This document shows, piece by piece, positions 1-64,000 of a stretch of 64,000 nt of DNA. The DNA lies in NCBI GenBank assembly GCA_030141605.1, contig JAQGDQ010000008.1, forward strand, positions 12,501-76,500, given 5' to 3'. The notes under the pieces were generated by a model. It was not told where the DNA came from. It saw nothing but the letters and a program-made list of their open reading frames with translations, and searched no databases. Origin of the DNA: Tubiluchus corallicola (lineage: Eukaryota; Priapulida; Priapulimorpha; Priapulimorphida; Tubiluchidae). The stretch's first letter is position 1. Each line of letters starts with the position of its first letter. Both the position numbers and the translations under genes were made by a program.

Positions 1-521
1 ATAGCGTATAGTGCATTGAAGTAGGCATGGACAAGACTGTGATTTGAACTGTATAATCTGTTATAATTATGATTATAATCTATTTTCTCCTTCTTGTGAT
101 TATCACTTTCTATTCCCGAAATCACAGATCAACGAAATTCTTGAAAAAATAAATCTTATTGATCAACTCCTGTACCCCTGTTTGATTATTGACCTTCAAA
201 TCTGTGAATGGCTATAATATTAAATTAAAATATATTCCTTATTCAAAAGTACGTGCTCTTTCTCGTGCTTTTGTCGGTTTTCATCTTTTCTTTTTCTTTG
301 TTTTTCCGTGCAAACAGGGTTAACATTTCTGTACTACTATGTCTTCTAACGCTGGTTATCTTACAGTATTATTTGCATATGTACAGTGATAACTTCTAAT
401 CATCTAATCTAAGAAGCATAATGCATCATAAGTTTTTTTTACTGCGTATTAAATAACGTTTTATATACACATTGTTAGTGTTTGGCGAGGATAATAAGTA
501 ACTGATTGCGATTTAACTTAC
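1..521 (-). other. intron 1 (partial) of the SLC5-like gene
   Basis: This AT-rich stretch lies downstream, on the minus strand, of the GTAAGT donor at 521-516. I looked for the next SLC5 exon, which in this family would carry an RGTVGGFFLAGR-like segment, and did not find it. The intron therefore continues past the left edge. Confidence 0.5.
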
Positions 522-614
522 AAGTAGCCCAGCGCCCAGTACTATAAGAAAGTAGGCAACAATGACAACGTAATCCCAAGCTTCTAAACCACTTGCACTT
601 TCTCCGTTTGACAT
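522..614 (-). CDS. first coding exon of a probable SLC5 (SGLT-type) sodium/solute cotransporter
   Basis: The minus strand reads ATG at 614-612 and stays open for 31 codons to CTT at 522, directly followed by a consensus donor GTAAGT (521-516, phase 0). The peptide starts MSNGESASGLEAWDYVVIVA and continues YFLIVLGAGLL. This is the layout of SLC5 N-termini: a short polar leader, a D-[YI]-[VI]-V-I motif, then transmembrane segment 1 ending in a V/A-G-L/I sequence, as in sodium/glucose cotransporters. Family knowledge: these are 13-14-helix plasma-membrane symporters of about 600-700 residues, so only about 5% is present here. A possible 5'-UTR acceptor (a TGCAG at about 658-654) lies upstream, and a short upstream ORF starts near 684. 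The assignment rests on one exon; another polytopic transporter with a similar first helix remains possible. Confidence 0.6.
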
Positions 615-1642
615 GACGTTGGTGATTTACGTGAAATTCTTGAACAAATCGTCTGCACGACAACACACAGCAATAGCCATGACGCAAACAGTGTCCAAAA
701 AACAATAATTTACAAGATTAAAACGACATGCATGTCATTGTGCGCTGATGTACAAACCAGAAAGTATGTTGGGATGAACTTTGGACAAACACAGAGATCA
801 AGTTTACCTTTCAGTTATAGCACAGTATTTACAAGTAACTGATACTGAAACAGCAAATATTTGGAAACAGTCCAAAACTGTGCATTTATTGTAGCCAATT
901 TATGCTGGAAATATACGCATAATTACGTTTCATTATAGTGTTTTTTATAATTGTTATCTTATAGTCACCATAAGGCCATTTCTACTTGGAAAAAGCAAAC
1001 TGTATCTCTGTCTTTTTAGTCCAATTAAAAGAGTTCGTATACGTGTAGTTATTATTGTAGTAATTATCAAAAGCAACAAAACCTAAGTGCAGCAAAAACT
1101 GCTTCTGTACTGACACGCTCCCCTAAAGCTATACCGCGTGCCCTTCATAAAACATGCTTGTACTTCCTTTATCATATTTTGGGTTTTGTAGATCGATCAA
1201 GTTTAAACAATAAGAACATTGCTCTATAGTTTTACGCAGGTTTAGGCTAATTTTCGTTCATTTAAAACAACAATACTGTAAGCCTTAAATTGAAAAACAC
1301 AAAACCATTAAATTTTTAGGCCGTGTCGCTCAAACTACAGAGTAAGCCAAAAGTAGCCGTACAACTACAGGCATTCATTTGCAGCATACAGAAACATAAA
1401 TAGAAAACACTAGAATCAATTTATAAAATTCTTCTCGTCGTTATTCTCGTCGTTACCATTCACTGAAATTGGTAATAAATATAGGTGCAAATAAAAATTT
1501 AATGTCATTCGCTTGGAGGCCTACTTGTCTATAATTGGAAAGAATTTTTGTTTCTAGAAAATATTGTTATCTGCAGTTAATGTGCTTCCATTCTTGAGGG
1601 CTTAACCGGACCTTCATTGTGGCACCGGAACAGTCAAGATGT
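615..1642. other. 5' flank of the SLC5-like exon; no further gene seen
   Basis: This is AT-rich non-coding sequence. It probably holds the 5' UTR and promoter of the minus-strand SLC5-like gene, but I see no convincing TATA box or CpG-rich core. Confidence 0.4.
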
Positions 1643-1929
1643 TAGTTGGCTGTTCTGCTAGAACTACTCCTATAAAGTTGATTAGTATGCTCTTAGGGCT
1701 CTAAAACGCACAGTGTAAAAATAGGTCCTTAAAGTAACGTGTACGCAAGTACTAGCTGAAGCAATCAGTCAAGCAATTGAAGAGACTGCACGTGAAACAA
1801 AAATATGAGTCATGCACGATCAGTTACAAAATCTGTTATGAGCATTACTTGTAGCACGTCCTATAGGTCATCCTTGGTGGAGAGTACTGCTACTGTTTAT
1901 ATTTGGCATAATAGCAGAACAGCCAACTA
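1643..1929. repeat. perfect 18-bp inverted repeat, 251-nt spacer
   Basis: TAGTTGGCTGTTCTGCTA at 1643-1660 has its exact reverse complement at 1912-1929. The arms do not extend further. The spacing suits a small non-autonomous DNA transposon (MITE), but no target-site duplication is clear, so the nature of the element is inference. Confidence 0.5.
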
Positions 1930-2099
1930 GCATGTAGGCTGTAAGGAAGATATGCGGATGGTCCAGTTAACCTCCAAAATATGTTGAAGCACACTAACTG
2001 TTGAGAACCACTTGCTTCAATTATACAAAGATTTTTTGAGTTTCTACAAGGCATACAACCGCTAGAGTTTCTAAATGAAGGTGCGCTAACCAACAGCAA

Positions 2100-2280
2100 A
2101 CTGACTCAGCCAGGTGATTTGGCAGTGTTTGGACGGTTGACGATGCTTTGTTTTACGTTATTCTCAATAATTTACTACCAAAGAAGCAAAATAACTCAAC
2201 CAGATGTTTTAGTTGCATTTGACCTGTTCTCAGTGCGTTATTTTACGTTATTTTAGTCATTTAGTTACTAAAGCCGTTTT
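2100..2280. repeat. diverged tandem duplication, unit about 92 bp
   Basis: Two adjacent units share the order AACTNA-CCAG-TG, then a TTTTACGTTATT word, then a TTTACTACCAAAG or TTACTAAAG word. They occupy about 2100-2190 and 2193-2280. Many substitutions separate them, so the duplication is old. No coding potential is seen. Confidence 0.5.
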
Positions 2281-3134
2281 AACAACTAGACAACACACTA
2301 ACAACAAAAAGACTACAACGCCAAACATGACGCATTTTAAAAATATAACATTTTATTATTTTGTAAACAACACTGAAATAAATTCTTTGAATCAATAAAG
2401 TGTTTATGTCGTAAGATCCCATCAAGCAAGAACTGGCGGGTAGTCAAAAATTAGTTAATATTAGTTTTATATTAGCAAATTTGAAATTTTAGCTATTACT
2501 CGACTTTAAAATTTTCTCAGGAAAAATGACTTATTCCATAATACTTCATGGCATCGCCCAGGTGACGAAATTAGTAGCACGGGAAATCGCGAAACAATAT
2601 TCAAAAATCTTTTCGTCCTTCTAAAAGCAATCATAACATCTAAATATAAATTATTAATGATAACCATTGCTTGGTAATCTATTATTTACCACAGTGTGTT
2701 TGAAATGAGACGCCATCTATTGGTATAAATAATGAATAAACACATTCCTTAAAAAAGAAAGAAGTTTGACAAACATCAGTCGCGCCAAGCACGGCATGGT
2801 CAAAGAACTGAGAACAAACTAACCGTTTTTCAGTTGCCGCAAGCCAAAGCTAAATTATACAGGCACTACGTCAAGAAATGGTAGACCCGCAGTCACCCGC
2901 TAGACTCCATAAAAGTTATCACAAGTAGATCAACGTGTTCATTTACATTTTTTTGCGTTTACAGGGTGGTACATAACATTTTGGTAGTAGGAGTACGTAA
3001 CACAAGTAATAGTATAGATCAAAGTATTGTTCAAAAATTTGGTGCGTAGGCCTCAGACTGTTCGCACAGCCAACAGCCCTGAAGGGTATGATCGAAGCAG
3101 TGACCTGAAAACTCTGTGAAACTTCTTTTGATTG
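2281..3134. other. no gene or clear element seen
   Basis: This is AT-rich sequence without supported exons. Short open frames here lack splice context or family similarity. Confidence 0.4.
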
Positions 3135-3135
3135 A

Positions 3136-3195
3136 ATTGAATGGTTTGAAGATTCACCGGACCTCATTCCGCCCAAAAACTCCAAGGCGCTAAGA
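3136..3195 (+). pseudogene. possible Tc1/mariner-type transposase relic (C-terminal DDE motif)
   Basis: The plus frame reads IEWFEDSPDLIPPKN and then reaches a stop. Tc1-like transposases carry W-P-x-x-S-P-D-L-N-P-I-E-N around the third catalytic acidic residue. Here SPDL and the final N are kept, N-P-I-E has become I-P-P-K and the catalytic Glu is lost. Only about 20 codons match, with no terminal repeats found, so this could be coincidence. Confidence 0.3.
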
Positions 3196-3967
3196 TGATA
3201 GAAAAAACACGCCATCGATCAACATTCAGCAGTTAAATCTATGAGACACATGTAAGATCTTGAGATGATCTTGAGTTTCTCGAGTCACTGCTCCCACCAT
3301 ACCCCTCTAGCTTCCAGGTTGAGAAAGGACTGGCAATGTTCTACCCTAAACTTTAAAGGCATGATAGATTCACCGTTCTCTAAACAAAACTTTAATGTAA
3401 TAAATTGTTCTGTATTATAACTCGTTATTGTTGTACTCCTCTAGCAAAACATTCTGTACATAATTGTGTTATTCTTATTTAATTAAAGATAACAATTCTT
3501 AAATAAATGAATTGTGACACCAGTCTCTTTGAGAAACTCTTGTAATCGCACCCTCGTAGACCAAGGGTCATAGGATCGGCAAATGCAGCTGCAGAAGATA
3601 CTAAATAAGTTTTTAGTAATTTTTTAAAAATGTTTTTTCATTTAATCCTATTCATTGATTTATAAAGGTTAATCATTTCTTGACATCTGCGTAGTGACTC
3701 CACAAAAGCGTTGCCTTTTGATGAGCTTAGCTACATAATGTCAATTACATTCAGTCAGCAATAAATATAGTAATACTTTAGATAAGTATTATTATATTCT
3801 TTCCTTGGTGTACTGTTGAAATATCTGGATCTTGCTTGAAGCACAGCGAGTTACCATCAAAAAACCACAAAGGCGTTTGAGTGTTCAATGTCATCAAAAA
3901 TGAGCGAAAATGTATTCAAATTAATACTGGCTCAGGTACTTTTCCTAATAAAATACTGTTTTCTTAA

Positions 3968-5592
3968 TCAGTAAACGTGTTCTGCGATTCTGGCACAATC
4001 CTCGTACCGCCTCATTTTCGTTCGCCATTTTAGAAAACCGCGTCCATCTACCATCTGCCATATCATCAGTATCTTTTTGACATCTGTTTCTGCAAGAGAT
4101 TGATAAAATGCTGCTAGAGGTGCCACTTAACGCACATGTTTCATGCACGAACTGAACAAAGGAACGAAATTTGTTTGTATGCAAAAGACAAGCATTTTGA
4201 AATGTAGAAAATAATGCGTACTAAATGTGATCAAAAGTACATAAAGCTTGAAAAATTTTCTATTAACAAGTTCTTGAAAGGATCCAAAGGTTGTCGCATC
4301 CTCAGCAGGCAGATTAAAACAAGATAGAAATGAGTGTAAGCTGCTTGCGTAGAAAAAGCCCAGGCTAGTGGAATTATGCCCAGGCAAAAAAATTACTAGT
4401 AAATTTCTTACAACTTAGATGGCACTATTATGTCTCTACTGCAGTGCGTCACCGCTAGTACTATTTCTTTAAATCGAGAAGCAAGTCAGACTGCACGTTT
4501 TACACCAAATAGTAATATGCAGGCTACAAGGTCAGTGATCTGCCATGTAATTGTGACACTTGCTTTTGCTTTTGCTTTTTTAATCGCTAAACCAATTTTA
4601 CAATTATTTCAAAATCAAGTTAAACTTTTTCGGTCTTATATTCAGACAAGTTTACCTCTAATTCTCCCCATTTTTCTAGTCACACTTCTCCACATTATCC
4701 ATTTTAATGGTGGTAATAATGGTTTATTGGCTTATTGATGGTAATAATCATTGAACACTTTGCTGAGACATTTGTAATTGTTTTAAAGTCATTTAGACCG
4801 TTTTTCGGGTTTACAAGATGTAGACTTCTTAAACAAAATCGTTCCTCTTTCTCCCAATTTGTTTCTTATTCGCAGTTTTCTGTATCATCTATTTTGAAAT
4901 GATGGTAATCGAAAAGCTGTAATTTTTTCAGGCTTAAAATGTACAAACGCTTTAAATAAATTTAAAGTTTTCTAAATAATCTATTTCTAAGCAATGATAA
5001 TTATTGCTTCCTTGGTTTCCTTAATACAAAGTTGATGCATTAAAGAAAAACGTGCGTTAAAGAGGTTTTCTGTAGAAAGACAATTTTCCCGACAAAAGCA
5101 ATCAAAAGCAAAATATGGATGCGTGTTATTTAAAACAAAAACGAGATTGCAGAGGTTGGCAAAGAATCTGATATTGAAATTACACAATAATGTTGCCTGT
5201 CTAGGCTTCCTATAATTATTGCTAGTTTGCATCGTAATCCTAAAAGCAGAAAAACTGTAAAAGCAAAGCATCTTCTATGTTATTAAAGCATCTAAAACAG
5301 TCTTTTTTTACCTGTATTCAAAAATAATAAATAAACATCGAACAAAGTGTCATGCCAAAGAGTAAAAACTGTCCACACGTTTACACGTTACGACAGAGTG
5401 ACTTACGTTTATACTGCAAACGTGGCTTACCGTCCGTACCTGATTTCCTGGCAAGGTGCATTACGTCATGGAGGGGGTTTGCACCACACGACACAGAGCG
5501 TTCTACATTTAGCGAATAACAAATAGAATAAGGTACGATGCAGACCAAAGCAAATAATATGATTGCTAACCAAGTGTCTCTCAACCTCATGT
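3968..5592 (-). CDS. candidate two-exon gene for a small secreted peptide
   Basis: Exon A begins at 5592 after a strong acceptor (pyrimidine tract ending TTTTTTCAG) and has ATG two bases later (5590-5588). It reads MRLRDTWLAIILFALVCIVP followed by YSICYSLNVERSVSCGANPL: a clear signal peptide, then a mature part. Three possible donors follow, after 5440 (GTACGG), 5431 (GTAAGC) and 5407 (GTAAGT), and all are phase 1. Exon B starts at 4089 after CTCTTGCAG. Read in the matching phase it is open for 39 residues to TGA at 3970-3968, including MIWQMVDGRGFLKW and MRRYEDCARIAEHVY. The product would be 90, 93 or 101 residues with only two cysteines after the signal peptide, enough for one disulphide. 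An ATTAAA lies about 320 bp past the stop on the minus strand (+ 3643-3648). The start immediately behind an acceptor is common in neuropeptide and secreted-peptide genes. I do not recognise the family; a short single-pass membrane protein is the main alternative. The splice model is inferred. Confidence 0.5.
4430..4738 (+). other. open frame of 102 codons, probably fortuitous (within the candidate intron)
   Basis: This frame is rich in F, L and I, reflects AT-rich sequence, lacks a good start context and resembles nothing I know. It overlaps the intron of the minus-strand peptide gene. I list it only so that the stretch is accounted for. Confidence 0.15.
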
Positions 5593-5599
5593 CTGAAAA

Positions 5600-6830
5600 A
5601 ATAAAACACATTATAGAATGAGTCACCCACAATTATAAAGTTCTTGAAACCAAAGTTCAATGAAAGAAAGGAAATGGTGAAATGGTTGAGCCTGAGACGG
5701 GATTGGAAAAATGACCATCGGGTTGTTGTTACAGGTTGAATGCCATGAACACTTGACACTTGAACACTTCTTTTTCTATATTTGGGCTTTTACTGCCATT
5801 ATTTTTGGAATGCCTTTCTTGCTGATCTACAGGCTTTGGTTCAAATCCAGACCGAGTGAGCTTTTGCACATTTCCTTCTTTTTGGTTAGGTCTTATTACT
5901 TTTAGAAATTTAGTAACAGTGGTTCAAATTCATCACTTAAATTAAAATTAAGATTATACGTAATTAATAATTTGCCAGTGTTCCTTGCAGTTTGCAGAAA
6001 TTCCGCTGCTGTTGCAAATTTGGAAAACAGAAATTAAATTTTATTAATGTCATTGAACCCTTTTAGGACAACAAATAGTACATGGTGACTAAAAATACTA
6101 TACTATTTTCATTAATTTGTGTAACAGCTTTGTTAGGTCTGTTAATGTTGTTGTTACAGTATGGTATACTATTGTTCCGGTACTCTGGTGAAACAACCAA
6201 TGGTGTATTTCGACCCACGTAGTGGTTCATTTGAGCATTCCCCAAATAACGTAAAATAATCATTCTCAACTTCCTTATGGATTTTTTATTGGATTTTTAT
6301 TCTGTCATGAAGAATCAGCACGCAGACCGTTGCTTGTTGTACCGAGTCACACTACTCACAAGACGTAAGCCATAGATTTGCAGAATCAAACACCTTTAAC
6401 AGCTTTGTGAAAAGCTAGACGTCTCAGTACCATACGATACTTTCTATTTTCTATAGTACCCTGAATGTAAACACCTATTTTACATCTATACACCTACAAA
6501 ACAAAACTAAAATGGCAGTTTTGTAAAATGTTAATTAAGATACCAGTCATATAATTTTGGGCAGCATCTCATTATATCATTGTTGATTCGAATGAGTACT
6601 CTGAGTGCTCCCAGGTCTATAATTATGTTTGCGCATTAGTACTACAGAGTTAAGTGCCGGCCTTGAATTGAGATGGTTGGATGCGGTAATGAAATATAAC
6701 GGCAATAACTATTTCTATACTTAGGAACTCTTGTGTTAAAATTTTGGCCAAAATTATGCCTACATGTTATTGAAAGCAACATTTGAATGTAGATTGGCGG
6801 GGCGTCATTAGCGACCTAGCAATGCCGTAT
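5600..6830. other. 5' flank of the peptide gene; no second exon identified
   Basis: The acceptor at 5593 implies an upstream untranslated exon to the right on the minus strand, but I cannot single one out. A box-B-like GGTTCAAATCC on the plus strand at about 5829-5839 has no matching box A or tRNA fold. Confidence 0.35.
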
Positions 6831-6833
6831 GTG

Positions 6834-6962
6834 CTTAGCAGTTGAATGGGTGACCAGGAAAGACTACACTTCTGAACAGTTTCATCTAGCACCATTAGAG
6901 CTGGTTAGTGAATGGACGGCTGACCGCGGCGAAAATTACTGCTAACTAGTTTCATCTATCAT
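6834..6962 (+). repeat. two tandem units with 5S box-C-like cores
   Basis: Two units of about 64 bp follow each other. Each has a TTAG-N-GAATGGGTGACC-like core (5S rRNA has GGATGGGTGACC) and ends in AGTTTCATCTA. Related units recur at 29250-29640, and the tail word also occurs near 7750. I infer a decayed family derived from 5S-headed SINEs. Confidence 0.45.
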
Positions 6963-13200
<6,238 letters not shown>

Positions 13201-13204
13201 TATC

Positions 13205-14500
13205 TGTTTCTCTTTCTCCGTCACTATCTCCTGCGGCCTGCCTTTGCCTTTCCTTACTTCTCTTTATTGTTTCTAAGGTTTTCTCCCTTTTTCCTTTATT
13301 TAACTTTCTCACTCATTATTTTGATAACGATTGGCTGTAGACTAAGTTCACAGCGATTGTAGGACGCCTTTTATCTACACTAAATTCTACTTTAAATATA
13401 ATTTTGAATATAGCTAACATTCAATAAGGTCCCCGCAAACACTTTAGTTTAATTAATTTATTTATACTTTTAAAGCGCGCTTTCAGCAATTAATTATTTC
13501 AAAAGTACTTCATTATAGACGACAATGAAAAAATAAATGACAGCGTTACAGTAAAAACAACTCTAACGCCAGATATAAAACAAAAATATTTCATAAAAGC
13601 AATAAAACATACACTTCATAAACTATAACGCAAGTGAAATAAATGCATTTTACGTATTTTTCTAACATTTGCGATGATACACCATTTCTTTTGTTGTCTT
13701 CTGATAACGAGTTCTATTAGCCGGGCAGTAAAAGTTTTCTTTCCATTAAACTAGGGCTGAATTAACTCTACTGAATACGAAAAGCTGACTTTCGTATTTC
13801 TATTGCACTGCACTGATTTTTAATAACAGCGTGCAAACATCCTTACATTAACCGCTACCATTTTGTATGTAATAGTATGTGTATGTAAATAGTATTAATT
13901 TTGTTATCTGTTTAATTTGACTACTAAACAATAATTATAGAATAATCAAAATGTGATAAAATAAGCGACTCTTCAGTTAGCTATTTACGAATTTTAAATA
14001 ATGTGGTACAAATTGAATGAAGTTTTCTGACATCTAGACTGAATATATTAAAACTTAGCAGACTGTCTAATATTGCACGTAAATATACTAAAGAGTTAAC
14101 CACATTTACTTGACTGTTGCCAATAAGCAAAGAATTTCTTTTCACTTTTCTCTGGTATATGCTTATTGCCAAAACTTGCGTTTTCTATTTCTGTTTCTAT
14201 TCTATTTTGGAATCCTTCATTGTCAAATGATTACAATACGCCCACAGAAACAGTTGATTCTAGAGACGCTGCTCATTCACTATGAATACACGCACGTAAA
14301 ATAACCCATCAAAGATTGATTATCAACATAGCCTCATAATACACCTGACCTATTACAAGCATACTCATCTGGTGACACAGCATAACAAGTAACAATGGGC
14401 CTTAGTATGATAACCCCTGGCACAGAATAATTAATAACTCAAGGCTCAAAACATCTATCTTGTCAATAACTGACGATCCATTTCAGCACTGCTGAAAAAA
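13205..14500. other. no gene seen
   Basis: AT-rich sequence with scattered short open frames and no splice-supported exon or recognisable repeat. Confidence 0.4.
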
Positions 14501-14524
14501 GACTATACCGTACCCAACCCCACC

Positions 14525-14600
14525 ACCTTGGATGAGACACTGAACTATTGACGGTGTCTTAGCACATTCGGATGTGAACACATCCTCCCTCTGCAAGCAA
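14525..14600 (-). repeat. SINE-like fragment, copy 1
   Basis: On the minus strand this reads TTCAGTGTCTCATCCAAGG next to a box-B-like GTTCACATCCGAATG. A diverged relative with TTCAGTGTCTTATC lies on the minus strand at about 45105-45165. Shared orientation and order suggest a dispersed SINE-type repeat. The AGTGTCTTxxCCAAGG word is common in marine invertebrate repeats. Confidence 0.4.
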
Positions 14601-16109
14601 ATAATAAAATCAGTATGAGCGGTATAAACCCAAAACCAGTTTTACCAAGGCCTTCCATTTCTTGACCAAACTCTGAGTTTCCATTTCCTGACCAGGAACT
14701 GAACAGCGCGCCCTCAGCTTTGCCTCTTTGTCTTGATCATTTTTTCATTAAAAGTTACACCAGAAATATTTCTTTACTTTTTACCCAGCCATAACGTTAC
14801 ATTTTGAAAATCAGCAGTGCAATGAACAAGCTTACAGTTCCGTGTCAATCAATGGTACTTCATTATTAATTAAATCAGTGGATTTTACAATAGAACGCTG
14901 CAGTATTTAACATTTCATTGTATTAGTTTATAGAAATAAGTCGGTTGAACACTAGAACAGAACAAAAAGGAATTGTGATTACTCGTGGGAAAACAGAGAT
15001 CACGACCCACTTAGAGTGTTCTCCACCAAGCAAATACCGATTATCAACCCACCTTCCTGATGGATATTGAATGGTACAAATATGGACTTTTAATTAGAAT
15101 AAGGGCAAGGCAGTAAAAAGTTCGTAAACTGATTACAGCCAGAAATATAGGATTCATGTAATTAATTTGCTAGTGATATGTGGCACCTGCAAACGTTCTT
15201 CTTGATGCAGGTGAGGTTGTAATTATTTGCTAAAAGGTACGAAACATTTTTGGTAAAGAGTTTCAGAGAAAAGAAGTCACAGAGAAAAAACTGGAATTAT
15301 AAGCAGCCGTTCTGCATCTAAAAATTAATTCGGCGGAAATATGAAAGGCAGCAGCCAAACAAAACTCAAGTAAATCAATTGCGAATTGGAGAAGCTTGGA
15401 GAGCTCCTTTTAGTGATCGTGTATGAAAAAGGGAGCGTAGAGATGGTCCCACATTAGATCCACCCAAACTGACAATGCGATTTTGAAACCTGTTAAATGG
15501 GTTCTCAACAATAATATAATTAATCCAAGTTTAATTGGAACTTTCAGTTTATTAGTAGGTTTTTAGTTTGGAGACCCCAAATCGGGTTCTGGTTTAGAGT
15601 TTTTAAGTTTAAAAGTTTACGAATTCGAAAAAAAACAATTCTTAACAGAGAAATTCTCACTTTAGTAGCTCTAACTAATATAAGACCTTAGTGTGGTGTT
15701 TTGACTACATTTTGATTCGCGTATTAGTTTTGTGACAACGATTAGTGAATTATAGGAAGCTTCATAGCTTCCAGTTCAACAATAATACATCTCTAATCAC
15801 AGCAGGTAGTAGACTTCGACAGACTTGAGCTTTTAAATTTTGATTGGCTAGTTTTATAATACATTCTTGTTTTCTTATGTTTTATTCTTTAATTTTCTAA
15901 GGTACATTTTAACGAATGTAAAATAAAATAAATTGATTAAAAAGTAAATATACTCACCAAGACCTGTTTTGTGTTTTTATTGTAGCAATGTTGATCCTCA
16001 CTGAATTCGTAGTTTTATTTCTGTCTACAAAGTGCCGTTTGATTCCACATCACCCCTTTTCAAGACACACAATACGGCAAAATGAGGTAGAAGAAGTTTT
16101 TACATCTAC

Positions 16110-16196
16110 TCAGTACTCGAAAGCGTGACAAAGTCTCCTGTTCTGTGATGCTCCTCCTACCATGAAGCCCACGAAGACGACAGAAATGAGCATTGA
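16110..16196 (-). CDS. possible small signal-peptide exon, 27 codons
   Basis: On the minus strand CTCCTGATTCAG is followed at 16196 by TCA and then ATG (16193-16191). The frame reads MLISVVFVGFMVGGA and then SQNRRLCHAFEY before TGA at 16112-16110. This is a plausible signal peptide placed just behind an acceptor, as in the two secreted-peptide exons elsewhere in the window. The mature part would be only 12 residues unless a donor inside the exon (for example GTAGGA just after the FVGFM codons) is used. The overlapping alternative frame is also open. It is short enough to be chance. Confidence 0.25.
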   Translation of the reverse strand, partial: SMLISVVFVGFMVGGASQNRRLCHAFEY

Positions 16197-16512
16197 CTGA
16201 ATCAGGAGCAGCTTTGTTTAAAGTAGGCCTACGCGATCTAGCATGGTTCTTACGTAAGTTCCTGCGCACCAAATATATGTAATGTAATGGTCAATAACTG
16301 CTACGTTTACCTATTTATTATAGAGTTCAGGTATCAGACGCGATTATCAAAGTAATAGAAATAGATTGGAATTCAGGTACCACGCAAGCCAAAAAGTGCT
16401 CCGTGAGAATAAAAGGACATACAGGAAAGGGGGAAGAGGGGAGAATGAGAAAAAGAGAGAGAGAAGACAGAGCGAGAAATGGAGTAAAACGGGGAAAGAG
16501 AAATACTAAAAC

Positions 16513-16532
16513 TAATAATAATAATAATAATA

Positions 16533-16572
<40 letters not shown>

Positions 16573-16576
16573 TAAA

Positions 16577-16610
<34 letters not shown>
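16513..16610. repeat. (TAA)n microsatellite with interruptions
   Basis: Trinucleotide TAA units run with a few substitutions (AGT, GAT, AAAA). A GA-rich tract precedes it at about 16430-16500. The polyN frame across it is a repeat artefact. Confidence 0.9.
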
Positions 16611-16611
<1 letters not shown>

Positions 16612-16994
16612 CTCATTTTATTTAAAAAGAACTTACATATAAATTTAAAGGTGTCTGTTTTTTAGGCTCAGATCAACGATTTACATATTCAAATAACAAA
16701 TCTTTAGAACATTTGCAGTTTCACACTATATCACATTTCATACGTAGATTAAATTTAATTACCAGTTAAACACAATTATTATACGTAATTATGAATTAAA
16801 TTATAGACATAATATTTTTGTCTACTAGGGCTGCATCTGAAATAGCATCCGACGCATGGTATTTTTCATGCATAATTTGGATCGGCTATTTCTGCGAAAC
16901 TTGTTATTAACTTTATTATGTTATGGTATCTACTTTATACCTATATAAAATGTGCTCTAGAGTTTGGTTTTCTTAAGTCCAGTAAGATAGGAGA

Positions 16995-16998
<4 letters not shown>

Positions 16999-17066
<68 letters not shown>
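16999..17066. repeat. (GA)34 microsatellite
   Basis: An uninterrupted GA run, with GA-rich shoulders to about 17200. Confidence 0.95.
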
Positions 17067-17069
<3 letters not shown>

Positions 17070-17399
17070 ATGAGAAATGACGGTGGGCTGAGAGAGAGGG
17101 AGAGTAGGATGCTAATACTGGTAGTGAGCATAAAGGAAAAAGAAATTAAAAAGAATGGGTAAAAACAGCAAGACAGAAAGAGGGGAAAGAAAAAGTAACA
17201 AAGAAATTACGGAGCATTGAGTTGTTGCAAACTAAGCAGCTATTTTAAAATAACACAAGATATCTCAGTAAAAAGAAAAGCGGTCATCAGCAGTTATTTT
17301 GAGGGCGTAAGTGCACTATCTACAGCGTCTATGCAAATCACTGACAGCCTTGACTAACATTCTGAGCGTCAAATAGAAAAACAGTAAAAAAGAGGTTGT

Positions 17400-17454
17400 A
17401 CAGAGAAAGAGAGAGTGAAAGAGAAAGGTAGAGGGAGAAAGCGGAAAAAAGAAC

Positions 17455-17488
<34 letters not shown>

Positions 17489-17495
17489 GAGAAAT
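17400..17495. repeat. imperfect (GA)n tract
   Basis: Purine-rich sequence with a cleaner (GA) core at about 17453-17479. Confidence 0.85.
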
Positions 17496-17759
17496 GAAAA
17501 GGAAAGATAATCAATATAGGGGAAAACGACCACATGTGTTAGACCATTTTCAGCGTCTCTTGTCTCACGCCCTTTTTCTTCATGTCCTTTTTAATCCATA
17601 AACTAACAATGCAGCCATAATCAACGTACTCTTCGGCTCTATCACTTCTAATTTACTAATAGCACCTCCTATCGGATGAAAATACTTACTACAAGGATAC
17701 CAATTTGTGTTAATTGCTAATGTCTGAAAAGACAGGTATATTATATAGAAGATTAATTT

Positions 17760-17830
17760 CGGGCAAGGATAGAAACATATATCAAAAAAGGCTATTTAGA
17801 AGTGCAGGAATAGAAACGTATATCAAAAAC
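17760..17830 (+). repeat. imperfect direct repeat of about 27 bp
   Basis: The words GGATAGAAACATATATCAAA and GGAATAGAAACGTATATCAA occur about 44 bp apart. The surrounding 78-codon frame is not recognisable. Confidence 0.4.
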
Positions 17831-18124
17831 TATTCATTATCAAAGCTACTTATTAAGTATTACAGTATAAAGCCTTTGAACGTAGGCTTACGCAAAGAAA
17901 GGAAGCAAGAAAACCTACGCGATGGAAGTGATGTCGTAGAACTAGTGTAGCATTTGAGAAGACCTACAGGAGCTTACTAAAATAATGTTTGATAATTTTA
18001 GAAAATTAGAGCTTAACATTCTAGCAAATGTTGAAACTATGATTTACCGAATTTTTAAATTGAACGTATAAAATATATATGATCGAATTTGGAACACTTT
18101 TGGCAGCGGCAGTTAGAAGCGACG

Positions 18125-18305
18125 TGAAGATTTTGTTATTGTTGTCGACGGTGTCGTTGCTGTCGTCATTCTCCTGTCATAGTTGTAGTTATCGTTGTCG
18201 TTGTTATCTTACAGCCGTTCTTGGTGTTGCTCATCGTCGTTGCTGTTGCTGTTCTTTTTACTGCTGTCGTCGTCATCGTTACAATTGTAGTTGTTTTGTA
18301 GCTGG
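18125..18305. repeat. degenerate GTT/GTC trinucleotide tract
   Basis: Imperfect GTT, GTC and CTG triplets. Open frames on both strands here are low-complexity artefacts. Confidence 0.75.
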
Positions 18306-18309
18306 TGTT

Positions 18310-19990
18310 GGACCTGGAGGAGCTGAAGCTGTGAATTAAAAAAATTCACAAAATAGAGCTGATGCAGCTTTATTTGGGACTTTTTAAACAAGCTTCAAAA
18401 CTCGCCACCTTTTTCTTTAATTTAACGCGCTTTTTTACATTAGAGTGTTAGCCAAAATTTGCACCAGTCCATTTAGTGTCTGTCAGCTAAAAGTATCCAG
18501 AATGATATCGAGTATAAAGGTCTTTGTCTTTGCAGGTTCATTTCATCGCTTAAGCATCTCTTGTAATTTTATTACAATTTCGGGCAACAAACTTATTGCA
18601 GATTAAATATTCACACACACAGATAAGTAGCATTTTTGTCATTATAAATTTACTTTAGTTTATAAAAAGTGGCTCATGTAACACAGCAGAGGTAATAAAA
18701 CTGGCTTTTCATAGTAGAGAAGTTGCTTTACGTTTTCAATAAAACGTTACATTGCACGTTATATCATCATTATGTACTTGAGAACAATCAAATTGTGCCT
18801 GTTGACAGAGGCATGTACCGCACATTGTTTAGAAAAGTTTTCCCAAAGGTGATAAGTGTTTAATCCCAAATGTCACGATTTTCATACACAGGTGACTTCT
18901 CGAGCGCTTCAAAAAGCGATCTTCGCTTGTTATTACAAGACCTTTTAAGTTGTTTCTTTGTTTTGATAATTCTGCTTATAAGTCAATTGATACGTTTTTG
19001 TTTGAGAAAATAAAAAATCTTACTTTTTTTACTTTCATATGATTTTCACCATCTTCAGAATGCCTCTACTAAACTCGAGATAACGTGCGACGCGGTTTGT
19101 ACATTCCCCTTTGGTGACCTTTGCATAGCCTCAAAAGGTCTTTGCACAAGGTCAAATTTTCATGTTGGTATATTTTATTGACTTTTATTTCGCAGAAAAC
19201 TGACCAAAATGTTTCTACGTTTATTGCTGAACTGTGATGATGTGTCTTTTTAAAAGGAGGGGTGAAACCATGCAAATGGTGCTGTCAATAAATGCGTAAT
19301 AAAAAGTAAAAAACTGTGGGATGTGAGAATTTTTATGGGACATTATTTTTTTAGTGCTCCAGTTCTGACACAACTTCTTAGGAAGTCAAATTAAAAAATT
19401 TATTTCCGCAAGGTTCACAAAAGTACTGTGCGACTGTTAATTTTATTAAAGCGGTTATTTACAATAGGTGCACTAACTGCACGTTAAAATGTACCAGACA
19501 TAACAAATCAAGCAAACTTATGGCTTTTTCTTATTCAAATTAAAAATGTACTACTGTAAAAATATACCTAATAAAATAAATCTTTAGGACGACATCTACT
19601 CATACTGCATACCAAATATACATTTTATTCGTTTTAAAATATTTATTGAAGTCCATATTTTAACTTATAAAGTATAGGGGGTATAAAAATGACATTTAGT
19701 AGTGGTTAGAAGCCTGTAGGCTATTGCCCCAACAGTCCCCAAGCGGCCACTCACTACATTAAAATTCTCAGAACTGAATCTGTAACAACTTAACATAAGC
19801 TTTAGGTATATATTAAAACAAGATTAGATGAAGAAAGAAAGATTTACGAAATAATGTTATATTATAAGTAACCAGCATGTAGCAGCAGAAAACCCGTTAA
19901 TGAGGAACCTTTTAAACTGCTACTCTTATCGCTAGCGCTGCCTTTTGGCTAGAATTTGACCCAAACTTGTGAGAAAACAAGAAAAGTTGA
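18310..19990. other. 3' flank of the Pro/His-rich gene; no gene seen
   Basis: AT-rich intergenic DNA. One plus-strand open segment at about 19080-19175 has four regularly spaced cysteines (CDAVC and CIASKGLC), but no good splice context supports it. Confidence 0.35.
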
Positions 19991-19992
19991 TA

Positions 19993-19998
19993 TTTATT
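19993..19998 (-). terminator. AATAAA polyadenylation signal of the Pro/His-rich gene
   Basis: AATAAA on the minus strand, about 100 bp past the stop codon at 20101-20099. No other AATAAA lies between them. Confidence 0.7.
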
Positions 19999-20098
19999 AG
20001 GCACACAAGCACTGGCACTTTTGTCGCCTTAAGTAGATTACTTCTGCTTTGTGTTAGCTTTGCAATTAGGCTAGCCATTAGATTTCAGCATTTGAAGC

Positions 20099-23000
20099 CT
20101 AATGATGATGATGGTGATGATGATGGTGGCGTCTAAAGCCATGACGTAGTCTATGATGATGATGATGGTGGTGGTGGTGATGACGACCTCCGAATGCAGC
20201 GCCCATCACTGCTCCTGCAGCTAAGCCCAGCCCAACTCCTCGACTCTGTAATAATGAAAAACCATGTTATTAATTAAAGGAGCAAAGACCAGAGAGACTC
20301 CTAGAAATAACACAAAGTAAAAAGAGAAACATTAGACACAAGTTTATGGGAAAATTAGTAAAAATAACTTACCGAAGAAACTGATTGGAACACAAATGGG
20401 ATAGAAAGGAATAGGCAGCTAATAATATTTTAAGTAATTCTATTTGGTTTACGTAGTAATTAATAGACAGAAATTTTACCGGCGGTGGCGGCGTTGGTTG
20501 CTTGGTAATGATCACAGTGTGTGGTGGTGCATATGGCACAGCTGGTGGTGGTGCTGATGGCGCAGCTGGTGGTGGTGCCGGTGGCACACTACCGGTTGGA
20601 TATGGATACTGCTGTGCGGGATCTAAAAAGTGATACAATATCATGTGAGTAGTACTTCTACTAACAAAAATCTGAAGGCGATGAGATTTAAATCATTAGA
20701 TATGGTCAATATTTCATAAACCGCGAACACCTATTACCGCGAAGTGGATTTCGCTTAAATTCCCGATCACAGATGGCGCGCGAGTGTCAAATTTTAATAC
20801 CTAAAACACAGCTACGTTTAAGCTGTGAAGGCTCGTACATAATATCGATAACAAGAGATTTGAAACACTACGTGACGCGTTTAACTCACAATGTACACCT
20901 CGCTGTGTACCCACTTGCCATGTACCGCAGTACCATATGTCGCCCCACAGTATAAGACATCGCCATGTATGGCAAAGCATTGCGGCGAGATGGTATTTGC
21001 ACTGCGGTACATTTACACAACTGTACGCGATGCCGTAGAACATGTACAGGAATGATGGGCAAGCGTGAACGTCCTATGTAGTACACTTGCCATTTAAGAA
21101 TTTCTGAATAATATTTCTATGTTAGCCATGGGTGTTAAAGCTCATTAAGTTTTATTTCAGTATATGAAAATCAGACATGGGTACTGGAAACTATTTCTAA
21201 AACAGACTTGGATACTGGAACCTGTTTACAAATCAGTCTTGGACGTGAATGTTAAAACCTATTTAATACTACCGTCTTTAGCTACTTGTACATTGCCAGC
21301 GCTTATCTAAATTTTGTTATAATGTAATCTACTACACTCGAAAAAACATTTAACAATGTTCTACCGCCGATGAGCGCGGACATCTTTTTTCAGCTGTTGA
21401 CAGATTGCGCGCTTCTGGGAATTACGTCTGTTGTGAACCGAAAAGATTGTCAATCCGGATATTCCGACAATTATTTAAAACTAAGTAAAATTAATTTCAA
21501 CTATTTGCCGGTTATAAATTGGTCATCAATGGATAATTTGTAAATAAACAACAAACAAACAGCTATCATGGACAAAAAATTAACACCCATTCAAGTAGCA
21601 GCTAAGTAAACACGTATCACTGTGGCGACGGAGCATAAATGCACATTCTGTGCAGTGAAAGCTGCTCGCGATTCAACTGCACCAACCCAAGATTCCCACA
21701 TCGGTAGAGAAATTACCACTTTTAACCCGGGTAATTTGCTGTCGTAACAGATTGATAATTTCGCTGTATTATATGATAAACAACCTGTCACGTCTTCTTC
21801 CAAAATAATTGCTTCGACACAAACCTACAAAGTGCAGCTCCACCTCACAAATTAATGAAAAAGAGCTACAAACCGCAACTAAGAAACGCTTATACGTTAT
21901 ACTTCATTAATTTTTTAGAAAGGTTTATAATTAGAAACACATTTAATTAATAATTAATATAATTACCCTGCATAAAAAATCACATTAGTTTTTAATAAGG
22001 AAATGATCCCGCAATTACTAAATCTTGAAACTAAACATGTCGAATGGTAAATATGAAAAAGTTGGGCCTGGCCTTGAACCAGGGAACGTTGGATTACAAA
22101 GTCGAAAACTGAAATCACGAAAGCCCTTCTTTGTAATCCAAATGTTCCTGTTTCAAATTCAGACTTAGTCAAGATTTTCCACGATTCTTTCGCATCGGAC
22201 CAGTTTGTTTAAAAATTCAGTGTCTTTGGGGTTTATATCACCAGTAATAAGCAACTCGAAATTAAGTTATAGTTTATTAAGCAGTTGTTTTTAATTGTAC
22301 TAATGTATTTACAGGGATAATACTCAGGTGGTGGTGGTGGTGGTGCTGCTGCTGCTGCTGCACCACTTCCAATAGGAGGCGGCGGATGAACAACCGTACC
22401 TAGAAAAAAAGAAAAAATTGTAACATTAAAGAAACAGAGTAATGATGTCGAACATGCCTACTCTGTGCGAAATAACACGTTGCACGATGTACACAATAGA
22501 TATCAGTTTAGAATGGCAGTTTAGTATTTAGTAGTTAAACATAACACGACTTTTCGCGCTCTGCAAACTAAAATCCAACACTCAACGACAGAGTCAGCGT
22601 GGTTGCGGCAGGACTGAAATCTATCCCATACACTGAGTGTTGTAAGTGTCAAAACCACGGTCGGTTGCTTATGCGTTCTTTCTCTACGATGAAAACAAAT
22701 AAAGTAGTTTGGTAGTTAAAACCAAAGTTGTTTTTCTGGTGGTCATCCATCCATTTAGTAAACAATCTGGCGTTGCTAAGTACATATCGTTGCTAAACAC
22801 GCACTGTGACCACTCATAGCACGTCAGAAACGGCAATTTTAAAGGTGCATTAAGCTCCATAATTTCTTTAACAGTTTCATTAGACAAGGAGTTTCTACGT
22901 AAAAATCCTTTCATTTTTGTTTTCCATATGGCACGTCGTATTTTGCAAGATGAATCATATAAAAATGGTTACATCATCTGTCACATCGATAAAGTGCTAA

Positions 23001-23105
23001 CTAACATTATAGAAACTAGCGTGATGAAAAGATAATTTACAATTCTAAAACTTTTAATTTTGTGTATACTGTACCTGTCGGATGTTGGTTGTAGTAAGCT
23101 GACAT
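20099..23105 (-). CDS. Pro-rich, poly-His-tailed 135-residue protein (four coding exons)
   Basis: Coding exons on the minus strand are 23105-23075 (start MSAYYNQHPT), 22399-22313, 20622-20480 and 20245-20099 (TAG). Every junction has GT...AG and the phases agree (1, 1, 0). The lengths 31+87+143+147 give 408 nt, which is 135 residues plus stop. Order of the protein: Tyr-rich start; HPPPPIGSG; six Ala then six Pro; EYYP and QQYPYPTG motifs; APPPA-type repeats; VIITKQ; PTPPPP; a hydrophobic Gly/Ala segment GVGLGLAAGAVMGAAFGG; ten consecutive His; RLRHGFRR; nine His at the C-terminus. No signal peptide is seen. The layout (Tyr/Pro-rich N-terminus, Gly/Ala membrane-like segment, His-rich basic tail) recalls small XYPPX/glycine-rich A3-type proteins, but I do not assign a family. 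Poly-His suggests metal or acidic-surface binding, which is inference. The 1690-bp intron holds two foldback sequences. Confidence 0.8.
20917..21014. repeat. foldback repeat in intron (arms of about 34 bp)
   Basis: ATGTACCGCAGT at 20920-20931 is exactly inverted at 21001-21012. The complementarity continues inward (ACCATATGTCGCCCCA against ACCATCTCGCCGCA). Flanking CTTGCC and GGCAAG words extend it loosely. It is a likely MITE fragment. Similar GTACCGC and CCGCAGTACA words occur at 52210-52320. Confidence 0.55.
22074..22158. repeat. foldback with arms of about 29 bp, loop of about 27 nt
   Basis: The arms 22074-22102 and 22130-22158 are inverted copies. The 13-bp core TTGGATTACAAAG/CTTTGTAATCCAA is perfect; the outer part matches with one gap and few substitutions. 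On the minus strand the segment ending near 22069 has a T-arm-like CCTGG TTCAAGG CCAGG, so a tRNA-derived origin is possible. It lies inside the intron of the Pro/His-rich gene. Confidence 0.6.
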
Positions 23106-23164
23106 GATAATATGTAGTGACGTCACAAATGGATTAATAGAATAATCGTGAAAATTTCAATGTT
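23075..23164 (-). other. exon 2 of the Pro/His-rich gene (UTR plus start codon)
   Basis: The acceptor TTTATTTGCAG ends at 23165. The exon carries 59 nt of 5' UTR and then ATG at 23105-23103. It contains no other upstream ATG. A perfect CRE palindrome TGACGTCA lies at 23118-23125 within this UTR. Confidence 0.65.
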
Positions 23165-23380
23165 CTGCAAATAAATAACATGAAGATTTTTTGTTTTGTT
23201 CTAATAATCTGCCAACCAGGTAATCGACGTTATTTAAACTGAAATCATTACATTTTAGTGGCATACGCAACACAGCTAAATCATTTTGGAGTATTTAAGA
23301 TTGTACACCATAAGAAGTAACAGTTAAGTAGTCTTTGTATATATAAGATGTACGCAACAAAATGTGTTAAATTATCTTAC

Positions 23381-23445
23381 CTCGTTTATCTTGAATTAAT
23401 GGAAGAACTACGAGCACAGTAAACCAAAAAACAAAGGTTTATATA
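23381..23445 (-). promoter_or_regulatory. TATA promoter and untranslated exon 1 of the Pro/His-rich gene
   Basis: On the minus strand TATATAAA lies at 23445-23438. About 25-30 bp on is an initiator-like TTTACTGTG (23420 region), then a short exon ending CGAG at 23381 with the strong donor GTAAGA. The next acceptor is at 23165, giving a 216-bp UTR intron. The start site is inferred from spacing. A second TATA-like TATATATA near 23345-23337 falls inside that intron. Confidence 0.55.
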
Positions 23446-24023
23446 ATACCTTTAACTCTATTTTTATTAGTCTGTGGACAAAGTGTGGATAGTTCTTTAA
23501 ACTCGGGATAAATAGGGGTGATATTTAAGAGCTTCAAATTCTGGAGAAACACTTTGTATTTAAAAATGCAGTACAGCCGGATAACAATTGGTTTTTAACG
23601 CAAGTAAGTTTTTAAATAAGTAATGCAATTTTATGTACACTCTGTAGCCAAAACATGTATTCCTCCTACGCAGTTACCCCTATTGCAATATATCTATAAT
23701 ATATATATAGCTCGTCACGCGACTCTATGACTCGGCGATAAACAAGCATTATTGCTTACGCGTGGCTTGCGATGCTACTATTAAGAGTCAAAGTCCAAGC
23801 CTAGCATTGATGTAAAGTGATCATTGAGATATAGCACGACAGTCAACAAGTCACAATGTTGGAAATTTTCCAAGAAAAACTAAGAAACATTAAAAAAAAT
23901 TCCAAGATGACGCGGGAAAAAATTAGGATGGGACGCAGTAGAGGGCAAACCTTAGCCATATAATAGTCTGCAGAAAATAATTATTTAAACTACGCAATCA
24001 ATCATAAGATGTTACTATTATTC

Positions 24024-24047
24024 TGACGTCAGGTCATTAATCACGTG
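24024..24047. promoter_or_regulatory. CRE palindrome next to an E-box
   Basis: TGACGTCA at 24024-24031 and CACGTG at 24042-24047 lie about 600 bp upstream of the TATA box of the minus-strand Pro/His-rich gene. Both are perfect palindromic sites of bZIP and bHLH factors. Their use is inference. Confidence 0.4.
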
Positions 24048-24049
24048 CA

Positions 24050-26129
24050 CTCTGGTGATTCTCTACAGTAGTTTTATTGCGACGTTACGCAGAATTTTCC
24101 ATATAAGCCTATAGATAATAATTAATAAAAGTTTATTTTCTTTTTCACTTCTTAAATTAATCGAGCATTGCTAAAATATCATCGCAAAAATCGTTTAAGT
24201 AGTTTTTTGTGCTAAAAGCTTAGCACAAATAAACGAACAACCAGCATAAAACATAATCTATAGGAGAGAAAAATTAAAACATTTGCAGTAGGGGGTTTAT
24301 TGAACTGTCATTGGTTTCGCATCGTTACTGCATGACACGAAAATACTGCTGGTACTGCTTTATATATGGGGTTGTCTACCATGGAATTGTCCGATCCCGG
24401 TAAATCGGACAAATTTTACTATCCAGTCATCGTAAGAGTATCGTTATCACAAACTTCATTTAGTAACGTAACTTAGTTCAGGTTTTGTCTTCTTAAAACT
24501 ATAGTCTAATTAAAAAATATTTCATTCAGACCTGTTTTTAAAATGTTTACCAATTACTGCCTCATTTTGAATTTTTAAACGACCTCTTATAACTTTTATA
24601 GCATGAGCAAAAAATAGGGATGTTCAAATACTCCTCTTAAATCATGTTTTAATTTACAATTTTTGTATTATATGATTTATCTACATCAAACTTAAGTTGC
24701 GTAACGATACGCGAAATGAATGCAAGATGAATAATTTTCATTCTAAAGTGTTGTATTCAACTATAGCGTTCCCCGGAATAACCTAGTTCCTAACCAGAAA
24801 TTAAAACGAATTGACACCTCTAATAATGTTGTCATTTGCACCAGTCCCACACAGCACTAATGCAGTCCGTAGACAACTTCTAGTTCAGATATAATCAACA
24901 CAATTATTCCGATTGTTGTACTTCCGTGGGTAACTAATAGTTTTTCGTTATGCTCCCGTGAAAAGCGTTTGTGAACAAACAAATTTTATACGAGTTTATA
25001 AACGACGTGCGATAAAACTGTTTGTAGTGAACGGAAAAAGGTTTCTCCAAATTTTCACAATTGCTTGGGCGTAGCGCAGGAACCAGTAACTCCAATGATG
25101 ATTACCTGCGTATGCGAACCTTTACCAACGACATTACCTGCGTAAGCAAACCTTTAATTGTTACGGTATCAATAATTAATTATAATTATTATAAATGGTT
25201 GATTTTTCAAAGATGAAGCGACCAATCACGTCATCATTAGATGGCTGGGATGGTCTATACCCACGTATGCGTAGGCTGGCAGTAAATAATTCACATAATT
25301 GCATCATAAGACCATAAGTCCAGCAATCACATAACATATTGCTCTCTTATACTGCATTTTTACACTCATTCGAATGTTTCGCATATGAATGGACATTTTA
25401 TTACTTTAGCGTAATTAATAAAATTATTCAAATGCCTAACACTATTACTATTACAGCAATTATTATGACCAGCAATATATAACTAAATGCAAATCTACAT
25501 ATATATAAATCCAGAGTAGTTAAAATGTACAGTACAATACTTAGCATTAAAGAATTTCGTTATATATTATGAAAGATATTACGTAAGATGACGCATAATT
25601 GAGTTAGTTTTCCAAACACAATCCTTTTTACCCATTCCAGCTACAAACTTCTCAAAATTTTGAATATTTTTGTCAAATTAGCGCACGAAAAACCATTAAA
25701 ATTTTGGAAAAATTGCATGAAAACTAGGCTGTGATCAAATAGGTAAAATCACTGGCACAAAATCTTGGCAACGAAATTTCTTAGACAATTTTTATTTAAG
25801 AACATTTATAAAATAGATTTTTATAGAAGCAAATGGCAACAAGCACATAGCACTTGTGCATTTATTTGCTCTAACAAGACTTGGTTTTGATAACCAGACC
25901 CTGCAACATTGCACGCTTTGTACTCCACCCACCCATGTACAGGAACCTGCGACATTTGGTACTTATATTAAGCATTAATCTCCCATGGCTCTGGTTAATC
26001 TGACCTTTGACTCGAAAGCCAGATTGCAGTTCAATGTCATCTTTGCCGAGTTGAGAACTTTTCATGCCAGTCCGGCTGCACTGACATGATTGTGTTAATG
26101 CTGAAAAGTTATCCTGTTATCCTTCATGT
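24050..26129. other. no gene seen; one short direct repeat
   Basis: AT-rich sequence. At about 25101-25160 the phrase ATTACCTGCGTAxGCxAACC occurs twice with a period of about 35 bp. No supported exons. Confidence 0.4.
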
Positions 26130-26140
26130 TATCCTGCTGA

Positions 26141-26260
26141 CACTACGGCCAAATCACGTTGAAAACACCGGTTCTCGTCTGATCACCGAAGTTAAGAAAC
26201 GTAGAGCCTGGTTAGTACTTGGATGGGTGACCGCCTAGGAATACCAGGTGCTGTAGGCTT
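26141..26260 (+). rRNA. 5S rRNA-like domain (head of a SINE, not a functional 5S gene)
   Basis: The 120 nt begin CACTACGGCC and end GTGCTGTAGGCTT, the exact length and order of animal 5S rRNA. Recognisable blocks are CACCGGTTCTCGTC, GATCACCGAAGTTAAG, the box C region GGATGGGTGACCGCC and the closing stem. A number of substitutions relative to a typical 5S and the fused downstream body show that it is a SINE promoter head. The internal pol III promoter elements look largely intact. Confidence 0.85.
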
Positions 26261-26600
26261 GCGGGATACCCACACTGTATCTCGACACTAGGCAGAGGAG
26301 CTACACAAGCAGCCAACGTCTAGAGGGCGGAGGAGGTCATGTGACCCAACGGCCATGTGTAGAGGAGTAAACCTTCCAAATCAGGAGTGGAGCCCCGAAG
26401 GCGGACCAGTGCAGCATGCTCACTGACTCCGGCAGCCAACCTGGTGCCAAACGTATCGCTCCGCTTTCCTTTGGACTACACCAGCGAGGATCGCACTGCT
26501 CAGCCACAGTCGACGCTGCAGCTCCATCAATGTGATCAATAACTGACTCTCTTGGCGCACACTCCATTGTCTTGCGAGACAGAAGGATGCCAACAACAAC
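26141..26600 (+). mobile_element. 5S-headed SINE (SINE3 type) with target-site duplication
   Basis: The element has a full 5S-like head (26141-26260), a GC-richer body of about 325 bp and a tail CAACAACAAC (591-600). It is bracketed by a perfect 11-bp duplication TATCCTGCTGA at 26130-26140 and 26601-26611, the signature of LINE-mediated insertion. Known 5S-headed SINEs borrow the 3' end of a partner LINE; the GAGACAGAAGGATGCC-(CAA)n end here should be that shared part. A minus-strand frame across the body (26337-26567) is open for 76 codons, which I read as composition rather than a gene. The perfect duplication suggests a fairly recent insertion. Confidence 0.85.
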
Positions 26601-26898
26601 TATCCTGCTGAAAAGGTTAAATAAACCATGGGCCAGCAGCAGCCGTGACTATTTACAATAAGGTTGTTCACTGTACAATGCATGAGAACTATCCATCTAC
26701 TGTATTTGTCAAAAAACTATGCTCTGCCTGCATTTTGTCATGCCACGCAGTTTTAAAGCTAAATTTTGCAATTTTGCCGTTCGTGCACAGCAACTATATC
26801 TGTGCACTCGATCTTCTTCTTTTTTCTTCCTCCTCCTCCTGCTCACATTACTAATTAATATCATCTTCCTAGCCACCCACTGTTGTTAACATCGTCAT

Positions 26899-27137
26899 TG
26901 TTATCATCATCATCATCGTCGTCGTCGTCGTTATTGTCATCGTCATCATCATCATCGTCATTATCGTTGTCGTCGCCATTGTCATCGTCATCATCTTCAT
27001 CATCAATTTCATCATTATCATCATCATTCATCATCTTTATCATCATCACGATAGTCATCATAGTCGGGATCATCATTGTTATCATCATCACTATTATCAT
27101 CATCATCTTCATCGTCGTCATCGTCATCATCATCATT
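26899..27137. repeat. degenerate (ATC)n trinucleotide tract
   Basis: Imperfect ATC, GTC and TTC triplets. The polyS/I and polyD/N/M frames on the two strands are artefacts. Confidence 0.9.
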
Positions 27138-27139
27138 TA

Positions 27140-28030
27140 CAGCAAAACTATAATGACAATCGTAGCAAACTTGCAAAATCACTTAAAATGCTTTACCTGA
27201 TTTGGGAGAAAAAAATAAAGAATGACAGACGTCGCATAATCTCAATCAAAAGTCAAACATTAAAGTCGATGATAAAAATGACAGTTTAAACTATAACAAA
27301 TTAAAACCCGACTATTAAATTACGTTGACGTTCTTGTGCACTTCAACCCTGCAGACCAGAGCCTAGCAACAAAGGAATTGTAGTGAAATCTCTGGTTCAA
27401 CACGATTATCTAAAGTACCTGGATGTCCACTCGTTTCGTGAGTTCACAATTGATAACAAATAGGTTAAGTGCCTCTTCTGTTAAGCACCTGGGTTTCCCA
27501 AATGATGTCACATAAAGTGAAAACAAATTAACATCCACGTTTAACCCAAGAGACCTGGGAGATCACCGAGAATAACTTCCCATGTAGACTTACTATAATT
27601 GCTAGAAGGCGTGAATTTTTAATAGCTTGAATTATATTTATATACATAATTATAGTGGACATATTAAAAGTAATTGTATTACAGTAATGCACCCTTTTTT
27701 GCTATTATTCGTCCTAGCACCAACTCCGCACTCTAAGGAAAAAACATAATAATTAGGTGTTTTGTTTCAATAATAAAAAGCAAGCTATTTATGATATTTA
27801 AATACTATCTTAGAAGCTCATTGAACATCCGGATTTTTTACAAAAGTTATGATGATTTTAATAAGTAATCAAAACTGGCCAAGTGACAGTTACTAAATCG
27901 ACCATGTAAACAGACCAATGTCCGTAGACTAGTATAGTACTACTACTGCTGCATATACTAAATAATTATGTATAACTATAGAAGTCAAATTGTTTTAATA
28001 GTAGTAGAAATTTTATTGACTAGTGCAATG
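27140..28030. other. no gene seen
   Basis: AT-rich intergenic DNA without supported features. Confidence 0.4.
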
Positions 28031-28033
28031 TGA

Positions 28034-28321
28034 TCACTTGATAATATTAAAACGCTCACAAACAAAATGCATCAGATTATGCTGGTCCACAGTGTCATAT
28101 AATGACTGTAAGTTACTAAAGCGCAAACCGTTATAAAGTTCTCTAAAATGCTCTGTTTTGACACATTGACACACTATGTATTCCTCATCCTGCCTTCTGC
28201 AAACACAGGGGCGCTCCTCCCTAGGTAGCTTATTCCATCTCACTCTTTCTGTCACGAGTAAGTGAGCGAGTGGTACATAAAAAAGTAGTGATTTTGTGCT
28301 TTTGTGCTTAATAATTCGCAT
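28034..28321 (-). pseudogene. C-terminal fragment of a non-LTR retrotransposon ORF2
   Basis: The frame reads ERVRWNKLPREERPCVC, RRQDEEYIVCQCVKTEHFRE and ends CERFNIIK with a stop. Many invertebrate LINE ORF2 proteins end in a zinc-binding motif of the form CxC...DExHVLxxCPxTxxxR followed by a short helical tail. Here the expected His is Tyr (EEY), so the motif is damaged. No RT domain lies upstream, so this is a 5'-truncated, dead copy. Confidence 0.55.
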
Positions 28322-28554
28322 TCATATAGAAATTTAATGAAATATCAAAAAACGCAAGGGATTAAAATCGTTTGAAGTGAAATTACCATTTTTTCAACAT
28401 GAAATTCGTGAATCCTTCTGGCTTTTCGTTGGTTTTCAAAGGTAATGAATTTGCAGACTGTATTACTTTGATGCCGCGAAGTCACGTGCAGAATTTTCTG
28501 TAATCAGTCTAGAAATTGAGGCATTGATATTTATGTGACAAAAAGGGATCACCA

Positions 28555-28830
28555 ATGGCGGTAGATATACTTGCAGGAATAGCTACAATAATTGAAACAA
28601 CAACAAAAGCAGTAGTAACAACAAATTGCAACAAGAACCCCGACAACGGCAACCACAACAGAATGGCAACGGCACAAATTCCAGTACCAGCATCAACGCC
28701 AACATCTGCTCAACACCACCACCCCACCACCACCAGCAGCAGCACCATCAATAATAACAACGACGACGGACAACAAACGCAATTGCCACAGTTTTCTTCA
28801 AAAATAACTGTTGCAGTTAATGGCTGTTAA
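28555..28830 (+). other. 91-codon open frame in CAA/CAC-rich sequence, doubtful
   Basis: The frame starts MAVDILAGIATIIETTTKA and becomes rich in T, N, Q, H and S, consistent with a degenerate (AAC/CAC)n tract. No splice sites or family similarity are evident. A low-complexity real protein is possible but not favoured. Confidence 0.2.
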
Positions 28831-29199
28831 GGACAAAAAAACGAAACCAGAACCTCAGGTTCATTCACAAAATCTTTATTATTTTGATCGGGAATTTGTT
28901 ATAACCTAACGTAGGCGTACACGCTGCAGCTGCTTTGCATCACAAAATCTTCATCTATCCCAGCTCATTCCATCTTTAATACGCATTATCACATAGACAG
29001 TGTTACCTTATTATCTGCTTGATTAGTCAGAGTAACACGGTTTCAGCTACCTTCTCATTCGGATCAACGCAACAAGAGTGTTGATGCGTAAAGCTGCTTT
29101 TCCTCTCTGGAGTAACAGAAGCTAATTAATTATGCTTCAAACACGATCACTGACCCAGTATTTAATGGCTCTAAGTAGTCGGGTTATTGTGTTATTATA

Positions 29200-29640
29200 C
29201 AGTGCAATGTGGACCGAAGTTAAGCAGTAATGGAAGGATGGTCCTGGTTAGTAAAAGAATGGGTGACATTGAAAGGTGTGTTAATTAACTTCTGCAGGAT
29301 TGACAGGTTAGCAATTTTGAACAATTGCAGGAATATTAATGTAATGTAACTCATTAGCATGAGGAAATAGCTGAATAGTCATGGTGTGCGCTCAGGCACC
29401 AAAATTATGCAAAATTGCATTTGTTAGTAAATAGATGGGTAGCCTTATAATATAGACCTTAATCAATTTCTACAATGCTGCTAGTATAGCAATTTTAAAC
29501 AATAATCTGGAAATAACGAGGAACTAACGGTGTTGTGGCAGTGTGCTTAGCAATAAAAGTTACGAAACATTGGGCCTCATTTCTAAATGGATAGCTGACC
29601 ATGAAGAAAATTACTTTTAGGCAGTTTCAGTTATCAAACT
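29200..29640 (+). repeat. decayed 5S-like repeats, three units
   Basis: The first unit at 29211-29275 keeps GACCGAAGTTAAGCAG, GTCCTGGTTAGTA and AATGGGTGAC, all from 5S rRNA. Two further units follow at about 29425 (GTTAGTAAATAGATGGGTAG) and 29575 (TAAATGGATAGCTGACC). Between the first two, the phrase TAGCAATTTTGAACAAT/TAGCAATTTTAAACAAT repeats. Unit spacing is about 150-180 bp. It is related to 6834-6962. Confidence 0.6.
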
Positions 29641-30420
29641 GTCCCCAAACATTTAACTCTGAGGAAAGATGTTCAAGCATATAATCGTAGCTAGATCACG
29701 TCTGCGTCTTAGCATTTTTTAAGATTAATATACTTCTTAGAAGAAACTTACATTAAAACACTGGCTGATGCACCATTTTCCGCGATAACTGCCTTAGTAA
29801 TAATAATAATAACATCTCTAATTACAAGGTGGCTGGCTTCAACAACTTTCACTGTTTTCGTCTATCTTTCATGGGATGCAAGTTTATGGTTTAGTTCTCG
29901 ATATTTCATATTACTTCTACTTATATTCACTTTTATCTGTGAAATTCTTTACCAGAAAACTGCATCTTACGTTCTTGAAAAGAAGCAGTAACAGATGTAC
30001 CTCACTAACAAATTAGATATAAGATCTGTATTATAGAGATCCAGAGACTCCTATTTCCATTTAACTACTATAACCCCTCTCCCCCTCCCCTCTCTCTTGT
30101 GTTGTTATTAAACTTTTTAATAGTGATAAAGAAATTAGTAGTTCAACAGATGGTTCATGGTTTGTTCGTCTTGTTTATCATAGAAATGAAAAACATTTCG
30201 ACAGAATTTCCCTTCACTTTTGTTTTTACTGCTGAGACACGTTCTTTTTTCGTAAAATTCGCCGATTTAGCCAATTATCTCAGAATGCGCACATCCCTGA
30301 AGCAAATCTAGAAAACTCAAAAACAACAAATTTTGCCAATTAAAGTAAATTTGCGTATTAAAGTTTGCTACGTCAGAGCCGCCAACAGAGATAGTAAATG
30401 TTCGCCTTAACACAGATCAT

Positions 30421-30990
30421 ATTAAAGGAAGAAAGGATGATTTTTCATATACTACCCTATTTTCAAGTCCGATAAAGAGTATACATTTTAACACAATTAA
30501 TACTGAAAAATCATTTCTAGTAACTAAATAATAGATTAATAACTTAATTAACAGCGGGCGAGCCAAAGTATTGATGAGATCACAAATTAACACAATTTTC
30601 AACAGCAAAATGCACGTATTTGTGAAAGCGAAAATTGAAGTACAGTGCTACGGTAAGATATTTAGTGTCTTGTACTAAAACTAGGCAAGTTTTAACATAT
30701 AAATTCGACTTTCAAATTTACCGCTGTGCTCACGAATGAGCTGTCGAACATGTGTAGTTAGTCACAAACTAACCCATCTGAACAGAGAGGTACAGCACCT
30801 GTTATCTGTACAATGCGTTTTAGAAAAGCAGGCGCTAGTGCTCGTCTAACTAGCGAATGGCGAAATGCACGTAACAGCGAGGAACTACTGGCGCGAACGC
30901 GAAATTGTGTTTGTGTGGTAATAATTCTTTCACATAAGTCATTTTTTGAAAAATATCATGTTGCCTTTCAATATTTTAAAGAGTAGCTTT
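30421..30990 (-). mobile_element. dispersed repeat of about 570 bp, copy 1
   Basis: The whole stretch matches 47294-47865 in the same orientation, with shared blocks GATTTTTCATA, GTACTAAAACTAGGCAAGTT, CTAACNAACGAATGGCGAAA and GTGGTAATAATTCTTTCAC. A minus-strand frame (30417-30608) is conserved between copies as KIV-ICD--N--A-P-L-K-LI-YL--RN-F, so an ancestral coding segment is possible. No terminal repeats were found. The element type is unknown. Confidence 0.7.
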
Positions 30991-31196
30991 ACTTTGTTCT
31001 ACAGTTTAAATTGACTCCGGTTTTTGCGTTAAGCAAAATTACACGCATTTGAAAAATAATGCCTGTAAAAGATAACTGATTCTACATAAAGCATTTTGGG
31101 TATTCAAAACGCGCCAAAAAGAGTATATTACCATTCAGAGTAAATAACCTCAGTAGATATAGAATTTGAGAAACTAATTTGCTGGTTCAAGAAAAT

Positions 31197-31880
31197 ATCT
31201 GTTGGAAATCTTTGCCCACACACCAGTTTTGCAAGCACCCAGACAAATTAGCATATATATATATATAGCGGTGCATCATTGAAAATACCTTTATTGTTGA
31301 CTTTTGAACATATAATTTGTGGGCTTCACAGTTTTTTAGTGAAGATAATTTACTTTTAGCAAATCTCTGCCCACACTCCGGTTACACAGACACCCAGATA
31401 AAAAAGTTATTAACACACATATTTACAGTAAATATAGTTTGATCGTATGCAGTGACGCATGCACACACACACACGCGCACACAGACTTTTTAATAACTTG
31501 TGCATTTCATGTTTTTTGTCGTAAATACTTTGCTTTCAAAAAATCTACGTCCACGCTTTAGTTATGCAGCCACCCAGAGAAATTAGTGTTTGAAAAACTA
31601 GCTGTTGATTTTGCAGTTTGTGGGTTTGACAATTTCCTCGAAACTCCTTTAGCTTTTAGCAAACCTCCATCCACACTTCGACTACGCAAGCACTCAAGCA
31701 AATTAGTGCACTCTTTACACTGATGCAGCATTGAATAACCTTAGTTATAAACTTTTAAACTTATAATTATGGCGGATTTCAGAGCTTTTGTCGTAAATTC
31801 TTTATTTTTAACAAAACTCTACCCACTCTCCTGTTACGCATCACCTAGGCAAATTAGCGCACATATTTACAGCGTTGTAT
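31197..31880. repeat. divergent tandem array, about five units of 120-180 bp
   Basis: The phrase CTxTxCCCACACTCCGGTTACxCAGxCACCCAGACAAATTAG recurs with many substitutions at about 31210, 31365, 31545, 31665 and 31820. It is followed in several units by CATTGAAAAxxCCTT, a TTTATAATTTGTGGGxTT block and TTTTGTCGTAAAT. Unit lengths vary. This is an old minisatellite or satellite remnant. Short (TA)n and (CA)n runs interrupt it at about 31254 and 31461. Confidence 0.65.
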
Positions 31881-32377
31881 CATTGAAAAACCTTCCCCTG
31901 ACCAGCTTATACGCAGAAGAGACCGCAACTTTCCTATTTTATGTAATTACTGTCTTCAATAATTCATAAAATAACGTAGTTTTATACAGAATGAACCGCT
32001 GAATTCTGATCTTTAGAAACAAGATTACGTCCGACACGAAGCACTGTACACAAAGATTATCTGTTGCGTTACTGCAGTATAGCAACCAAAGTTAGTTCAT
32101 AAACACAAACTAATAAACTGTCACACAATAAAGAGAAATTGAAAAATAAGAGGTTTCAATGCACACAAGTATGTTATGTGAATAACAAAAACTAACAAAA
32201 AAAATCAAAAAACAGAAAATAATACTAATAACGTTTAACACAGTACTAACACAAAAAACATACTGCACAGCAAAACAATAAACAAAAAACCACAGAATCA
32301 TAGGAATAACTTATGACTATGATATGCACTACAACATGATTGTATTGCTACTGATATACTTATATTTTGTTCTTCTC

Positions 32378-32703
<326 letters not shown>

Positions 32704-33371
32704 CTGTGTTCAATTAATTACCACGTTATAAATTATAAAACCCGCAAAACAGATAGAACTAGACATTATGCAGGAGTGAGCTGCATAGGATACCTTGTAC
32801 AATACTGAATGTTGAAGAAATTTATGCTTGTTCCTGCTATGTTTGCTAACGATTTGCATTCTTAAAAGACGCCAAAATTAACGTTGCTACCTGTGCGATG
32901 ATTGTTAGTAATTAACTGCTGAAATTCTACAGAAATTTTGTTAGTGCAATTTTCTATAACAACCAGCTATTATCTCTGAAGCCGTGAATCGTAAAACAGT
33001 TGTTGTTGACATTGGAATGTAGGTTTATGGTATTTTTATGTAATTTTTGTACTACCGTCTCACTTTCATGTGGATTCAGGTAAACGTTTTTGTCTTGGAA
33101 GCTTTTTGGCATAAGAAACTGCAGACAGGTGCTAAAACCAAGAAAGCCTTTTTGCATTGGATAATTAATTTGTGACACCTTTTACTTATTACTGTGACAC
33201 CGAGCGGTTTACTTGAATTTTACTATATGTACATCAGGGTCCTGTCGCTTGGATAACGTTCATTTTAATATTCTTACAGATTTATTTCATTGATGTTTTG
33301 CCCAATTCATTACAAACGGGTTTACATTTCAGTTCGTATATATAAACCCCGGGGACTTTTTACCTGGAATT

Positions 33372-33775
33372 ACATGTACATTCGACATGGTGTTGATTAG
33401 CCCAGGCGATCGTTTCGACGCCATTTTCAATGCTGGAATCAAGCCAAAACATATCATCAGTACAATCATACAATATCATTACACAATCACAAAAGTGACA
33501 TTAAACTGCCAGAATATCAGAGGTTCTCACGTAAAAAACCTGTAAATTTTACGTTTAGCTTATTTTTACGTTTTCTTTATGTGAAACTTCTTTTATTCTG
33601 GCAATTTAATGTCACTTTGTGATTTTGTACCTTGGTTAGTAGTGTCATAAATTGGGATTATATGTACAGATTATATGTTTTGGCTTAATTCTGGCATTAA
33701 AAATGACATATGCTGTCGTCTGCGCCAATAAACACCACGTTGATTCCTAGACGCTGGCTCTTTCATGTACATGTT
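33372..33775. mobile_element. foldback (MITE-like) element of about 400 bp
   Basis: The arms 33373-33515 and 33595-33773 are inverted copies. Matching blocks are CATGTACAT at both ends, GGTGTTGATT/AATCAACGTGGTGTT, AAGCCAAAACATAT and CACAAxAGTGACATTAAAxTGCCAGAAT. The spacer is about 80 bp of AT-rich sequence. It has no coding capacity, so it is non-autonomous. Arm divergence suggests an old insertion. Confidence 0.75.
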
Positions 33776-33929
33776 CATTCATTCTAGCGTTATTACGACA
33801 GTGTCGTCTTATTTTATGCTTTTTGCAACTGTATTGTTATGACTTTTTGTGCTCTTTTATGGATTGTTACCTTTGACTTCATGTTTTATTAGTGTTCGTC
33901 TTTTCACGTGTGGTAATTTACGTGCTCAT

Positions 33930-34090
33930 AAGAGATTGTTTTAGCATTATAAAATCCAAAAATTACTATTTAGTGATTGTTAGTATTTTTTCTTTCTCAA
34001 CCGAAGGTAGTTCACAGTGGTAGTTTGAAAGGTCGCGTTTTTTTTTAGATTTTTCGTTAGTTGCACCATGTTGTGATTAAAATTATTTTG
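33930..34090 (+). repeat. dispersed repeat, copy 1 (partner at 53990-54170)
   Basis: The anchor ACAGTGGTAGTTTGAAAGGTCG is shared with 54081-54102 apart from one change. Diverged similarity extends both ways (TTAGTATT, TCTTTC, then TGTGAT). Confidence 0.5.
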
Positions 34091-34277
34091 TTATGCGTTA
34101 ATGCACTTCGTACAAATAGGTGTATAACTTATTTTATTTATTGATACCATTTATTCGTGCTCTTATACGGTACAACAAATACACCACAAAAGCAACAAAT
34201 GATAAGAATTATGACATAAATTAGTTCAAGCTGTATAGTAAAGGAAAAAGGTCTGTTAATTTGTTAAAACAAAGTAA

Positions 34278-34303
34278 AAATAATAATAATAATAATAATA
34301 ATA
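34278..34303. repeat. short (TAA)n microsatellite
   Basis: About eight TAA units. Confidence 0.85.
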
Positions 34304-34959
34304 AACAATAGCAACAGTTTAAGTTATAATTGCTGTCTCAACAAATAGTCATTAGTATTACACAAATTGTTTCTTTTTAATCTCTAATACATCTGCACAA
34401 TATTCCTCTAATATGGGCAACAACTCAAAAGTTGTCCGTGAATGAAATATATTAAGATAGTCAGAATTGGATTGAGCGACTTGAACCTTAAATTTCTCAT
34501 TGCGGGACAACCAAACCATTAAAAATAGCGTCCGTTTTTATTTGTAAGGATAACAAGTCTTCAAGTCCATGAGTTTTCAAGTCTTCTGCGTGAAAAGAAG
34601 TTTATTGATGCTCTCATGAAAAATTCATTTCAGCTGTTACGCGTGGGCGTATAGACTACAGATTGTTTGAGATATAATTTCTACATCTTGGCAAAAGCAT
34701 TAACTCAAAATCATCTTAGCGTGCGCGCATTCTGGGTAATCAACACTGATGGGGTTTGTTAATTAACAAGACGATGGCTGCCACCATGCCGCTTGCGACC
34801 CTTTCAAATCCGCGCAGCATTACTTAATTAATAAACCATTACATGACTTCGCAACAACCTGTCTTGAACACACTGATCCCCACTGCAGCGAGCCTTATTG
34901 CTTTAATCACAGCGCAGGTCTAAATCAGATTTCAAACTTACGCACGCAACAATGTAAGC

Positions 34960-35215
34960 CGCCTGCGCCGCCCGTCCGCCGCGCGGTAGTTAATATTTCG
35001 GTGCTGGCTGCGACGAAGTCCACAGGGACCCGTGTCAAGCGAAGAACGGATGCACACATGCATTCGACAGCTTAGTTATTACTCTGTGTATCTCGCAAGC
35101 TGGTTGCAAGCGTGTGGGCGTGGCCTAGCCGCATATAAATTACAAGTTTTTAAAGACCATTTGCGAAGTTGTCGAGATAGTGAAACCACACTGTGCTAGG
35201 CGTTACGCTCTCATG
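34960..35215 (+). promoter_or_regulatory. CpG-rich TATA promoter and short first exon ending ATG|GTGAGT
   Basis: A GC- and CpG-rich block (34960-35130, with GCCGCCTGCGCCGCCC and GGGCGTGGCC) stands out in AT-rich DNA. TATAAA lies at about 35134-35139. A start near 35160-35165 would give an exon of about 50 nt without any ATG until its last codon at 35213-35215, then the consensus donor GTGAGT. Joining it to the NPF acceptor at 56534 gives ATG ATC ATG AAA, in frame with the NPF signal peptide, so it may be the NPF leader exon. A competing acceptor at 35880 (GTTTCCAG) would open an 86-residue frame of AT-driven composition. The promoter is well supported; its target gene is not. Confidence 0.5.
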
Positions 35216-38200
35216 GTGAGTAACCTTTTCTTCTTCCTGTTAAAATTGCGTTTGGCTTCCCGCGCTGGTCACGCTTGGTTGGTTCACTTCACGGGACACG
35301 CTGGCGTAATAACAGGTGACGTACCCAACGCAACGGCCGAATTGCAATCTCGCTGGTTTTCCCGAGTAATTTTCATAGCTAACCAGGCGTGCTTTTGGAG
35401 CTTATTAAAAGGAGAAGGTTTAGAAATTTTAATCACAAAAGTTGTAGTCGTTTTGTGTCCTTACACGTGCGGAATAGTTGCTCCTTAGCGGTGATTTATC
35501 TGGCAAAGAAGCCTGGTAATGCGGATTCTTTGTGGCTAATACATATAAGGTGAGGTTTGTTGTTTACACAAGGCGGCAGAACTGCTAATGAATTTAATCA
35601 TCACTCGCGCTCCGAGTTAATTAGAAAAATTATCATCACGTACTTATGAATTGTGAGTTTTGCAGCTTTGTTGGTATTAGATTATTAGTGTATTTTGCAA
35701 ATTTTGTGTATCATTTTGTTTTACTAACTTAAAGCAATAATATATAGTGATATTACCTTTAACCAACAATGTTTATTTTAAGAATATAATAATTACCTTG
35801 TGGCTATCACTTGTTGTAACTTTTTTTAGCAAAAAGACTTTTGAACTTATTATAACAAACATTTGGAACTTTGTTTCCAGAAACTAAAAAGAAAGTGTTT
35901 AGTTGCATTTTTGCAAACTTTTTATTTAGAAATTTTAACGTTAAATGGCGTTTTTGAAGCCAAGAAAAAGTATCGTCAGATGTTTTCTGTAATTGGAGTT
36001 TTGTCACCAAGCTTTGATTATTCACACAAACAACTAAATATTTTTGGTCGCTTGCAACGTTTTTACTGCTCGCTGAACTGCCGCGAAATGGTCAAAACTT
36101 ATTGCAAACTTTGGCTATTAATGCGAAAATTTTATTAGAAAAGATATTGCCAAATAAGAGCAAAAAGGCATTAGTCTCAAGGGCACATTTTTTGCTTTCT
36201 ATAAAAGACCACATTATAATGTTTTGAGTTTATATCTCAAGTTGTTACTTCACATCGACTTAAATTCTTGCTATAAACCTATTGTAATTTTACAAACATT
36301 TTTACCCTGAATTTTACTAGATTTTTTTAACCTTTCAGTTTTATTGTTCAGTCTCGCTCTGATAAAAAGCTTATAATTACAAACTTTTGTAATTATAAAC
36401 CTCGATCACAACATTATAAACCCCACTGGCGCGAATAGTTAGACTCAAAATGATACCAAAACGAAAGCTAAAATGGCAACGTCCATTTATTAGAATAACG
36501 ACAAAGTGCATGGCACGGTGACGCAATCAGCGGATCAGTACAACCCACGAAAAAATAAAGATTTTTTTCACACTCGCACAATTCAATGTTTGGTCAAGAT
36601 CAAAATTGAACAGTTTATAACGGCGACCTATCATAGGCAGGTCAGCATTGGTATTAATTTGTAAATTTTCTCATAAATTGAACACAAGCCGTTGTTTCAT
36701 CACAGTTACTGCATGTGCTCCTGTTATCCCCAGGATTATCTACTAATATCCAGCATGAGTCTATTACTGTTGCTTACTATGAACAGGAGCGATGGTAATA
36801 TGTCAACCTGTAGACTCAAGCTGTTTGTTCGTTAATGTGGCGTAACGTCCGTGTTCCAGATAACAATGATTTATAGTAGCTTTGACTTTAACATGCGTCA
36901 TAAATTTTGATTTCATATTTAATTAAAATACCAAGTATTAAACCATTTATTTATCACTATGTATCACATAAGGACTACGTTTCAGCTCAAATACTGAAAG
37001 CAATTTTGATAATTGCAAAATAAAATTTAAATTTTTTAATGCATGGTACAAGTAGAATCCATTTTTATTCACACAAAATCTGTAGCTAATTTACCTTAAA
37101 GACTTTTACCACAATCCAAATTCGCTTAGATGATAAAGTTGGACACGTCAGCAGGGTTATTGCTTTTATCATTCACTACGTTCTTTATTTATCTATATAT
37201 CAATAATTAAATAATTAGCAATTATTTAATATAAACTAAACTCTGTTTGCACATTTAAATCTGGCTTCATTTATTTATTAACTAGGGCTCAGTAAGGGCA
37301 GACAGTCAAAATTTAAGTTTGCAAATAGAAAATCTGTCGAACTGAGTTTTAGCATTGCAGCGTATATCTTGCTGTTTGTTTGTTGTGGAATGTTTAGTAT
37401 ATGACGAGTAATTTGGCCCACACAGTGAATATCACAACGTGCGACATTAAAGCAAAAGCCAAGTCTCTCGGGAAGTTGAGCTTATTCTAATATTTGAGAA
37501 AAATGTTAGAAAGTTTCAGCAATTAAATTGTGATAAGCGACTCGTGTAATTAATAATTTCAATTTAAAATCGCGATCACTTCACGCTTGGGCGCGCTCAT
37601 TTTGGTGAAAATGGCGTCATCTGGTTCCCGTGCAATATAAACAGTTATTCTGCCAAGTGCTTAAGCAATCATTTTTTGATTTATAGAGGGATCCCTATAA
37701 ACTAAGTAACCAACCCGGTACCTGCTGTGTGCTCGCAAGTTTACATGTGTATCTGAAAGTCAGCAAATTATTTACATTTACATTTAATGTACACTACTTA
37801 CACATTTTAATCCTGTGGGTTAAAGCCATGTAACCACTTTAACCTTAGTCATAATTGATCAAGTGTCTAATTTTTACATAAACACAGTTAAATATAACGC
37901 TAGAATAACTGAACTTATGAGTGAACTGTAGAAATTTCTCAATGCGTACCTTCATCTCAGCATTCACGCTGTACACCAGTCACCAGCTTACGTCATTTTT
38001 TTTTCAAATATGCCAGCAGCGACGTTCGTTTGGCGGGAGATAAAAAATATTTAAATTTCTTTTACATTTTTAAGTAAAGCATTCTATGCGCATATATTGT
38101 GTGGTGATTTCAATAATTTTAATTGTATATTAAAATGCAATAAATGTTGTTCGAGGGTTGGTTCTTCCTTTAAATTAGGTAAACGGATTAACGCGAATTG

Positions 38201-40960
38201 CCATCGTGAATTACCTGCATAACATACCCTATTCAAGTTAAGACAATGAACCAGAGAAAAATTTCTTAACTAATGTCTTATCTTATAAGGATCAAGCAAA
38301 TTTAACACGATATTCATAGCCGGTTTAAAAGGGTTAAAAAGCTGTATTAAAAATTAAAAACGTTGGTCTTTGGTTGGAATTTGCCAGCAATAAAATAGGA
38401 ATTGTTTCAGTCAAATTAGTCCAAACCTTTAGGTAAGATCCTCAAGATCAGTGTATTGATTTCAATTTTGTGGTAGTGCTAATTACTAATGAGTTACACT
38501 ACTCGTTATTAATTCAACATGGAGATGAACATTTACAAAACTGCTGCGCACCACACTCGTATATATTGCACGCCGCATAGGTCTAAAACCAAGTTTAGAA
38601 ACTTTTTGTGCTGTTAAATGCTACATAAAACAGGATTGTTTTTTCACGAAACCTTCGCAAGTAAATGAACCCAGAGATACGTGAACAAGCAGACTCAGGG
38701 TACAGCTTTAAATATTTAATGCCTTACAGCAGCTTTTAATGGAATCATGCATTTTAGAATAAAAACAAAGTTCTATTTGGCCATTACTGCATAAAAATTG
38801 CTGCAGAAAATTCCAAAGTGCAACCATCGTTATTTTAAATAAAAGACATTACTATTCCTTCTTTTTATTTTATTCTTTTACTTGTTTGTTAGTTTGTCAT
38901 GATGCGTCACTGTGATTGATTGGATTAACTGGCCAATGTGTTTTCTGACTCTTGTTTTATTTGTCTTTTCTGTTTATTCCATAATTTCTTGAATCTGTTC
39001 AGGCCATGATATCTGTTGTTCGGTAAATTTTATGAACAGAAAACACGTCTACAGAACAGCGCCTTGGTGTGAAATTGAAATTCTCGTGTCAGAATAAATG
39101 CAAGCACAGGTCTACACAAAATCTTACAGTACATTTTTGCAATATTTGTAAGTTAACTGAAGAGACTAAACTTTCTTTGACTCAAGAGCTGCGTTAAAAT
39201 TTCTTTATAAAGAGATTCATAAAGAGAAAAAACAATTCCGCAACGGCGCGCCGTTAGATTCACTATGAAATTTAATATAACTATTTCTATTATAACTAAT
39301 TTAATTTAAGTACTTTGACATCATATCTCTTAAATTTTGAGTTACTTCGCTTGCGATGCAACCTTGTAACAGATCTGTTTCACCGTGCTACGGGTCTCGT
39401 ACTGGTTCTCCTTGTTCACACAATAATAAATGTTTAGCTAGGTATATACTTTAGCGTCACAATAAAGTAAAGTCGTATTCTAAATTTTTACGATAAACGA
39501 GATCTGTGGCAACGCTAAATGACGTTCTGAACAACGTGTTCACGAAATTGATTCATGACAACGCTTAATAGCTTTCTAAACGACATATCCGGGCAGTTGG
39601 GCGGAAAAAGATAATAAGCCAGCGAGCAACCCAATGCATCGCATTCCGGACTAATTAGCTGTACAGAGTCAAGTAACCGCGCTCGATTTGAAAGTTTTTT
39701 ATAATTATAATCACTGTATAAGATCTAGCAACCTACACACGTTAACGTCAATTATTCTACAGTAATTAATTTCCCAGTTAAATCACTCTTTTATGAGACA
39801 GATGCAAATGGTCATATGAACACAGGTGCATACTAATGTGATTTGTATTTGGATAGAGAGTACGGGAATCTCCTAATAAACAATGTTCTTGGGTAATTAG
39901 CTTCTGCTACTCTACGGGAAACCACCTGCCCTTCTCAAAATGAAAACGACATTTTCGCGGAAGCTTAATGTGAAGTTTTAGCAAAGATAATGAGGATTAG
40001 CATAATCACAGGAGCAATAAAAATGAACAATTCGTTGTCTAGATTTCACTTCTTCAATTTGAATCTTAATAATTTGGTGATTTTAGAGTCAACTAAGCTA
40101 GAACTTACTGTTCCGATACTGGGCCTTCTTCTGGCCCCAATGAATCCAAAGTGGGTGTAAGTTGACAGACGCAACGAAGAAAACCATCTCATTTGTTCTT
40201 TATTATACTCCCTAGCACTGTAAAATAGATACAGCAATAGACATCAGAATTGAGACAAAAGACTGTGTATTCAGAATGCAGTATCAGTTAAAGAAGCTAA
40301 TCTAACCTAACTAAGTTTTATAACAACATTCAGTTTTGCTTCGTGTCTTCCCTCGACTATGTTTGCGAGTTCACACACGCCAATGCTTATATTGTTGTTG
40401 CTGCCGCTGACACATTGTTTACATTGCACTCTGTCAATTCTGTAATTTTATCATCAGCTTTAGACTGGAAGCTGAATCATGTGCTCAAGCTTCGCAAGGA
40501 ACAGGATGTGACAATGTAATAATTAATTAAGAAATATGCAGGCTCTGTTTTAGGGAAGCAAATTAAAACTTAATAAACGTTAACTTCAAAATTCTGGCAG
40601 GTTCAGTTCTTGGAATGGGCGCCTTTCTCAGTACTTGATACCAGAAAGCCCTTGCATGAACCGCATAGGTTACTTTATAGGCGTTCATGCTCCTTTGAAA
40701 TGAAGACAAGCTTAGAAGAAAATTTAACAGTTCCAACAGTTTAACCCGTGAAGAATGCATTGTAATTTCGCCATTAATTCTAAAGAAACCAAGTTAGTGT
40801 GTTTTAACTTTTAATTTGTAAATACTGATATTGATAGCAAATAGAATTAACTGATCACACGGAGGAAAATTTCTGCAGTGCAGTGAAAGGATGATAATGA
40901 TCTGTACCCAGCATTTTGTGTCATTCATAGGCGGATTGCGTATAGCTCAAAATATCTTGT
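35216..40960. other. gene-poor stretch, possibly intron of the NPF gene
   Basis: No exon of a recognisable protein. The open frame 35881-36138 lies behind an acceptor but is rich in L, F, K and Y. At about 40103-40164 a segment is bounded by AACTTAC and GTAAGTT, donor-like on both strands. At about 40601-40744 a plus-strand frame (VQFLEWAPFSVLDTRKPLHE) follows GGCAG. None resembles a known family. Confidence 0.3.
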
Positions 40961-40964
40961 TAAT

Positions 40965-41100
40965 AATGTCAATAGCCCTAAGGTCTGCCACGGAATGCAA
41001 AACATGGGGTTACTCGCTCATTCAGTTTTTTCTACTTAACTGCAAGAATATGTCGTTTAGAACACTATTTGCCGTTGCCGTGATCCGTTTTTAGATTATG
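40965..41100 (+). repeat. dispersed repeat, copy 1 (partner at 50040-50160)
   Basis: The phrase GGGGTTACTCGCTCATTC, preceded by AATGCAAAACAT and followed by TGTCGTTTAGAA, matches TGGGTTACTCGCTTATTC and CACGTCATTTAGAATC at 50071-50117. The copies are diverged but collinear. Confidence 0.5.
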
Positions 41101-41157
41101 AATCTCTCTTTCCCCTCTCTGCCTCCCTTCCTCGCCTCCTCCCCACTCTCTTTCTCT

Positions 41158-41158
41158 G

Positions 41159-41249
<91 letters not shown>

Positions 41250-41350
41250 CTCTATCTCTATCTCTATCTCTCTCTCCTTTTCTCTATCTCTCCTTCATTC
41301 CCCCTCTTTTCTCTTTTTATCTCTCTTTTCTGTCTCTCTCAATTTCTCAC
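41158..41350. repeat. (CT)n microsatellite and CT-rich flank
   Basis: A clean (CT)n run from about 41160 to 41247, then (CTCTAT)n variants and CT-rich sequence. It directly follows the dispersed repeat at 40965-41100, as a tail-nucleated microsatellite would. Confidence 0.92.
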
Positions 41351-41399
41351 TCTTATCTCTTTCTTACTCTAACTAATCGTTTCTCACTCCCTCTCTCTA

Positions 41400-42430
41400 G
41401 TAGTTCTAGTAATTGCTTACTTAGCTTTACCTGCTGAAGTTAATTATTAAACTAAAAGCATATACACATAATTAAAACGTAGTATTGTGCCTGTTCTAGT
41501 TACATCTATTTTAGTCAATGATCGGTGTATGACAGATTCGGTAGTGTTCGTCATACTGACAGCTTCGGTAGTGTTTGAGCAAAAATCGATTACTGTCAAG
41601 CTAATCAGTATCGTTTGTACCGGTAGATTCCTAAAATTCGATAGTGTTTAAATACTATTTAATCGGTTTCAGAATGTGTAGAATGGGCTATTGACACATG
41701 ACAATTTTGAAAGTTTGTACACCGTTTGAGCATGAATATCTATGAAATATATAAATTTTGATTCTCAGATTTATTTTGATGCCTGCTACTTAATCGAAAG
41801 TCAAGTGAAGGTCAAGCCGCCGGTTTTTGTGCCTCAGCAACAAAATGATAGGTGTTTGCATCGCTTAATGCAATAACATTTGCTTTATCTAATTACTGAG
41901 GTTGTCTTGTTTTCCTAAACTGCACACGTGTTTTGTAAATGTTTATCGAAACCCGCAGCAAATTGAGTTTCTCCGGTGTTAATTGCCATTGTCTCTCGGG
42001 GGTTTTGACGCACTTTGGCTTATAACGTTGCTAAAAGATTGTGCTGTGTTTGACGTTTTGCGAAATAGCTAGCAATTGTTGCATGTTAAACTTGAAACCA
42101 CCGTCTTAAAATGTACTTAACTCTTTCAGTGAATACTTGTTAGCCCGTGCTGTCTTGCCTTTTTCTTTCTTTTTCTCTTACTTCTCTTCAGTCTTGCTTA
42201 TTCTCCTGTTACCGCATCCTTGTTATTCCTTGTTTCTCTTGCGTTCTTTCCCTTGCCGTCTCCCCTGTCCTTCGTTCTCTTCTTATGTCTCTTCTCTTCT
42301 TCCTTTTTCCAACGTGTTTGGTTAGCCCTTTTCCTCCTGTCTTATCGTTCTTTGCTTTTATTCTCTCGATTTCACGCTCAAACCACGCCCGAGTTTCGAC
42401 ATGTTCTTTGCCGCCTCTGGTTGTTCCCCT
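41400..42430. other. no gene seen; CT-rich from 42120
   Basis: AT-rich DNA and then a pyrimidine-rich stretch (42120-42430) whose open frames on both strands are compositional. Confidence 0.4.
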
Positions 42431-42436
42431 TTGGTT

Positions 42437-42518
42437 ACGTGTCTTCAATACAAAACAGACCCTAAGTTTAATACTTTTGACACGCGCATTGGTCGACAGT
42501 AAATTGGAATATTGTTGA
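42437..42518 (+). pseudogene. possible LINE ORF2 remnant
   Basis: The frame reads NTKQTLSLILLTRALVDSKL and EYC before a stop. LINE ORF2 proteins of Jockey/CR1/RTE type carry a similar L-x-x-x-L-V-R-S-x-L-E-Y-C-x-x-x-W segment after the RT domain. Only about 23 codons match and the expected W is lost. Confidence 0.3.
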
Positions 42519-43261
42519 ACAGAAGTTTGAAGATTCTAATCAGTTCTTCTAAACCTCATAGGCTTTTACCAAGTTTTACGAGTTCAATTCTGCAATAGCC
42601 AAGCGACGCACTGTAAGCCATCTATATTCAGTGAGGTTTCGCCAACGCGTCCGAAAATGCATTTTCACTGACTAGATTCCGTGATGAGAGGAGAGAGGAG
42701 AAAGATATATCTTTACATAGCCTAATGAAGCCATCATCGCCAGGACTCCTCGTTAACACGTAGTTTTGCTCTGCGGGATATTGTTTTCGTCGGAAATGTA
42801 CGCACTTTAAATTCCGTCAGGTTACCTACGTAACCGTCGCTGTTAAGTGAACTAATTATCTAGGCGCAATGCATCATTTCCGTCAATCTTTTCTGATAAA
42901 ATCTTTTTATTCATTCAGAATTACTGAGAAAATAAGTGACGCGACATTTCGCAGTCGCCTGTTGTATATAAGCTCAAGTGTCAACCTTAGAATGTTAACG
43001 CTTCCTATTTAAGCGGAATCTTAGTCACACTTAAATGAGTTAAATGTAGTTGGGGTATTAAAGACTGAGTGCGTGGAAGCTAAAATCGAATTACAAAACA
43101 TTACAAGAAGTTTTATAAAAATCAACACTTTTCTCAAATTAGCTGGCGACTAACGAGATCATTAATTAATTAGATTATGTCTGTGATTGCCAGATTGTTT
43201 ATAAACTATTGCCGTTTAGTTTGAACAATTATTACCCATTGCGGGTAATAAGTTAGAGAAA

Positions 43262-43390
43262 AAAAGGAGAAGTGGATTAGTTAGGATTTGAACCTGAGAC
43301 CTGAGCTACTAGTTTAACATGACACAGCAGGCCCGAGATTACCTTCTTGTAGCACACAATCCACACTATCCAATCCATGTAGCCACCTAT
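43262..43390 (-). repeat. tRNA-like SINE fragment
   Basis: The minus strand holds a perfect box B, GGTTCAAATCC, preceded by GTAGCTCAGGTCTCA. No clean cloverleaf or box A can be drawn, so it is not a tRNA gene. Confidence 0.3.
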
Positions 43391-44165
43391 ACCTATGACA
43401 GCAGAGAGATCATGAAAAATATTGACGTGACTCTATAAAGTCACTTATTTAAATGGAGCGACGCCACGTTCCTTATGCTTTTGACATGTGAGCAAATTTA
43501 TTCTTTTAAGCGGCCAAATATCATTAAAATACTCAAAAAATCGACTACTCAACAATATTAACCAATGTTCGGTTGAGTGTTTCATTTTAAAGGTATCGCC
43601 TTGATAATGTGTCAGGTCTCGGTCTCGCCACACTGACCAGACCATCCATTGAATACTGGATTCCGGCTTGCAGTACGACTAATTGTGTAAAAATTTTTTA
43701 CAGATTTGTTCATAAGCCTACTTTCACCTTGAGTATCGCATGTTTATTAAAATGAACTCTTTTTTATTTGCTGATTTGTCTATGTATTTTACAGCATGTT
43801 GCCTTCAATGATTGACGTGAACCGCAACTGACAGCTGGAACGCGCTTCTTTCTTCGCAACTCAGACGGCACTGTGTGAAACGCTTTCAACCATATATATC
43901 AGAAGAGTATTGTACACTAGAAGACTTTTAAAACAGCAACCATTCAGGTAGTTAGAATTAAAGGCTGGATGCCACTATACTTTTGCTGATCAATATAAAA
44001 AATTGTGCGGATTAATTCACTGATTTGAAGAAAAAATACAAGCTAAAATGTATGTCACTTTTCTGTCAAGACCAACTTTGCTGAACCGAAAACGCCTGCT
44101 TAATTTCTGTCTCGTTTACCTCTTAAAACAGTAGAAATGCAGCAACGGAACGAGCAACCAGTTAC

Positions 44166-44222
44166 CATCATCATTACCATCATCATCATTATCATCATCA
44201 TCGTCATCATCATCATTATTAT
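44166..44222. repeat. (ATC)n microsatellite
   Basis: ATC/ATT triplets with a few changes. Confidence 0.85.
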
Positions 44223-44529
44223 AACTCTAATTTATTCAGAAAATACATAATATAACTGTACAATCCGAAGAAACCCTCTATTTGCAGGGCACAGTCACTT
44301 GAAATTTACATAAATGTTACATATCAAGCTTATTTACAACATCTCAATATACATTCACGTCGAAATACAAAAAAGATTACAATTACTGTTTCAAATATTA
44401 ATTACATTTGACTAGATTTTAATTTTTGCCGGTATCACACGTAGACTTGGTCTTTTTTCAAGATTCCTATTACAACTGCTATTTGTAAGTATCACTTTCC
44501 AATAATTAGCTGTTAGCTTTATTACAAGT

Positions 44530-44625
44530 ATAATCATGGCCGGATTACGACCCTGATTGGGGCCCCTAGGCTAAAGAAATTATGGGCCTCCTCAGACGGA
44601 GCCAACCTCTAACTCACCTTTAATT
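44530..44625 (+). mobile_element. possible hAT-type transposon end
   Basis: GGCCGGATTACGACC, then GGGGCCCCTAGGC, then GGGCCTCC is a GC-rich island in AT-rich DNA. It resembles terminal regions of hAT elements (CAGNGGCGGATTxA...GGCCCCTAGGC). No opposite end was found. Confidence 0.35.
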
Positions 44626-45104
44626 TTTCTTTGCCACTAGTCAGTACTGACATATATACTTACGACCGCTATATGTTGGTATGTCACCAGGCTACTTGGC
44701 TTCGCTGTGAATGTAGTACTTTTTTATACTTGGTAGCAAAATTAAGAGACAAGCAATGGGCTTAAACAGGTATGTTTTAACAACAACGTTTTGATTCAGA
44801 TGCCATAATATATTGCCTGATGTATTGACTACTGTTGATTATGTTTACTATTTTATGTACATGTGGATTACTATGAGACTATGATTTTGAGTAAATGCAT
44901 ATTTTCATCCATTCATTTCATGTGTTTAACACGAACATCGCATCTTCAAAAACAGTCTAATTAGCCTGCTAATGTCGGTTGTTGGCTCTCTGCAAAACAC
45001 ACCAGCGACAACTCTAGCGTCACGACGTAAGTACTTTAAACGCTAACGTTTGGAAGCTTATGAAAGGCCTGGTTGTGGCAGGACCGGGATCTGGTCCTAT
45101 CATT

Positions 45105-45165
45105 ATATTCATCCTCTAAGATAAGACACTGAACCAGCAGAAGTTCCATTCCAATGTGTAAACAA
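45105..45165 (-). repeat. SINE-like fragment, copy 2
   Basis: The minus strand reads GGTTCAGTGTCTTATCTTAG, related to copy 1 at 14525-14600. A small palindrome GACCGGGATCTGGTC lies just to the left (plus strand, about 45083-45097). Confidence 0.4.
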
Positions 45166-45352
45166 AGTAAATATATGTGGACAGTATGGCAAACGAAATT
45201 GCCGAGAACGAGTTGTGACTGCGACAGTCACCCACCCATTTACCCCGGCCAGTACCACCCGGCTATTTCCTTCACCCAAAACGATAAAAATTCAAGAAAA
45301 ACTTAATTGGGTGTAAGATCTTGCGAACTAATTCTTAGCGTTTGGGCTAAAA

Positions 45353-45489
45353 TTACAATTCCCCACAAACAAAAAATTAGTTCGTGAAACTGATTAGAAT
45401 TAGTGTTAGGGTTAGGGTTTTGGGTGGGTTAGGGTTGGGTTTAAGGTTAGGGTAGGGTTAGGGTATTTAAATTGTGTGGGGAATTGTAA
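45353..45489. repeat. telomere-like (TTAGGG)n patch inside a 15-bp inverted repeat
   Basis: Imperfect TTAGGG units run from about 45403 to 45465, with GTTAGGGTTAGGGTTTT and similar phrases. They are enclosed by the perfect inverted pair TTACAATTCCCCACA (45353-45367) and TGTGGGGAATTGTAA (45475-45489). A nested pair CGAACTAATT/AATTAGTTCG lies at 45325-45334 and 45375-45384. Confidence 0.8.
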
Positions 45490-45830
45490 ACTTCTTCCGC
45501 GTTTTGTAATGTAGAAAGTCCTGATAATTAGCGACCTCATGTGGATGCGCCTCACACTTTCTGGGGACATTATCCTTTTGCGAATACAGAAGCGCACTCT
45601 GTGGCTTATAAGAGCATTAAATAGTGAGATTCCTTTAGCCTGGCGAAGCAGGTCACCCACAGCAATTTGTTTTAATTTCCCCCAAGAGTCTCGCTCAGGT
45701 AGATTTATACTGATGCTTAGTACTCCCACAGTTCTATTCGGCTAAATCTTCGATGTGCATAGAGAGACAGTAACTGATAAAGTGGTTACAGCTATATTTC
45801 TTCTTGTCCAGGTGGTAATGCAAACGCGGT

Positions 45831-45831
<1 letters not shown>

Positions 45832-45878
<47 letters not shown>

Positions 45879-45915
45879 AGAGAAGAGAGAGAGAAAGAAA
45901 GAGAGAAAGAAAGAG
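45832..45915. repeat. (GA)n microsatellite
   Basis: A clean GA run to about 45873, then GAGAA/GAAA variants. Confidence 0.92.
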
Positions 45916-45919
45916 GGAG

Positions 45920-47290
45920 AAATACAGCTACGTAAGTGGTAAAGTGGTATTTATAATGGCTTGTGGTCACCTCAACAAATCGGTTTTGTCAATCGTGATG
46001 TCGGGTTATACATCTATCTTTTTGCAATACACAGTACCACTTGTTAATATAAAATATGGCTTAAGAGACACTAAATGCTGAATTTGAAACTGGGTCAGGG
46101 GAAATGTATTTTTTGTGCTGCTAAGTGTTTGCTGCGTAAAACCCTCTGTCATTCTGTGCTCAGTCACATTAGTTATTATGCATGTGTAGTGTTCACTTAA
46201 AAGATGTACAGGATTTATGGTGAAATGTATAACAAAGAGTATAAAATCTACCCTGGCTACATGCCAGCAATAGAGCTTGTTATGGACTTGACGAAGCAGA
46301 AATTACATCAACCATCTTGTAAAGAACATTGAATTAGACCACCATTCATCATATTTAACTAACGAGTGCTTGAATAATGAAACTTTGTTCACGTTGCCTG
46401 TTCCTTCTATTGTACGCCATACAACCAAATCCAATAAACATGCATTATTGCCTGTCATTCTGAGGCAATTTATGCGTGCTTTCATCGTGAATAACAGTTT
46501 TTTTTCGGATGAAAGGCCTTTGCCGCACTATCGGATACTCATTGACTTCGTAAATTTTACAAAAGAAAGAAGACTACACAGTCTTTCAGCGCCCACACAA
46601 ATGCGTAAAACGTTAACAGAGAGTCATTTTGATAACATCTGCAAGGACTCAATTCCAAATTACAAGATTATTGAATTTTATGTAATTGTTGGAATAAGAT
46701 TAGTCTATTAGAAGTGCATTAAATGATTTTGCAGAAAGTTCATTTTACGACTCGATTACAAAGCGCCTTCTTGTAAATTTTCTTCGTTTTTTTTTCTTAT
46801 TTCTATTCTTGTGCTTCTTCCAACATTATGAACTGTTAAGGGACAAGAAAATACTGTTCTTAACAAAAGCACAAAAAATTCTTCTTCAAATTTTGTATCA
46901 CTTGTACATGATATCTTTATTGCATACAAAACTTGCAGGCGGAAACGCTGTATAAAAATTGTAACTCCCGCGATTTTAACGGTTGAAACAAGTTTTAAAC
47001 AACAGTGTGTAAAGTTTGAAAGTATACTATCAGAGCATTCATAACACACTCTTCGTTAAGCAAAAGTATAACTTTATATTGTTCATAAAATCAATAAAGG
47101 GTTTTTTTGGTGAGCCAGTGTAACTCCCGTGATGGTACACTCTGGTCTGATAGTTGTACGTTGATGTTTTTCCAATGGGTGCGAACAGTTTAAATTATTA
47201 AATATTTTCTTTACCAATTACATAACTCTTTCAAACAGGCAAGCGTAATGCGAAATAATATGAATTTGTGTGGAAAGTTTTTGGGATGTA
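45920..47290. other. no gene seen
   Basis: The longest open frame (46370-46711 plus, 113 codons) lacks recognisable motifs. The phrase GTAACTCCCGxGAT occurs at 46962 and 47121. Confidence 0.35.
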
Positions 47291-47293
47291 CCT

Positions 47294-47865
47294 TAAAGGA
47301 AAACAGGGTGATTTTTCATATTCTACCCCATTTTGATGTACGGTAAAAAGTATGCATTTTAACATAAATAATACCGAAAGCATTTCTGATACTTAAATAA
47401 TCGATTAAAATCTTAGTTAACGGCGGGGAAGCCCAACTATTCATGGCATCACAGATGAACACAATTTTAAATATCAAAAACATCCATGAGCGTGTTCCAC
47501 GTGTTCGCAAAAGCGAAAGTTGATGTACAGTGCTATGTAAGACACACAGTGTATTGTACTAAAACTAGGCAAGTTTTAAAATAAAAATTCAAATTTCAAA
47601 TTTAACGCTGCGCTCACGCATGAGCTCTCGAACTTGTGCATTACGTCACGAACGAACGCCTCTGAACTGACAGGCACAGTACCTGTTTTTCCGTCCCAAA
47701 ATGCAGGCGTTAGTGTCCATCTAACTAACGAATGGCGAAAAGCATGTAACAGCGAAGAACTAGCCGCGCGAATGCGAATTGCGTTTGTGTGGTAATAATT
47801 CTTTCACGTAAGTCATTTTTTGAAAAAATAGTATGTTCCCTCGAATATTTTAAAAAGTAGATTGA
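47294..47865 (-). mobile_element. dispersed repeat of about 570 bp, copy 2
   Basis: Collinear with 30421-30990. The conserved minus-strand frame (47316-47510) reads FKIVFICDAMNSWASPPLTK and on to FGIIYVKMHTFYRTSKWGRI. Copies differ by many substitutions and small indels, so both are old. Confidence 0.7.
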
Positions 47866-47869
47866 TTTG

Positions 47870-49210
47870 GCCTGCTTGATTGATTAGGTACGGTTTTCCT
47901 TTAAAATTCCCCTTTCTTCCCCTTTAACAAACATATTCTGCAGTGTAAAGCAGACGCAAACCTTCCCACAAACGTCTTTTTCTTACCTATCCTCTTCCAC
48001 TTATCACATCACTCAAAATAAAAATTACGGACATTCATTGCCACGTCCGTTGGATTTAGTTAGCGTTAGCATACAAATACAAATAGCTTTAACAATACGT
48101 TTTACTACAAAGTCAAACGCATCTTTGTTTCCACGTTGCAGTAATAGCTTGATATAATGGGATTTTAAAGATGACTTTTCCTGCCCTGGGATGATGCAGA
48201 ACAAAAGTGGAGAGACGCTTTTCCAATCATATTTGTGTAATCCCCAAAGCTTTAGCACTTCTGGGGTTTTTGAGAAGCTTCAAGTGACTGGATTTGTCAC
48301 TTCCGGCTTTGACTTAATCTGATGAACAATAACAATTTTGCAAGAATTAAGCCAGTGAGGTAAATTATAACTTTAAAGTTTAGGAAGCCAAGTTTACTAA
48401 AGAATTAAGCCAAAGAGATAAATTTTCGGTCAGTTAATAATGTGATTTTCGTGACACTAGTTTAGGATAAAGAGATTCTGTTTTGCTTTGTTCTATCACT
48501 TTTATGCAAAAAGTAGCTTTGCTTGAACCCTTAAACTGGCGATTAATCACAAATTAGAGACTTTTAATTGATACAAACGAAATTGCTAAAATTTCTTGGT
48601 TAGGTCTCCTTCTTGTATAAATGTTAATCCTCAAATACGTTTTGTTGTTACTAAGCCTGCTTATCTTGCAATCCTGCATAATTCCCTGCACTAATACTTA
48701 ATGCCCTGCACTAATTCACTACACTGGTTTTAGTTTGCACATGTCTGTTTTTGAGTTTTGACGAATGAACATTTGCTTGCTGTGAAAAGAATGCTGAGAA
48801 GAAATGTGACTGAAGGATATGTCTCTAATTTCAAACTTGCAGTTTAATTTAAGAATCATACAAATGGTGCATTTATTGAAATGTAAATGCTACAGTTTAG
48901 TTTATCCAAATCTATTAGTGACAGTTCAATGGTTTTCTGAAACTTGCATGTTCAGGAAAAAGACGATTACTGAAAAAGCCTGATTATTAATTATACTTGG
49001 GCTATAAATACTTCAATTTGAAGCCGTTGTAAATGTTAACTTTCCGTTTTCTCGCTTTTCCAAAGGCTTTCTTCGAAAACAATCACCGAGAAAACATGCC
49101 AAAAATAACAGTAAATGCACAGTAAAAATGGCACACGAAAAATGGCCCAGGAAAAAAGACACCTTATAAAATATGATTTTTAGGGTTGGGGTTGCTGCAG
49201 GGGATAATTA
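47870..49210. other. no gene seen
   Basis: AT-rich DNA. The phrase GAATTAAGCCAxxGAGxTAAAT occurs twice (about 48345 and 48403) as a short direct repeat. Confidence 0.4.
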
Positions 49211-49214
49211 CTTT

Positions 49215-49400
49215 AAGTATTTTTACCTCTGCCAAAGAAATTGCTTCCACGCTGTTTGTTTGTTTGGTTGGTTGTTTTCTGTCTGTTATATACATAGCAG
49301 TAAACGTATTAAGAAAAAACTCCGTAACAGATTTCCACGAAACTTTGTGGAGACGGGTGGTTAGGGAACAAGAAAATGCATTTTGACGCAGATTCGTGGT
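49215..49400 (+). mobile_element. copy of a widespread CCAAAGAAATTG/TTTGTTTG interspersed repeat
   Basis: The order TTTTACCTCTGCCAAAGAAA, TTTGTTTGTTTGG, AAAAAACTCCGTAACAGATT, CACGAAACTTTGTGGAGACG matches a repeat type I know from many marine invertebrate and fish genomes (TTACxTCCGCCAAxGAGGTTATG...TTTGTTTG...GGATTTxxATGAAAxTTxGTGG). Open frames across it on both strands are repeat artefacts. Confidence 0.55.
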
Positions 49401-50039
49401 AAGGGAGGGGGTGAAAACTGCCAAAATGGACGCTTTTGGACTGCATTTTTTTCACAAACAATTCGCAGAACACCACGTACAAAAGTATTTGTGAAGCACT
49501 TCATGGTAATCTCACATCGATAGTTATAGCTCCTTGGAAAGATGAGGACTTGACTACAAGACAGGTTAATTCTTTTTCATTACCACCACCTGGACTAAAA
49601 ACTACGAGTTAGTTCCAGGTTCCATTTCGAGTAACTCTTGCTTGGAAAACTGTGTAACGCCGTATATAATTTTCGTTTATACATATAGCCCTATAAGCAG
49701 ACTTAGTATGAAGATACATATATTTGTCAGTCTGTAACCATCACCAAATGATAGAAGAAATATAGACAAACACCGTGTGGAAGCTTCGTGCATTATCGAT
49801 TAAAATAATTTTGCAAGTCTATATAATACTTACACAGGTATATTTTTCTTGTTTATCTTTGTCTTATGTTTTTTTCGATCAAACGAATCGCACGAACATG
49901 TTTAGGATTTTTTGAGTCGGAGATCTGCCTCCTCCTGAGCGCATTAAGTTTTATTTTAGAAATTATTTGCATTAAATGTGAAATTTTTACCTGTGCCTTT
50001 TTACTTACATTCAAAAATTACACACAAAGTTATTGACAT

Positions 50040-50160
50040 GTCAATAAAGTAGTCCGAAATGCGAAGCATTGGGTTACTCGCTTATTCTGCCAAACTGCCT
50101 GGTCACGTCATTTAGAATCCCACGTATTGTTGTCATGATTCCATTTTGTGAGTATGTTAA
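50040..50160 (+). repeat. dispersed repeat, copy 2 (partner at 40965-41100)
   Basis: See the partner for the shared phrases. This copy has no CT tract behind it, so the microsatellite arose or was lost on one copy only. Confidence 0.5.
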
Positions 50161-50164
50161 TTAG

Positions 50165-51525
50165 ACCGACCTCTAGTATTGCTATAAAATCGTTTTTTCG
50201 TAAGAATTTGGAATACAAAGTTACGTTATTGTGGCGTCACAATAAGAAACATGGGGGTAAAGACTTATTACTTGAACAACAACAACATCGAGAACGAGAC
50301 CAGTGTCACAGCAAAGAAAGATCTGCTTCTACAACAGTCAAGCGAGCGAGCAACCAAAAAAATCGACCTAATAGACTATTACAAGTTTAAAGATGTACAA
50401 TTCAATGACATTAAATTTTATTCTAAGCATTCTTATTTTGGAGCATACAAATACCTATTCTGTGAAATTCAAATACAGGCAGGCACAAATTAAAACTAAT
50501 GATCTAGCGAATCTATTCGTACAAGGAATTATTCAGAAGTGCAAAATCGGCTAGCCTTCTAATATCTGTTGTTGTTTATTCTGATTGTTATCATTCCAGA
50601 AAAGACCGAAATGCCTTGAATTTGGCTTATCACCTGTTTAAATAATAAGTGTTGGCAAATACCAGGCGATTCAATATTGTTCATTTAATTAAAATCTCAA
50701 AATTGCTGTTTTTATAGTGGTTACTTTTTTCTTAGTCGCAGCAATACAGACAAACTTTGCCATGCGTGGGTATTTATTTACATGCATGGTTGTTTGTTTA
50801 CATGCACGCCTGTTTATTTGCTGGGCTCGTTTGCTCAGCCGCTTGCTAGTTTGAAAAAAAGTACTTGAAATTGAAAATCGAAATCACTTACCAGTAGAAT
50901 GTATTGTAAACCTTAGACATATTAAAATGGTACAGGAAAATGGCACAGAAACTTTATAGCCTCGACTGTTTTCTTGGAACAATAAATACTATATTTTAAA
51001 GAGATTACGTATATGAATGTATTATAATTGCAGAAATCTAAGAAATAATATAATTTCAAAAAGAACCAACAAATAATAGCGCAAAAAGCGGAGCAGAAAA
51101 CTTGGTTTTTCGTAGTCACTTGTTTATAGATCCACCTTCAAATTGAGATAAAGAAATGTGCGTATGATAAACGACAGTCACGGTCTCAGGTGGTAAAGTG
51201 GCCTCTTAGGAAATAACGTTATCAATTAACACCCATGTTTCATCCTAGAATGGACACATGAAGCTATCTCAGGGATTAAACGATTTACTAGTTCATCTAC
51301 ATTCATCTCTCCAACATTCAATTACGTTAATATTTAATATCTAAAATAAAATGTTTATTACAAAATCAACGTTTCGGCTATGCACTCTAGTGTAGCTAAC
51401 ACGTTACTATTCCTATAGCTATCAAAGCACGATCGTAGCTACTAATGTTTGCCAATGTCAAGTGCGTAGCTGATATGTTGTTTTTTATTTAATACAGATT
51501 TTTTATTGCATTACATTAAATACAA
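50165..51525. other. no supported gene
   Basis: A plus-strand frame at 50251-50493 starts MGVKTYYLNNNNIENETSVT and looks mildly coding, but I recognise no family and no clear splice sites. The rest is AT-rich. Confidence 0.3.
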
Positions 51526-51529
51526 ATGT

Positions 51530-51530
51530 G

Positions 51531-51619
<89 letters not shown>
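51530..51619. repeat. (TA)n(TG)n compound microsatellite
   Basis: About 12 TA units and then about 32 TG units. Confidence 0.95.
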
Positions 51620-51620
<1 letters not shown>

Positions 51621-52370
51621 CCGAAAGTGCGAACGTATAGGACAGCTATTCTGAATTACTAAAAGCTGTAAATGAACGTGGCCATATTTTGTAGTAAAGC
51701 AATTATAGTCCTCGGTACTTTTAAATGGCTTCTTTGCTTCATGCGCAATATTACGTGAAGCTTCTCCAAACTAGTCAGTTTCTGATTAAAAACGTGCCCG
51801 TGTATCATGTTACAAGAGCTTTCATAAGTTTATCTGCAATGAAATTTTCAAACTAGTGATATTCTTTGACAAGTGACAGAAAATCAGGTTGTAAAACGAT
51901 ATTTCATGGCAAAAATGAACTGGGATGTTGGGATCAAAAACTGTTTCTATTATAAAGCAACCTAACGCTATTTAAATGATAATTTTATGGAGGTACGCAG
52001 AAATACGTCATACTCAGAGGCAAAGGCTGTTCAGAGAAAGAAACTAATAAAATAAAACACACAAAAATGCTGATTATTACGGAACGTATAGGGGCATTGT
52101 AAAAAAATTATGAATTAAATAAAAATTTGTTACCATGAGATAAAAATCATTCATTTATTCTTAACACTATGTGGGACGTTTGCGCTTGCTCGACATTCCC
52201 GACTTTGCCGTGTACCGCCTCACTGTGAACTGAGGAGCCAAATACCTCGTCGATATGTACAATAGTAGCGCCAATGTACATGGTGCGACGGTCTATGGAA
52301 ACCGCAGTACACTGGGCTGTCGAGCATGCGCAAATATCCCACGTAATGTTGCAATAAATATAACAGCCTC
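51620..52370. other. no gene seen; possible MITE fragment at 52195-52330
   Basis: AT-rich DNA. The GC-richer part at 52195-52330 has GTGTACCGCC and CCGCAGTACAC in opposite orientation, like the foldback at 20917-21014. Confidence 0.35.
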
Positions 52371-52375
52371 ATAAT

Positions 52376-52597
52376 GGCGAATTCAGACTAGTGAGTTCTC
52401 TCGCAAATTCTCTCTGAGAGTAAACTCGCAAGTGTGAACGGCTTGACAAGTTCTCTCGCAATTTATTACACAAAAACTCTCGATGAGTTTGCAATGACTT
52501 GCGAGAGAACTTGGAAAGTCGTTCACATTTGCGAGTTTACTTTCAGAGAAAACTTGCGCAAGGACTTAGGAGAGAATCTGTCTAGTCAGAACGAGCC
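52376..52597. mobile_element. palindromic MITE of about 222 bp
   Basis: The arms 52376-52461 and 52499-52597 are inverted copies running to GGCGAATTCAGACTAG at the left and GGCTCGTTCTGACTAG at the right (as reverse complement). Blocks AGTAAACTCGCAA, TGTGAACG and AAGTTCTCTCGCAA match almost perfectly. The loop is about 37 nt. No coding capacity. The target-site duplication is not clear. Confidence 0.8.
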
Positions 52598-53045
52598 GTA
52601 AAGCCTCGATTATATGTTTTTCTTTTCATTCTGAAGGCTTTTCAGTCGCTTCCCATCTTTGTTGCAACGAAGCGCCACGAGGTCTGCCCAAGTTTATTAC
52701 AAAGCCGAAAAAAAAATTCTACACCTGAAAATAATTAAAAATGCCCATACGATCAATTATAGCATTATTATAAACAAAAAATGACAATTTTTAGCAGAGT
52801 CACAATCACTAAAAGCCCCTAGATGGCATGTTGGTGTAAACAACAGCATGGTTTGATGTGTTTGCTTGAGAAAGATGTCTAATTGTGTCACCTGAACATT
52901 AGACTAAAAAGTTTGCTTAGCTGCTGAAAGTAATATAGCCATTCGTTTATGAATAACAATGGTGTACACGTGTAACGCATTTATAATAATGAGTAATACA
53001 TGTATAACTCAGGTATGGTACAACCAATTTCTTTAAAATCTCGAT

Positions 53046-53400
53046 TTGAATGATACAGTGGGTAATATTGTTGTGTTTGTTCGCTGTTTTTTGAATCTGA
53101 TTGTCCTTGTTGTTGATATTGATGATTATGACAACGCTGACGATGATAATGGCGATGATGATATTTGTCGAAAACAAATTGCGATTTATTATTTTTTATT
53201 GTTTGTAAAGATCGTAAATGTGGGAGAGCTAGACTGATCCTTAAATTTTGTCCCAAATTCAAAAACCCAATCTTTGTTTTCGGATCCAGACAAATGTGAA
53301 ATTATTATTGTTGCTGCTCTTTGCATCGTTATGTTGCCTGCCTGACAAAAAACCATGAACAGCAGATAAAATATGTGCGTAATTATTAATTATTACGATA
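53046..53400. other. no gene seen
   Basis: Short open frames on both strands follow GAT/GTT triplet-rich sequence. Confidence 0.4.
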
Positions 53401-53408
53401 TCATTTAC

Positions 53409-53639
53409 ATATAGATATAGATATAGATATAGATATAGATATAGATATAGATATAGATATAGATATAGATATAGATATAGATATAGATATAGATATAGAT
53501 ATAGATATAGATATAGATATAGATATAGATATAGATATAGATATAGATATAGATATAGATATAGATATAGATATAGATATAGATATAGATATAGATATAG
53601 ATATAGATATAGATAGACTACTTCGGACAGTCGCCGAAG
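53409..53639. repeat. (ATATAG)34 hexamer array ending at a 6-bp hairpin
   Basis: About 34 near-perfect ATATAG hexamers run to 53615. Directly right is CTTCGG ACAGTCG CCGAAG (53621-53639), a 6-bp stem with a 7-nt loop. Read on the minus strand this is a hairpin followed by a microsatellite tail, as at the 3' ends of some LINEs and SINEs. Confidence 0.9.
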
Positions 53640-53989
53640 TTGCGAAAGCCTGGCTTAATATTGGCAACAACTTTTTTGTATACAGCTATATGCTGTAGAT
53701 ACTGCTTACTGCAGTAATGCTTGTGAACATGACTCTCAAATGAGACAATCGGTCCATGATGCAGGTTTAACTATGTAATTAAGATGACTTTATTAGGATT
53801 ACTAGGCTTATAATAGATCCGAAGCGATGTTAATTTATACAACAAACTAGAACGCAGCTAATTAATGAACAATAACACAAAGAAAAAGGAAAGAAGACAT
53901 GACGCTTCAAACTAGCGCTGTAGCTGTAAATGCTGTGGTTCTTTGTTATTTCTGCGTGTTATCCTTTTTTCAGTGTAATATTTTTGTCT

Positions 53990-54170
53990 GTTAATATAGT
54001 AATGTAAAAACACTAAAAATTAGTATTAGTAATTTTATGTGATTTTTTTCTATCTTTTCCTTCATCTAAAGATAAACTACAGTGGTAGTTTGAAACGTCG
54101 TGTGTTTTCATTGTTTCTTATTTGTGGGATTTTTCACTGACTGTCGCTATTCTTATCACTGTGATGTGAA
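53990..54170 (+). repeat. dispersed repeat, copy 2 (partner at 33930-34090)
   Basis: Diverged but collinear with the partner. A GA-rich stretch follows at 54230. Confidence 0.5.
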
Positions 54171-54492
54171 GCTTGCAAACAGTTAGGCGAGCTGGTTATT
54201 TAGGAGTCATTTAACGAACGAAATACCAGAAAAAGATAGACAGAGAGAAGTGGAAGAGGAAAGCAGCGGCGGGGAGAGAGGTAAATAGAGCGAGAAAATA
54301 ATAAAGACAGAAGAGAGAGAGAAAGAAGACAAAAAGATGAAGATGAAGGGAGAGAAAGTGTAGGTAGAGAAAGAGACTACATAGGGAGAAAGAGAGCAAA
54401 ACCACGAAAAGATTTACGGAGAGTAAAGAAAATGCATAAAGAAAGAACGATGTAGACGAAGAAAGAGAGCAAGAAAGCCAGAGAGTGAGGTG

Positions 54493-54532
54493 GAATAAGG
54501 AAAGAAAAGAAAGAAGCAGAGAGGGAGAGAGA

Positions 54533-54580
<48 letters not shown>
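54493..54580. repeat. (GA)n with a short (GC)n core
   Basis: GA units interrupted by GCGCGCGCGCG at about 54533-54543, within a purine-rich stretch from 54230 to 54600. Confidence 0.9.
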
Positions 54581-54582
<2 letters not shown>

Positions 54583-54609
54583 AGGAGACAGCGCGGAAGA
54601 GATGGAGAA

Positions 54610-56530
54610 TAATTTATTTACATCTTGGAAAGCCTAATGCTGTTGATGACCAAATTTTGTCGTGCTAGAGCTGTCTAGGCGTTATTCCCAGTTAGGAATG
54701 TAAACAGCCGAATTTGTCAATTAACCAGTTGTTCTATATATGTCTAAATTAAAAAAATATATACAAAAGTTAAGTATCAACATGCAACTCATTCACGGGA
54801 CTGTTTGGGGACAACGTTCTTTATTCAGGGATAGGGTTAATGAACTTTTCTGAAATTGCTTTCTAATCTGTAAACAACAATTTTGCAAATGTACAAATTT
54901 TTGATGACGTTTGTGCTTTAAATAATCGTGTGTATTCATTTAATGGTTTTGTTTGAAATATTTGTGACCACCGTATCTTTTCGACTCAGAAATTTCTTCA
55001 ACTTTAAATTATTGACACAAAAAGATGAAAGTAATTAGTATAACTTCGCTAGTTTGCCTTTGCTTTGTGTTTAAAACTTTGAATTATTTTGTCATTCTCC
55101 GCACGTTTTGTTTTAATTATTAATTTGATCACCGAAGTAGTTCTCCACTTCACCATTTAAGCAAGTTTAACACTAAATGAAAAGTTTAATGCTCTTTATT
55201 AGTCTCAACATATATTTTATTGACAAGAGCTTTAGTCCTAGAGGGCCTAACTAGAACTGGCTAACAAAAAGTCTGCTTTGAGACTAAGAAATAGCATTCA
55301 ACTTTGTTTATATGACAACTTACGTTTAACACTAGTTAGGAAAACTATAATTTAAATTCAATTCAATTATTTTTGCAAAGTGCAAATCATTATCGTGTCC
55401 TCCCGTGGCTGATGTCACTCACCAACAACAGCAAAAATGTTTTCGCAGATCTTTTCGCAAAACATGTAACTTCTTTTTCTTCTTCGCTTAGTCATGACTA
55501 GCCACAAAAACAGCGCAACCTACCCAACGTGAGCATTATCTCTTCAAAGTCAGCGGCTGCTTTGCTTGTCAGAGAAGCTTAAGTCAAACTGACATTTAAT
55601 GATGTCCTCTAAGCTCATTGTTTAGCACATCTACGTAGGATGCCGCTTTTTACTCACAGATTCGTTCATTTAAAAATGGCTCATTTAAAAATCAATGCAT
55701 TAGTGCACGTGTGTTCTTCAACCTGCGTTTAACACCTATTTCTAAAGTAGTAAGCCAAATCACTAGTTAACTCCTAGTAATAATTATTTTATCGTAGACC
55801 ATCAACTGACATCAATTTACTGATAGCTAGATAACGATTGACGAGGTTTAGGGCCTAATACTTGTACCTTCTATGTAGCCTATATGCGATTTTATTAATC
55901 GTGAGGTGGCATACCGAGGTTTTCTTCCTATATAGTGCGTATAAAGAAAGTGATATAGTAACGGTAGAGATGGCACTTGCAATATTTAAATGGAAAATGA
56001 AAGAAAAACGGGAGGTTTATCAAGTCCTGCTCCTTTTACGTAATTCATTTGTGGCGTATGCATGGCTGAATGGATAGGCACTCACGTTTTATGTTGCCGA
56101 CTTTGATCGCTTTTGGAATTTGATACTCTCTCTGGGCATCATCTGTAAACCATCATTGTACATATCGTATAGAAAGTATGTATAGGCATCCGTAAAACGC
56201 GTGTGAAGAGGCACCTCTGCTTGTTGGAGTGATTCATCTGAGAGAGATACGCTTGACAGTTAGGCAGGCTCAGATCAAGGCACAAAGATCTCGTTGAAGT
56301 TCTAATGATCGCCTTTGAATGGCAGGTTCAAGCTCGCAGTATTTAAATGTGTAAAAAATACAATTACTATAGAGAATTCTTGTGTCCCAACCCCTTCTGC
56401 AATAGTTCCGCAAGCTCTATTTTTCTTTCTTACTTTTTTACCTTAAAGATAATAAAGAAATGAATAAAATTAGATGGCTTACAGCAGAACTATGATGGAT
56501 TTTCTCAGTTATGTTTCACGTTTTTCTTTT
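54610..56530. other. 5' flank or intron of the NPF gene; no exon identified
   Basis: AT-rich. The acceptor at 56533 requires an upstream leader exon, which I do not see here. Confidence 0.4.
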
Positions 56531-56536
56531 CAGATC

Positions 56537-56718
56537 ATGAAATCGTTGACGACAGTTATGTTGGCGGGCGTGGTTATGGCAGTTGTTTTATTAACAGCGG
56601 ACGCAGAGGAGGGAATGCCCACACCGCCGCTCAGACCATCATTGTTTAGAAGTCCAAACGACTTGAGGGACTACTTACAGAAGTTGAACGAATATTACGC
56701 GATAGTGGGTCGACCGAG
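56537..56718 (+). CDS. NPF: prepro-neuropeptide F (NPY/NPF family), signal peptide and mature peptide exon
   Basis: The exon begins at 56534 after TTTTTCTTTTCAG; ATG follows at 56537. I reject the more upstream in-frame ATG at 56474 because it lies before the acceptor. Residues 1-23 (MKSLTTVMLAGVVMA and on to ADA) form a signal peptide. The mature peptide starts EEGMPTPPLRP and ends DYLQKLNEYYAIVGRPR, with a PP-fold Pro-rich arm and an amphipathic helix. Lymnaea and Aplysia NPY/NPF share this length (39-40 residues) and the NEYYAIxGRPRF-amide end. The exon stops at 56718 inside the penultimate residue's Arg codon (AG|GTAAGA, phase 2), exactly the intron position conserved in NPY-family genes. 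The next exon should supply F-G-K-R and the C-flanking peptide; I did not find it up to 64000. The hormone acts outside neurons on G-protein-coupled receptors in feeding and growth control. Confidence 0.93.
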
Positions 56719-56726
56719 GTAAGAAA
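56719..56726 (+). other. NPF: phase-2 donor of the NPF exon
   Basis: GTAAGAAA directly follows CGACCGAG. Reading through would hit TAA at once (AGG TAA), so splicing is needed to make the amidated C-terminus. Confidence 0.85.
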
Positions 56727-56728
56727 AT

Positions 56729-56890
56729 GGACTTATCAGGGAGGGGGCCGCTTACCGAAGTTCAACAAATATTATGCAATAGTCAGTGGTCAGATTTACG
56801 CAATAGTTGGTCGACCGTAAACACTAAGCAACTAGTGTTTGAGGGACTACTTATAGAATTTGAGCGAGTGTTGTCTAGTAGTCCGTCATC
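56729..56890 (+). pseudogene. decayed tandem copies of the NPF exon 3' half, inside the NPF intron
   Basis: Copy A (56729-56785) has GACTTATCAGGGA, then CTTACCGAAGTTCAACAAAT and ATTATGCAATAGT against the exon's CTTACAGAAGTTGAACGAAT and ATTACGCGATAGT; in the homologous frame it reads LPKFNKYYAIV. Copy B (56793-56817) repeats ATTTACGCAATAGT and then TGGTCGACCG but lacks the AG of the donor. Copy C (56839-56890) matches again with TTGAGGGACTACTTATAGAA and TTTGAGCGAGTGTT. Each segment differs at roughly one position in six. None has a working acceptor and donor, so they are relics rather than alternative exons. Their order suggests at least two rounds of unequal duplication. Confidence 0.8.
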
Positions 56891-56939
56891 TGCTGTATTG
56901 CTGTATATAATCAAATTATTGGTTATAATATGAGGAGTG

Positions 56940-58355
56940 ATTTATCAAATTTATTTAAGAAGCCAGGTCAACCACAACAAGTTGCATAAATTAAGTGGTA
57001 CTCTACACGCAAACCAAATCTTATTTGGAAATGCTTACTACTAACCGGTCACAAAGCGTTGTCAGATTAACTAACCTAACACTGCGAGAGAATAGAAAAA
57101 GTACATCACAATTTCTACAACGATGCTTCTTGAGAATTTGGGTAATTTGAGAATGTGAAACGCGTTTCGTGTTCTCACATTTTTAGCAGCCCATATTATC
57201 AGAAATGTATCTTTTGCAAAAAATAAGGTTGTTTAAAAACAGAAATTAATGGAATTCTGAATTTGCTCTTCATTACTTGATGCCCTTGAAATTAGATTAT
57301 AAATAATTAAAGTGAAAATTAAGTGGTAAACCACTTAAACTAATTAATTAATGTCACATGAATTCCGTGGTTTACACATAGGCTTACTAAACTACCCTTT
57401 ACAACTCGATTGTTTGAGCATTTTTGTGATCCAGCAGACCGATTTGAGTTACAAATGATACAAAGATACTCATTATCAATATTTAAGTCATGTTGAGCGT
57501 AATGGATAATATTTTTCATTCACATCTTCGCGCAGAATTTTTAATGTTGCTTTTACAGTGCAGCAGTCCATTCTTATTGGAAAACTTGCATTATTCTACC
57601 CAGTTCGTAAATATATCTTTTAAAAATATCTTTTACTCAACTTTTTACCACCGAGTAGTTTTTAAATTAAGAATTGTTAACTGTGACACTAAATACTTAC
57701 CATAAACCAAAGATTTCGTGTTACTTAATAATTTTTTGCAACTAAGCTATTCTCAAAGTTTTAGTTATCTAACTCGAGTGCAGATGGCAGCAGCAACATA
57801 CAAGTACCCTGACTGCTGCTGGCATCTTTTCGATGACTGCTGTTCTATGACAACAAATCAAACGTGTTATTAAACGCTTTAAACGGTTTTCATAAGAAAA
57901 CCACCATTAGTCAATTCAGATTTTTCCACTTTTTCTCCGGATTTTTCTTTTTATTCCTGCTAAAATCCTTTTTTAATATTTTCATTTAATTTCGTAGTAA
58001 AAAAACGTGGTTTACAACTTCTAACGGTTCATAGGCCGTACTCTAGCGCGCATGAATCACACTGGCGGAAAATTGAGTACTTATATAATTTTCATTGCGT
58101 TTCTTTTTACAGTGTTTTAGTACTAATAAGAGCTAGCGTTCCTTTAGTGTATTGGTTGTTAAGATTATGCCTTAGAAGATGTGGCTACCTCATCAGACAC
58201 TAGAAGTCCATGGACATTAGTGAGCCTTGAACAATTGCAGGGTGGTTGTTACATTTTTACTAAACTGCATCTGGGCCTGGTAGGCTGTGGCACGTAGATT
58301 AAATAGTGGACATCTAGGTAGTGGTCATTTTGGTAGTGTACAGTAAGCAGCGTAT
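56940..58355. other. NPF intron, no further exon found
   Basis: I searched for an AG followed by a codon-completing base and TTY GGN AAR with a basic codon, as required for F-G-K-R, and saw none. Confidence 0.45.
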
Positions 58356-58359
58356 TTGT

Positions 58360-58560
58360 ATCTACCGTTACCACCCACATAACACCTTTATAATCACCAC
58401 ACACAACCACCGCCATGGCACCATCACCACAACCACAACCACTACCACTACAAAATACAAACACACTAGCACCACGAGCAGCAGCAGCCTCGCCACCGCC
58501 GCCACCACCACCAACACCAACAGCACGAGTACCACCAACACCACGCCTACCACCAGCAAC
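58360..58560. repeat. degenerate (CAC)n tract
   Basis: CAC, ACC and AGC triplets. The polyT and polyV frames on the two strands are artefacts. Confidence 0.85.
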
Positions 58561-58679
58561 ACTATGACCATGCCATCATCATCTCTATTGCTTATTACTG
58601 TGTTCCATTACTGTCACAATGACTACAGTCATCGACGGTTGTGTTTATGCAATGAATAAAATTTTGTTAAACATATTTT

Positions 58680-59325
58680 GGTTTATTCACATCTTGTTTT
58701 ATATTACATCAACAATAATAGAATAGCTGTGATGCTTTCTAATGTCATTTGTTAGAGAAACTTAGAATAACAATACACGTTCTACTGTCCAATGCCCAAG
58801 TGTCGTGTTTAAATACGTATGTTAGTGACCATTGTCTGAATTTAACTAGGGAACTGTTCACATAGACTGGGGAACAGGTGAATGAACAAAAGCAAGCAAC
58901 TTATATTGTACAGTATTTGTAACATTTATTACAAATTATATAGCTCTAATAATTGCCAAACCACTGGCAAAATTGATATACCTTCATGTAATTTTAGACC
59001 CTAGAGCAAAGGTGTAATTTGCGTACACGATTGCTGCCCTAAGTAGTGTTATTTAAAGGTGATAAAGTGTCACCTATGATTATGCTGCCTCAGAATAATA
59101 CTGTCAGAATAGCACTGATGTTGATAGCACTTGCATAATTTGAGTGTTGTGGCATTACATATCATTCTCTCCTTTGCTAGGCAAGTGCATATATGCAGCT
59201 ATTTTGATTGCAATAAGTCAACATTGTCTGCTGGTTTTGCTAATGTAGCGCCGAAAGATTAAATGCAATATTTGTTACAAAGGTATATTATTGCTCCCAG
59301 TACTAGACTCGCTTCGCCAGCCTGC
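58680..59325. other. no gene seen
   Basis: AT-rich intron or intergenic DNA without supported features. Confidence 0.4.
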
Positions 59326-59329
59326 AGAT

Positions 59330-60160
59330 TACATTAGATTAGATTACATCAGATCAGATCGGATCACGTCAGAAATATTGTTTTCTGATCCGTTCTGAGC
59401 TATGCTGAGCTGAGCGGAGCAGAGCAGATTAGAGCATAGCAGATCAGATCAGATCAGTTTAGATTAGATTGAAGCGGATTGGATTGAATAGAATTGGATT
59501 GGGTTGGGTTGGATTGCATTGCATTGGACTGGACTGGGAAGGACTGTACTGAACAAAACTAGACTGGACTGGATTGGACTGATATGGACTGGATTGGATT
59601 GGATTAAATTAGATTAGATTGGATTGGATTGGATTGGATTGGTTTGGTTTGGATTGGACTGGACTGGACTGGACTGGACTGGACTGGACTGGACTGGACT
59701 GGACTGGACTGGACTGGACTCGACTCGACTCGACTAGACTAGACTAGACTAGACTAGACTAGACTAGACTAGACTAGACTAGACTAGACTAGACTAGACT
59801 AGATTAGATTAGATTAGATTAGATTAGATTAGATTAGATTAGATTAGATTAGATTAGATTATTAGATTAGATTAGATTAGATTAACTTGGATTGGGTTGG
59901 ATTGGATTGGACTGAATTGGATTGGATTGGATTGGTTGGATTGGATCGAATCGGATCGGATCGGATCGGATCGGATCGGATCGGATCGGATCGGATCGGA
60001 TCAGATCAGATCAGATCAGATTACGTCACGTTAGTCTAGCTAGGCTAAGCTAGGCTAAATCCAACCCAACCCAATCCAGTCCAGTCCAGTTTAGTCCAGT
60101 GCAGTGCGGTCCAGTCCAATATAATGCAATACAATCCAACCCAACCCAATCCAATCCTAG
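59330..60160. repeat. palindromic mosaic of pentanucleotide blocks
   Basis: Blocks of 5-bp units follow one another: GATCA/GATTA (59330-59480), GGATT, GGACT (about 59656-59720), CGACT (59721-59735), AGACT (to about 59800), AGATT (to about 59885), GGATT (to about 59945), CGGAT (to about 60002), CAGAT (to 60020). Each block differs from its neighbour by about one base. The complementary strand version appears at 60058-60160; arm 60109-60154 is the inverted copy of 59493-59536 (TTGGATTGGGTTGGGTTGGA). Confidence 0.92.
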
Positions 60161-61280
60161 TCTAGGCTCAGTTAAACTAGATAGGGTGTAGTAAGAATTG
60201 ATACAACATCCTACAAGGGTTTACCAAGAATTGATACAACATCCTACACCTCTCTAATAGTCATTTGTTTACATGAAACAGACTGCATCAGAATTATAGT
60301 GCCGAGTGCAATATGATTTTGCACTTCTGAATAATGGCGAAAAGGAATAGCACTCGAGAATTCATTTGAAGGGTATATGACCAAATTGCGCTACCTGATA
60401 ACCAAACCCGTCGCGTTAATAACATGCCATACTTACATTTTTTATGAGACAAGAACACAATTACAACTGTGTTCATGTACAATGTTACGTACAACTACAC
60501 AATAGCAAACAAATGCAAGTAAGCAACCAAGTAAGCAATTAATAAGTGAGCAAATAATATGCAACTGCTTGCAGCTGAGCTAAAAGCTAGGACTTGAAAC
60601 GACCAACTGCAATGTGTGGTGCATTAGGGTATTAGGTATGTTTGAGTATTAGGGACAAGACAAAAGAGATCCGAAGTGGAAAGGGATGATATGATGGTAA
60701 AATAAAGCTGTATGTAAGTAATGTAAGTTGAAGAGAAGAAAACAGTTTTAACAACATTTAAAACCTGCAAAGAAATGATGGGGTAATAACTATGAAAATG
60801 CGATGAAATGGCTATAGCATGATAAGTTTGATATGTATACAGACTGTGAATGGCAACCAACATGGTACATGCAATATGGAAAGAACAGCTGAAGGTCAAA
60901 TCCACCTCATATAGTTAGTTTCCATCTACTTCTTAACTCTAGATAGACGTGATACTGTTCTCATATTACAAGAAATAGAATTACGGTGTTACGGTGTTTA
61001 AAATGTTCGCTTATAGGATTTATGAAAAACTGTGGAAACAAATTAAACTGGGTTTTGTGCATGAATACAGCAATATTGTACTTAACGAGATCATCAATTG
61101 TTAATTGTTAATTGTTTACATTACTTAGTAACTATTATAAGAAGGGCTACAGGAGGGAAATGTTACTATTATTATTAAATTTTATAACCTCATATAAAAT
61201 TATCAATACAACAAAATAAAATATACAATGAAACACATAGCTACCAATCACGCTATCAAAACCATATAGTCAGATGACAG
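60161..61280. other. no gene seen
   Basis: The phrase AAGAATTGATACAACATCCTAC is present twice in tandem (about 60192 and 60228). Otherwise AT-rich DNA with short chance frames. Confidence 0.4.
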
Positions 61281-61284
61281 AATA

Positions 61285-61715
<431 letters not shown>

Positions 61716-61989
61716 TTATTTATTATTATTTATTTATTTACAATACATCTATGAACTGAAGTCAAGAGATTTATATGTCCATTAAAAAACATCGTAAAAC
61801 ATATCGACAATGTACAGAAAGTAAAATTACTGCTAAAAGTAGAAAATACATAGTATATGGTTAGTACAATATAAACACACAAGTAGGTGCAAATAAATTA
61901 AAAGTGCCGGTAAAAAGATTAAAACTTGATTAGTACGATAAAATTGTATAAGTATGGTAAAAAATTTACATCTTACATCATTTATCAAA

Positions 61990-62196
61990 TCACATATTTT
62001 CTAGTAAATATTTTTTTAAAAGTTTCTTAAATTTATTTATATTACTGGCTTGTTTTATTTTACTGGGTAAATTATTCCACATTACAGCACCATTATACAT
62101 GACAGAATGTTTAATACATACAATACAATACATACATGACATACATACAATTGATTGGAACAAGACTACCAGCTGACAAATACACAAAGAAGACAC
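61990..62196 (-). pseudogene. 3' end of a non-LTR retrotransposon (ORF2 tail)
   Basis: The minus frame reads YNGAVMWNNLPSKIKQASNI and then NKFKKLLKKYLLENM with a stop. This is the typical last segment of CR1/Jockey-like ORF2 proteins (Y-x-G-x-x-x-W-N-x-L-P, then S-x-x-x-F-K-x-x-L-K-x-Y-L). Upstream sequence is unrelated, so the copy is strongly 5'-truncated. Its 3' side leads into the compound microsatellite at 61285-61715. Confidence 0.7.
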
Positions 62197-62199
62197 CTA

Positions 62200-62680
62200 A
62201 TCACTACTGGTACGGCACATAAGCAAGAGGGAATTAAGTTTGCAAGAATTTCCAAGAAATAACGGATGCTTTGTAGCATGGAACATTTTGATAATTAATG
62301 TGAAAAGCCAAATATCATCGAATCTATCAAATCTACAGAAAAATAATAATAAGACGATTCAAATTAACCATTTAAAAACTAGACTGATCAAACTCAATCA
62401 AACTTTGGTTCTTTTATATGTCTCCCTCAAGGCATACAGACAACTCCTAGATAATTCGAACTAAATTATTTTTGACATCGTTATTTGCATATTTATAAAT
62501 AATTTCGAAAAGCCAGCCAGTTTCAGTTATTTTAAATGTCAATTTGTTAATGAATGCTGTAAACACCGTCGGATTTAATTTTCCGGAATAAGTTTTTTCA
62601 AATACCGTACACTGGAGCTACTTGCAGAGCAATTATGAACTGAAAAACTATGATAAAACTAATTAAAACTAAATTGATTA
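62200..62680. other. no gene seen
   Basis: AT-rich DNA with a 74-codon frame of AT-driven composition. Confidence 0.35.
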
Positions 62681-62689
62681 AGGGCAGAA

Positions 62690-62850
62690 TATAAAACAGA
62701 AGGAAAACGAAGTAGATCAGAAAACAGAACCGAAGGAAACAGAAGAGAACGGGACGCAACAGAAATGACGAAGATGGAGCGGGACAGAACAGAACAGAAT
62801 TAAACAGGGCAATAGTGCACAAAACAGGACAGGCATCCACAATATAATAT
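62690..62850. repeat. degenerate (ACAGA)n/(GAACA)n pentamer tract
   Basis: Runs such as GGGACAGAACAGAACAGAAT and AACAGGGCAA recur with substitutions. The hydrophobic minus-strand frames here follow from the repeat. Confidence 0.65.
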
Positions 62851-64000
62851 TCATATCGCATATAACAATATAAAGCAAGATAAAACAGAACAAAGTACGG
62901 GTGCTCTTCAAAACAAAATCTGCCATAACAAACATTTCGCATAATGTTGTTAGAACAAATCCGCAGTTATTATATTTTCGAAGCGAAACTTGACCGAACA
63001 TAGCAAGTTTTGAACTTCAAATTCAAACTTACTCCAAACTTTTTACATTTCTTCTTTTCGGACAAGTTGGCTGATTCGGACGAATTAAATAACCGTTGAT
63101 TCACTCCACCTTTGTGAAGGCTGCGTTACTAACCTTTTATCAACACACGCGGTACTAGTCTGCTGTATCTTTCACACTGCTTTGGACCGCATGTATAGTA
63201 TACACAGGTAGCGAAGCAAGCATCAAGAGATTCAGTGAATTTCTTGAATCTGGACCTTTAACTACCAATGGACGTGTCTACTCCGAATTTGACTGTAAAA
63301 GTTTAGAAAAACTTCAAAAAACAATGCCAAATACAAATGAGATCCGCGATAATATATTTACTAACTGACACACATAAGCATAAACTTTTTTAAAAAAAAC
63401 AATGTCCAGTAATTTACAACTACAATAAAACAAACATTGTTTTACAAGCGTGATTAAGTTGCTAGTATTACCAGGCACGGGTTCGCGTACAATTCAGCTT
63501 AGATGAGATACAATCGAGCATAGGCAAGCGCAACGACAACATTGATTATCAGAATAATTGCTTCTCAGATCTCAGATGTGGTTCACAAAATCGAATTCTG
63601 GAATTATAATGACGCATTTGCCCCTAAGGAGCTTAAAGTTCCAGACTGCGACGTCTTACTGTGTAGCATCTAATTAATTGTAATCCTAGTTTCAAGAATA
63701 TTAAATTTTATTGATGACAAAATAATAAACTCGCAATTATTGAAGTTTTGAAAAGAAAGAGTTTGCATAAGGGGTGCGAAATTAATTATGTGGTTCGTAA
63801 ACGTTCGACTCTCGAGCGCACGTCAAACGCACATTTTTGTATTTTAAAAGAACGGATTTGTTAAAAAAATCTTTCATGGAGTTTATCTTGAAAAGAAAAT
63901 GAGAAAAATGAGTAAGAACCAAATAAAGTTCATTTCAGTAAAAAATCTACAACGTCAGGAAGCAAACTGTCTGTTGGTCACTATTAATTTTTTATAGTAA
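62851..64000. other. no gene seen to the right edge
   Basis: AT-rich DNA. I did not find the second NPF coding exon here, so the NPF gene probably continues past the window. Confidence 0.4.

Follow-up and report, generated by a model that had tools for sequence, protein, structure and literature searches.

Decayed tandem copies of half an NPF exon at the start of its own presumed intron in the priapulid Tubiluchus corallicola

In the priapulid Tubiluchus corallicola, the 3′ half of an exon encoding an NPF neuropeptide is followed on the same strand, immediately behind its 5′ splice site, by two decayed copies of itself. The homology of these copies to the exon, their order, their decay and the direction in which the changes took place are established in the following, and the array is, in all likelihood, a neutral relic of a tandem duplication of part of an exon. 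According to this reading, a segment of about 60 bp, made up of the exon's 3′ half and its 5′ splice site, would have been copied twice, head to tail, probably by slippage or unequal exchange, which would have placed the copies within 180 nt of the start of the following intron. They would since have decayed under no constraint that could be detected, the exon itself being conserved, and would now yield no product and have no function. The pre-mRNA would be spliced from the donor at 56719 to an FGKR exon about 10.3 kb further on, leading to an NPF that ends in RPRF-amide. The animal is probably not affected by the array. All coordinates refer to the window, i.e. the whole stretch of 64,000 nucleotides that was analysed, which is part of a 1.70-Mb contig (JAQGDQ010000008.1) in a 343.5-Mb genome.

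The NPF exon and its presumed gene

The exon (C0) and the stop codon behind it are the following, a slash marking here and below a splice boundary:

56535 to 56718, + strand: NPF exon C0, with the acceptor TTTTCTTTTCAG/ATC, an ATG at 56537, a signal-peptide-like leader and NPF through the Arg of RPR/F
56720 to 56722, + strand: TAA stop, by translation the first codon on read-through from C0 (AGG TAA)

Upstream of C0 a polypyrimidine tract and CAG are found. The leader, MKSLTTVMLAGVVMAVVLLTADA, is hydrophobic and signal-peptide-like as judged by eye, and it is followed by the peptide EEGMPTPPLRPSLFRSPNDLRDYLQKLNEYYAIVGRPR and by a strong donor. An NPY/NPF neuropeptide gene is indicated by the match of C0 to Pfam PF00159 (pancreatic hormone peptide; E = 4.2e-12, 46.3 bits, above the cut-off of 28.7), by the phase-2 intron and, via the candidate partner exon described below, by an RF-Gly-dibasic end. 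With two terminal residues appended to the C0 query, the PF00159 match reaches E = 3.3e-15, and the same query matches an NPF structure in the PDB, 1k8v, with E = 5.8e-6. The donor, GAG/GTAAGA at 56719, is of phase 2 and scores 10.5, a value attained by 0.11% of the 3501 GTs of the window; this set is the reference for all donor scores given here, which are approximate matrix scores. The phase-2 intron interrupts the codon for the final Arg of RxRF, the donor being placed after GRP-AG at 56718 and the candidate acceptor giving AG/A at 67026, and the available text of PMC8536682 and PMC6585902 describes this position as conserved across NPF/NPY genes.

A pattern for the partner exon has no match on the + strand within the window, and three matches when the stretch up to 104000 is considered:

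67026, + strand: RFGKR, pyrimidine tract 83%
95205 (L004 1205), + strand: RYGKR, pyrimidine tract 74%, possibly a chance match
99379, + strand: RYGR, pyrimidine tract 43%

The first, R/FGKR, which lies 3.0 kb beyond the window end in window coordinates, is the nearest and the best of the three and, on its sequence, a good candidate for the partner. Its acceptor is good, and the joined reading would complete GRPR-FG-KR-NNDYFTDNYNDWYYDRV. If the predicted splice from C0 is made, the product would read ...GRPRFGKRNNDY..., with the RF-Gly-dibasic end for amidation, and the intron would measure 10,307 nt if the exon at 67026 is indeed the partner.

The exact string YYAIVGRPRF occurs in the literature, going by the titles of the articles, mostly in molluscs and once in a xenacoelomorph, and the C0 peptide looks lophotrochozoan rather than arthropod in type, a likeness that does not amount to proof. 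The window NPF is identical to none of the six mollusc rows compared (of seven) in Table 5 of PMC4208409, the best being Lottia with 26/35; the second NPF of this genome (see below) was compared with the rows of the same table by eye only.

As for the rest of the window, a Pfam search with 10 reading frames at E 0.1 gave matches for two only, namely the NPF exon and a frame at 49164–49451 on the minus strand (AzlC, E = 0.025, below the family cut-off). The window's only Rfam match at gathering score is a full-length 5S rRNA match (RF00001, 102 bits) at 26141–26259 on the + strand, either a gene or part of a mobile element; no tRNA was found in the window, and a viral_contigs search returned no relatives. 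Long simple-repeat arrays occupy 53409–53615, 13006–13150, 32374–32700, 41146–41292, 59476–60001 and 61282–61715, and include ATATAG in 34.5 copies at 100% matches and GGATT in about 106 copies.

Two decayed copies behind the donor

The source segment, the two copies (C1 and C3) and the repeats associated with them are listed below:

56663 to 56722, + strand: source segment, comprising the exon's 3′ half and the donor, as delimited by similarity; the left edge is clear for C3 and less so for C1
about 56740 to 56819, + strand: C1, first decayed copy, with strong similarity from 56751 (0/5000 shuffles; blastn 9.9e-6 and 4.2e-4)
56772 to 56819, + strand: 24-nt internal repeat in C1 (56772–56795 and 56796–56819), 16/24 identical
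56818 to 56841, + strand: inverted repeat AACACTA...TAGTGTT in the C1–C3 spacer, a hairpin (z −3.97, 1/200 shuffles) with an 8-bp stem (7/150 shuffles), picked post hoc
56839 to 56896, + strand: C3, second decayed copy, gapless, at an offset of 176 from C0 (blastn E = 2.8e-6 for 56839–56867)
56877 to 56888, + strand: 12 nt complementary at 11/12 to TGAGGGACTACT of C3 (56840–56851) and of C0 (56664–56675) (3/150 shuffles; z −3.05, 2/200), picked post hoc

The initial annotation had reported three segments right behind the NPF donor that match the helix-coding half of the exon, and had named a self-alignment no better than shuffled sequence of the same composition as grounds for rejecting it. 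The match is borne out, all three segments exceeding every one of the 5000 dinucleotide shuffles made of each: in local alignments against the exon, 56741–56794 scores 25 (shuffle maximum 14), 56795–56822 scores 18 (maximum 12) and 56823–56900 scores 24 (maximum 15), with 0/5000 shuffles as high in each case. The flanks are at chance, the score of the next 200 nt being equalled by 4750/5000 shuffles and that of the preceding 200 nt by 1396/5000, and the copy region, with a score of 26, stands above the best score (15) among 700 further tiles of 180 nt drawn from both strands of the window. Within the presumed intron of 10,307 nt, blastn finds 29 nt at 90% (2.8e-6), 33 nt at 85% (9.9e-6) and 22 nt at 91% (4.2e-4), and its fourth-best match has E = 0.063, while a gapless repeat finder returns 60 nt at 72% and at 62%, and 22 nt at 91%. 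Two probe patterns were built from the copies: the first, with 3 mismatches, hits C0 and C3 alone, an equal number of matches being found in 2/100 shuffles; the second hits C0 and C1 alone, with 0/100 shuffles giving as many. The 501-bp region, when searched in the 343.5-Mb genome at E <= 0.001, has itself as its single match.

That the similarity is due to chance, or the array to an assembly artefact, has an exceedingly small probability of being right. In its favour, the array behind C0 is missing from the output of Tandem Repeats Finder at score 30, and the resemblance is weak at the peptide level (tblastn with the peptide gives E = 0.021 at best). The C1 peptide matches no Pfam family at 0.1. 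Chance is contradicted by the shuffles of every segment, and an artefact by a divergence of about 23–30% with private changes, unlike collapsed or repeated reads, and by the position of the region in the interior of the 1.7-Mb contig.

Some details of the array differ from those first given. All three segments match the exon, but they are best counted as two copies, since the middle one, 56796–56817, is best read as part of an in-frame 24-nt repeat inside C1. An identity of about five positions in six describes the cores well, but over 53 aligned columns it drops to 40–41/53 for C1 and 37/53 for C3. A start at 56729 is 11–22 nt too early, the similarity of C1 being strong from 56751 and weak perhaps from 56740, and C3 can be traced 6 nt beyond the reported end of 56890, to the position of the donor.

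C1 carries two in-frame indels, the 24-nt gain and a loss of 3 nt, after which a GT remains in the same phase. Its frame is open, reading GGGRLPKFNKYYAIVSGQIYAIVGRP up to a TAA at 56818–56820, and its donor is reduced to ACC/GTAAAC at 56817, with a score of 0.8 versus 10.5 in C0. C3 has an in-frame nonsense codon, TAG, at 56854–56856, and the position of its donor, at 56895, is occupied by GCT/GTATTG, which scores −1.3 versus 10.5 in C0. The tail of C3 by itself is weaker, with 14/28 matches, equalled by 82/20000 shuffles. The start of C3 clearly corresponds to position 56663 of the exon, and that of C1 to the same point or to one somewhat inside. Since the spacers between the copies exhibit no detectable mutual homology (3830/5000 shuffles score as high, although with about 20 nt the test is weak either way), a cleanly repeated head-to-tail unit of about 77 bp is no more than putative.

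Direction and tempo of decay

Over the 53 aligned columns, C1 has 10 private differences and C3 13–14, as compared with 1–2 in C0, the ranges in these counts reflecting two placements of the C1 internal repeat. Relative-rate comparisons give p = 0.012–0.039 for C0 versus C1 and p = 0.001–0.007 for C0 versus C3. C1 and C3 differ from each other at 24–25 sites, when 23–24 would be expected if each had departed independently from a nearly unchanged C0.

A search of the genome with PF00159 gave five matches, two of which are above the cut-off: the exon in the window and a second NPF gene. The weak candidates L009 and L011 looked unrelated on reading by eye.

C1252:33429–33524 (L007 1501–1596): second NPF gene, VPPVRPIVFKSADQLRDYLRKLNEYYAVVGRPR/GTAATAA, PF00159 above cut-off, with AGG TAA TAA on read-through

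Where C0 and C1 differ, this paralogue agrees with C0 at 7–8 sites, with C1 at one and with neither at four; where C0 and C3 differ, it agrees with C0 at 12 sites, with C3 at two and with neither at four. As the paralogue shares the coding constraint of C0, it indicates that C0 has kept the state of the family, but it is not an unbiased outgroup. Taken together, the counts of private changes and the agreement with the paralogue identify C0 as the source and place the changes in the copies. The paralogue exon has no copies of its own in the 600 nt downstream or the 300 nt upstream, and no partner exon of the FGKR type was found for it up to the end of its contig. In both paralogues, the unspliced phase-2 junction AG/GTAA reads AGG TAA, and a retained intron leads to a stop directly after RPR.

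No coding constraint is detected in the copies. The non-synonymous counts of C1 and C3 lie inside those of a neutral simulation (0.15–0.58 of the runs at or below the observed value), and an open frame, such as that of C1, is found in 45–51% of the indel-free neutral runs. In the core of C1, the proportion of sites changed is 0.10 for non-synonymous versus 0.24–0.35 for synonymous ones, equally few non-synonymous changes occurring in 15–33% of the neutral runs. Adjacent homology on the same strand, changes that fall on the copies and no coding constraint, which characterize a decayed tandem duplication of part of an exon, are all observed here. The earlier proposal that NPF exon material was duplicated in tandem and decayed inside its own gene is supported by the homology, the relative rates and the paralogue.

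Splicing potential of the copies

The same proposal went further and regarded the array as a record of failed mutually exclusive exons, a reading that the layout of the locus speaks against. Only the 3′ half of the exon and the donor were copied, the start codon and the leader being confined to the half that was not duplicated. From the C0 donor to the start of C1 there are 21–32 nt, a distance that would generally not accommodate an intron. The sole acceptor-like site before C1, TCAG/GGA before 56740, is of phase 0 versus phase 2 of the C0 donor. Thus, full-length copies with their own 3′ and 5′ splice sites and matching intron phases, which define mutually exclusive exons, are not found, and a cassette of the NPF1b type is at variance with the same short gap, the stops in both copies and the weak donors. 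Nor was an intact second helix exon found elsewhere up to 67025 by tblastn, blastn and tiling. With no usable acceptor, a short gap, a clash of phases, weak donors, an uncopied leader and a stop on read-through (TAA at 56720–56722), use of the copies as exons, whether mutually exclusive or as a cassette, looks impossible in the present layout. That they are relics of mutually exclusive exons that once worked is very unlikely, notwithstanding the tandem arrangement of exon sequence in the same orientation and the frame of C1 that is still open.

The copied donors deserve separate consideration, as they could, at most, give rise to a truncated, non-amidated product. It is conceivable, but quite unlikely, that the copies once formed an array of alternative 5′ splice sites, in which competing donors lowered the output of the gene by way of a truncated non-amidated peptide (GRPR, then stop), and that this role was later lost. 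Consistent with such a past, the donor is within the copied segment, a GT persists at both equivalent positions (56817 and 56895), and the loss at the C1 donor, as aligned, is of exactly 3 nt, so that the phase is kept. However, both sites are ordinary today: 31% and 53% of the 3501 GTs of the window score as high.

Donor choice could also be influenced by RNA structure, if TGAGGGACTACT of C0 and of C3 competed for pairing with 56877–56888 in a manner resembling selector and docking sequences. The complementarity of 11/12 (3/150 shuffles), the hairpin (z −3.05) and the folding of the whole copy region (z −2.2, 7/200 shuffles) are in line with this idea, as is a published model, set out in the accessible part of PMC6071210, which derives such pairs from duplication. 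The stretches were, however, selected after the fact, and the second usable exon among which a choice would have to be made is missing, which leaves this mechanism most improbable.

The open frame of C1, its two in-frame indels and the two hairpins that fold better than shuffles also count against a neutral relic, as do the lower proportion of non-synonymous change in the C1 core, the spacers with no mutual homology detected and a partner exon that is one among three pattern matches; the relic nevertheless remains the preferred reading. The arrangement would have been tolerated for two reasons: the original donor, which is strong, is still the first in line, and the phase-2 AG/GTAA junction brings its own stop (AGG TAA) on read-through.

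Comparison with known systems

Tandem exon duplication and mutually exclusive exons, as treated in the available text of PMC9013439 and PMC6071210, likewise involve head-to-tail copies of an exon on the same strand in the adjacent intron; in the present case, however, half an exon is involved, it comes without an acceptor and is decayed, and a usable second exon was not found. A different fate of copied exon segments is the gain of an intron through tandem genomic duplication of AGGT-bearing exon segments (PMC3443670, accessible text), which resembles the T. corallicola array in that an exon piece with a donor-like AGGT is copied in tandem, but differs from it in that here the copied donor is placed within an intron that was already present, and an additional intron is not apparent. 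Decayed NPF pieces are described for abalone in the accessible text of PMC8536682 (e1, e2 and e4, with frameshifts), so that NPF exon copies with a lost frame are found in a mollusc as well. There, two NPF genes share a scaffold and several exons are represented among the likenesses of the pieces, whereas in T. corallicola half an exon was copied within one intron.

The initial annotation had drawn attention to arthropods, some of whose NPF genes were said to have alternative exons. The optional NPF1b exon of arthropods is placed by the available portion of PMC4237046 between two others in termite, silk moth, Daphnia, locust and more. A penaeid NPF transcript contains an insertion of 37 residues, according to PMC6389622. 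In the NPF2 of the shrimp Lysmata vittata, as given in the accessible text of PMC7212414, the 37 residues after the first SRP align to the preceding half of the NPF helix with a score of 56, versus 17.9 +/- 3.7 for shuffles, 0/5000 of which score as high. Judging from its length and place, this stretch would be the product of the optional exon, an identification that PMC7212414 itself does not make, and, if so, the working arthropod exon has the look of a second copy of this half exon; in the available text of the literature searched, the optional exon is not mentioned as a repeat of the helix half. The two cases are alike in that they concern the same gene family and an optional exon that sits between two others in arthropods, but NPF1b is a spliced cassette, whereas C1 and C3 are fragments that cannot be spliced. 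C1 and C3 show a far greater similarity to the exon from which they derive, and the duplication in T. corallicola is hence most likely independent of the arthropod one. A more general idea, i.e. that in separate lineages the helix half is prone to be copied into the beginning of the NPF intron, where the copy would have become NPF1b in arthropods and would have decayed here, with C1 perhaps being the remnant of a copy once in use, is advanced as a speculation that is unlikely to hold.

Concluding remarks

The array behind the NPF exon of T. corallicola allows a dissection of how sequence from which alternative exons might be made originates and comes to nothing, the parent exon and a paralogue being readable together with the changes private to each copy. 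Furthermore, the printed sequence of a shrimp suggests that the working NPF1b insert of arthropods may have arisen as a repeat of the helix half, in which case a successful and a failed duplication could be compared within one gene family.
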